Shown one piece after another: positions 1 to 37,993 of a stretch of DNA of 37,993 nt (within the stretch, counting starts at the first letter, position 1; each line of letters begins with the position of its first letter). Made by a program: the position numbers and the translations under genes. Source of the DNA: Bacillota bacterium (GTDB taxonomy: Bacteria > Bacillota > Sulfobacillia > JAJZYS01 > JAJYTV01). The notes below the pieces were generated by a model. That model did not search any database and had not been told where the DNA came from. It worked only from the letters and a program-made list of their open reading frames with translations. The stretch lies in contig JAJYSJ010000023.1 in the NCBI GenBank assembly GCA_021793645.1, positions 1-37,993 of the forward strand, written 5' to 3'.

Positions 1-35
1 TCTAGCGCCCCATTCCACGACTTCCTTATTCTGCT

Positions 36-53
36 GCCTCCCCTAGGGGAGGC
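36..53. repeat. 18-bp perfect palindrome
   Basis: The sequence GCCTCCCCTAGGGGAGGC is self-complementary with two 9-bp arms and no loop. It lies in non-coding DNA upstream of insertion-sequence-like repeats. It could be part of a terminator or an element end; no function can be assigned. Confidence 0.45.
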
Positions 54-74
54 CCCCTCGCCGGCCCCCGTAGG

Positions 75-120
75 ACTGGTATGGTTTTCGATGAACACAC
101 TGGTATGGTTCTCGGTGAGC
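75..120. repeat. Two tandem 22-bp repeats resembling an IS21-family terminus
   Basis: Two copies of a 22-nt unit beginning ACTGGTATGGTT stand at 75-96 and 99-120 with three mismatches and a 24-bp period. Closely spaced multiple terminal repeats of this size are typical of IS21-family ends. No istA or istB gene is visible, so this would be a solo end or decayed element. The family assignment is inference from the repeat architecture and its setting among other mobile-element debris. Confidence 0.35.
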
Positions 121-222
121 GTCCGCACCCGAAGGCCTCACGCCAGGGCGAAATGTAATGGCCAACAAACTCTAAGAGGCCCCTCTATGCCGCTTGCAGA
201 GCGGATCCTGCAATGGAGCCTG

Positions 223-411
223 TCAAACTCGGGCCTGATCCAGCCACCGCCAGAACGAAAGCAGGTCGAATGCGTAGGCTCGCACCGTGTGGGGGGAGAA
301 CGCCTGCGATGAGATGCGTTGGAGATACCCCTCCACGAGCGCCAGCGGTTCCCCGGTTTCGTCTACCACTGACCAGCCTGTCCGACCTTCTCGTTCGGCC
401 ACCCTGAGCAT
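223..411 (-). pseudogene. Tyrosine recombinase/integrase, N-terminal fragment
   Basis: This 62-codon frame starts at an ATG preceded by GAGGAGG at good spacing. The protein ends in a stretch containing SPHTVRAYAFDLLSFWRWL, which matches the SAM-like N-terminal DNA-binding domain of XerC/D-type phage integrases, where the SxxTxxxYxxDLxxFxxWL pattern is conserved. It stops right after that helix, and no catalytic domain with the R-H-R-Y residues follows. It is therefore a truncated recombinase, either a pseudogene or the surviving 5' end of a deleted element. A strong hairpin sits just upstream at 426-466. Confidence 0.6.
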
Positions 412-425
412 GACGCGCCTCCTCG

Positions 426-466
426 TCCCCTGGGGCCTTCAGCCTACGGCCTCCGGCCCCAGGGGA
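426..466. repeat. Perfect 12-bp inverted repeat upstream of the recombinase fragment
   Basis: TCCCCTGGGGCC at 426-437 pairs exactly with GGCCCCAGGGGA at 455-466 around a 17-nt loop. It lies 15 bp upstream of the recombinase start codon. It lacks a T-run on either strand, so it is not a canonical terminator. It could be an attenuator-like hairpin or a recombination or insertion-sequence end. The rest of 412-570 shows no gene. Confidence 0.5.
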
Positions 467-570
467 TCCTCCTTCACCCTCCATCCCTCGTAAGGCTACG
501 CACTCCCCTGGTACTCCGTCAAAGCCCGCATTGGCCGGTTAACAGTAGAGCGGCTGCTAGATCGAGAAGC

Positions 571-946
571 TGCAGCTTAAGACCCAGCGCCGTCTCGAGA
601 ACGCCATCGCCACTACTGCATCGTCGCCTGGCGCGTTCTCCACTTCGCCTACGTCGCGCGCGACAACCCCGACGCCCCCTGCACCCTGGTCTTCACCGAT
701 GCCGAGTGGAAGGGGCTCTATCTCGCAATCTACCGCAAGGCCTTCGCCGCCGGGATGGAGATGCCCGCAGAACCGCCCAAACTCTCCACCGCCGTCATCT
801 GGCTCGGTCGCCTCGGCGGCTTCCTAGCTCGCAAGGATGACGGCATGCCAGGCGTCAAGGCCCTCTGGCGAGGCTTTCAGCGCCTTGAAATCTTCACGGC
901 GGCCTGGATCGCCGCTCACCCTAGGCCGGAAGTGGGTAAACGGTAG
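571..946 (+). pseudogene. IS4-family (Tn5-type) transposase, C-terminal remnant
   Basis: From about 572 one frame reads LKTQRRLENAIAT. A shift near 600 moves to the frame reading YCIVAWRVLHFAYVARDNPD and, further on, LVFTDAEWKGLYLAI, LGRLGGFLARKDDGMPGVK and LWRGFQRLEIF, ending at the TAG at 944-946. This is the C-terminal region of IS4-family transposases of the Tn5 type, after the YREK-like catalytic block; the GGFLxRKxDGxPGxKxLWRGxQRL pattern is characteristic. The N-terminal two thirds, including the DDE residues, is missing and the remaining part is frameshifted, so it is inactive. The recombinase debris next to it indicates repeated insertion at this edge. Nothing is seen in 947-1055. 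Confidence 0.75.
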
Positions 947-1055
947 GTCTACCACGGCCTGGTGGAGACGCCACTGGACGTCTAATCCAAAGAATGGGCT
1001 AGATCTCGTGACGGGCTGTTTTGGCAATACCGATAAGCCCAATCTCGGCCCAAGT

Positions 1056-2897
1056 CTAATGACTAAACACGAACATCGCAAATCCGTTCTGCCGCGACGG
1101 CATAGTCGGAGTCCAAGGTTTAGGATAAGGGAAGAGGATCTGCTTAACGGAGCCCTTATATAAGTCTGCAAGCCTCTGAACTGTTTTGGAATTCGTGGTC
1201 AGGCCAATAGCTGCTTCCCCGCCTGTCCATGGTCCAATCCATCCTCCGGTAAATGTCCAGTTCCAATTAGGTTGAGCTCGGGCGTAGCCTCCAAACATTG
1301 GGGAAAGAAGGCCAGCATCTTCAAGTGTCAATGGGCTAAGATCCTGAGGATTCCCGTGTGCATGCAAGTATTTGGCTGTTGCCGCGTCGAACCTCTGGAA
1401 CATAGCGATGTCTGTTATAGAGTGAAGGGAATTCAGGTGTCCGACGTTAACGCGGCAGGACAACAAAAAAGCTCCACGGTTATGAACGATTAGTCGACAG
1501 TCCGGAATAGCGACTAGAAACTTGATAGCGGACTCGTTTGCATGGATTAGTGACGAATTCATATAGTAGAGCGGAACATTACGTAACCCTGTCTGCCCGC
1601 TGTACTGCGATATAGCAGACAGGAGGCCTGACACACCACCCCACGTAACTTGTACATATGGATAGCGATATACCCGCCCACCGAATGCATTGGGTACGAT
1701 CAATAGTGACTGTCGCGGGACCCTGGAAAGCGTCGACGTTAAAGCGTTTGACACGCTTGAGGGAGCCCTTCCAAGTGCCCATTGACGCAACATTAGATAA
1801 CCTGGATATATTGAAATCAGTCCAAATACGGTTACATAGAGAATACCAAGGATACGAGGCCGATGTTCCGTACTTAGGCGACGCAAAAAGGAAAGGGCAT
1901 ACGCAAGCGACAAATAGATGAATGGTAGCGTAAAATAGGTATATTCGTCATAGACGACAGTCGACATAGACCAATGAGACAATATGTTAGGTAAAAGCGT
2001 TGGCATAGATACAACTATACCAAGTGGGCTGATAAGAGAAAATGGTAGTAGAGGGCCAATGACTCGAAATAGATAGGGTAGATTGTGCATTATAGCGAGA
2101 ACAACTGACATGGGGTGTGTAGCCACGAAAGACAGCTTCGCCATGATGCCGTTACCCATATAACCCCATGCCGTTTGAGCAATAGGATCGACTCCATGGT
2201 GGACCGAAGGTAATAAAATGGCTTCAACAAAAATGAACCAGGCTAGAGACAAGGCAAGTGTCAATGCACCCAAGCGTATGTGTCTCCTGGAGAATAAGAG
2301 TAGCCACAGTCCTATACCGACACCTATGAGCGCAGATTCATTTTTACTGAGAAGAGCAACTACTGCGAGGAGAACGTTTGATAAGAGGGACGGGAGTCTT
2401 GCCGGGTCGTCAAGTCTGACGAAGAAGTAAGTCCAAAGCAGCATTGCAAACATGATAGGATCAAAGCCCCACGCAGCCTGTGAAATGATCAGGGGTGAGA
2501 GGAGAAAGGATGCTGTTAGAAGCAGGGCCTCCCAAAACGCTAGGCCCTGTCTCAGTGAAAAACGATGAATCAAGAATGCGGTAAAAATGATTATAGCTGG
2601 AGAGAGTATAAAGAAGACGGTTATGCCGAAAGCGGCAACGAGCGGACCGATAAGCACGAGGGAAAACGAAGCATCTGTAGACCAAAATGGTAGGCCTCCG
2701 GCTGAAAACATTCCTTTCCATGTTGTAGCCGCAAGGGATTCCTGTGAGATAAAACCGATATTACCCCACGGCAGATTCCAATGTATGTACATGGAACGCT
2801 CATAGACTACAAACGCACAGAAGTACAATATGAAGAAGGCCACAAGAATAGCGCCTGAGTAAGTGGTCCTCGTTGCATACGTCTTTAGGTGACGCAT
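1056..2897 (-). CDS. DUF2079-family polytopic membrane protein
   Basis: This 613-residue protein is dominated by hydrophobic helices: about 11-12 membrane segments across residues 15-370, then a hydrophilic, probably extracytoplasmic C-terminal domain. The helical part has the layout of DUF2079 proteins, with a PYLFRVIGPLLPF motif near residue 270 followed by helices and a YTYFTLPFIYL segment. DUF2079 proteins resemble GT-C lipid-linked glycosyltransferases, but no reaction is established. The start ATG follows GGGAG. The gene is last in a minus-strand run behind the DprE/UbiA genes, 39 bp after the UbiA stop. That position suggests a job in cell-envelope glycan assembly, perhaps using the lipid-linked pentose made by the upstream genes; this is inference. 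Its base composition is clearly more AT-rich than its neighbours, suggesting separate acquisition. Confidence 0.75.
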   Translation of the reverse strand: MRHLKTYATRTTYSGAILVAFFILYFCAFVVYERSMYIHWNLPWGNIGFISQESLAATTWKGMFSAGGLPFWSTDASFSLVLIGPLVAAFGITVFFILSPAIIIFTAFLIHRFSLRQGLAFWEALLLTASFLLSPLIISQAAWGFDPIMFAMLLWTYFFVRLDDPARLPSLLSNVLLAVVALLSKNESALIGVGIGLWLLLFSRRHIRLGALTLALSLAWFIFVEAILLPSVHHGVDPIAQTAWGYMGNGIMAKLSFVATHPMSVVLAIMHNLPYLFRVIGPLLPFSLISPLGIVVSMPTLLPNILSHWSMSTVVYDEYTYFTLPFIYLSLAYALSFLRRLSTEHRPRILGILYVTVFGLISIYPGYLMLRQWALGRAPSSVSNALTSTLSRVPRQSLLIVPNAFGGRVYRYPYVQVTWGGVSGLLSAISQYSGQTGLRNVPLYYMNSSLIHANESAIKFLVAIPDCRLIVHNRGAFLLSCRVNVGHLNSLHSITDIAMFQRFDAATAKYLHAHGNPQDLSPLTLEDAGLLSPMFGGYARAQPNWNWTFTGGWIGPWTGGEAAIGLTTNSKTVQRLADLYKGSVKQILFPYPKPWTPTMPSRQNGFAMFVFSH

Positions 2898-2936
2898 TGC
2901 TCACTCTCCCATTCAGACCAGTGGTGGAATATGGTA

Positions 2937-3857
2937 CTAAAGCTGTGGGTGGGCAAGGAATAACAGGGTCAGGACGGTAAGTCCCCAGAGGGCGAGGTTG
3001 AGGAGGGTGGGCCAGTCGGTGACGAGGAGCTCGTCGGGGTTCTCGGAGCGGGCGTTGACGGAGAGGAGGTAGAGGTAACGGAAGAGGCCGTAAATTACGA
3101 ACGGGATCGTAAGCATGAAGGCATGAGCATGGAGGGGTTGGTCGAAGGAATAGATGGCATATACGGCGATCGTGCTTGAAACCAGCACCCCTAAGATCTG
3201 ATCCAACAGCCCCGCTGTGTACCGTCCTAGAACCTGGCGGTGTTGTTCCGGAGCCAGCGAAGCCCGCAGTTCGCTGCGGCGCTTGCCGAAGGCCAGGAAG
3301 AGCGTCAGTAGCAGCACGAGAACGAACAGCCACGGGGAAAAAGACACTTGGATGGCTGCAGCACCTGCAGCGGCCCGCAATAGGAAGCCTGCCGAAATGC
3401 CGAAGGCATCAACGAAGAGGTGTGCCTTCAGGATGTAGGTATAGAGAACATTCACCGCCAGGAACAGCGCGGCCGCGATGAGCACCAGTCCTCCACTATA
3501 GAGCGCTAGCGCGAGTCCAACCATCACGAGCACGCTCAAGAGCATCCCAGCTGTGCGCAATGAAACTAGACCACTCGCCAAGGGGCGCAGGCGCTTTTTC
3601 GGGTGAAGCCGGTCTTCATCGCGATCGCGCCAGTCGTTCGCCACATAGACCGCGCTCGAGAGCAGGCAGAAGGCCAGGAATGTCGTGATTACGGGGGACC
3701 AGCTGCCCACGTGTAGAAACCTATCCGTGAACATCAAAGGTGCAAAAATGAGAAGGTTCTTGATCCATTGGCGCGGTCGCATTAGCCGCCAGACCAGGAC
3801 CACAGGTGCGGTCGATGTCGCTACTCCCTGCTCGAGCCCAATCTGTGCGTTTCGCAT
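2937..3857 (-). CDS. Decaprenyl-phosphate phosphoribosyltransferase-like protein (UbiA family)
   Basis: This 306-residue integral membrane protein belongs to the UbiA prenyltransferase superfamily. The first aspartate-rich motif is seen as NDWRDRDEDRLHPKKRLRPL around residue 75, and the second around DAFGISAGFLLRAAAGA near residue 150. The NDxxDxxxDxxHPxKxxRPLASG form is typical of the branch that moves 5-phosphoribose from PRPP to decaprenyl phosphate (Rv3806c type). About nine helices are evident. The ATG at 3857 has GAGAGGAGG eight bases upstream, which favours it over an in-frame GTG three codons earlier that would overlap this site. The gene lies 15 bp downstream of the DprE2-like gene and 747 bp beyond the start of that gene, in the same operon. 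With DprE1 and DprE2 it would form the pathway to decaprenylphosphoryl-arabinose or a related lipid-linked pentose. Membrane-bound, cytoplasmic-face catalysis is expected. Confidence 0.85.
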   Translation of the reverse strand: MRNAQIGLEQGVATSTAPVVLVWRLMRPRQWIKNLLIFAPLMFTDRFLHVGSWSPVITTFLAFCLLSSAVYVANDWRDRDEDRLHPKKRLRPLASGLVSLRTAGMLLSVLVMVGLALALYSGGLVLIAAALFLAVNVLYTYILKAHLFVDAFGISAGFLLRAAAGAAAIQVSFSPWLFVLVLLLTLFLAFGKRRSELRASLAPEQHRQVLGRYTAGLLDQILGVLVSSTIAVYAIYSFDQPLHAHAFMLTIPFVIYGLFRYLYLLSVNARSENPDELLVTDWPTLLNLALWGLTVLTLLFLAHPQL

Positions 3858-3872
3858 GAGATGCACCTCCTC

Positions 3873-4604
3873 TCAGATGCGCAGCCGGTTGAAGATCGCC
3901 TCAGGCAGAAGGCGGAGCACGAACATAATCAGTCCCCAACGTTTTGGAACATGCGCGCGCGATCGTCCCTTCGCTACCGCACGTGCGATGCCAGCAGCCA
4001 CTTCTTCCGGATCCGCTCCAGGCATGCCAGCATCCATTCCCCACGTCATCTGGCTGTCAACTACACCGAGTTGCACAACCGTGACCCGCGGACCGTGGCC
4101 GGCGAAGCGGTGGTTGAGTCCCGCGCCGTATGTGGTTAACGCTGCCTTGGACGCACCGTAGATGTAGTTGCGCGCGCGGCCGCGCTCCCCGGCCACCGAG
4201 GAGAGAAGGACGATGAACCCAGATGGCGCGACGTGAGGCAGGAGCCCTTCCACCGCTGCGACTGCTGCGCCGAAGTTCACCCATGTACTGGTGCGCAGCA
4301 GAGCGGCATCCGCCTCCGCGGCAGCAGCGTGCATCGTCCCGAGTGCCCAGACGACGCCCCTGAGGGGTGCCACCCCCGATGCTGACGCGAGCAGGGCTTG
4401 AGGGTAATCAAAGCTGTCCGAGTCCAGGTGCACCGCACGGACACTGCAGCGATAGCGCGTTGCGAGGTCCTGACCAACACGGTGAACCTCGTCCTCTTGG
4501 CGCCCCGCAAGCAGGATGTCAAAGCCTTCTCGGGCGTAGTGCGCGGCGAGTGCTCGTCCGACCGTCGAGGTGGCGCCGAGAATTGCCACGTATCCTTTGC
4601 CCAT
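3873..4604 (-). CDS. dprE2: DprE2-like short-chain reductase (decaprenylphosphoryl-2-keto-pentose reductase)
   Basis: This 243-residue classical short-chain dehydrogenase/reductase has the NAD(P) site near the N-terminus as GATSTVGRALA (residues 10-20), an active-site serine in LLSSVAGERG, and the Y-x3-K pair as YGASK near residue 150. In mycobacteria DprE2 reduces the 2-keto intermediate made by DprE1 to decaprenylphosphoryl-arabinose. The functional call rests on its place immediately behind the DprE1-like gene: the stop codon of one abuts the start codon of the other, which implies translational coupling. The start ATG at 4604 has GGGGTG six bases upstream, inside the dprE1 end. SDR family members are hard to tell apart from sequence alone, so context carries the specific assignment. 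Confidence 0.8.
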   Translation of the reverse strand: MGKGYVAILGATSTVGRALAAHYAREGFDILLAGRQEDEVHRVGQDLATRYRCSVRAVHLDSDSFDYPQALLASASGVAPLRGVVWALGTMHAAAAEADAALLRTSTWVNFGAAVAAVEGLLPHVAPSGFIVLLSSVAGERGRARNYIYGASKAALTTYGAGLNHRFAGHGPRVTVVQLGVVDSQMTWGMDAGMPGADPEEVAAGIARAVAKGRSRAHVPKRWGLIMFVLRLLPEAIFNRLRI

Positions 4605-5957
4605 CTACCGCACCCCCGACAGCCCGACGCGCTCTGAAAGCTGTGAGCGGAAGCGGTCGTGCGGATCCAGGCGGGTTTTGAGATGCACGAACGCTTGCCA
4701 CTGCGGATACATCCGCCGAAAGAGCTCTTGCGTCAGAAAGGCATCCTTTGCAAGGTAGACGCGTCCGCCGAGGTCTGCGGTCATGGCGTAGAGGTCGCGG
4801 AAGAGTTCCACACTGCGCTCCCCCTGCATCGGCAGGTCAAGCGCCAGTGTGAGGCCGGCTCTCGGGAACGAAAGAAGACCTGGCGATCCTTCTCCCATGC
4901 GCTTAAGGACCCCGAGGAAATTCGGGTGGCGGGCCTTGTGGATGCGTTCAAGCAGTGCGCGCAGTTCGCGCGCCCCCACCTCCGGCGGGTAGACTGCCTG
5001 GTACTGCGCGAAGCCTCGCCTTCCGTAGAGCTTGTACCAATCGTCAGCGACATCGAGGGGGTAGAAGAACTTCCACCACGCCTCCCGCTTCTGGCGCTCC
5101 GGCCGATGCATGCCATAGTACACAGCGTTGAACGCAAGGCCGACGCTCCGACTGAGCGTGCCGGAGGGGAATTCGAACGGCACGCCGATTGCGCCGCGCG
5201 GCATCGGATAGACTTCCGTTCCCTGCTGCAGTTCCCGGCGCTCGGTGATCCGCCCGCCCATCAGGACGGCGCGACCGAGGCTGCGTCCAGTTGATAGCCC
5301 ATCGATCCAGGCGACCGTGAAGGGGTAAGCCGCATCGTTGCCGGAGAACCACTCCAAGGTCTCCTCCAGACCCTGCGTCCGCTCGTAGTCCACGGTGAGG
5401 TAGCCTGTCTCGGCAGCGACCAGGCGAAGTGATGCCTCTACAATCACGCCCGTCAGGCCCATTCCGCCGACCGTGGCCCAGAAGAGATCCGGCTCTTGGT
5501 CCGGCCCGATCCGGTGCAGATCCCCGTCGGCGGTGCATAGAATGATCTCTGTCACGTGCTGACCGAACGTGCCGACTTCGTGGTGATTCTTGCCGTGCAC
5601 GTCCGCAGCGATCGCACCGCCCAACGTCACCCACTGGGTACCGGGAGTCACCGGTAGGGTCCAGCCCTGCGGCAGAGCCAGGCGGATGATCTCCCCCAGA
5701 CTGACCCCTGCCTCCGCCGTCAGGAGTCCATCGGCGCCCAGCCTCAGCATGCGGTTCAGTCGTGTCGTCTGCCAGACGCGGTCGGTTGCGAGAGCCGCGT
5801 CGCCGTACGCCCGACCGAGCCCCCGGGCGATCCCGTTACCGCTGAGGAGAGACTCCCGGAGCCGTGTCACAAGCTCCGGACGCACGACCTCTGCTTCTGT
5901 ACGCAGTGCGTGCCCCCAACCTGCAATCTCCATACGTCGCCCAAACTGAGAAGTCAC
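4605..5957 (-). CDS. dprE1: DprE1-like FAD-dependent decaprenylphosphoryl-ribose 2-oxidase
   Basis: This 450-residue flavoprotein belongs to the VAO/PCMH oxidase family. The N-terminal FAD-binding domain carries GLGRAYGDAA near residue 45 and TLGGAIAADVHGKNHH near residue 115, both hallmarks of DprE1. The C-terminal substrate domain has VYLAKDAFLTQELFRRMYP; its lysine matches the catalytically important lysine of mycobacterial DprE1. The enzyme oxidises the 2-hydroxyl of the decaprenyl-linked ribose, giving the keto sugar for DprE2. GTG at 5957 is chosen because GAGGGG lies seven bases upstream; TTG codons at 5972 and 5963 are badly spaced from it. From memory of the mycobacterial sequence, the residue at the position of the drug-target cysteine (SFPxxGxxxC context) is alanine here. 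First gene of the run dprE1-dprE2-ubiA-DUF2079. Confidence 0.88.
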   Translation of the reverse strand: MTSQFGRRMEIAGWGHALRTEAEVVRPELVTRLRESLLSGNGIARGLGRAYGDAALATDRVWQTTRLNRMLRLGADGLLTAEAGVSLGEIIRLALPQGWTLPVTPGTQWVTLGGAIAADVHGKNHHEVGTFGQHVTEIILCTADGDLHRIGPDQEPDLFWATVGGMGLTGVIVEASLRLVAAETGYLTVDYERTQGLEETLEWFSGNDAAYPFTVAWIDGLSTGRSLGRAVLMGGRITERRELQQGTEVYPMPRGAIGVPFEFPSGTLSRSVGLAFNAVYYGMHRPERQKREAWWKFFYPLDVADDWYKLYGRRGFAQYQAVYPPEVGARELRALLERIHKARHPNFLGVLKRMGEGSPGLLSFPRAGLTLALDLPMQGERSVELFRDLYAMTADLGGRVYLAKDAFLTQELFRRMYPQWQAFVHLKTRLDPHDRFRSQLSERVGLSGVR

Positions 5958-6137
5958 GGTCAAACCCCTCAACTAGGAATAAATCTTGGCTGAATGATAA
6001 CGGCAACTCAAAGACGCGACGCGAATTCCCGATGACTCCTACACGCTTCGTGGGGAAAATTGGATTGGTCATAATTTCTACATTACTATCCAGACTCCTC
6101 CGCAAGAACTACCGAATTATCCCTGAGGCAGAGATGG

Positions 6138-6491
6138 CTACCGTCTAAACATCGCCCAAATCCCCACTATAATGAGCACGAAACCACCGGCCTTCTGCCA
6201 AGTCATTCCTTCATGCAAGTAAACGGTAGAATACAAAACCACGATCGCAAGTCCTACACTCGTCATTAGAGGGTAAGCAGTGCTCAAATTCAGTTTGGAC
6301 AGGACGTAGCTATATCCACCGAATGATGCGACAAACAGAAGACCGCCGAACCATATGGCCGGTTCAGCAGCTGCCCTGGAAATCAAAGTGCCCATCGACG
6401 TTATAGAAGCTCCTCGCATCGCTATTTTGATAAGAATGTTGGCTGTTGCGTTGGCAATGATAGAGGCCGCCAACACCCAATAGACGTTCAC
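6138..6491 (-). CDS. Small multidrug-resistance/EamA-like four-helix membrane protein
   Basis: This 117-residue protein has four predicted membrane helices (about residues 3-20, 45-62, 70-88 and 97-114) and the size of SMR-family or ArnE/ArnF-like half-transporters. The sequence shows AASIIANATANILIKIAM at the N-terminus and LSTAYPLMTSVGLAIVVL in the third helix; the A-Y-x-L-x-x-S-x-G pattern is common in this superfamily. The conserved helix-1 glutamate of true drug-exporting SMR proteins is not seen, which favours a lipid-carrier flippase-like role. It lies upstream of, and in the same direction as, the DprE1-like gene, with 180 bp between. An attractive inference is that it helps move the polyprenyl-phosphate sugar across the membrane. 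The GTG start has only a weak site. Locally AT-richer than the flanking genes. Confidence 0.7.
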   Translation of the reverse strand: MNVYWVLAASIIANATANILIKIAMRGASITSMGTLISRAAAEPAIWFGGLLFVASFGGYSYVLSKLNLSTAYPLMTSVGLAIVVLYSTVYLHEGMTWQKAGGFVLIIVGIWAMFRR

Positions 6492-6548
6492 TCTGATAGC
6501 TGCCCCCTACGCGCCGCCCAATAACCAATGTTTCGCTACATATGAATC

Positions 6549-6900
6549 CCCGCCCTGCCGAACCTCGGCAGCGTCCCGTTCACCGATGTGGACCAGCAGA
6601 GCTGGTACGCACCGAACGTCGACGCGATGTACGCCCAGGGGGCACTCGCGAACCTCGGAACCACGACCTTCGCGCCGAACCAGCCGATGGATAGGGAGGA
6701 CGTGGCGGCGCTGAAGATCCCCGCAGGAGGCACCCTGCATTTCACGGACCTTTCGCAGATTGCACCGGCTGACGTCCCAGCGGTCGAGGCCGTGGCTACA
6801 TGGCCGGCTTCACGAACGGCAGCTTCCAGCCGCTCGGTGAGGTGACGCGGGCCCAGACGGCGAGGCTCCGTAAGGCAACCTCGAACTGCAAGGGGGGCCC
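6549..6900 (+). pseudogene. SLH-domain protein, frameshifted C-terminal remnant
   Basis: One frame reads LPNLGSVPFTDVDQQSWYA and continues with VDAMYAQGALANLGTTTFAP, NQPMDREDVAALKI and HFTDLSQIAPADVPAVEAVA. Near 6795 the reading shifts to GYMAGFTNGSFQPLGEVTRA followed by QTARL. These are consecutive SLH-repeat signatures (FxDV, W-(Y)-A-x-x-V, GxxxGxxxGxFxPxxxxTRAQ). No start codon or upstream half is present and the frame is broken, so this is the tail of a lost S-layer-anchored protein. It stands directly upstream of the large surface-protein gene. Nothing further is seen between 6900 and the next start. Confidence 0.75.
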
Positions 6901-7066
6901 CGGCTGCGCAAGCGGCTGGGGCCTCTTCTATGGGCGGGTGATGCCTTGCCAGATTGAAGGACAAGGGCCAAAGGGCGTAGAGTCGACCTTTTGCACAGGT
7001 CCACCGGTCTCCTTGTTCCAGGGCCGTTCGGCCGATATTGTCGAAATGGGCCGAAAAAGGGAAGTA

Positions 7067-10000
7067 ATGTGCAGGATAACCCTTCCATCCACCGTATCCA
7101 GTATTGGAAGTCTCAGTAAGAGGAAGGGGTTTCATCTGAGCGTTTTACGACGGGTCTTCGCGGGCGTCCTCGGCACTGTGCTTGTCCTAGCCGGAGCGGC
7201 AGCGGCAAGCGCCTCTCCGGTGTCGGCGACTATCTCCGGTACGGGTACCTCGTCTACATCAGGCGGCACCTACACCTTCGACTACACGACCGATTCCGCC
7301 CTCAGTGTAGGGGACGCCGTCTACCTAGACCTATCGAATGCTCCCATCCTGTCGACGACACCGACGAGCCTCACGGTGCAGGACGCCACGTACGGCACCG
7401 CGGTGTCAACCTCAAATATTTCGTACAGTTCGAGCTCCTCGACCCTCGAGATCGACCTTGGGGGCAGCGTTACAGTGGGGACAGATCTCTCCATCTCGTT
7501 GCCTGGGAACCCCATGACAGCAGGGAACTACCCCGTCAGCGCCTGGAACAGCGCGAGCGGGCAGACCGTGGCCGCGAGCGGCACCCTGACGGTGACGAGC
7601 GCCAATGAGGTGTCGAACCTCATCACCTCCGCTTCGAACCCAGTCCAAGGCGAGTTCTCGAGTTTCACCGTAACCTTCACAACTCACACTGACCTGCCTT
7701 CCGGCGGGACCGTCACCTTATCCTTGCCAGCGTCCATCTCGAACACCCCGCAGTTCCCCGCGGGGGACGTTACGGTCAGTGCCAACAATACCTCGGTCCC
7801 GATCGGCACACCGAGCGTCGACAACAGTGGGAATCTCGTCGTCCCGGTACAGACGGCGATCAGCGCGGGCACAACGGTAACCGTTGTCGCAGGCGTGCAC
7901 GATGACTTCCAGATCTTCAATTCTGGGAACACAGGGGCCACCTCGGTATCTATGCCAGTGTCGGTCTACACCTCGGCGGACACAGCCACTGCGACTGTCC
8001 AGCTCCCGCTTGACGTCAGTGGCGGCACGCAGGTGCAGTCGGCCAGCGTCAACCCGTTCACTCTTGGGGCGTCAACCCCGTACAGTGTGTCTTCGCCGTA
8101 CAGCGTAACCTTCACGCCGACATCCACGGTGACGGGCTCGGTCTACGCGGTCCACATCGCCGGCATCCCCCTGAACTACGGCTACACGCCGACGATCACT
8201 GTGTCCCAGTCCGGAACAACCTACACCCCCTCATACGTCAGCGTGGTCAACCAGATCGTTACGGTGGCGGTTCCCCAGTCCCTAGTGGCAGATTCCCCCG
8301 TCACGGTCACGATCGGTTCCCTCGACGGCAACTCGGCGTTCGATCCGTTCAACCCGAGCAGCGGGAGCGTTGGCCCGTTCACGATCAGTACGGACGCGGA
8401 TACGGCGCCGGTGCAGGTCAACGCCTTGAACGTGGAGACATCTCCCCAGGCGTCCGGTTACCTCGGGAACCCGGTCGCGGGTCAACAGGACTCAGTCTCC
8501 GTCTCGTTCACGGCGCCGACGAGCGGCAGCACCGTGACGATCGATCTCACGCACAGCGGGCTCTCCTGGTCAGGCAGTAACCTGCCTGAGCTCGTACTCA
8601 GCGACGGCTCCTCACCGTCTCTTCTGCCGTCCGGCAGCTACTCGCTCACCAACAACGTGCTGACGCTGCAGTCTACGGCGCTGAGCAACGTCACTCCTGG
8701 CCAGACCGTGACCTTGCAGCTGCCGATGGTGAACGGGGCCACAGGGTCCGGCTACATCACCGTGTCCTCCTCTGACACGCAGGCGGCTGGCTGGTTCGGC
8801 TACGACATCGTGCCTCTACCGACGCTCACAGCGACCGATTCGTCGAGCGGTGCATCCGATACGCTGACGGTCTCCTTTGAGCTCGGAACCGCCGCGACAT
8901 ACATGCAGGGATATCCTGCGAGCATCCAACTTGATGTCTCGTCCCTAGCGCAGGCCGGAGTGACACTCCCCGCGCAGGCGACGCTCTCGCTCGGCGGGGA
9001 AGCACCCCAGACCGTAGCGACCAATGAGGCAAACGGGCAGATGACGCTTGCCGTCAATGAGAACCTCGTGGCAGGTCAGACGGACACGCTCAGCTTCGCG
9101 ATCACCAATCCGACCTTCGCGTCGGCTGACATCGGAGTGGATGCTGCATACAGCGCCTCCGTAGTGATCGGCCAAGCGAACTTCGCAGGTATCGTGGAGG
9201 ATGCCGCGGGCAACCCGGTTCCAGACGCCCAGCTCCAAGTGGCGGCTACGACCACGGACTCGCTCGCGACGGTGCCGAACATCACGACCGACGGCAGTGG
9301 TCACTTCGCCGCGCAGGTCGGGGCGGGCACCTACACGATCACTGGGTACTACGTACCGCAGGACCAGCAGTACGGCAACCTCTACGCACCAATCACCGTG
9401 ACGCCGACCCAAACTCCCGCGACGAATCTGGTTGTTCAAGCAGGCACTCCGAACGTCGCGGGACAGATCACGACCCCGTCGGGGATCAGCGACTACGATA
9501 TCTACGTCTACCTGCAGAACAGCCAGGGCCTCGCGGAGACCCTCACGACAGGAGAGGGAGGCACGCTGTCCGGCGTACTTCCGCCTGGAACCTGGGAGAT
9601 CTACTCGCTCTCCGCCTCGACGGCGACGGTCAACCTGAGTCCGACCCAAACACTCGTGGTACCGACCTCCGGCAGCGTAACGTGGAACTACGTCTGGCCG
9701 ACGCCGAACGCGTCGTTCACCGTGACCCAGAACAACAGCCCGATGCAGAACGCGTGGATCGAACTGGCGCCTTATGCGAATGGCCAGCCAGACCTCTCGC
9801 AGATTCAGTGGCTGGGCGGCACCGACTCGACCGGCGTGACAACCGGAAGCCTCGCGAACGGCACCTACGAGGTCGTCGCAGTGCAAGGACCGGACAGCTC
9901 CGGGAACTACGTCAACTACGACCTGACATCCCAGACGCCGATCATCGTCTCGGTACCGATGACGGGATCCCAGACGATCCAGCTGCCCACGCCGAACCTC

Positions 10001-11818
10001 AACATTACCTTAGGAACCGGTGGCCTGCCTCAAGGAGAGTCCCTTGGGTACGCCTTCGTCGAAGTGGCACCGGACAACGGCAGCGGTGCCCCGGACCTCT
10101 CGCAGGCCGAGTGGCTGCAGGCAAACGCGAGTGGTGCACTATCCACGACGGTGCCGTCCTCGCCATCCACCTGGTACGTCGTCGCCGTGCAGACGGCCGA
10201 CGGGGTGTACCAGGCGAACTTCGGATCGAATCCGGTTCCCATCATTGTCGGATCGTCCTCGACTACGGTCGCCTGGCCGGCAACATTGACGATCACGCTG
10301 GAGAATGCAGCCGGATCAGTGCTTCCCAACACCCAGGTGCAGATCGCCGCGCCGAACGGCGATGGGGCTTGGTTCGCCATGACGACCGATGGGAGCGGCA
10401 CCTTCCCCTTCGATGAGCCGGCGGGAACCACATGGCAGGTCATGAGCTACGGCGGCGTAGACCTGAGTGAGGCCTCCACACCGGTCACCTTCACCGTGCC
10501 GAATGCCTCCACGTACACGCTCCAGGTCCCGAACGCTACCGTCCAGGGTCAGGTGTTGGATGCATCCGGACAGCCGATCCCGAATGCCTGGATCACCTTC
10601 GCACCGCTAACCGGGGGCTCCCCCGACTGGAGCCAGGCCACGGGCACCCAGGCGGACGCCCAAGGCAACTACGAAGCGGTGCTCGGCGCCGGTGCTTGGC
10701 AGGTGCTCGGCTTCTGGGACCCCGCGACGACGTCGTGGGTGGATCTCAGTCAGGACGGCTTGACCTTCACCGTCTCGTCGAGCCAGACATCACCTACCGT
10801 TGAGCCCGTGCAAGTTCCGCAACCGAACGTCACCGGCACTGCGACCGGGCCTGACGGCAACGCACTCGCCAACGGCTACGTTGTGTTCATTGACTCCACG
10901 ACGGGCAACAGCGCTGTCCTGCCGACGGACGACAGCGGCGTGTTCAGCGGTGAGCTACCGAGCGGCACCTGGTCGGTGGGCTATCTGGTCTCCCAGGGCG
11001 GTGCCGAGGTGGCACTGCCAAACGTACCCATCTCATTGCCCACGACAAACCTCACCGTGAACTGGCCGACACCGAACGTAGTCGGGCAGATCACGACAGC
11101 CAGCGGCACGCCAATTCCGGGCGCCGTGCTCTTCTTTGCACCGGCGGGAACCGCCAGCCATGCCTCGACCTGGGTGCCGACCGTGGCCGACAGCCAGGGC
11201 GACTATTACGTGCAACTCTCTACAGGCGACTACCAGATCGTCGGTCTTTGGAACGACGGCCAGTTCCAGAGCATGGCCGAAACCGTGACCCCGCCCCAGA
11301 CGGGACAGATCACGTTGAACTTGCAGCTCTCAAGCACCCAGTTGGCGCTGGGGTCGAGCGGGGCGAACGCCGTGCTACAGATCGAGGCCGCAGGGAGCAC
11401 ATCTCCCTTCTACGTCCAGGCGGACGCCAGCGGCAGCGTGACACTGAACCTCCCGACCGGCTCCTACACCATCGTCGGCTACTGGGCCCAGGATGGCAGC
11501 TTCGTTCAGACCAACCAGGCAATCACCCTGCCGACGTCAGGTCCGGTACAGGTGAGCGCCACCACCATCACACCGCTTCAGATCGAGGTCAACAGCGTCG
11601 TGGTACCGTCGGTCGATGTCCTGCTCGAGAACACCGTAACGAGCCAGGAAGCGTGGTACGCCACGAGCGCCACGGGGCAGCTGTCCGGCCTCCCGGACGG
11701 TACATACCAGGTCCTTGAGGTGGCCCAGCCCGACGGCACGACGACCACTCCGTCGACAACGCTAACGTTCAAGGTCTCGGGCGGCACGGCGGACGCCAAC
11801 ACGCTGAACGTCCAATGA
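7067..11818 (+). CDS. Very large secreted protein with transthyretin-like (CarboxypepD_reg/Cna-B type) repeats
   Basis: The protein has about 1,583 residues from the ATG at 7067 (AGGGAA four bases upstream). A signal peptide is clear: VLRRVFAGVLGTVLVLAGAA followed by ASASPVSA. Residues from about 55 to 700 are Ser/Thr/Val-rich beta-type domains without a recognised family. From about nucleotide 9178 to the end there are roughly ten units of 80-95 residues, each starting near P-N-x-x-G-x-(I/V)-x-x-x-x-G-x-P-(I/V)-P-x-A and closing with G-T-Y/W-x-(V/I)-x-(G/A), as in carboxypeptidase regulatory-like or Cna-B folds. Unit starts lie near 9178, 9448, 9697, 9985, 10270, 10525, 10810, 11065, 11320 and 11570. 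No SLH domain, sortase motif or transmembrane anchor is present. A stronger Shine-Dalgarno, AGGAAGGGG at 7121-7129, precedes an in-frame CTG at 7136, which would give a more normal-sized signal peptide. The SLH partner follows after 22 bp, so the pair is probably one operon. Confidence 0.8.
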   Translation: MCRITLPSTVSSIGSLSKRKGFHLSVLRRVFAGVLGTVLVLAGAAAASASPVSATISGTGTSSTSGGTYTFDYTTDSALSVGDAVYLDLSNAPILSTTPTSLTVQDATYGTAVSTSNISYSSSSSTLEIDLGGSVTVGTDLSISLPGNPMTAGNYPVSAWNSASGQTVAASGTLTVTSANEVSNLITSASNPVQGEFSSFTVTFTTHTDLPSGGTVTLSLPASISNTPQFPAGDVTVSANNTSVPIGTPSVDNSGNLVVPVQTAISAGTTVTVVAGVHDDFQIFNSGNTGATSVSMPVSVYTSADTATATVQLPLDVSGGTQVQSASVNPFTLGASTPYSVSSPYSVTFTPTSTVTGSVYAVHIAGIPLNYGYTPTITVSQSGTTYTPSYVSVVNQIVTVAVPQSLVADSPVTVTIGSLDGNSAFDPFNPSSGSVGPFTISTDADTAPVQVNALNVETSPQASGYLGNPVAGQQDSVSVSFTAPTSGSTVTIDLTHSGLSWSGSNLPELVLSDGSSPSLLPSGSYSLTNNVLTLQSTALSNVTPGQTVTLQLPMVNGATGSGYITVSSSDTQAAGWFGYDIVPLPTLTATDSSSGASDTLTVSFELGTAATYMQGYPASIQLDVSSLAQAGVTLPAQATLSLGGEAPQTVATNEANGQMTLAVNENLVAGQTDTLSFAITNPTFASADIGVDAAYSASVVIGQANFAGIVEDAAGNPVPDAQLQVAATTTDSLATVPNITTDGSGHFAAQVGAGTYTITGYYVPQDQQYGNLYAPITVTPTQTPATNLVVQAGTPNVAGQITTPSGISDYDIYVYLQNSQGLAETLTTGEGGTLSGVLPPGTWEIYSLSASTATVNLSPTQTLVVPTSGSVTWNYVWPTPNASFTVTQNNSPMQNAWIELAPYANGQPDLSQIQWLGGTDSTGVTTGSLANGTYEVVAVQGPDSSGNYVNYDLTSQTPIIVSVPMTGSQTIQLPTPNLNITLGTGGLPQGESLGYAFVEVAPDNGSGAPDLSQAEWLQANASGALSTTVPSSPSTWYVVAVQTADGVYQANFGSNPVPIIVGSSSTTVAWPATLTITLENAAGSVLPNTQVQIAAPNGDGAWFAMTTDGSGTFPFDEPAGTTWQVMSYGGVDLSEASTPVTFTVPNASTYTLQVPNATVQGQVLDASGQPIPNAWITFAPLTGGSPDWSQATGTQADAQGNYEAVLGAGAWQVLGFWDPATTSWVDLSQDGLTFTVSSSQTSPTVEPVQVPQPNVTGTATGPDGNALANGYVVFIDSTTGNSAVLPTDDSGVFSGELPSGTWSVGYLVSQGGAEVALPNVPISLPTTNLTVNWPTPNVVGQITTASGTPIPGAVLFFAPAGTASHASTWVPTVADSQGDYYVQLSTGDYQIVGLWNDGQFQSMAETVTPPQTGQITLNLQLSSTQLALGSSGANAVLQIEAAGSTSPFYVQADASGSVTLNLPTGSYTIVGYWAQDGSFVQTNQAITLPTSGPVQVSATTITPLQIEVNSVVVPSVDVLLENTVTSQEAWYATSATGQLSGLPDGTYQVLEVAQPDGTTTTPSTTLTFKVSGGTADANTLNVQ

Positions 11819-11840
11819 ATTGCCGCGAAAGGAGCCCTCA

Positions 11841-14319
11841 CATGCAGCGCGCCGCAAAGGCACTCGCAACCTGCCTCTCGCTTGCCCTTCTCCTGGCGCC
11901 CGCCATCCCGGCAAGCGCCGCAGGCACGATCACCCTGAATCCCGGCGCGGTCACGGTCGGCTACGGCCCGACCCAGATCGCGATCGATACTCAGGCGGAC
12001 TTCGGCACCACACCGCCGCCCGTCTTCCTCCTGAACGCGAGCAGCCAACCCCAGGCCGAGGTCTCGGGCGTGCAGCTCCTGACCCCGAGTGACCTAGAGT
12101 TCACGTTGGAACCAGGACTCGCGGCCGGCAGCTACACCGTGGAGGTGGATCTCGCCGGCGGTACATCGCTCACGCAGCAGCTAAACGTCTTGACTCCGTC
12201 GTACACGCTGTCGTCCCAGACTCCCGCGATCGCCGGGTATACACAGGCGATCCAGTTCTCCGCCGCCGGCACGAACACCGACTTCGGTAGCCAAACGGCG
12301 GTGTCGCTGATCGACCAGAGCGGTGCGACGGTGTCGGGTGCGATCAGCGGAGTCGTCGTCCAGTCGCCGACCGCGCTCACGTTCAGCCTGGAGCCGGGCG
12401 TTCCCGCAGGCTCCTACGAGGTGGCGATCTCCGGCGTGCCGGGGCAGCAGCCGCTCACCGTGCAGCATTCCGGGGTCACTTTTAACCCCTCGCCCGTCGC
12501 GGAGGGCTACTCCGGCCTGATCCAGGCCACGGGCACGAACACCGAGTTCTCGAAGGGGATAACGGTCAGCTTCGAGACGGCGAGCGGTGCCCAGATGCAG
12601 GTTACGAACCAGACCGTGCAGACGGCCACCGCCATGTCGTTCGGGCTGCCGACGGGGCTGCCCGCCGGCACCTACACCGTGGTGTTCCAGGAAGGCCAGC
12701 AGACGGTGAAGCAACCCTTCACGGTCCAAGCGGCGCCATCGTTCTCCTTCAGTCCCGCGCTTCTACCAAGCGGCTACCAGCCGATGCCTCTCTCGCTGAC
12801 CGGAGTCGACACCTTCTTCTCCAGCGCGACGACCAAGGTCAACCTCCTTGGTTCCTCGAACGCCTCTGAAGACTCGTACCTCGCCTCCGTCCAGTTCCAG
12901 AACGGGACGCAGGCCACGGTCAACCTGATGAAGGGCTTACCCGCCGGCACCTACACCTTGCAGGTCGCAGTAAGCTCCTACCCGACGCTCTCCACGACGC
13001 TGACCGTGTCCACGAGCAGCAGCGTCTCGAGCGGCGGCACCTCCTCGAGCGGCGGCACCTCCTCGAGCGGCGGATCGACAGGCGGTTCCTCCGGCGGCAG
13101 TCCGTCCTCAGGGGGCGGTCCGACACCTCCTCCGAGCACGAGCAGCAGCGGCACCGTGAACGTGACGACAGCGACAACCCAGGCGACGCAGGCATCTACC
13201 ACGTTGTTCACCGTAAACCCCCAGCTGCTCGCGGACGCGCTCGGCAGCGCCCAGGGCCAGACGGCGCAGATTGAGTCCGCGTCTGGGGATGCCGCACTGG
13301 TCCTTCCATCCCAGTCAGTGCAGACTCTGATCCAGGACAAGGACCAGATGGAGTTCTCGACGCCAAGCGCTTCCTACAACCTTCCGCTGCAGGTTCTGCC
13401 CATGGCGCAGCTCGCCGCGGCCCTCGGCACGGCGAGCGGTTCGGACGTGTCCCTTGAGATCAGCGTCCAGCCCGCGTCGAGCGCGGATCAGGCGGCGCTC
13501 ACGCACGCCTTCGGCGTAAAGGATGTCCTCGTCTCGCCGGTGTCCTTCTCCGTAACGGCGAGCGCGAACGGCAAGACGGTGCCGGTCGGCAGCCTGGGCG
13601 GTTTGGCGCAGAGCACGCTGACGCTGCCGTCCGGCACGGTCGCCGGGTCCGATACTGTCGGCGTCGTGCTCGTGAACGGCACACCGCAGCACGCCAGGAC
13701 CACGATCTCGGGAAACACCGTGACCTTCTACTCTGAGACCGTTTCCACGTTCGCCGTGGTCGCACACCAGACGAACTTCTCCGACATCGCTGGCCTGCCC
13801 CAGGCGACAGCGATCCAGGCACTCTCGGATCAGCTCGTGATCGACGGTTTCACCTCGTCCCTCTTTGAGCCGCAGGGAGGAGTCACCCGGGCCCAGTTCG
13901 CGGCGTTCATGGTGCGTGCGCTCGGGCTCTGGAACATCGGCGGCGTCAACGCGAAGTTCTCCGATGTGCCTTCGAGCTACTGGGCGGCTTCCGTGATCCA
14001 GTCTGCGGCTACGGAGAAGTTCATTGACGGCTTCCCAAGCGGCAAATTCGAACCCGGTGCCCAGATCACGAACGAGCAGATGGCTGCGATCGTCGCACGC
14101 GCGATGGCATACCTCGGCATCGGCCAGGGCAAGGAGACGGCCCAGCCGAAGGACGCCTCGCAGATCCCATCCTGGGCGCAAAGCGACGTCGACCTGGCGC
14201 TGTCCCAGGGCATCATGTCCGTCAACGCGCAGGGCGACTTCGCACCGCACGCGGTGACGACCCGCGCGCAGGCGGCGCAGATCATCTGGAACCTGATGCA
14301 ACAGGCTGGCATTCAGTAG
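11841..14319 (+). CDS. SLH-anchored surface protein with Ig/IPT-like repeats
   Basis: This 825-residue protein starts at an ATG with AAAGGAG nine bases upstream. It has a signal peptide (MQRAAKALATCLSLALLLAP then AIPASA). Four beta-sandwich-like units of about 95 residues follow, each with a GY-x-x-x-I-x-(x)-x-A-x-x-T-(N/D)-T-x-F start and an L-P/A-A-G-(T/S)-Y-T/E-V end. A Ser/Gly/Pro linker spans about residues 390-445. A domain of about 200 residues follows, and three SLH repeats at the C-terminus begin near residue 645 (TNFSDIAGLP, KFSDVPSSYWAASVIQ, QIPSWAQSDVDLALSQGI). SLH domains bind pyruvylated secondary wall polymer, so the protein should sit on the cell surface in or under the S-layer. 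It may hold or organise the much larger product of the gene 22 bp upstream, which has no anchor of its own. A strong terminator follows. Confidence 0.88.
13027..13080 (+). repeat. 18-bp tandem repeat encoding a Ser/Gly linker
   Basis: The unit TCGAGCGGCGGCACCTCC occurs at 13027 and 13045 and again, partly changed, at 13063. It encodes SSGGTS repeats in the linker between the Ig-like part and the cell-anchoring half of the SLH protein. Such short in-frame repeats can expand or contract by replication slippage, altering linker length without breaking the frame. Confidence 0.8.
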
Positions 14320-14330
14320 GAACAGAAGCG

Positions 14331-14361
14331 AAGGAGCCGACCCGCATAGGGTCGGCTCCTT
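14331..14361. terminator. Rho-independent-type terminator hairpin between convergent genes
   Basis: A perfect 13-bp stem (AAGGAGCCGACCC at 14331-14343 with GGGTCGGCTCCTT at 14349-14361) closes a 5-nt GCATA loop. It sits 11 bp after the SLH-protein stop and 27 bp from the end of the opposing nucleotidyltransferase gene. The A/T ends of the stem would serve both directions, so it probably terminates both transcripts. Confidence 0.85.
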
Positions 14362-14388
14362 CACGTCATGGGGGTACAGCTTGATGAG

Positions 14389-15744
14389 TCAGGAGCGTCC
14401 GTAGAGGTCTTTCACCCGCACCACGTCGTCGAGTTCCGGCGTCGACACCTCGAGGACCGAGAGGTCGATGTGCGCCTCGAGGCGATGCATCGTGCCGGGC
14501 AAAATTGTGATCGTGCTCCCGGGGCTGATGGCCCGAGGCGCCCCGTCAATCTCGAGGATGCCGGTGCCCTGCAGGACCCACATCGACTCCATCTTCTTCT
14601 CGTGGTACTGCAGGCTCAGGCTGTGGCCGGCCTTCACGAAGAGGAGCTTTCCGGCGTAGCGCTCGGTCTCTGCCCAGATGTACTCCGCTCCCCAGGGCTT
14701 CTCGACGACACGGGCGCCTTCGGGGACGAAGGACGGTCCTTCGGGCTGCGGCGGGCGCACCTTCGCCGATGCCTCGAGCGAGGCGACGAGCGTGCCCGCG
14801 GGGGTGGAGCAGACGATGAGGTCGTCCGCGCCTAAGACCTGCACCGGCGGGGAGCCGGGTTCGCGCCACTCTAGCGGTGTCTTGTCGCCATCCGGCCCCT
14901 CGCGGTGGAAGCGGACGAATTCCGGCCAGTTGCCGAGATCAGACCACCCGGCGTCGCACGGGACGACCCGAAGGTCTGTAGAGCGCTCCAGCACGGCGCG
15001 GTCGAAGGGCTGCTTCGGCGACGTCTCGTAGGCCTGCGATAGGGCTGTGCGATTACCCAGGAGCAGGGCCTGGGCCGCAGCGCGCGAGGACTTCGAAAGC
15101 TCCGGGGCGACGATCTCCGCTGTGCCGAGGAGCGACCGAACGTCGCCGATGAAGACGCCCATGTTCCAGAGCGCGCCTTCGGAGATCAGGCGGGTTGCGT
15201 GGGCGGGATCCGGCTTCTCGACGAACCGGTCGACAATGCGATCGCCGGGGCCGTCCTCGGAGACGATATAGCCGAACTCTGGTCGGGGACCGGTCGGGAG
15301 GGCACCCATAAGGCAGATGCCGTCGCGCTCCTTGGCAAGGCGCACGGCTTCGCCTGCTGCACGCGCGAAGGCGTCCTCGTCGCGCATCACGTGGTCCGCG
15401 GGCAGCACGGCGATGACGGCGTCTGGAGCGGCGCTCGCCACGACCTGGGCGGCGCTCAGGACGGCCATCGCCGTATCGCGGCGCAAGGGCTCGCCCAGGA
15501 AGTGCTCCTTAGGCAGTTCGGGAAGGGCCTCCAGCATGCGGGCGCGGTCGGCCTCGAGGCCGATCACGTAGATTCTGGCTGCCTGGCCGCTAAGACGCAT
15601 CGCACGCCGGTACGCCCGGGAAACGAGCGTTTCTCCCTGCACCTCGACGAGCGGCTTCGGCCTGCCTGGACGCGACAGCGGCCAGAGCCTTTCTCCGGGA
15701 CCGCCGGCCATGATCACCGTGATCGTCGGACGCGTCGTCTCCAC
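14389..15744 (-). CDS. manC: Mannose-1-phosphate guanylyltransferase (with C-terminal cupin domain)
   Basis: This 451-residue protein makes GDP-mannose from mannose 1-phosphate and GTP. The N-terminal nucleotidyltransferase domain shows MAGGPGERLWPLSRPGRPKP at about residues 12-31, followed by an ADHV motif near residue 110 and FVEKPD near 175; these are the signatures of the ManC/AlgA family. The last 115 residues form a cupin (KPWGAEYIWAE, LQYHEKKMESMWVLQGTG, PGTMHRLEA), the part that in bifunctional AlgA/ManC-type enzymes carries phosphomannose isomerase activity. GTG at 15744 is preferred because GAGGCGG lies seven bases upstream; an in-frame TTG six bases earlier is too close. GDP-mannose feeds glycan and S-layer glycoprotein synthesis, consistent with the surface genes next to it. 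Confidence 0.9.
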   Translation of the reverse strand: METTRPTITVIMAGGPGERLWPLSRPGRPKPLVEVQGETLVSRAYRRAMRLSGQAARIYVIGLEADRARMLEALPELPKEHFLGEPLRRDTAMAVLSAAQVVASAAPDAVIAVLPADHVMRDEDAFARAAGEAVRLAKERDGICLMGALPTGPRPEFGYIVSEDGPGDRIVDRFVEKPDPAHATRLISEGALWNMGVFIGDVRSLLGTAEIVAPELSKSSRAAAQALLLGNRTALSQAYETSPKQPFDRAVLERSTDLRVVPCDAGWSDLGNWPEFVRFHREGPDGDKTPLEWREPGSPPVQVLGADDLIVCSTPAGTLVASLEASAKVRPPQPEGPSFVPEGARVVEKPWGAEYIWAETERYAGKLLFVKAGHSLSLQYHEKKMESMWVLQGTGILEIDGAPRAISPGSTITILPGTMHRLEAHIDLSVLEVSTPELDDVVRVKDLYGRS

Positions 15745-15872
15745 GCACAAACCGCCTCGCTCATCTGAAATTGTCAGGGGGGGTAGGTAGCCTCAAATGC
15801 ACGTCGCTTCTGTCTCGCGAGCATTGTAGACGCTTTGGGGGGCGGGGGTCGATAGGAGTTGTCTGAGGGTTT

Positions 15873-16634
15873 TTAGGGAGCGTAACTGATCTTCGGCGCG
15901 GGTGCGGCGCCCTGGGGCGCTATGACCCTGGGCACCGAGCCGAGTGCCGTCAGCTGGAAGCGGTCTTCGAAGGTTACGGGTTTGCCGGACGCGTCGAGTG
16001 CCTTGTAGGAGAGGTCGATCTGAAGCGGCGCGCCGGTGCCCTGATCGGTGCAGGCGGTGCCGTAGGCATACGGCTTGACGCCCGCGCTTTGCGGCATACG
16101 GAACTTCACGCGCCAGGCGATGCCTGTGCGGCCGATCGCGCTGCAGCTGCCGGTCCGTTGCGCTGTGCTGCCCGCCAGGCGGTCTCGCCAGGCGGCGCCG
16201 ATCTGGGCGTAGTTCTCCAAGATGATGCCGTAGGGACCCGCCGCCTTCTTGCCGAGGTCGAACCATCCGACCGAGAGGCCGGAGTTCGCCGGTACGGCGG
16301 TGATGTCGATGTAGTAGCTGCCGCTTGTGTAGATGAGACTCGTGACGCCCATGAAGGCGCCGGCCTTTGCCGTTCCGAGCACGTCCTCGCGGTAGTTCTT
16401 GCCCCGATGGGATGCATCCTGCGCGTAGGAAAGTTCGCCCTGGCTGTCGATCTCGAGGGTGGACGCGCGGTCGGCGTAGTTCGGCAGACGGTTCAGCGCT
16501 GAGAGGAGCAAGGGGCCCTTCCATCCGGACGCCGAAGCGTGCGGTGGCACCTTTTGCTGTGCGCCGCAGCCTGCAGCGAGCAACGAAGAGGCCGCAAGCA
16601 GCGCAAGTAGGGGAATTCCCGGATGTCTACGCAA
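15873..16634 (-). CDS. Putative lipoprotein of unknown function
   Basis: The 253-residue product begins with a lipoprotein signal: basic LRRHPG, a hydrophobic leucine/alanine core and the lipobox LAAGC near residue 23, so it should be acylated and tethered outside the membrane. The start is a TTG at 16634 with GGAAAGAGGA six bases upstream. Upstream in-frame ATGs at 16667 and 16736 lack such a site and would add an unlikely hydrophilic extension. The mature part is hydrophilic with mixed beta features; two cysteines near residues 160 and 195 could form a disulfide. I recognise no family. It is divergent from the DUF2231 gene, sharing an upstream region of about 165 bp. Confidence 0.7.
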   Translation of the reverse strand: MRRHPGIPLLALLAASSLLAAGCGAQQKVPPHASASGWKGPLLLSALNRLPNYADRASTLEIDSQGELSYAQDASHRGKNYREDVLGTAKAGAFMGVTSLIYTSGSYYIDITAVPANSGLSVGWFDLGKKAAGPYGIILENYAQIGAAWRDRLAGSTAQRTGSCSAIGRTGIAWRVKFRMPQSAGVKPYAYGTACTDQGTGAPLQIDLSYKALDASGKPVTFEDRFQLTALGSVPRVIAPQGAAPAPKISYAP

Positions 16635-16799
16635 GCGCAGTCCTCTTTCCAATTGGAGGTGGGCCATTAAGTTTGGCAACACTGGCAATAGTTCCTCCCG
16701 GCCGAAGGCCTTGCGCATTCCTAGGAAAAAGCTCATCTAGGCTTGTTACACTCGGAACGAGGGCCATGGCCTGCGGTCGAAGGAAAGGAAGAGAGACCC

Positions 16800-17231
16800 T
16801 TGCTGCGGACGCTTCACCCCATGATCGTGCACTTCCCGATCGCGCTCTTCTTCACGACAGCGCTATTTGAAGTGCTCTACCTGATCTACCGCAAGGAGTG
16901 GCTGCGAAACGCCGGTCTCGTGCTCCTGACGCTCGCCGTCGCCTCCGGCGTCGCGGCCGGCATCGCCGGCTGGATCTCTGAGCACTACCTGCCGGCGAAC
17001 CTGCCGGCCCGCGACTGGGCGCTCATCAACACGCACAAGAATTTCGCGGAGCTCTCCGTCTTCACGTACGGCCTCGCCTGGCTCCTGCGCATCCTGAGCG
17101 GCAAGCACGGACCACACGGCATCATGGCCTTTGTGTATGTGATCCTGTTGCTGCTCGGCCTTGCGCTGATCAGCTATACGGGGTTCCTCGGCGGCGGGCT
17201 CGTCTACGGTCACGGCATCGGCGTGCCGTAG
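16800..17231 (+). CDS. DUF2231-family four-helix membrane protein
   Basis: This 143-residue protein has four membrane helices. The N-terminus LHPMIVHFPIALFFTTALFE is the signature of DUF2231, where the His-Pro-x-x-V-His-Phe-Pro pattern is conserved and may bind a metal or haem. A further histidine (NTHKNFAE) lies before helix 3. Family members are often near cytochrome or redox genes but have no proven function. The start is taken as TTG at 16800, with GGAAGAG six bases upstream; longer in-frame ATG starts have no ribosome site. The last 40 bases and the following spacer are repeated about 1.95 kb downstream, just before the GNAT gene. Confidence 0.8.
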   Translation: MLRTLHPMIVHFPIALFFTTALFEVLYLIYRKEWLRNAGLVLLTLAVASGVAAGIAGWISEHYLPANLPARDWALINTHKNFAELSVFTYGLAWLLRILSGKHGPHGIMAFVYVILLLLGLALISYTGFLGGGLVYGHGIGVP

Positions 17232-17455
17232 GATCCTAGGCAGGGTAGGCGTCGGAGTCCTTTTCAGCCCATGGGACGGAGGCGAAGGCGTCGGACCTCA
17301 GCGGCATTGAGATGCGCGAATCTGCACACGCCCGAAGAGATGGCGGACGTGGTGCATACGCAGCACAAGTCCTGGGGCCTTACGGATGCGACGCCCCCGA
17401 AGTTCCACGTCTTGTCCGGTTCGCGTGGCCGTAGGTGATCTTGATCGCCCCTGAC
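17188..17455. repeat. Direct repeat copy A: DUF2231 end plus decayed GNAT gene start
   Basis: The segment from the last 40 bp of the DUF2231 gene through about 17455 matches 19129-19395. Shared blocks include GTCTACGGTCACGGCATCGG, GTGCCGTAGGATCCT and CACGCCCGAAGAGATGGCGG. By eye the copies are about 80% identical with small indels. In copy A the second half is a dead version of the GNAT gene start: the TTG initiator is TCG, the frame is broken after GIEMRE and homology fades after about 17455. Copy A is therefore old, not a fresh target-site duplication. Confidence 0.8.
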
Positions 17456-17529
17456 CGCATCGCCAAGGTCGCTATCACCCCCTGGGCACCTGTGGCATGC
17501 AGATTGTCCAGGGCCCGGGCACAGGGCGT

Positions 17530-17745
17530 CGTCGTTGAAGTCCTCGCTACGAGCGGCCCGCCTACGGGCAGCACCACGGTAACGATCACCGGCACCGGTT
17601 TCTTGGGTGTGACGGCGGTGGATTTCGGCGCCAGCTGCCCTGGGACGAACCTTGCAGTGGTGTCGGACACGTCAAACACGGTCACCTCGCCGACTGGAAC
17701 ACAAAGCGACGGTGATCGTGACGGTGACGATGCCTAGTGTGATGA
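17530..17745 (+). pseudogene. IPT/TIG-domain fragment
   Basis: The frame contains LATSGPPTGSTTVTITGTGF followed by LGVTAVDFGA and VVSDTSNTVTSPTGTQ, then, after a shift, ATVIVTVTMPSVMSA. This is the consensus of an IPT/TIG (Ig-like, plexin/transcription-factor type) domain as found in bacterial surface proteins. There is no plausible start, no signal peptide and no remaining protein, so it is a fragment of a lost gene lying inside the segment between the two direct repeats. Confidence 0.65.
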
Positions 17746-18076
17746 GCGCAATCAACTCGGCTGAACAGTTAATAGGTTCGCTCTTAGAAGACCGGACAAC
17801 TTGCCATCTCGGCGCAACCCCGCTGTCTCTCTCCAGAGGGATTGTGGGGTGCTGTCGGCGTTTTGAGTCCAGACTAGGGCTACTCTAGATCACACACCGC
17901 GTAGCAATGCAGCAAGGTGCGGGATGCTGAGGGACGAGGGTGGTAGCATACCAAGGTTCAAGGTGATCCAGGGAGGTTTATCCAACCGGGCCGAAAGTGT
18001 GCTATCCTGGCCACGTATACCCCACTCAGACCATGGGGACAAGCGTCGGGACCGACCCAGGGAAGGGGACGTCAAG

Positions 18077-18640
18077 ATGACAGGAGACGCCGTTGCTCTG
18101 ATGGCGGGAGGAAGAGACCGAACAGATGCAAGCGAACGTGCGCGCACTGCCAAGATTGAGGTCACAGCCCTGGCGCTTCTAGAGAGGCACGACCTGTTGC
18201 AAGAGCCCGTCGACGTGATCGCGTTGGCGCAAAGAATGAATATTACTGTCTACAAGGCTACCTTCGAAGCCAACGGGATCTCCGGTGCAATTGCCAAGCG
18301 GACGGAAAAGAGTGGACGCATCTGGGTCAACCGGCTAGAGGCACTCACTCGCCAGCGGTTCACCATTGCGCATGAGATAGGGCACTGGGTTTTGCACATG
18401 GTCGCGGGCGACGCTCTCAGCGACCCTCAGAAGCTAATCGAGTGGCGCCTTGATGTAGACGAGATGTCTATTCGTGAGGTGGAAGCGAATCGCTTCGCAG
18501 CTGCGCTCTTGATGCCTGCACCCTTAGTTCGGAGTGCTCTAGAGCAGTTGGGCTCAGACGTCGAGCGGTTGGCTCAGCGGTTCGATGTGTCTACTGTCGC
18601 CATGACGCGACGTCTCACCGACCTCGAGAACCTCGACTAA
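18077..18640 (+). CDS. ImmA/IrrE-family metallo-endopeptidase
   Basis: The 187-residue protein carries the zinc-peptidase motif as AHEIGHW with ligands His99 and His103 and catalytic Glu100. The third ligand region is EVEANRFAAALLMP near residue 134-147. This is the standard ImmA/IrrE (DUF955) pattern; relatives cleave phage-type repressors or act as regulators in mobile elements and stress responses. There is no fused helix-turn-helix domain, so its target repressor or partner must be another protein. The ATG at 18077 follows GGAAGGGGAC. A TGTGCTATCCT sequence near 18000 resembles an extended -10 box. The gene is separated by only 6 bp from a small membrane-protein gene, and both lie inside a segment flanked by direct repeats, so the pair probably travels as a module. 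Confidence 0.85.
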   Translation: MTGDAVALMAGGRDRTDASERARTAKIEVTALALLERHDLLQEPVDVIALAQRMNITVYKATFEANGISGAIAKRTEKSGRIWVNRLEALTRQRFTIAHEIGHWVLHMVAGDALSDPQKLIEWRLDVDEMSIREVEANRFAAALLMPAPLVRSALEQLGSDVERLAQRFDVSTVAMTRRLTDLENLD

Positions 18641-18646
18641 CGGCCA

Positions 18647-19000
18647 ATGGATGAGCAGGTGGACGGACAGTCGCAAGTACAGGACGCCGGTGGCGCTCGC
18701 CTAGGGCAGGACGAGGCAGAGCTAGCCGACGCCATTGCAGGACTGCTGCCTAGGACAACCGAAGAACCCATAGCCATCAGGGAACGCGAGCAGCGGCTAA
18801 GGCTGCGGGATTGGTACGCGAAGTCCATCCTCATTGGGCTGGGCGCCGAGGCGTTTGCGTCGCTGGTCGCCCTGTTCCTGCTTGGCCTAGGGATCCTTCA
18901 TTTGGACCGTTGGATTGCGGATGCATTCTTTGTGACAGTGTTTGGCGAGATTGTTGGTCTCGCTAACATCGTAGTAAAGCACCTGTTCCCGTCCGGCTGA
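18647..19000 (+). CDS. Small membrane protein paired with the ImmA/IrrE peptidase
   Basis: This 117-residue protein has an acidic, glutamine- and alanine-rich N-terminal half with predicted helix (residues 1-55, including EREQRLRLRDWYAK). Two membrane helices follow at about residues 56-78 and 87-110, ending in KHLFPSG. Comparable two-helix proteins ending in a (K/R)-x-L-F-P motif occur widely in bacteria, but I know of no proven function. It begins 6 bp after the peptidase stop, so the two genes are co-transcribed and probably work together, for example as membrane effector and proteolytic sensor. That is inference. A strong terminator follows at 19048. Confidence 0.7.
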   Translation: MDEQVDGQSQVQDAGGARLGQDEAELADAIAGLLPRTTEEPIAIREREQRLRLRDWYAKSILIGLGAEAFASLVALFLLGLGILHLDRWIADAFFVTVFGEIVGLANIVVKHLFPSG

Positions 19001-19047
19001 GGCCATTCGCCGCCGTAGCAAGCCGGGCGCACCGATCCTATCCAGAA

Positions 19048-19079
19048 AGCCCCCCGCCCTCCACCGAGAGCGGGGGGCT
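19048..19079 (+). terminator. Terminator of the ImmA/IrrE-membrane protein pair
   Basis: A perfect 10-bp GC-rich stem (AGCCCCCCGC at 19048-19057 with GCGGGGGGCT at 19070-19079) encloses a 12-nt loop. It follows the small membrane-protein gene by 47 bp and is followed by ATGTGTTGTT, a partial T-rich tail. It closes the two-gene unit before the second direct repeat begins. Confidence 0.75.
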
Positions 19080-19128
19080 ATGTGTTGTTCATCCCCTCCA
19101 ATCAAGTCCATTCCGTTCGCCCCCGGTC

Positions 19129-19395
19129 TGACACCGGGCTGTTGGGCGGCGGGCCTGTCTACGGTCACGGCATCGGCGTGCCGTAGGATCCTGGGGGGGA
19201 GCGCGTCGAAGTCCCTTGATAGCCATGGGATGGAGGCGAAGGCTTTGGACCTCAGCGGCATCGAGATGCGCGAACTGCACACGCCCGAAGAGATGGCGGA
19301 AGTGGTGCAGCTGCAGTACAGGACCTGGGGCCCTGCGGATGCGACGCCCCAAAATCAGCTCGTCATCTCCGTGAAGGCGGGCGGCCACGTGATCG
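19129..19395. repeat. Direct repeat copy B: DUF2231 gene end plus intact GNAT gene start
   Basis: This copy carries about 60 bp homologous to the 3' end of the DUF2231 gene, including its stop codon context, followed by the intact beginning of the GNAT gene. It shows that the ancestral order was DUF2231 directly followed by GNAT. About 1.7 kb of unrelated sequence (IPT fragment, ImmA/IrrE pair, terminator) now lies between the copies. Confidence 0.8.
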
Positions 19396-19964
19396 GCGCG
19401 TTCGACGGCAAGAAGCTCGTCTCGTTCGTTTACGGCTTTCCCGGGATCGTTCCGGGAGAGGCGCCCTGGATCGCCTCGCATATGCTCGCAACGCTCCCGG
19501 ACTACGCAGGGCGCGGCATCGGGCGTGCCCTCAAGTGGCGTCAGCGCCGCTGGGCGCTGGAGCGCGGCTTTGATCGCATCACCTGGACCTTCGACCCCCT
19601 CGAGGCGCGCAACGCGCACCTCAACCTGAACATTCTTGGCGCAGAGGCCAAGGAGTACATCGTCAACTGCTACGGCGAGATGGACGACCAGCTGAACCGC
19701 GGCTTGCCGTCCGACCGCCTGATGGCCGACTGGGACCTTCGCTCTGCGCGCGTCGAGACGCTGGCGGAGGGTGAGGCGCAAACGCTCGAGGGCCCCGCCC
19801 TTGAGGTCGCCGTGCCGCCCGATTTCCAGGCGATGAAGCGCCAAGACCTTGGGGAGGCACTCTCCACCCGTTTGCGCGTGCGTGAGGAGCTCGCATCCCG
19901 ACTTTCTGCCGGGATGCGGGTCTACGCCTTCGATCGCGCAAAGAGCGCGCTGCTCCTACGCTGA
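19245..19964 (+). CDS. GNAT-superfamily acetyltransferase (COG3375 type)
   Basis: This protein of about 239 residues has a GNAT fold: RELHTPEEMAEVVQLQ at the start, a beta strand VIGAFDGKKLVSFVYGFPG, the acetyl-CoA pyrophosphate-binding loop as DYAGRGIGRALKWRQRRWAL near residue 86, and WTFDPLEARNAHLNLNILGA afterwards. The last motif is characteristic of predicted GNAT enzymes in COG3375, whose substrate is unknown. The TTG at 19245 is favoured by GGAGG eight bases upstream; the ATG at 19230 overlaps that site and has no site of its own. Upstream codons to 19080 only read the duplicated DUF2231 tail. The gene converges with the next one, ending two bases before it. Confidence 0.85.
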   Translation: MDLSGIEMRELHTPEEMAEVVQLQYRTWGPADATPQNQLVISVKAGGHVIGAFDGKKLVSFVYGFPGIVPGEAPWIASHMLATLPDYAGRGIGRALKWRQRRWALERGFDRITWTFDPLEARNAHLNLNILGAEAKEYIVNCYGEMDDQLNRGLPSDRLMADWDLRSARVETLAEGEAQTLEGPALEVAVPPDFQAMKRQDLGEALSTRLRVREELASRLSAGMRVYAFDRAKSALLLR

Positions 19965-19966
19965 CG

Positions 19967-20674
19967 CTAGGGATGCGACTGGGGAGCTTTCGCACCAGGG
20001 GATGCGGGCCCGCCCCGGGTCGCCTTCTGCCATTCCCGCATCTGGCGTCCCATCTTCACTTCTACGTCGAGAAAGCGTGCGATTCCCGCCCTTAGGCGGT
20101 GCGGTCCGTCCGAACCAGCGTCCTCGACGGCCATCATCAGTTCCCACTCGTGCGCTTCGCGCAGGATCGTCCGGGCCCGCACCGCGAGCGCAACTCCAAT
20201 CGCAAGCAGCACAGCGGCCAAGAGGCCGAGTTTGCTCACCGGCAAATAGGGCCTGAGCAGCACTGCTTGGGGTGCCGCGAGCAGGGCAGCCAACGCGGAG
20301 GAACTGAGGCCGTGGTAAAGCTGCCAGAGGCGTCTCGCCCGATGTAGGTGTCCCTCGGGCACTTTGCCGCCGTAAACCCAGTCCTCCCAAGCGTAGTAGG
20401 CGTGACGAACAGCTGCCGCGCTGGCTTCGCCCGTCACATTGTGATCCTGAACGATGAAGGCCAAGTTCGGCCGCCTTAGGGTGACGTATCCCCCGCGCGC
20501 CTCGAAGAGCGCGAACCAGAGCTGGTGCACGAGGTAACCAACGGGGATGAGCGCTCCGGCCGCGAGCACGTCGAGTCCGCCGGACTGCAGACCCTGGATG
20601 TTCGGATCGAGGAATACGAGCAGAACTAGCGGCGTTGCGAGGAGCGTCCCTGGAACGGCGTACCGGACCAGCAC
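19967..20674 (-). CDS. Membrane protein of unknown function
   Basis: The 235-residue product has two N-terminal membrane helices (about residues 5-24 and 32-54) and two near the middle (about 118-140 and 143-165). Between them lies a hydrophilic, histidine- and tryptophan-rich loop (HAYYAWEDWVYGGKVPEGHL), and a basic tail follows. I do not recognise a family. It starts with GTG at 20674 and only a weak ribosome site. Its 3' end almost touches that of the GNAT gene. The opposite-strand frames in this region are shadows. Confidence 0.6.
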   Translation of the reverse strand: MLVRYAVPGTLLATPLVLLVFLDPNIQGLQSGGLDVLAAGALIPVGYLVHQLWFALFEARGGYVTLRRPNLAFIVQDHNVTGEASAAAVRHAYYAWEDWVYGGKVPEGHLHRARRLWQLYHGLSSSALAALLAAPQAVLLRPYLPVSKLGLLAAVLLAIGVALAVRARTILREAHEWELMMAVEDAGSDGPHRLRAGIARFLDVEVKMGRQMREWQKATRGGPASPGAKAPQSHP

Positions 20675-20807
20675 CTCGAAGTCCAGACCTGTTCACCCCC
20701 AGGCAACCATTGGTTCCACGTTTCTTTCACGACACAAGATTACCTGCACATCCAAGGCGCGGGAGCAGTTGGTCGTCTCCAGCGCCTGCAGCTGGAGGGG
20801 CGTTGGG

Positions 20808-22835
20808 TCAGAAGAGCTGCTGCGGGCTCTGCAGCGCCTGCGCGAGGCGCAAAACCCAGATCGCGAAGGCGCCGCGGCTGACGGGGCTATCTGGACGGAA
20901 GGTGCCGTCGGGATAACCTTCGACGATGCCGTCTTGCTTCGCCGCCGCAACGTAGCCCGCGAAGCCCTGCGGGATCTGCGCTGCGTCCTTGAAGTTTGGG
21001 GGCGTCGTTAGGGCGGGGATCCCATAGGCGCGCAGCATCCAGGTCGCGAGCTGCGCGCGCGTCGCGCTCGCGCCGCTCTGAAAACCGTCCTGCGGCAGAA
21101 TGACGCCCTGGGCATCTGCCCAGGCGATCGCATCTGCGGCGAAGGCGGGCGCGTCCTTGGGCAGCGGCGTCCCGGCGGGCAGGGCGGGCGAGCCCAGCGC
21201 GCGGTAGAGCATCGTGATCGCCTGGGCATCCGTGACCTCGGCGTTCGGCCGGAAGGTGTGGTCGAGGAAGCCCTGGACGAGGCCGGCGGCGCTTGCGCCG
21301 TCGACGGCGTACTGGAAGGCTGCGGAGCTGGAGGCGTCCGTGAAGGGCGCCTGCGACAGGTTGTAGTTGCCGAGCACCTGGCTTTGCGCACCGTCCGTGA
21401 CCTTCACCTGCGTCACGTCGCCGGACACCTGGTAGGCGAGGTAGTGTGAGCCCGCGTAGACGGGGCTGCCGATCGACGCGCTTCCCTGAAGCCACTGGTA
21501 GCTCAAGATGTATGCGTTCTCGAGGTTCTGGCCGACGACGAAGAGGTACCCGCCGTCCGAGAAGACCTTCGCGACGCGGGGCGCCAGGGCCGTCGTGAAG
21601 GACCACTGCTCTTCAAAGGGCTGCACGGCGCCTGTCTTGAGGGTGAGGGATCCCTGCATGTCTGCCGTATAGGTGGTGCCGTAGGCGAGCGGCGCCTTCG
21701 GGAAGAGGGCGACGCTCGTGCCCATCGTCTCCCCGCCGTACACAGTGTTCGTATCCTGGTAGTCCTGGCTGTCGACGAGGTATGCCGGCACCTGCGCGCC
21801 CGAAGGGCCCGTGAGGGTCGCGGACGAAACCGAGACGCCCGATACCTTGCCTGGATCGAAGGTCACGCTCACGGGATAGCCGGACTCCGGCGATGCGCCG
21901 CCCGATGTGACGCTCCCTGGCGCGATGCCTGCGAGCGGGTCGGGGTCCTCGCCTAGGAAGGCCGTCTGCACGTGCGCTTCACCGTTCCAGGGGAACTCCA
22001 CCGCGAGCGGCCCAGTGCCGCTGAAGACGGTCGTCATGTCCGAGACGTAGGCCTGCGTGGAGTTCTCGGACGTCATGGGGGATGCGGCGTAGCCTGCCCC
22101 GAGCGCACTGAGGGTGGGGTCCAGGAGCGCGAAGCGGTGGAAGGTGGTGTCGTAGAGCCCGAGGAGGCTCCAGGCGGCGGTCAAGGTGTTCGTCGACATC
22201 ACTTCGTTGCCGCCGCCCACGGCGCCGAACGCGCTGTCGCGGTCGCTCGGCTGGTTGCCCGTGTACCCCGGGGCGGTGCTGCTCGGCTCGCTGTGCACGC
22301 TCACCGACAGCGGATAGAGGCCGCTGTTTTGGACGTAGTACTGGGCATGGGCCTGCGACGCCGCCTGCAGCGCGGGGTCGAAGGCGACCGTGGAAAGGCC
22401 CTCCTGCGAGCGCACGTAGTTGACCATGCGCAGCGACTCAAGGCTCGTGAGCGACTGCGGTGAAAGGCTCTGGGCAGCGCCTTGCGCCACCGAGAACTGC
22501 AGTGTCTGCGTGAGCGGATAGTAGCCGGGCGCGGTGACCGACAAGGTCGCCTGGTAGCTGCCCGGCTGGAGCGCCGAGGGCCAGGTGTAGACGCATGCGC
22601 TCTGCTTCGGGTCGTACGGCATCGTCACTGTCTGCCCTTGGAACTGCAGCGTGCAGGTGACGGCAGTATTCGTGCCGACTTCGATCTGTTCGGAGAAGAC
22701 CGGCGTCGACACCTGCAGGGTGACTCCGCTCGGCTCCGGCGGGTAGTAGCTGTAGTCCGCCTGTGCGACGCCGGCGCAGGAGATGAGCAGCGATAGGGAA
22801 ACCGCGGAAGCGAATAGAATATTAATGCGCACCAT
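20808..22835 (-). CDS. Secreted CAP (SCP/PR1-like) domain protein with C-terminal SLH repeats
   Basis: This 675-residue surface protein starts at an ATG with AGAGAGGGA five bases upstream. The N-terminal signal is hydrophobic and ends in AQADYS; an upstream LISC could alternatively act as a lipobox. An Ig-like unit spans about 25-115. A CAP domain follows at about 125-290, with MVNYVRSQEGLSTVAFDPAL, HAQYYVQN, HSEPS and HRFALLDPTLSALGAGYA marking the conserved helices and histidine. A beta-rich region with a bacterial Ig-like unit precedes three SLH repeats from about residue 490 (FTDASSSAAFQYAVDGASAA, AADAIAWADAQGV and PQGFAGYVAAAKQDGIVEGY). SLH repeats bind the wall polymer. CAP domains in bacteria have no settled reaction. 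The promoter region is shared with the divergent ferric-reductase-like gene. Confidence 0.88.
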   Translation of the reverse strand: MVRINILFASAVSLSLLISCAGVAQADYSYYPPEPSGVTLQVSTPVFSEQIEVGTNTAVTCTLQFQGQTVTMPYDPKQSACVYTWPSALQPGSYQATLSVTAPGYYPLTQTLQFSVAQGAAQSLSPQSLTSLESLRMVNYVRSQEGLSTVAFDPALQAASQAHAQYYVQNSGLYPLSVSVHSEPSSTAPGYTGNQPSDRDSAFGAVGGGNEVMSTNTLTAAWSLLGLYDTTFHRFALLDPTLSALGAGYAASPMTSENSTQAYVSDMTTVFSGTGPLAVEFPWNGEAHVQTAFLGEDPDPLAGIAPGSVTSGGASPESGYPVSVTFDPGKVSGVSVSSATLTGPSGAQVPAYLVDSQDYQDTNTVYGGETMGTSVALFPKAPLAYGTTYTADMQGSLTLKTGAVQPFEEQWSFTTALAPRVAKVFSDGGYLFVVGQNLENAYILSYQWLQGSASIGSPVYAGSHYLAYQVSGDVTQVKVTDGAQSQVLGNYNLSQAPFTDASSSAAFQYAVDGASAAGLVQGFLDHTFRPNAEVTDAQAITMLYRALGSPALPAGTPLPKDAPAFAADAIAWADAQGVILPQDGFQSGASATRAQLATWMLRAYGIPALTTPPNFKDAAQIPQGFAGYVAAAKQDGIVEGYPDGTFRPDSPVSRGAFAIWVLRLAQALQSPQQLF

Positions 22836-22947
22836 GTATTCCCTCTCTTTTTGGGCGGCCCCCACAAATCGACACGGTATGACGTACTCTTCTACTACCA
22901 CGGGTCCCGTTTCCTGTCCAGATGGACGAGCAGGAGGAGCGTGGCGG

Positions 22948-23616
22948 ATGCTCGGCAGGCTTTCACCGGGGCAGCAGGCAGGCGGCGTCTTCGCACTGCT
23001 CCTCGCCCTGCTCGTCCTGACCGTACGGGCGGTGCCCGCGACCCCGTACTACGAACGCTTCTTGCCCTGGATCGTCGCGCGCGGGGTCGGCCTCACTGCA
23101 CTTGTCCTCCTGACAGTCCTTGTTTCCTTGGGCATCCTCTTGAGCCATCCGCTCAATCGGAGCGTCTGGCGCCAGACGAAGGAGCTCCTCGTCTGGCACC
23201 GCTATCTGTGGACGTTCGTGATTGCGCTCATTGCGGTGCACGTCGTCGCGATCCTGCTCGACCGCTACGCGCACGTCAGCCTCTTCGGCGCCCTCGTGCC
23301 GGGCCTTTCGGGATACCGCGCGCTGCCGGTAGCGCTCGGGACGATCTCCCTCTACGCCCTCCTCTTGACCGCCGCAAGCGCAGCGTACGCGAAGCTTTTG
23401 CCCGCCGGCCTTTGGCTGGGGATCCACCGCTGGGGCGCCCTCGTGTTCGCGCTCAGTTGGGCGCACGCCCTGCTGACCGGCACGGACAGCCTTGCGCTGC
23501 GGCCTTTCTACCTCTTTCTCCTGGCGGTCGTCGCCGTGAGTGCCGCCGTCCGCTACTGGATGGCGGTGCCAAGGCCCCAAGCCCCGCAGGCCCGGAAAGG
23601 AGACAGCCCATCGTGA
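22948..23616 (+). CDS. Ferric-reductase-like transmembrane protein
   Basis: This 222-residue protein has six membrane helices. Two histidines in HRYLWTFVIALIAVHVVAIL (about residues 88-107) and two in HRWGALVFALSWAHALLTG (about 158-175) are spaced as the bis-haem ligands of the ferric-reductase/MsrQ/NOX transmembrane domain. No FAD or NAD(P) domain is attached, so electrons must come from a partner or the quinone pool. The ATG at 22948 is chosen with AGGAGG ten bases upstream; an in-frame extension back to 22783 is a shadow of the divergent gene. Its stop codon overlaps the GTG start of the next small gene (GTGA), implying translational coupling with two small envelope proteins. Confidence 0.8.
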   Translation: MLGRLSPGQQAGGVFALLLALLVLTVRAVPATPYYERFLPWIVARGVGLTALVLLTVLVSLGILLSHPLNRSVWRQTKELLVWHRYLWTFVIALIAVHVVAILLDRYAHVSLFGALVPGLSGYRALPVALGTISLYALLLTAASAAYAKLLPAGLWLGIHRWGALVFALSWAHALLTGTDSLALRPFYLFLLAVVAVSAAVRYWMAVPRPQAPQARKGDSPS

Positions 23617-23978
23617 ACATCATCGCCCGGCGCACCTTGACCGCCATTGGTACAGTCTTCGCCCTCATGGGAGCGACAGCGGCGGTGCACGCCGTGTCCC
23701 CGCCGCCTGCGGTCGGGAAGGGTGTCCAGCACTCCCTCTCGAAGGAGCTCGCGGCGCAGCAGACGACCGGAGCTGCACTGCAGTCGGCACTGAACAAAAC
23801 GGAAAGCGCCCAGCTGACCGCAAGCGCGACCGTGTCCGCCCTGAAGGAGACGCTTTCCGTGGCGCAGCAGCAGGCGCTTATCCGCACAGCGGCCGCAGCC
23901 GCGAGCGCGCCCGTCGTGCACGCCGTCACCGGCGCCTCGGGCGGCGGGGACGATGGCGGCGGGGGTGGCGATGACTGA
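23613..23978 (+). CDS. Small secreted protein coupled to the ferric-reductase-like gene
   Basis: The 121-residue product starts with GTG (AAAGGAG nine bases upstream), overlapping the preceding stop by four bases. It has an N-terminal hydrophobic segment (LTAIGTVFALMGATAAVHA) that looks like a signal peptide or anchor. The middle is alanine/glutamine/serine-rich and probably helical with coiled-coil character. The tail is rich in glycine and aspartate (GGGDDGGGGGDD), which could bind metal cations. A VVHAVTGASG motif near the end recurs, slightly changed, in the next protein (VPAVHATSGASG), so the two are related at their C-termini. No known family. Confidence 0.7.
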   Translation: MNIIARRTLTAIGTVFALMGATAAVHAVSPPPAVGKGVQHSLSKELAAQQTTGAALQSALNKTESAQLTASATVSALKETLSVAQQQALIRTAAAAASAPVVHAVTGASGGGDDGGGGGDD

Positions 23979-24351
23979 GAAGGCCCCGGCGGCGAAGCCC
24001 ACCACCGTCCACTGGTGGAAGCTCTTTGTCGCGATCGGCCTCACCGCGCTCGGCTACACGCTCGCACTGCGGCCGGTGCTCTCTTCCGTCAACAGCGAAG
24101 CGGCGCAGGCACAAAGGGCCGCGAAGCTCTACGCCAAGGTGCGCGCGCTTGCTGCGCGCAATGCTGCGCAGAGCCGCCTCTTGCATCAGCAGGCGCTCAA
24201 GCTGACGGCCACCCTGCGCGAGGAGAACGGCCTGCGCAGCGAGATCGCAAAGGTGGAGTCGCAAGCGCCCCCGCCCGCGGCTTCGGTCGCCGTATCGGGC
24301 GTTTCGGTGCCAGCGGTGCATGCGACGAGCGGCGCATCGGGGCTCCCATAG
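23971..24351 (+). CDS. Small single-span membrane protein with coiled coil
   Basis: This 126-residue protein starts with an ATG that overlaps the end of the preceding gene by eight bases, and GGCGGGGGTGG within that gene serves as ribosome site. It has one membrane helix (about residues 16-36) after a short basic cytoplasmic segment, then a heptad-rich helix of about 60 residues (EAAQAQRAAKLYAKVRALAA and onward), and a Pro/Ala/Val tail with a histidine. The topology suggests the coiled coil lies outside the membrane, close to the previous small protein. Together with the haem-binding membrane protein it forms a three-gene unit of unknown role. Confidence 0.65.
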   Translation: MTEKAPAAKPTTVHWWKLFVAIGLTALGYTLALRPVLSSVNSEAAQAQRAAKLYAKVRALAARNAAQSRLLHQQALKLTATLREENGLRSEIAKVESQAPPPAASVAVSGVSVPAVHATSGASGLP

Positions 24352-24563
24352 GCCCCCACCCCCACACGCCCTCTCTGAGCGGGAGGCCGGGCAGAGGTCC
24401 CATAATGAAAGGGCGCACCGCTCCTGGCCGCCGCGAGTCCGGTTCTGAGGGGGAGGGGGCGCACAAGTGCCATGCCGGCTTGGTGAGGGCACCGGCCCGA
24501 AAGGGGCGGCTACTGCACCCAAGCCCTGCGCCGATCGACTCTTGAGCGTCCGCGACTTTGGGG

Positions 24564-25181
24564 CTAAGAGCTGTAGACGGCACACGAGCGGCAAAGGATC
24601 CGGCCATCCTTCACAGCGGCTTGCTGCTCGAAAACATACTCACCGCAGTCTTGGCAGCGGATCCTTCCGGGGCTTGCGGGCGCCGGGCGGAAGCCGAACG
24701 CCGGAAGGTGCTCGAACGTGAAGAGTTCCTGCGCGCTGAGGCGCGTCACATAGCCGACGGCGTTGGAAAGCGCGGCCTCGGGCACCGCTGACGCCAACTT
24801 CCCGCCTCGGCGTTCCGCAGCATAGCTGCCCCGAGCCAGTTCGTCACAGACGTCCGGCCGCAAGGCGATGCGCAGCGCTCCCTCACCAGGGCGGGCGAGG
24901 ACGGCGGCCACTTTGCCCAAGTCGTGGCTGCGCAGCGTCCCCTTGCCCGCAGTGCAGCCGGTTGCGGCCTGCAGGCCATCTGTGTAGCAGGACTGGGGCC
25001 TTAGAGCATCGCCGCCCAGCTCCGTGAAGACAAAGAGCCCTTGGTCCCGCTCGCGATCCACTTTGAGCTGGGCAAGAGCCTCCTGCCCCATCCGCCAGCC
25101 GACGACGAGGAACGGACAGAGGTGGCCGTGGAACTCCTCGAGCCAGAGCGGCATTCCCGTCGCGATCCCGTGTTTCACCAT
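24564..25181 (-). CDS. FmdE-family protein with C-terminal zinc finger (copy 1)
   Basis: This 205-residue protein has the FmdE core motif FHGHLCPF at about residues 16-23, SCYTDGLQAATGCTAGKGTL near 70, and a C-terminal treble-clef type zinc site CQDCGEYVF...CRSC. FmdE was named for a gene linked to molybdenum formylmethanofuran dehydrogenase in methanogens, but most bacterial members have no known reaction; the Cys/His core suggests metal or redox chemistry. The ATG at 25181 is chosen because AAAGGGA lies eight bases upstream, rather than the one seven codons earlier. It is divergent from a TDT-family exporter, with 126 bp between start codons, and a similar gene sits next to a TauE exporter at 29136. 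Confidence 0.88.
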   Translation of the reverse strand: MVKHGIATGMPLWLEEFHGHLCPFLVVGWRMGQEALAQLKVDRERDQGLFVFTELGGDALRPQSCYTDGLQAATGCTAGKGTLRSHDLGKVAAVLARPGEGALRIALRPDVCDELARGSYAAERRGGKLASAVPEAALSNAVGYVTRLSAQELFTFEHLPAFGFRPAPASPGRIRCQDCGEYVFEQQAAVKDGRILCRSCAVYSS

Positions 25182-25229
25182 TTTGCGATCCCTTTCCGCC
25201 ATACGTGTTCAGCCCAGCCCACAAGGGCG

Positions 25230-25258
25230 TTGCGCGGACAACGAGGCGAGTCTAGGAT
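25230..25258 (+). promoter_or_regulatory. Putative promoter of the TDT exporter
   Basis: TTGCGC at 25230-25235 and TAGGAT at 25253-25258 are separated by 17 bp, a fair sigma-70-type promoter. The palindromic operator at 25264 begins right after the -10 box, at the expected transcription start. The match to consensus is moderate. Confidence 0.45.
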
Positions 25259-25263
25259 GGATC

Positions 25264-25283
25264 TTGACTGGCTGATCAGTCAA
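25264..25283. promoter_or_regulatory. TetR-type operator upstream of the TDT exporter
   Basis: TTGACTGGCTGATCAGTCAA contains outer arms TTGACTG/CAGTCAA and a core that matches TTGACTGATCAGTCAA at 14 of 16 positions (25268-25283, centred on GATC). A second site with the same ideal palindrome lies at 26510 upstream of the TetR gene. Palindromes of this form are typical of TetR-family operators. Placement at the transcription start predicts repression. Confidence 0.65.
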
Positions 25284-25307
25284 TATGCAAGCTGGAGGAG
25301 TTTCCTG

Positions 25308-26417
25308 ATGCGCACACCTTGGATCCGTCACTTCTCGCCGGCATGGTTCGCGGCCGTGATGGGCACCGGCGGGGTTGCGGTCGTCCTCAACGCATGGGGA
25401 CAGAGCATTCCGTGGATAAGCAAGCTCGCCGTCGCCTTTGCAGCCCTGACAGCCGTCCTTTTCGTGGTGCTGCTCGTGCCTTGGCTGTGGCGATGGATCG
25501 GGCACTTCGATGCGGCGCGCAGCGATCTCAACCACCCCCTTCTAGGCAACTTCTACGTCACCATGCCGGTCGCGGCGATGATCGTGGCGCTTGACGCGGA
25601 CGTGACGGCAGGCTCGTGGCTCGGGCCGTCAGCGCTCTACGTCATCACCCTCGTCGGATGGCTCGTCGGCGTCGTGGGGGTCGCGGTCCTCAGCGTTTAC
25701 GTAGGTTTCACCCTGATGCGCCAGGACGGTCCCAGTCCAGCCCTCATCAACTTCTCGTGGCTATTGACGCCCGTCGCCGCCATCGTCATCCCGCTCCTCG
25801 GTGACCCCCTAACCCTGATGCTCCTCGGCCGCCACAGCGCGTGGGCTGGCACAGTCCACCTCGTGAATCTCGCCTTCTACGGCATGGGCCTCCTGCTCTT
25901 CGTCCTGATGGCCTCCTTCGTGATCGGCAGGCTTCTGCAGCATTCCCTGCCAGGAGCCGAGGCCGCGCCGACGTTCTGGATCAGCCTCGGGCCGATCGGC
26001 GTCGGCACGCTCGGGTTGATGGGACTCGCGGATGTGAGCCGGTCGATGCACCTCATCGCGGCAACAGGCACTCTCGACCTCCTGGCGCTTGCGCTCTGGG
26101 GCTTCGGCATCTGGGCGATCGGCATCGCCATCGCCGTGATGCTCCACCACCTATGGCGTGGCGGCATCCCCTTCTCGCTCTCCTTCTGGGCCTTCACCTT
26201 CCCCCTCGCCGCCTACGCCTTGAGCACCATGCACATTGCCGCATACCTGCGTTCGCCAGGGATCGTCTGGTACGCGGCGCTGCTAAGCATCCTGCTTCTC
26301 GCGTTCTGGCTCTGGGCGGCAGCAGGAACGCTGGCTGGCCTCTTCAACGGCAAGCTCTTCGCTGCCCCATTCCGACAGAACACTGCGCGGGTGCGGGAAG
26401 CCGCCAAGAACGGCTGA
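25308..26417 (+). CDS. TehA/SLAC1-type (TDT family) exporter
   Basis: This 369-residue protein has ten membrane helices and the features of the tellurite-resistance/dicarboxylate transporter (TDT) family: an N-terminal FSPAWFAAVMGTGGVAVVL segment, an FYVTMPVAAMIVAL helix and the helix SFWAFTFPLAAYALSTMHIA near residue 295. Relatives export tellurite-related anions, malate, sulfite or chloride. The ATG at 25308 has GGAGGAG seven bases upstream, so the longer in-frame start is rejected. The gene is divergent from an FmdE gene and carries a TetR-type operator in its leader. A plausible role is inducible efflux of a toxic anion such as sulfite or tellurite; the substrate is not visible in the sequence. 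Confidence 0.85.
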   Translation: MRTPWIRHFSPAWFAAVMGTGGVAVVLNAWGQSIPWISKLAVAFAALTAVLFVVLLVPWLWRWIGHFDAARSDLNHPLLGNFYVTMPVAAMIVALDADVTAGSWLGPSALYVITLVGWLVGVVGVAVLSVYVGFTLMRQDGPSPALINFSWLLTPVAAIVIPLLGDPLTLMLLGRHSAWAGTVHLVNLAFYGMGLLLFVLMASFVIGRLLQHSLPGAEAAPTFWISLGPIGVGTLGLMGLADVSRSMHLIAATGTLDLLALALWGFGIWAIGIAIAVMLHHLWRGGIPFSLSFWAFTFPLAAYALSTMHIAAYLRSPGIVWYAALLSILLLAFWLWAAAGTLAGLFNGKLFAAPFRQNTARVREAAKNG

Positions 26418-26472
26418 TGCTTGCCTGGTTGACGCGACCGCGTTCGCAACGACATGCGTCGCCCGCACCCTC

Positions 26473-26500
26473 TTGACAGCCGGAGGAGATGCAATATATT
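26473..26500 (+). promoter_or_regulatory. Promoter of the TetR transcript
   Basis: TTGACA at 26473-26478 and TATATT at 26495-26500 are separated by 16 bp, close to the sigma-70 consensus. The TetR-type operator begins ten bases downstream. The transcript would run through two short reading frames and a hairpin before reaching the TetR gene at 26836. Confidence 0.7.
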
Positions 26501-26509
26501 GGATGCGAG

Positions 26510-26525
26510 TTGACCGATCAATCAA
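26510..26525. promoter_or_regulatory. TetR-type operator of the regulator transcript
   Basis: TTGACCGATCAATCAA matches the palindrome TTGACTGATCAGTCAA at 14 of 16 positions and resembles the site at 25268-25283. It covers the expected transcription start of a strong promoter. The two sites fit autorepression plus repression of the exporter by the TetR protein encoded at 26836. Confidence 0.65.
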
Positions 26526-26558
26526 ATACGGCAAGACTTTAGCGAGGAGGCTGCCAAC

Positions 26559-26723
26559 GTGCGTCGTTGGACGTCTTCCCATGATCGGTCCACTCTTGTC
26601 CTTCGCGCCCGGCTCTTCGGATTCAGCAGTCTCGCCGCCCAGGCCTGAAACATGTGGATCGTCGACGCACTGCTCATCAACCTGTCCCTCTGGAAGTACG
26701 CCACAGCCAGTTCTACATTCTGA
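26559..26723 (+). pseudogene. Short reading frame interrupted by an in-frame TGA
   Basis: A GTG at 26559 with GAGGAGG upstream opens a 29-codon frame ending at TGA 26646-26648. The same frame reopens one codon later at ATG 26652 and runs 23 codons (WIVDALLINLSLWKYA) to 26723. Read through, it would be a small protein with one hydrophobic helix. It is most likely the nonsense-mutated stub of a membrane protein, or two leader peptides on the TetR transcript. I recognise no family. Confidence 0.35.
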
Positions 26724-26734
26724 GGTCGTGCCAA

Positions 26735-26758
26735 GGGGGCCCTCGCCGGAGGACCCCC
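26735..26758 (+). terminator. Hairpin between the TetR-transcript leader and the TetR gene
   Basis: GGGGGCCCTC at 26735-26744 pairs with GAGGACCCCC at 26749-26758 with one mismatch and a 4-nt loop. No T-run follows. It may end the transcript of a decayed gene or attenuate TetR expression. Confidence 0.45.
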
Positions 26759-26835
26759 TCGCGCTGTCTCCCAGTGTGCTGCGGCCTACACGGAAACCGC
26801 ACTCCACGCTAGCGATCTCCAAATGAGGTGAAGCT

Positions 26836-27468
26836 TTGCCCGGCAGGACTAGGCGGCCTGAGTCCGCCTCCCGGCAAGGGAATTCAGGGAATCCTGCCCA
26901 CGAACCTGAGCGGACGCAGGCGCGGCAGAGCATCCTCGACGCCGCGCAAGTCCTCTTCGCTCTCCAGGGCTTCGACGCGACCTCGACGAAGAGCGTTGCG
27001 CAAGAGGCCGGCGTGCCGGCCGGTCTCGTCTTCTACTACTTCACGAGCAAGCAGAAGCTCCTCGAAGACCTCGTCCGCGAGCGCAGCTTCCTCCCCGAGC
27101 TCGAGCAGATCCTTCGCTCCGCGCCCGAGGCCGACCCGAAGCAGGCGCTCCTGGACCTGGGCAGGCGCTTCTTCGCGGTCGTGACACGGCGTGAAGCCAT
27201 CGCTCGCATCCTCGTACGCGAGTCGGCGAGCCATCCGCAGGTGGCGGCGCGCTGGCACGAGATGCGCGAGTCGGCAATCGCCGTCATAGCGGAGTACCTT
27301 GACGGCACGGTAGCCCGCGGCTGCCTAAGGGCAGTGAAGACCGAGCGGCTCGCGCGCGTCTTCCTCTACAACCTGATCTTCGTTGCGTTGATTGACGAGG
27401 CACAGGATCCGGAGGCCTTCTTGGCGGACATGGTGAGCGCCTTGCTTGAGGGCGCGCTGCCCCGCTGA
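26836..27468 (+). CDS. TetR-family transcriptional regulator
   Basis: This 210-residue protein starts at TTG with GAGGTG five to six bases upstream. After a basic, flexible N-terminal 28 residues comes the TetR helix-turn-helix: ARQSILDAAQVLFALQGFDA, then TSTKSVAQEAGVPAGLVFYY and FTSKQKLLEDLV, roughly residues 29-80. The C-terminal ligand-binding domain is all helical and unassigned. TetR proteins bind palindromic operators as dimers and are released by small ligands. Two near-identical palindromes centred on GATC, at 25268 and 26510, are the obvious targets, which would put the TDT exporter and this gene under its control. The ligand is probably the exported anion or a related signal; this is inference. 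Confidence 0.9.
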   Translation: MPGRTRRPESASRQGNSGNPAHEPERTQARQSILDAAQVLFALQGFDATSTKSVAQEAGVPAGLVFYYFTSKQKLLEDLVRERSFLPELEQILRSAPEADPKQALLDLGRRFFAVVTRREAIARILVRESASHPQVAARWHEMRESAIAVIAEYLDGTVARGCLRAVKTERLARVFLYNLIFVALIDEAQDPEAFLADMVSALLEGALPR

Positions 27469-27654
27469 AAGGACCGACTGCCCAAGAGCGGATGCGCGCC
27501 ACAGTGACCCCTTTTGGCCATCATGCATCACGCCGCAACCATATCGAACCCGGTGAACAGAGGCGCTGCAGGAGTGGAGAGCACTTCTATGCGGAATGCG
27601 CAGTGCGGCGCAGGACATGGGCAGCCTCGTGGGCGCCCGCGTGTGAAGGGCGGA

Positions 27655-27780
27655 GACAGGCGAGCAACTGCGCCGCGGGCCTGAGCGCATCTCCCAGATC
27701 GTCGCCCTGATCACCGAAGTGGCACCGGACGAACCTGCTTGCTGACTGCGGCCACCAAACCAGCGCGAGCGCGGATAGAG
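27655..27780 (+). pseudogene. Methyl-accepting chemotaxis protein, signalling-tip remnant
   Basis: One frame reads EQLRRGPERISQIVALITEV then A; after a one-base slip the DNA ACGAACCTGCTTGC continues as TNLLA followed by sequence equivalent to LNAAIEAARAG with errors. This is the most conserved part of chemoreceptors (I-x-x-I-A-x-Q-T-N-L-L-A-L-N-A-A-I-E-A-A-R-A-G). Flanking sequence is too decayed to read. It indicates that a chemoreceptor gene once lay here. Confidence 0.55.
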
Positions 27781-28273
27781 ACTGCATGCAATCCCTTGAT
27801 GGACGACTGAGATGGCTGAGCCGCGCCGACAGGGCGGGGCGGTGTGATGTTACCTGCCCATGGAAGTCGCAGGGTCACCTCCATGCAGGAGACGTGCGAC
27901 ACCGCAACGCGAACCCCACAGCCGTCTTGCGGTAGGCACACGCGCACGGCCGATGCGCAAGGCATCTACACCGCACCGTCAGCCGTCGCCAGCAAGAGGT
28001 ATCACACGCGTCGTCTTGCGTTGCGCAGAGGGAGGCTATGCATTGCGACACGCTGCGAACTTCCCTTGACGACTTCGACCTTCTGGTCGAAATCCGCCCC
28101 AGACCGAACCCGTCGGCACGCCATCGCGCCTCCTCGCCGTCAAACACTCGGAGGAGCGACACCCGGCATAAGGCCAGTTGTCCTTCCTGTTAGGTCGGAT
28201 GGCGGAACATGCGCGACCATTGCTTAGCACACGCAGGCCGGAATTGCCGTAGCGGCAGAGCACGGCCTCAACC
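27781..28273. other. Non-coding, probably decayed sequence
   Basis: No reading frame in these 490 bases has a recognisable protein or a good ribosome site. A small hairpin (TTCGACC at 28074-28080 with GGTCGAA at 28085-28091, loop TTCT) is the only clear structure. It follows the chemoreceptor remnant and precedes an ArsR gene, so it is most likely degraded genes. Confidence 0.5.
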
Positions 28274-28293
28274 TATATTTCAAACATGCTTGA
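28274..28293 (+). promoter_or_regulatory. Extremely short leader promoter and operator of the first ArsR gene
   Basis: A -10-like TATATT at 28274-28279 stands six bases before the ATG at 28286, so the mRNA would be leaderless or nearly so. TCAAACATGCTTGA at 28280-28293 is an imperfect palindrome (12 of 14 positions) overlapping the start codon and would suit autoregulation by the ArsR dimer. No convincing -35 box is seen. Confidence 0.45.
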
Positions 28294-28669
28294 CACAAGA
28301 AATTTTGATGCGATGTATGCGGCGCAGTTCCAGGCGCTGGCCGATCCGGTACGACTGCAGATCGTGGCCGTGCTGCATCGGCGGCCGCGCTGCGTCTGCG
28401 AGATCCAGTCAGCCGTTGGCCCGATCGCCGCGAACCTCCTCTCCTACCACCTCGGCATCCTACGCAGCGCCGGGCTCGTGGCCTCCCAGCGAAGGGGTCG
28501 CTGGCTGGACTACCGGCTAGAATACGCCGCTTTCGAAGAGCTGCGCGCCAGCTTGCCGCAGCCTCGGGCGCAAGGAGTAGACGACGGCCCCACCTGCGCG
28601 GTCGCACCACGCCGAACCACGCACTGTCGTGCTGCGCAGCCGGCGCCAAGCGACGCGGCATCGCGTTGA
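28286..28669 (+). CDS. ArsR/SmtB-family regulator with a CVC metal site
   Basis: This 127-residue winged-helix regulator shows FQALADPVRLQIVAVL at about 13-28, CVCEIQ at 35-40 and LLSYHLGILRSAGLVASQRR in the recognition helix and wing. A Cys-x-Cys in the alpha3 helix is the As(III)/Sb(III)-sensing type of ArsR. The last 35 residues are low in conservation, with two further cysteines. It probably represses the genes that once followed it: a permease and a thioredoxin-like gene, now deleted into a single remnant. There is no ribosome site before the ATG; an internal ATG at 28313 is the alternative start. A second, better-placed CVC-type ArsR gene is at 34305. Confidence 0.82.
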   Translation: MLDTRNFDAMYAAQFQALADPVRLQIVAVLHRRPRCVCEIQSAVGPIAANLLSYHLGILRSAGLVASQRRGRWLDYRLEYAAFEELRASLPQPRAQGVDDGPTCAVAPRRTTHCRAAQPAPSDAASR

Positions 28670-28737
28670 ACGGTTGACCCCCAGTTGCCCTTGCCATCAC
28701 GGCGTGGCCCACTCCACGTCCACCCGAGGTGAGGTGA

Positions 28738-29090
28738 TGCTCATGTCCGGCTGTGATCCCTCTTCGCTGTTACAGCACACTGTCGCTCCCAAGCTGAAGC
28801 GCCGTGCCATGCAGGCCATCGATGTCCCACTGCTTACGGCCGTGACTCTCGGAGCGATCGCATGGGCCTGGCTCTACATGCACCCTACAAGTCTTCGCCG
28901 ACCGGCTGGCGTGCGGCGTCTTCCATCCGCGGCGACGCGGCCATCGGGAGGTGAGGGATATCGGGGAGATCATGGGTCACGGCGTCATGTATACTCCGGC
29001 GCTCGTCATCGACGAAGGGCTGAAGTGCAACGGCCGCATCCCATCCCGGCAGCCGACGCCCCTGCAGCCGACGCCTAGGAGACCGCCCAA
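28738..29090 (+). pseudogene. Deletion remnant joining a permease start to a thioredoxin-fold end
   Basis: The first part (ATG with GAGGTGA just upstream) encodes MLMSGCDPSSLLQHTV and a helix LLTAVTLGAIAWAWLYMHPT, which looks like the N-terminus of a DUF318/YraQ-type permease. About 28930 onward the homology changes: in another frame starting near 28951 it reads RDIGEIMGHGVMYTPALVID followed by KCNGRIPS, the C-terminal half of a small redox-active (Thioredoxin_3) protein. ArsR, permease and thioredoxin genes commonly occur together in metal-resistance cassettes. An internal deletion has fused the two ends and removed most of both genes. Confidence 0.6.
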
Positions 29091-29135
29091 GGTCGTCGCG
29101 CCGGACCATCACCAAGTCTTTCAGGAGGGGAACCG

Positions 29136-29750
29136 ATGCCAGCGAATACCGAGGAACGCTTCATGCCGCCTCAGTGGGCCTTCGACTTCCACGGCCACCG
29201 CTGCCCTTTCATGCCGCTCGGCTACCGCATGGGCATCTTGGCCCTGGAGCGGCTCGCGGTCACGCGCGAGATGGACCACACCCTGCACGTCATCTGCGAA
29301 CTCGGCGAGGGGCACCCGCAGACCTGCCTGATGGACGGAATCCAGGCCGCGAGCGGCGCCACCTTCGGCAAGACCCTGATCGAGAAGACGTATTGGGGCA
29401 AGCTCGCGGCCACCTTCTGGTACCCCGGCAAGACCGCGGTGCGCTATGGCTTGCGCAGTTCCTTCCTCGACGCCTTCGGCAGCCAGGAGTTCTTCGCCTA
29501 CCGCAAGCGCGGCATCGAGCCGTCCGGAATCCCGGCCGCGGTGACCGACGCCGCGATCGCGTGGACGCTCGCTCAGCCGGACGAGGCCGTGTTCGACGTC
29601 GCCGAGCGCGCGGACTTTTCCTACCAGCCGCCGAAGGGCTCGTTCAACCGCACCGCCTGCTCGGTCTGCGGCGAGTACGTGTTCGAGCGCTACGTGCGTA
29701 TGAGGGACGGCCAACCCGTCTGCATCCCGTGCTCCGGCTACAAGGGTTGA
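29136..29750 (+). CDS. FmdE-family protein with C-terminal zinc finger (copy 2)
   Basis: This 204-residue protein starts at ATG with AGGAGGGG upstream. It has the core motif FHGHRCPF at about residues 18-25, CLMDGIQAASGATFGKTLIE near 70-89, and a C-terminal zinc-binding CSVCGEYVF...CIPC. The two halves match the architecture of bacterial FmdE proteins: an alpha/beta core plus treble clef. It shares both sites with copy 1 but differs widely elsewhere, so the two are old paralogues or separate acquisitions. A terminator follows, then a TauE-type exporter in the same direction. Reaction unknown; the Cys/His-rich core argues for metal or sulfur chemistry in the cytoplasm. Confidence 0.9.
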   Translation: MPANTEERFMPPQWAFDFHGHRCPFMPLGYRMGILALERLAVTREMDHTLHVICELGEGHPQTCLMDGIQAASGATFGKTLIEKTYWGKLAATFWYPGKTAVRYGLRSSFLDAFGSQEFFAYRKRGIEPSGIPAAVTDAAIAWTLAQPDEAVFDVAERADFSYQPPKGSFNRTACSVCGEYVFERYVRMRDGQPVCIPCSGYKG

Positions 29751-29759
29751 ACTGAAAGG

Positions 29760-29802
29760 CGCCCTCCTGCCGACTTCCCGCCTGGGAACTTGCAGGAGGG
29801 CG
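29760..29802 (+). terminator. Hairpin after FmdE copy 2
   Basis: CGCCCTCCTGC at 29760-29770 pairs perfectly with GCAGGAGGGCG at 29792-29802; the 21-nt loop itself contains TTCCC...GGGAA. No long T-run follows, but the stem is strong. It separates FmdE from the exporter gene, which may still be partly co-transcribed. Confidence 0.65.
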
Positions 29803-29851
29803 ATCACCTGGGGCCGATCGGTACGCCTTGGTCTGAAGGAGGTCCTTCGGA

Positions 29852-30589
29852 ATGATCGCTCTGGCAACACTGCTCGTCTTCGTCGTCTCCGCGATCTTCG
29901 CCATGCTCGGCCTGGGGGGCGGCATGCTCTACGTGCCGATCTTCCACTGGCTCGGCTTTGGACTGAAATCGGTGGTGATACCGCTCGGGCTTCTGCTCAA
30001 TGGCCTCAATACTCTGCTCGCGCTGATCCCCTACGGGCGCAAGCGTCTGGTGGACTGGACGGGCGGGCTGCCCATGGCCCTTTCGGCGCTGGTCTTCGCA
30101 CCGCTCGGCGCGCTCGTGGCGCCATCTGTGCCGAGCAAAGTACTGCTCTGGCTGTTTGCTGCGGCGGTGATCGTCGCAGCGGCGCGCACGCTGCTCGTCG
30201 CCGGCAAGCCCGACCCTGCAGAGATCATGCCGCTCGGGCGGCGGATGCTGATCGGCAGCGTCGTCGCCGCGGGTGCCGGCTTCATCGGCGGGATGCTAGG
30301 CATCGGCGGCGGCTTCATCATTGGTCCGCTGCTGATGTGGATCGGCTACGACACGAAGCGCGCGGCGGCCACGACCGCCTACATCGTGACCTTCTCGAGC
30401 TTCTCCGGCTTCCTCGGGCACGTCGGCCACATGGCGATCGACTGGCCGCTCCTCATCTCGCTCGTCCTGGCGGTGATCGTTGCGTCCCTGCTCGGCTCCT
30501 GGTTCATGGCAAACCGTGCCAAGCCGTCCTGGGTGAAGTGGTTCTACGGTGTGCTCCTACTGGGTGTCGCCGCAAAATTGGTCGCCTGA
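29852..30589 (+). CDS. TauE/SafE-family anion exporter
   Basis: This 245-residue protein has about eight membrane helices in two related halves. Each half begins with a glycine-rich turn: AMLGLGGGMLYVPIFHWLGF at about 16-35 and GGMLGIGGGFIIGPLLMWIG near 150-168, the hallmark of TauE/SafE (COG0730) proteins. Family members export sulfite, sulfoacetate or similar sulfur anions. The start ATG has GGAGG nine bases upstream. The FmdE gene just upstream and a redox-protein remnant before it suggest sulfur or metalloid chemistry. Confidence 0.92.
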   Translation: MIALATLLVFVVSAIFAMLGLGGGMLYVPIFHWLGFGLKSVVIPLGLLLNGLNTLLALIPYGRKRLVDWTGGLPMALSALVFAPLGALVAPSVPSKVLLWLFAAAVIVAAARTLLVAGKPDPAEIMPLGRRMLIGSVVAAGAGFIGGMLGIGGGFIIGPLLMWIGYDTKRAAATTAYIVTFSSFSGFLGHVGHMAIDWPLLISLVLAVIVASLLGSWFMANRAKPSWVKWFYGVLLLGVAAKLVA

Positions 30590-30784
30590 CGCATCGCGCG
30601 AAGACCGGGACCAGGGGCGAGGTCTCCAGGCGCCGTCTGCGGATCCCGCGCGGGCAGGCAACGCAGGTGCGAGAAGTCGAGTCGCAGGACCTAGCCCATG
30701 GACTCTTAAGGGAGGAGCGCCTCGGCAATTCGTTTCACTGCACCGGCGGTGATGGCCAGACGTCGCGGGGTTGAGCACTGGGGT

Positions 30785-30925
30785 CTCAGCCGAGAAAGTG
30801 TTGATCCTGACCATGGATTCCTGGCTGAAGCCACGGCGGGTGGCAGCGGCCCACTCGCCGTTCTGCTCCATCAAGACGGCGCAGACGAGGCGCAGGGCCG
30901 ATTGGCGATTGGGGCGGAGGGCAGC
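30785..30925 (-). pseudogene. IS256-family transposase, C-terminal fragment
   Basis: On the minus strand the frame reads NRQSALRLVCAVLMEQNGEW then AAATRRGFSQESMVRIN, the conserved end of IS256/mutator-type transposases, where a ...ALRLV.AVLMEQNEEW...RYFSQESM pattern is typical. No catalytic DDE residues or upstream reading frame remain. It marks a former insertion between the TauE gene and the MerR gene. The stretch 30590-30784 otherwise shows no gene. Confidence 0.7.
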
Positions 30926-30929
30926 CGTC

Positions 30930-31349
30930 CTAGGGTCGCCCGCTTACGGGTAGTTTGGGCCAGATCAGGTGACAAACCGAGTCGGGAGGGCATTCGGCAG
31001 GATCAAGGTGGGCCGCGCGGTCGCGGAGTTCTTGCAAGGTCTCCTGCAGTTCAACGAGTTCTGCGATGCGCAAAGCTACCTCTGTCGCCTTCTGCTCCAG
31101 CAGTGCGGCTACGTGGACGCACGGCGCCTGGCCGTGATCGCGAAACGCGATGATCTCCCGCAGTTCTCCCAACGTGAGTCCGATCGCTTGCCCGGCGCGA
31201 ATGAACGAGATCCTCGCCATGGCATCCTCCCGGTAGTCGCGATAGCCGCCAGCCGTCCGTGCAGGGGATTGGAGCAAACCCTGCGCTTCGTAGAAGCGAA
31301 TGGCTTTGGTCGTGAGGCGAGTCTTGGAGGCCAATTCTCCGATCAACAC
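30930..31349 (-). CDS. MerR-family heavy-metal regulator
   Basis: This 139-residue protein has an N-terminal winged helix (IGELASKTRLTTKAIRFYEA, followed by GLLQSPARTAGGYRDY), a long dimerisation helix, and cysteines at APCVHVAALLEQK and ECPPDSVCH, arranged as in ZntR/CadR-type metal sensors. The start is a GTG at 31349, with GGGGG about ten bases upstream. It is divergent from the thioredoxin-fold gene at 31423, and the intergenic region carries a textbook MerR operator inside a promoter with a 20-bp spacer. The protein should twist that DNA to activate the target gene when a thiophilic metal binds. Which metal cannot be told. Confidence 0.88.
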   Translation of the reverse strand: MLIGELASKTRLTTKAIRFYEAQGLLQSPARTAGGYRDYREDAMARISFIRAGQAIGLTLGELREIIAFRDHGQAPCVHVAALLEQKATEVALRIAELVELQETLQELRDRAAHLDPAECPPDSVCHLIWPKLPVSGRP

Positions 31350-31366
31350 GTCCTGTACGCCCCCTC

Positions 31367-31398
31367 TTGACCTTACAGTATAGGGGAAGGTGTATGGT
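31367..31398 (+). promoter_or_regulatory. MerR-type promoter and operator
   Basis: TTGACC at 31367-31372 and TATGGT at 31393-31398 are separated by an overlong 20-bp spacer. Within it lies the dyad ACCTT (31370-31374) ... AAGGT (31387-31391), the typical operator of MerR, CueR and ZntR regulators. The overlong spacer is what MerR proteins correct by DNA distortion, so this promoter probably drives the gene at 31423 only when metal is present. Confidence 0.85.
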
Positions 31399-31422
31399 GA
31401 CGGTACGGAGGTGTCGTGAGCG

Positions 31423-31731
31423 ATGGACGTGGAGATCGTGTACTTCGATGGCTGCCCGAATTGGCAACTGGCCCGACAGCGGGTGCTGGAGGCTTTGACC
31501 GCAGTCGGTCGATCCGACACCGCTGTTCGACTGCACCTGGTGGAAAATCCGACCGAGGCGCAAGAGGCCGGTATGCACGGATCGCCCACGATACTCGTGG
31601 ATGGGAAAGACCCGTTCCCCAAGGCCGCAGATGACGTCTGGTCGTGCCGTTTGTACCAGAGCGATTCCGGCTTCGAGGGTGCCCCGAGTGTATCGGCCCT
31701 GGTGGGAGTGCTTCGGCAGGTGAAAGCGTGA
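31423..31731 (+). CDS. Thioredoxin-fold protein of the alkylmercury-lyase-associated type
   Basis: This 102-residue cytoplasmic protein reads VEIVYFDGCPNWQLARQRVL at the start, GSPTILVDGKDPF near 51-63 and SCRLYQ near 73. It is a thioredoxin-like fold with a single N-terminal cysteine in FDGCPNW and a cis-proline loop GSPT. Similar small proteins are annotated as thioredoxin-family or alkylmercury lyase-related and occur in metal-resistance cassettes. It is the direct target of the MerR-type promoter. A role in binding or reducing a thiophilic metal or metal-damaged thiols is likely; the exact reaction is unknown. GTG-rich upstream sequence contains GGAGG about 14 bases before the ATG. Confidence 0.75.
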   Translation: MDVEIVYFDGCPNWQLARQRVLEALTAVGRSDTAVRLHLVENPTEAQEAGMHGSPTILVDGKDPFPKAADDVWSCRLYQSDSGFEGAPSVSALVGVLRQVKA

Positions 31732-31807
31732 TGCTGTCCGCCAATCAACCGCCACGAGCGGGACTGACGCCTTCCGCCGTCGTCAGCGCGTCGGCACAAG
31801 ATCGAAG

Positions 31808-31930
31808 CTACAGATCCTTGACCGGAAGGCGCGCGGACCAGAACCTGTTCACATCGAGTTCCTTAGTCCAATGACGGGGGATGCCGATTCCGACCTGTGC
31901 CATGACTTGTTGGGCGCAGCGTACGGATTG
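31808..31930 (-). pseudogene. ArsC-type arsenate reductase, middle fragment
   Basis: The minus-strand frame reads CAQQVMAQVGIGIPRHWTKE then LDVNRFWSARLPV, which aligns with residues about 47-80 of the intact arsC at 32344 (IQVMAEVGIDISAQQSKAID then VDLLWSARVAV). The N-terminal phosphatase loop and both C-terminal redox cysteines are missing. It is a piece of a second arsC gene left by deletion or recombination. Nothing else is recognised in 31931-32047. Confidence 0.65.
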
Positions 31931-32047
31931 AGGCTGGACGGCCGAGGACTGAGCCGATTCGTTCAACCACTTCCACCCGCTCCAGCCTGAAGTGGCCGCT
32001 GGACGTGTGCCATCGGGCTCGTAAGGCAGAAGACAAAGGAGGATGGC

Positions 32048-32272
32048 ATGCTCATCGTCTACGGTGCTACCGTAGTTACCCTCATGATGGTCTTCTACGC
32101 ACTGGAGTCTCGTTCTTCGTGGTTCACTTTTGCGTTTGGCCTGGCGTGCCTGGGTTCGTCTCTCTATGGCTGGCTTGCTGGAACGTGGCCGTTCGGCGTC
32201 GTGGAAGCCGTCTGGGCCGTCGTGGCGTTCCGCAAATGGCATCTGCGACGTTCCGGCTCTTCATCGGCGTGA
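32048..32272 (+). CDS. Small two-helix membrane protein
   Basis: This 74-residue protein starts at an ATG with AAGGAGG seven bases upstream. Two or three hydrophobic segments are evident (about residues 2-18, 26-42 and 48-62), with the phrases MMVFYALESRS, SSLYGWLAGTWPFG and VVEAVWAVVAFRKW. The F-Y-A-L-E-x-R-S and W-P-F-G-x-V-E-x-x-W patterns look conserved in short, uncharacterised bacterial membrane proteins. It stands alone, convergent with arsC. No function can be given. Confidence 0.7.
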   Translation: MLIVYGATVVTLMMVFYALESRSSWFTFAFGLACLGSSLYGWLAGTWPFGVVEAVWAVVAFRKWHLRRSGSSSA

Positions 32273-32343
32273 ATGAAGAGGTCTTCGGAGAGCGTGGGCA
32301 GTCAGGGGGTTCGGGCCCGCTGACGCCACGCTCCGCTCACCAA

Positions 32344-32760
32344 CTACGGCCGCGCCGAGAATTCCGTCAGCCGCTCGCGGATCTCGTCCCTTACGGCTCG
32401 GAATATGGTTAGCCGCTCCTCCTCAGTGCCAGTGGCCTTGGCCGGATCGCGTAGCGGCCAGTGCAGGCGCAGAACGCCTGGGGGCGTCACTGGGCAACGC
32501 TCTTCTGCATCACCGCACAGCGTCACCGCGACACGGGCGGACCACAACAGGTCTACGTCGATCGCCTTGCTTTGCTGCGCAGAAATATCGATCCCCACCT
32601 CTGCCATCACCTGGATGGCAAGAGGGTTGACCGTGCTGGGCTCAAGCCCGCCGCTCATGATGTCATAGCGGTCCGCCAACATCACCCGTCCAAAGCCTTC
32701 CGCCATCTGGCTCCGCGCAGAGTTGCCCGTACAGATGAAATACAGAATCGGCTTCTCCAT
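32344..32760 (-). CDS. arsC: Arsenate reductase, thioredoxin-coupled type
   Basis: This 138-residue low-molecular-weight-phosphatase-fold enzyme reduces arsenate to arsenite. The catalytic loop CTGNSARSQMAEG begins at residue 10 (C-x5-R-S), and the two resolving cysteines lie in CGDAEERCP near residues 82 and 89, the pattern of the Bacillus/Staphylococcus thioredoxin-dependent ArsC. WSARVAVTLCGDAE is typical of the family. The ATG at 32760 has GGGGGA seven bases upstream; a 26-residue in-frame extension is not supported. It is 145 bp downstream of arsB on the same strand. Confidence 0.95.
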   Translation of the reverse strand: MEKPILYFICTGNSARSQMAEGFGRVMLADRYDIMSGGLEPSTVNPLAIQVMAEVGIDISAQQSKAIDVDLLWSARVAVTLCGDAEERCPVTPPGVLRLHWPLRDPAKATGTEEERLTIFRAVRDEIRERLTEFSARP

Positions 32761-32905
32761 GGTTGGAATCCCCCTGTCACAATCTATCCCGACGCGCTGA
32801 TCGATCGCTGGTGTTGGACACGGCGATGCCGCCGACATGGGAACTGTCTAGAGCGAACGCTACTGTGGTCACCTCCGAGACGCAAGCGAAGATTGTGTTG
32901 CGGTA

Positions 32906-34204
32906 TCAAAGATGCACGAGCAGGACGCCCGTCAGGGCGAGGAGGGTTACCGCCAGCACGGGGACGGTCAGCGTGATGCCGACGCGAAAGTAGTACCCCC
33001 ATCCGATCTTCACCCCGCGGCGCTCCAGCACGTGCAGCCAGAGCAGCGTCGCGAGCGAGCCGATCGGCGTGATCTTCGGCCCGAGGTCGCTGCCGATCAC
33101 GTTCGCGAGTGCCATCCCGAGCTGCTGGACGCCGTGCGCGCCGGAAGCGTGCACGGCCAGCGCGTTGACCATCACGGTCGGCATGTTGTTCATCACGGAC
33201 GAGAGCGCGGCCGCTAGATACCCTGTGTAGAAGATGCCGGCCGCAAGGCCGTGTCCTCCCGCCCAGGCCATGGAGCGCGCGAGGAGCGCGGTGAGGCCGG
33301 CGTCGCGCAGCCCGAAGACCACGACGTACATGCCGATCGAGAAGACGACGATCTTCCACGGCGCCTCCACGACCAGGCGCCGGACGTCGACGGCGGGGCT
33401 GCGGTGTGCCAGAAGGAGCAGGAGGATTGCCGCCGTTCCAGCGACGACCGAAACCGGGACGTGCAGTGCTTGACTGAGGAGGTATCCGAGCAGCAGGAGG
33501 CCGAGGACCAGCCATGACGCGCGGAACAGCCGCGGGTCGCGGATGGCGTCGCGGGGCGCCTTGAGGCCCTGCACGGCGACATCGCGCGGGAGATCCCGCC
33601 GGAAGTAGAGGTAGAGTGCACCGAGGCTCGCCGCCACCGCCACGAGGTCGACCGGGACCATGCGCACGGCGTAGCTCACAAAGCCGATGTGGAAGAAGTC
33701 CGCGGAGACGATGTTCACAAGGTTCGAAACGACGAGCGGAAGCGAGGTGGTGTCAGCGATGAAGCCGCCGGCCATGACAAACGCGAGGATCGCAGCGGGG
33801 CGGAGCCTCAGCGCCTTGACCTGCTCGTAGACGATCGGGGTGAGGATGAGCGCGGCGCCGTCGTTCGCGAAGAATGCGGCGACGAGAGCCCCCAAGAGCA
33901 GCGTGTAGACGAAGAGACGAAGGCCGCTGCCGCGGGCGAGGCGCGCCATGTGGAGGGCGGCCCACTCGAAGAAGCCGATCGCGTCGAGTACGAGCGAGAT
34001 CAGGATGATGGCGACGAATGCGAGCGTCGCGTCCCAGACGATGCCGACGACGGTGCGGACATCCTGGAGGGAGACGACGCCGAGCAGGACGGCTAGGAGA
34101 CCGCCGACCGCTGCGGGCCAGCCGATCGAGAGACCGCGCGGCTGCCAGATCACGAGCACCAGGACGGCAATGAAGAGGAGTAGGGCAAGCGCGGCGTGGG
34201 ACAT
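32906..34204 (-). CDS. arsB: Arsenite efflux pump, ArsB type
   Basis: This 432-residue membrane protein has about twelve helices and belongs to the ArsB/NhaD superfamily. Motifs include AAFFANDGAALILTPIVYEQ near 100-119, GGFIADTTSLPLVVSNLVNI near 145-164, and SVMNNMPTVMVNALAVHAS near 325. ArsB extrudes arsenite and antimonite, alone or driven by ArsA ATPase. The ATG at 34204 follows GAGGAGG; an 18-residue upstream extension would start in the promoter region. It is divergent from the arsR-arsD-arsA operon and in the same direction as arsC, completing an arsenate-to-arsenite-to-export route. Confidence 0.92.
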   Translation of the reverse strand: MSHAALALLLFIAVLVLVIWQPRGLSIGWPAAVGGLLAVLLGVVSLQDVRTVVGIVWDATLAFVAIILISLVLDAIGFFEWAALHMARLARGSGLRLFVYTLLLGALVAAFFANDGAALILTPIVYEQVKALRLRPAAILAFVMAGGFIADTTSLPLVVSNLVNIVSADFFHIGFVSYAVRMVPVDLVAVAASLGALYLYFRRDLPRDVAVQGLKAPRDAIRDPRLFRASWLVLGLLLLGYLLSQALHVPVSVVAGTAAILLLLLAHRSPAVDVRRLVVEAPWKIVVFSIGMYVVVFGLRDAGLTALLARSMAWAGGHGLAAGIFYTGYLAAALSSVMNNMPTVMVNALAVHASGAHGVQQLGMALANVIGSDLGPKITPIGSLATLLWLHVLERRGVKIGWGYYFRVGITLTVPVLAVTLLALTGVLLVHL

Positions 34205-34246
34205 GCGAGTGGAGCCTCCTCGGAGGAGATGACGCCGCAGAGGGCG

Positions 34247-34285
34247 TTCACTTGACACAATAGCAGGCTAACACATATAAGTGAA
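34247..34285. promoter_or_regulatory. Promoter and dyad of the arsR operon
   Basis: TTGACA at 34252-34257 and TATAAG at 34276-34281 (18-bp spacer; ATATAA gives 17) form a near-consensus promoter reading toward arsR. The arms TTCACTT (34247-34253) and AAGTGAA (34279-34285) flank it as an inverted repeat, a plausible ArsR operator. The region also serves as upstream DNA of arsB. Confidence 0.7.
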
Positions 34286-34304
34286 TCACAATGAGGTGAT
34301 GCGC

Positions 34305-34700
34305 TTGTACGAGAACGAAGCGGAAATCTACCGGGCGCTGGGCGACCCGGTCCGCCTGCGCATCCTGGCGCTGCTGCGCGTGCGCGAGGCCTGCGTCTGC
34401 GAACTCGTCGCGCGGCTGCCCGTCAGCCAGCCCGCGGTCTCGCAGCACCTGCGCAAGCTGCGTCAGGCAGGCCTCCTCAGTGAGCGGCGTCAGAAGTACT
34501 GGACCTACTACGCCATCCGCAGCGATCTACCGCCGCACCTCGCGGAGATCGTGGCGACCTTGCCGCAGGATGTGGAAGACGAGGCGTGGCTCAGGGAAAA
34601 CCACGTCGACACGACCTGCGCCGTCGTACGGGAGCCAGCAGGCGGTGCTGCATCTGGGCCTGAGATTCTCGAAGGGGAAGTGATCATTCGTGGACGCTAA
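34305..34700 (+). CDS. arsR: ArsR-family arsenic-responsive repressor
   Basis: The protein has about 131 residues. It shows IYRALGDPVRLRILALLRVR, the metal-binding CVCEL at about residues 30-34, and the recognition helix SQPAVSQHLRKLRQAGLLSE. A CVC motif in the DNA-binding helix is the classic As(III)/Sb(III) sensor. TTG at 34305 is favoured because GAGGTGA lies five bases upstream and the -10 box covers the in-frame GTG at 34281, which could not be translated; ATG 34299 is a less well spaced alternative. It is the first gene of arsR-CMD-arsD-arsA1-arsA2 and overlaps the next gene by 11 bases. Confidence 0.9.
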   Translation: MYENEAEIYRALGDPVRLRILALLRVREACVCELVARLPVSQPAVSQHLRKLRQAGLLSERRQKYWTYYAIRSDLPPHLAEIVATLPQDVEDEAWLRENHVDTTCAVVREPAGGAASGPEILEGEVIIRGR

Positions 34701-34965
34701 GGTGAAGGAACTGATCGGGATCGCGGCGTCGGTTGCGGCGGGATGTGACAGCTGCCTCGAGTACCACGTAGAGGCCGCGCGCAAGGAAGGCGCGGACAGC
34801 CGCGAGATCCAGACGGCCGTGCAGATCGCGCGCGCCGTGCGGTTACAGGCCGTGACGAAGATCGACGATCTCGCATCGAAATTGGAGCGGGGCAAGAAGA
34901 TCGAGCTGGTGGCGGTCGGCGGCGAGAACTCGGGCTGCGGCTGCGGCGCAGGCTGCAACTGCTGA
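34690..34965 (+). CDS. Carboxymuconolactone-decarboxylase/AhpD-like protein with cysteine-rich tail
   Basis: This 91-residue protein is of the small CMD/AhpD-like family: KVKELIGIAASVAAGCDSCL then EYH contains the C-x2-C-x3-H redox motif (Cys19, Cys22, His26), and a helix AVQIARAVRLQAVTKIDD follows. Unusually, the C-terminus ends in CGCGAGCNC, four cysteines that could bind arsenite or another soft metal. The GTG start lies inside the end of arsR, so translation is coupled. The position between arsR and arsD indicates an arsenic-linked job, perhaps thiol-based arsenite binding or peroxide-type redox support; that is inference. Confidence 0.85.
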   Translation: MDAKVKELIGIAASVAAGCDSCLEYHVEAARKEGADSREIQTAVQIARAVRLQAVTKIDDLASKLERGKKIELVAVGGENSGCGCGAGCNC

Positions 34966-34975
34966 GGAGGCATCG

Positions 34976-35284
34976 ATGATGAGATTGGACGTGTTCGACC
35001 CCGAGATGTGCTGCTCGTCGGGCCTCTGCGGCCCCGCGCCGGACGACGGGCTGATCCGCATCGAGGAGGCGCTCGAGCGGCTGCGCGAGGATGGTGTCGA
35101 GGTATCGCGGCACCAACTCAGTCACGATCCCCAGGCGTTCCTCGGCAACGACAAGGTCTATCAGAAGATCCTCGCCCAGGGCACGGGAGCACTGCCGATG
35201 GTCGCTGTGGATGGCGATCTCCAGTTTGCGGGTCGCTACCCGACTTACGAGGAACTGCGCGAGGCCCTGCAGATCACCACGTGA
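34976..35284 (+). CDS. arsD: Arsenite metallochaperone ArsD
   Basis: This 102-residue protein matches ArsD: DVFDPEMCCSSGLCGP places cysteines 12, 13 and 18 exactly where the E. coli chaperone binds As(III), and GALPMVAVDGDLQFAGRYPT matches its conserved C-terminal core. The cysteine-rich tail of plasmid ArsD is absent, as in many chromosomal versions. ArsD hands arsenite to ArsA. The start ATG has GAGGAGG nearby; the second ATG is a possible alternative. It sits 13 bp before arsA1, the usual order. Confidence 0.93.
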   Translation: MMRLDVFDPEMCCSSGLCGPAPDDGLIRIEEALERLREDGVEVSRHQLSHDPQAFLGNDKVYQKILAQGTGALPMVAVDGDLQFAGRYPTYEELREALQITT

Positions 35285-35297
35285 GGAAGTCGGTCAT

Positions 35298-36176
35298 ATG
35301 CGGTACCTGTTCTTTTCCGGAAAGGGGGGCGTCGGCAAGACGTCCCTCGCCTCCGCGACGGCGGTGCGGCTCGCGGACAGCGGACTTCGCACGCTGCTCG
35401 TGACCACAGATCCTGCATCGAACCTCGCGGACGTCTTCGAGCAGGCGATCGGGCCGCAACCGGTGCCGATCGCATCCGTCCCGAAGCTTGACGGGCAGGA
35501 GATCGACGCGGAGGATGCCGCTCGCATCTACCGCGAGAAGGCGCTCGGGCCGCTCAGGGGGCTCCTGCCGGACGAGATGCTGCGCACGATGGATGAGCAG
35601 ATGAGCGGTCCCTGCACCGTGGAGATCGCCGGCTTCGACGAGTTCGTGGCATCGATGTTCCACGAGGAGTACGACGTCATCGTCTTCGACACTGCCCCGA
35701 CCGGCCACACGCTGCGCCTTCTCGAGCTGCCGTCCGCCTGGTCTCTGCACATCGAGGAGAGCGCGCAGGGGTCCGGGCAGACCTGCATCGGTCCCGTCGA
35801 TCAGTTGCAGACATCGAAGGAGCAGTACGACCGGGCGATGGAGCTCCTTCGGGACGGCGCCTTGACGCACTTCGTCTTCGTCGCGCAGCCCGAACGCACA
35901 TCCGTGGCGGAAACCCTGCGGGCGTCCGGGGAGCTCAAGGAGCTCGGCATCCTGAATCAGCGCCTGATCGTGAACGGTGTCATCCCCGAGGACGCCGCGA
36001 AGCATCCCTTCTTCGCCTCGCGCCGCGCCATGCAGCTCGCGCAGATCGCGGAGATTTCCGCATCCTTCCCCGCGGGAACGATGCAGGTGCCGCTGCTCGA
36101 TGGGGAAGTGAAGGGCGTCGCCATGCTGCGCACGCTTGGAAGGTGGGTGGACCTTGATGCCTACGCCATCCTCTAA
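35298..36176 (+). CDS. arsA: ArsA ATPase, first half-size subunit (A1 type)
   Basis: The 292-residue ATPase carries the P-loop as FFSGKGGVGKTSLASATAV at residues 4-22, switch motifs TTDPASNLADVF and DTAPTGHTLRLLELP, and the two metalloid-binding cysteines expected in the A1 half: GPCTVEIAGFDEF near residue 112 (Cys113 type) and QTCIGPV near residue 163 (Cys172 type). ArsA energises ArsB with ATP. Plasmid ArsA proteins are tandem A1-A2 fusions of about 580 residues; here the halves are separate genes overlapping by 20 bp, so a heterodimer is likely. Start ATG 35298 follows GAGGAAG. Confidence 0.93.
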   Translation: MRYLFFSGKGGVGKTSLASATAVRLADSGLRTLLVTTDPASNLADVFEQAIGPQPVPIASVPKLDGQEIDAEDAARIYREKALGPLRGLLPDEMLRTMDEQMSGPCTVEIAGFDEFVASMFHEEYDVIVFDTAPTGHTLRLLELPSAWSLHIEESAQGSGQTCIGPVDQLQTSKEQYDRAMELLRDGALTHFVFVAQPERTSVAETLRASGELKELGILNQRLIVNGVIPEDAAKHPFFASRRAMQLAQIAEISASFPAGTMQVPLLDGEVKGVAMLRTLGRWVDLDAYAIL

Positions 36177-37065
36177 GGCAGCCGAGCGGCTGTTCTTCGC
36201 CGGCAAGGGCGGCGTCGGCAAGACGACGATGGCCGTCGCGGCTGCGGCGTTCCACGCGCGAGAGGGGCGCAGGACCCTCCTCATCACCACGGACCCCGCT
36301 GCGCACATCGGCAGGGTGCTGGAGTGCGAGGTGGGCGACGAGCCGAAGGCCGTCCCAGGCATCGCGGGTCTCGATGCCGCCCGCATCGACCCGCGCCACG
36401 AGACGAGGCGCTACAAGGACATGGTGCTCTCCGACGCGCGGGCGCGCTACGCCGCGGATACGGTGCAGCGCATGGGGGAGGAGCTGAACTCGCCCTGCAC
36501 CGAGGAGGTGGCCGTCTTCCGGCGCTTCCTCGACTACCTCCTGACGGACCGCTATGAGACGGTCGTCTTCGACACCGCCCCGACCGGGCATACCCTGCGC
36601 CTTCTGGAACTGCCGCTCAGCTACAGCCAGCAGATCGCCGCGAAGGCGCTAGGCGGCCAGGAGACAAGCGCGGACGAGGACGCGGAGGCGCGGCGGATGC
36701 AGGAGGCGCTCCAGCTCCTGCGCGACCCCGCTCGTACGACGTTCGCCTTCGTCGTCTACCCGGAGGCGACGCCGATTGCCGAGGCGGCAAGGGCGTCCGA
36801 AGAACTGCGAGAGATCGGCCTCGGGACGTCGCTCGTGATCGTGAACCAGGTGCTGCCCGAGGAGGCCTGTGTGCATCCGCTGTTCCGCAAGAGGTACGAG
36901 ATGCAGCAGCGCTACCTCCAGCAGGTTCCGACGGACTTCCCCGGCGCCGAGATGCGGCCGGTGCACCTGCAGGAACGGGACGTCATCGGTCTGGATGCGG
37001 TCCTACGCGCGGCCGATGAGGCATTCGGCGGGGCATCTTACGCGGTGGCGCACCAAGGCCGCTAA
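36157..37065 (+). CDS. arsA: ArsA ATPase, second half-size subunit (A2 type)
   Basis: This 302-residue ATPase has the P-loop FFAGKGGVGKTTMAVAAAAF at about residues 12-31, TTDPAAHIGRVLE, and DTAPTGHTLRLLELP. The third metalloid ligand is visible in NSPCTEEVAVFRRF near residue 113, equivalent to Cys422 of E. coli ArsA (A2). The Cys172-type residue of A1 is missing here, as expected for A2. The ATG at 36157 lies within the end of arsA1, so the subunits are translationally coupled and probably made in equal amounts. They would form the ATP-driven motor for the ArsB pump. Confidence 0.92.
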   Translation: MPTPSSKAAERLFFAGKGGVGKTTMAVAAAAFHAREGRRTLLITTDPAAHIGRVLECEVGDEPKAVPGIAGLDAARIDPRHETRRYKDMVLSDARARYAADTVQRMGEELNSPCTEEVAVFRRFLDYLLTDRYETVVFDTAPTGHTLRLLELPLSYSQQIAAKALGGQETSADEDAEARRMQEALQLLRDPARTTFAFVVYPEATPIAEAARASEELREIGLGTSLVIVNQVLPEEACVHPLFRKRYEMQQRYLQQVPTDFPGAEMRPVHLQERDVIGLDAVLRAADEAFGGASYAVAHQGR

Positions 37066-37073
37066 AGTTAGCG

Positions 37074-37432
37074 GTGGACCATGTGGCCAAGATCGCGGTC
37101 GTGGTGCTATCGGGACAGGACAATCCAGGCAGGGCGCGCGCGGGACTCCACGTGGCGAAGCGCATGTACGACGCACGTCAGGAGAACGGCATCGATGGCT
37201 CGAGGTGTTCCTCTTCACGCAGGGCCTGCGGCTCGTGGGCGAGCCCGAGACCGAGCTTGGGCAGATCATCCATGAGTTGATCGAGGCGGGGCTCGTGGTC
37301 GGCGGGTGCTCGAACCAGCTCAACGACTGGGGCCTGACGGATGCGGCGAAGAGCTTCGGGGTGCAGGCCGAGTTCGCACGGGATGCCTTCTCGCGCAACG
37401 CGCGCGAGGGCTACACCGTGATGACGTTCTGA
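37074..37432 (+). pseudogene. DsrE-family sulfur-relay-like protein, frameshifted
   Basis: The first frame (GTG 37074) reads KIAVVVLSGQDNPGRARAGL then HVAKRMYDARQENGIDG; a one-base deletion near 37195 moves the rest to the frame reading LEVFLFTQGLRLVGEP, then ELGQIIHELIEAGLVVGGCS and NQLNDWGLTDAA, to the TGA at 37432. This is a DsrE/DsrF/YchN-type fold with a cysteine (GGCSNQ) at the usual reactive position. One base restores the whole gene, so it is either a recent pseudogene or a sequencing error. Co-directional with arsA2, 8 bp after it. Confidence 0.7.
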
Positions 37433-37433
37433 G

Positions 37434-37872
37434 ATGCCAGCGCAGCACGGGGCGTGCGACAGCGCACGGGACTGGTACTGGCCGGAGTGGGCGGCGAACG
37501 CGAACCTTCCGCGTTTCGTCGTCCGCGACAAGGAGTCGAGCCACGGTGGGTACGCCGATCAGGTGAAGTGCATCACTCTGAAGGATCTCGTGAAGTTCCA
37601 CGGGCACGCCTGCGACAGTCTCTTCCGCGGCGCGATCGCCCTCTCGCGGGCGCTCAGGCTCCTCTTTCCAGACGGCATCGTCGACCGAACGGACCTGCGG
37701 ATCCTTTCGCGCAACAGCCTTGCCTGGGCGACGTCGCCGCGTACCTGACCGGTGGCCGGCTCCGCTTCGGCACGCAGGACGTGCGGGATGAGGTGGGCGT
37801 GTGGTACGTCGTGCAGAGGATCTCGAGCGGCGAGGCCGTGCGCGTCGCGGAGCGTCCAGGGCTCCGGACAAG
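37434..37872 (+). pseudogene. FmdE-family protein (copy 3), frameshifted and truncated
   Basis: ATG 37434 opens a frame with LKDLVKFHGHACDSLFRGAI, DGIVDRTDLRILSRNS and then a shift near 37716 to the frame reading CLGDVAAYLTGGRLRFGTQD and VWYVVQRISSGEAVRV. FHGHACDS is the FmdE core motif, in a divergent form without the usual C-P. Homology stops near 37872, where IS607-like sequence begins, so the C-terminus was lost to the insertion. A single base change would repair the frameshift. It begins 1 bp after the DsrE-like stop, so the two were co-translated. Confidence 0.75.
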
Positions 37873-37902
37873 GCAGGTTCGACGGAGGCGTAGTGAGGGC
37901 TT

Positions 37903-37946
37903 GAACAGTTTACTTGAAAACTGTGCTAATCTCTCTTAAACTGTTC
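37903..37946. repeat. Palindromic end region of an IS607-type element
   Basis: GAACAGTTT at 37903-37911 pairs with AAACTGT at 37918-37924, and AAACTGTTC at 37938-37946 is the same half-site again. Three half-sites in 44 bp immediately precede a MerR-like recombinase start. This layout is seen at the left ends of IS607-family elements, where the serine recombinase binds. The AT-rich composition contrasts with the truncated FmdE gene before it. Confidence 0.6.
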
Positions 37947-37949
37947 AGT

Positions 37950-37993
37950 ATGGAGAGGTTAGTTGGAATCGGTGAGGCAGCCAAGGCATTAGG
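37950..37993 (+). CDS. IS607-family serine recombinase, start only (runs off window)
   Basis: Fourteen codons are visible: MERLVGIGEAAKAL. The LxxIGEAAKxLG pattern is the MerR-like helix-turn-helix that begins IS607-type OrfA recombinases. The rest lies beyond the window end. There is no clear Shine-Dalgarno site. Its insertion appears to have truncated the FmdE copy 3 gene. Other MerR-like regulators remain possible because so little is seen. Confidence 0.6.
   Translation, partial: MERLVGIGEAAKAL

Follow-up and report, generated by a model that had tools for sequence, protein, structure and literature searches.

A candidate MsrQ-like electron-export module with predicted ApbE flavin tags on small anchored proteins in a Sulfobacillia genome

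Three overlapping genes in the window, by which we mean the whole 37,993-nucleotide stretch of DNA analysed here, are best read as an MsrQ-like, ApbE-dependent electron-export module. The first gene (g1) encodes a predicted membrane cytochrome, and the other two (g2 and g3) encode small anchored proteins whose C-terminal tags would carry flavin, probably attached before export. We assign this reading a probability of roughly 0.7. As judged from sequence comparison, the trio appears to work like the flavinylation-linked MsrQ-like systems already described, and its novelty would lie in the domain-less flavin carrier.

Gene trio and membrane cytochrome

The three genes lie on the forward strand at 22948–23616 (g1, 222 residues), 23613–23978 (g2, GTG start, 121 residues) and 23971–24351 (g3, 126 residues). 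Adjacent genes overlap by 4 bases (g1/g2) and 8 bases (g2/g3), which bears out the overlapping starts and stops reported in a preliminary description of this DNA. Shine-Dalgarno-like sequences precede g1 and g2, and all three genes exhibit the G+C distribution by codon position that is typical of coding sequence.

Searches with g1 identified homologues in 36 of 154 genomes of the class. The order g1-g2-g3-apbE recurs within the genus (L019), in another genus of the family (L020), in another family of the order (L051) and in Sulfobacillus-like genomes (L059, L060 and L062), while family f18 has the order g2-g3-apbE-g1. The trio also occurs in Sulfobacillus acidophilus. A contig search with five sequences returned four MAG loci from close relatives (Bacillota YF1.bin87, DX1.bin88, SKS1.bin49 and MAS3.bin149), which we take, from the isolate names, to originate from acid mine drainage. 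The preliminary description had proposed looking for the three-gene order in other genomes, with absence of the small genes beside homologues counting against it; because the order recurs, such absence is not what we found.

g1 is predicted to be a cytochrome of the MsrQ/ferric-reductase type with six transmembrane helices. Six long helices are present in its AlphaFold model (pLDDT 70), and four histidines, H84, H98, H160 and H173 (forward-strand codons at 23197, 23239, 23425 and 23464), are invariant across an alignment of 16 trio-type homologues and are candidate haem ligands. PF01794 (Ferric_reduct) is matched by 8 of these 16 proteins, with a best E of 5.4e-9. The g1 of the window has no PF01794 match at E ≤ 1, and none of the three trio proteins has a useful Pfam match. 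Its 222 residues comprise the membrane part only, with no FAD- or NAD-binding domain. Structural comparisons gave weak matches: SpNOX was the best Foldseek hit for the model (E 0.27) and was also recovered when the g1 profile was searched against PDB sequences (E 0.13). Z scores of 7.3–7.9 against Dcytb and cytochrome b561 add little, because unrelated helical proteins score equally.

These features agree with the preliminary description of a membrane protein bearing four histidines and lacking a flavin domain. Its proposal of a trans-membrane electron-transfer or metal-reduction module holds in its first half. The family-level Ferric_reduct matches, the invariant histidines and the tie to ApbE make trans-membrane electron transfer a well-supported prediction, whereas metal reduction was a guess from habitat.

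A weak match to the NCBIfam MsrQ model in 2 of the 16 g1 homologues, together with the two-component systems that adjoin some distant MsrQ-like operons, could indicate methionine-sulfoxide repair of the MsrPQ type, with g1 as MsrQ. We consider this very improbable, as the scanned neighbours of the trio (S-layer/CAP, FmdE, SLAC1, TetR and others) include no molybdopterin reductase (MsrP), and the partner genes instead encode the tagged proteins.

In the window, a CAP-domain protein with S-layer-homology repeats is encoded divergently from the trio (20808–22901, reverse strand), and another genome, G003, likewise encodes one like it upstream of g1 (L071 2026–4113). Further away, at 6800–14319 on the forward strand, the gene for a 1672-residue protein with carboxypeptidase-regulatory-like and SpaA-type repeats overlaps that for an 834-residue S-layer-homology protein, possibly forming a surface pair. 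On the other side, the gene at 24564–25202 (reverse strand), convergent with the trio and divergent from a SLAC1/TDT-type channel gene, encodes an FmdE-like protein that carries a DksA/TraR-type zinc finger.

Tagged tails and the ApbE partner

g2 features an N-terminal signal or anchor, a probably helical middle and a Gly/Asp tail, and ends in VHAVTGASGGGDDGGGGGDD. g3 has one transmembrane anchor and a helical stalk, modelled as a single helix over residues 15–97, followed by a disordered tail that ends in VPAVHATSGASGLP. Neither protein matches a Pfam family, including FMN_bind (PF04205). Both carry [T/S]GAS near the C-terminus: TGAS in g2 (T106–S109, 23928–23939, forward strand), which is kept in relatives, and SGAS in g3 (S120–S123, 24328–24339, forward strand). 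The shared motif matches [S/T]GA[S/T], onto which ApbE moves FMN from FAD according to two surveys (PMC8238504, PMC11334425). Both proteins are therefore predicted ApbE substrates, with S109 and S123 as putative FMN sites. The preliminary description had noted the Gly/Asp-rich tail and a motif common to both proteins, which it termed VHAxxGASG-like. Both are present, but it did not recognize the motif as an ApbE flavinylation site and missed the usual apbE neighbour. The two proteins, which it called related, share an N-terminal hydrophobic segment and the motif and have no other evident similarity.

The full ApbE motif is D-x-x-[S/T]-G-A-[S/T]; seven residues suffice, and terminal positions are best (PMC12052999). 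The Asp position is occupied by His in the small proteins of the window and by His, Gln or Val elsewhere, with the canonical Asp found only in g2 proteins of family f18 (DTFTGAS, DTVTGAS and DTTTGAS). In one case studied, replacing this Asp with Ala made only a small difference (PMC12052999). Among the 14 loci found through g1 alone (window included; L021, which breaks off within g2, and L053 left out as contig-edge loci), 13 have at least one TGAS-tailed gene beside g1 and 12 have two, while shuffled tails contain the motif in 2–3.5% of cases. Because the motif served to choose the rows of our small-protein alignments (A2 and A3), its invariance in them partly reflects that choice; independent tests come from these 13 of 14 loci and from the [S/T]xxS* count given below.

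apbE adjoins g1 in 13 of the 15 trio-type loci with enough sequence to judge its neighbourhood, the exceptions being the window and L052. No apbE, FMN_bind, DUF2271 or DUF3570 gene occurs among the Pfam-scanned neighbours in the window. The genome nevertheless carries two apbE genes, one on contig C50 in a second cluster and one, trio-like, on contig C92 (7891–8622). The protein encoded on C92 matches ApbEs of known structure (1vrm, E 1.6e-17) and is 64–70% identical to the trio-adjacent ApbEs of two other genomes (G002 and G008). It falls within the trio ApbE clade of a tree whose groups are partial, because 26 of 62 rows were lost to a crude extraction. The orthologue of the trio's ApbE is detached from the trio in this genome. 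In its present location (L018, C92 4983–8718), it lies behind a gene that looks by eye like one for a large molybdopterin oxidoreductase and a small membrane-protein gene.

Since the genome of the window encodes no FMN_bind, NqrB/RnfD or DUF2271 protein, its ApbE is left without a known substrate. In all 10 genomes of the family, ApbE is present and FMN_bind is absent. Within genus g4, one genome (G055) has both g1 and ApbE, and its sisters (G053 and G054) have neither.

It is conceivable that the conserved tails are not flavinylated and serve in assembly with the cytochrome or in other processing, with the target of ApbE elsewhere. Flavinylation is a prediction from sequence, the motif Asp is mostly replaced, and the tag is lost from both small genes in L055, where the gene before apbE ends in TRGS*, and from g2 in L056, where g3 alone retains it. 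However, the tails bear the ApbE motif and are encoded next to apbE, no known substrate is encoded in the genome, and Ser/Thr-x-x-Ser also ends the small proteins of a second, independent set that lies beside signal-less ApbE. Taken together, we find this explanation distinctly improbable.

The location of the tails bears on a further alternative. ApbEs of the trio group start 8–26 residues before the catalytic core, with few exceptions, and have no signal peptide or hydrophobic segment; of the 10 ApbEs that could be read in those genomes of the class that encode FMN_bind, 9 have a hydrophobic N-terminus. The tails might accordingly be flavinylated and remain cytosolic, their FMN serving as an electron-input flavin that replaces the same-chain FAD/NAD domain of ferric reductases and NADPH oxidases. 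The absence of a flavin domain on g1 fits this arrangement, as do the charges flanking the g3 anchor, which do not fix its topology in the window and are balanced or slightly C-in-favouring in some members. Against it, the N-termini of g2, and of g3 in f18, resemble signal peptides or N-in anchors. The corresponding small proteins of the order of G217 (probably Paenibacillales) have Lys/Arg before the transmembrane segment and a Ser/Gly/Asp-rich hydrophilic part after it, as expected for a C-out orientation. We therefore regard cytosolic tails as unlikely. Twin-arginine export of g2, suggested by an RR pair, was set aside as the pair is not conserved.

For the electron-export module, we infer a sequence of events that would begin in the cytosol. 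The signal-less, presumably cytosolic ApbE encoded on C92 would use FAD to load FMN onto the serine in the [T/S]GAS tags of g2 and g3, and loading before export would avoid the export of FAD. The tagged proteins would then be inserted via their N-terminal hydrophobic segments with the N-terminus inside, so that a helical stalk or flexible linker holds the flavin tails outside. As a putative two-haem b-type cytochrome, g1 would be reduced by the quinol pool or by a cytosolic reductase and would reduce the tethered flavins on the far side of the membrane. These flavins may in turn relay electrons to an extracytosolic acceptor. Among acceptors we would consider Fe(III) first, on the sole ground that it is reduced by S. 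acidophilus, which bears the trio, and by other Sulfobacillus (PMC8790237). The service of a cytosolic ApbE to an outside tail is an unproven element of this scheme. The His at the motif Asp position in the window, the tag losses in L055 and L056, the separation of apbE from the trio in the window and L052, the missing Pfam match of the window g1 and the weak structural matches all count against the module.

Relation to known flavinylation systems

An MsrQ-like flavinylation system has been defined as a Ferric_reduct protein encoded within five genes of apbE, FMN_bind, DUF2271 or DUF3570 (PMC8238504). These systems (Meheust et al. 2021, PMC8238504; Huang et al. 2024, PMC11334425) share with the trio a six-transmembrane cytochrome with conserved histidines, of the PF01794 type in half of the aligned g1 homologues, and a tie to ApbE and to [S/T]GA[S/T]-bearing proteins. 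Relative to them, the trio has no FMN_bind protein, domain-less tail substrates, a signal-less ApbE and no NAD-binding domain, and in the window apbE is not adjacent. The window cluster lies outside the published definition, since apbE is not adjacent and none of the listed substrate domains is present. Clusters entered the 2021 survey only when one of the ApbE, FMN_bind, DUF3570 or DUF2271 genes encoded a signal peptide or lipidation site, and orphan apbE remained in 4% of its genomes (PMC8238504). The trio-group ApbEs have neither a signal peptide nor a lipidation site.

Other ApbE substrates (FMN_bind/NqrC/RnfG, DUF2271, DUF3570, Flavodoxin_4 and FMN_red) possess a similar [S/T]GA[S/T]-like site, but all feature a folded domain around or near the flavin, in contrast to g2 and g3, where none is evident. 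Flavodoxin_4 and FMN_red substrates appear in the 2024 follow-up, which describes a folded FMN reductase extended at its C-terminus by an unstructured segment that bears the sites (PMC11334425). The engineered flavin-tag (Tong et al. 2021, as cited in PMC12052999) demonstrates that a short terminal peptide suffices for ApbE; that design is artificial, whereas the one proposed here would be natural. The ApbE of Klebsiella pneumoniae that acts on fumarate reductase is likewise signal-less and flavinylates its target in the cytosol (PMC12052999), as proposed for the trio. However, its target is a soluble enzyme, whereas in the trio membrane-anchored tails accompany a membrane cytochrome. A ferric reductase or NADPH oxidase combines its membrane part with FAD- and NAD-binding domains in one chain, and g1 has neither domain. 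In the text of the open-licence papers searched, we came across no account of tagged tails that lack a domain.

The trio offers a candidate substrate for ApbE in genomes without a known partner, a gap left by the 2021 survey in the form of orphan apbE. It suggests that in nature flavin may be carried by no more than a C-terminal peptide, and that an ApbE located in the cytosol can support electron transfer out of the cell. For Gram-positive acidophiles such as S. acidophilus, the trio may also supply candidate genes for such outward transfer. In the part of the ferric-reduction review available (PMC8790237), mechanistic work concerns Acidithiobacillus, and ferric reduction by Sulfobacillus is listed without a mechanism.

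Short anchored proteins before signal-less ApbE in other Bacillota

A similar arrangement occurs elsewhere in Bacillota, where a small anchored protein is followed by a signal-less ApbE and then an MsrQ-like protein. MsrQ-like homologues are present in 104 of 298 genomes of the order of G217. We selected open reading frames by their position before apbE and a hydrophobic N-terminus, ignoring their C-terminal ends. Serine is the last residue in 42 of the 44 distinct frames, all 42 of which have Ser or Thr at −4. Among 512 control frames of the same loci, 48 end in serine and 24 also have Ser/Thr at −4 (Fisher p = 2e-35 for the serine end, with related loci not fully independent). Typical ends are TRAS, THAS, TGAS, TGRS, TRRS and TNVS, with exact TGAS ends in the small proteins of L080, L081, L083, L097 and L101. 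The two exceptions are a frame that overlaps a good one in another frame and a 69-residue frame. The [S/T]xxS* end is not an overlap artefact, since the serine codons vary. It may represent a relaxed form of the ApbE tag.

These observations tip us slightly towards a widespread, hitherto undescribed class of ApbE substrates in Bacillota: short, anchored, domain-less proteins that would be flavinylated in the cytosol at the serine of a C-terminal tag and exported as flavin tethers for an MsrQ-like cytochrome, the tag being TGAS near the end in the trio or [S/T]xxS* at the very end in others. If true, such a class would supply extracytosolic flavin without the export of FAD.

Short anchored [S/T]xxS* frames directly before signal-less ApbE and MsrQ-like genes were seen at L080–L088 and L094–L156, in many Bacillota genomes. 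At L055, L069 and L085–L087, where frames were read by eye, the MsrQ-like/ApbE clusters lie beside a response regulator and a histidine kinase, a setting that recalls the neighbourhood of E. coli msrPQ.

The second ApbE cluster of the window genome (L017, C50 8185–10565) encodes an 85-residue anchored protein ending in TQTSVS*, a signal-less ApbE and an MsrQ-like protein. HHVTGVT in this small protein was considered as a tag and set aside, the C-terminal [S/T]xxS being more general. The MsrQ-like protein has an extra C-terminal domain of about 190 residues, which appears to be extracytosolic, and clusters of this type are kept in nearly all genomes of the family.
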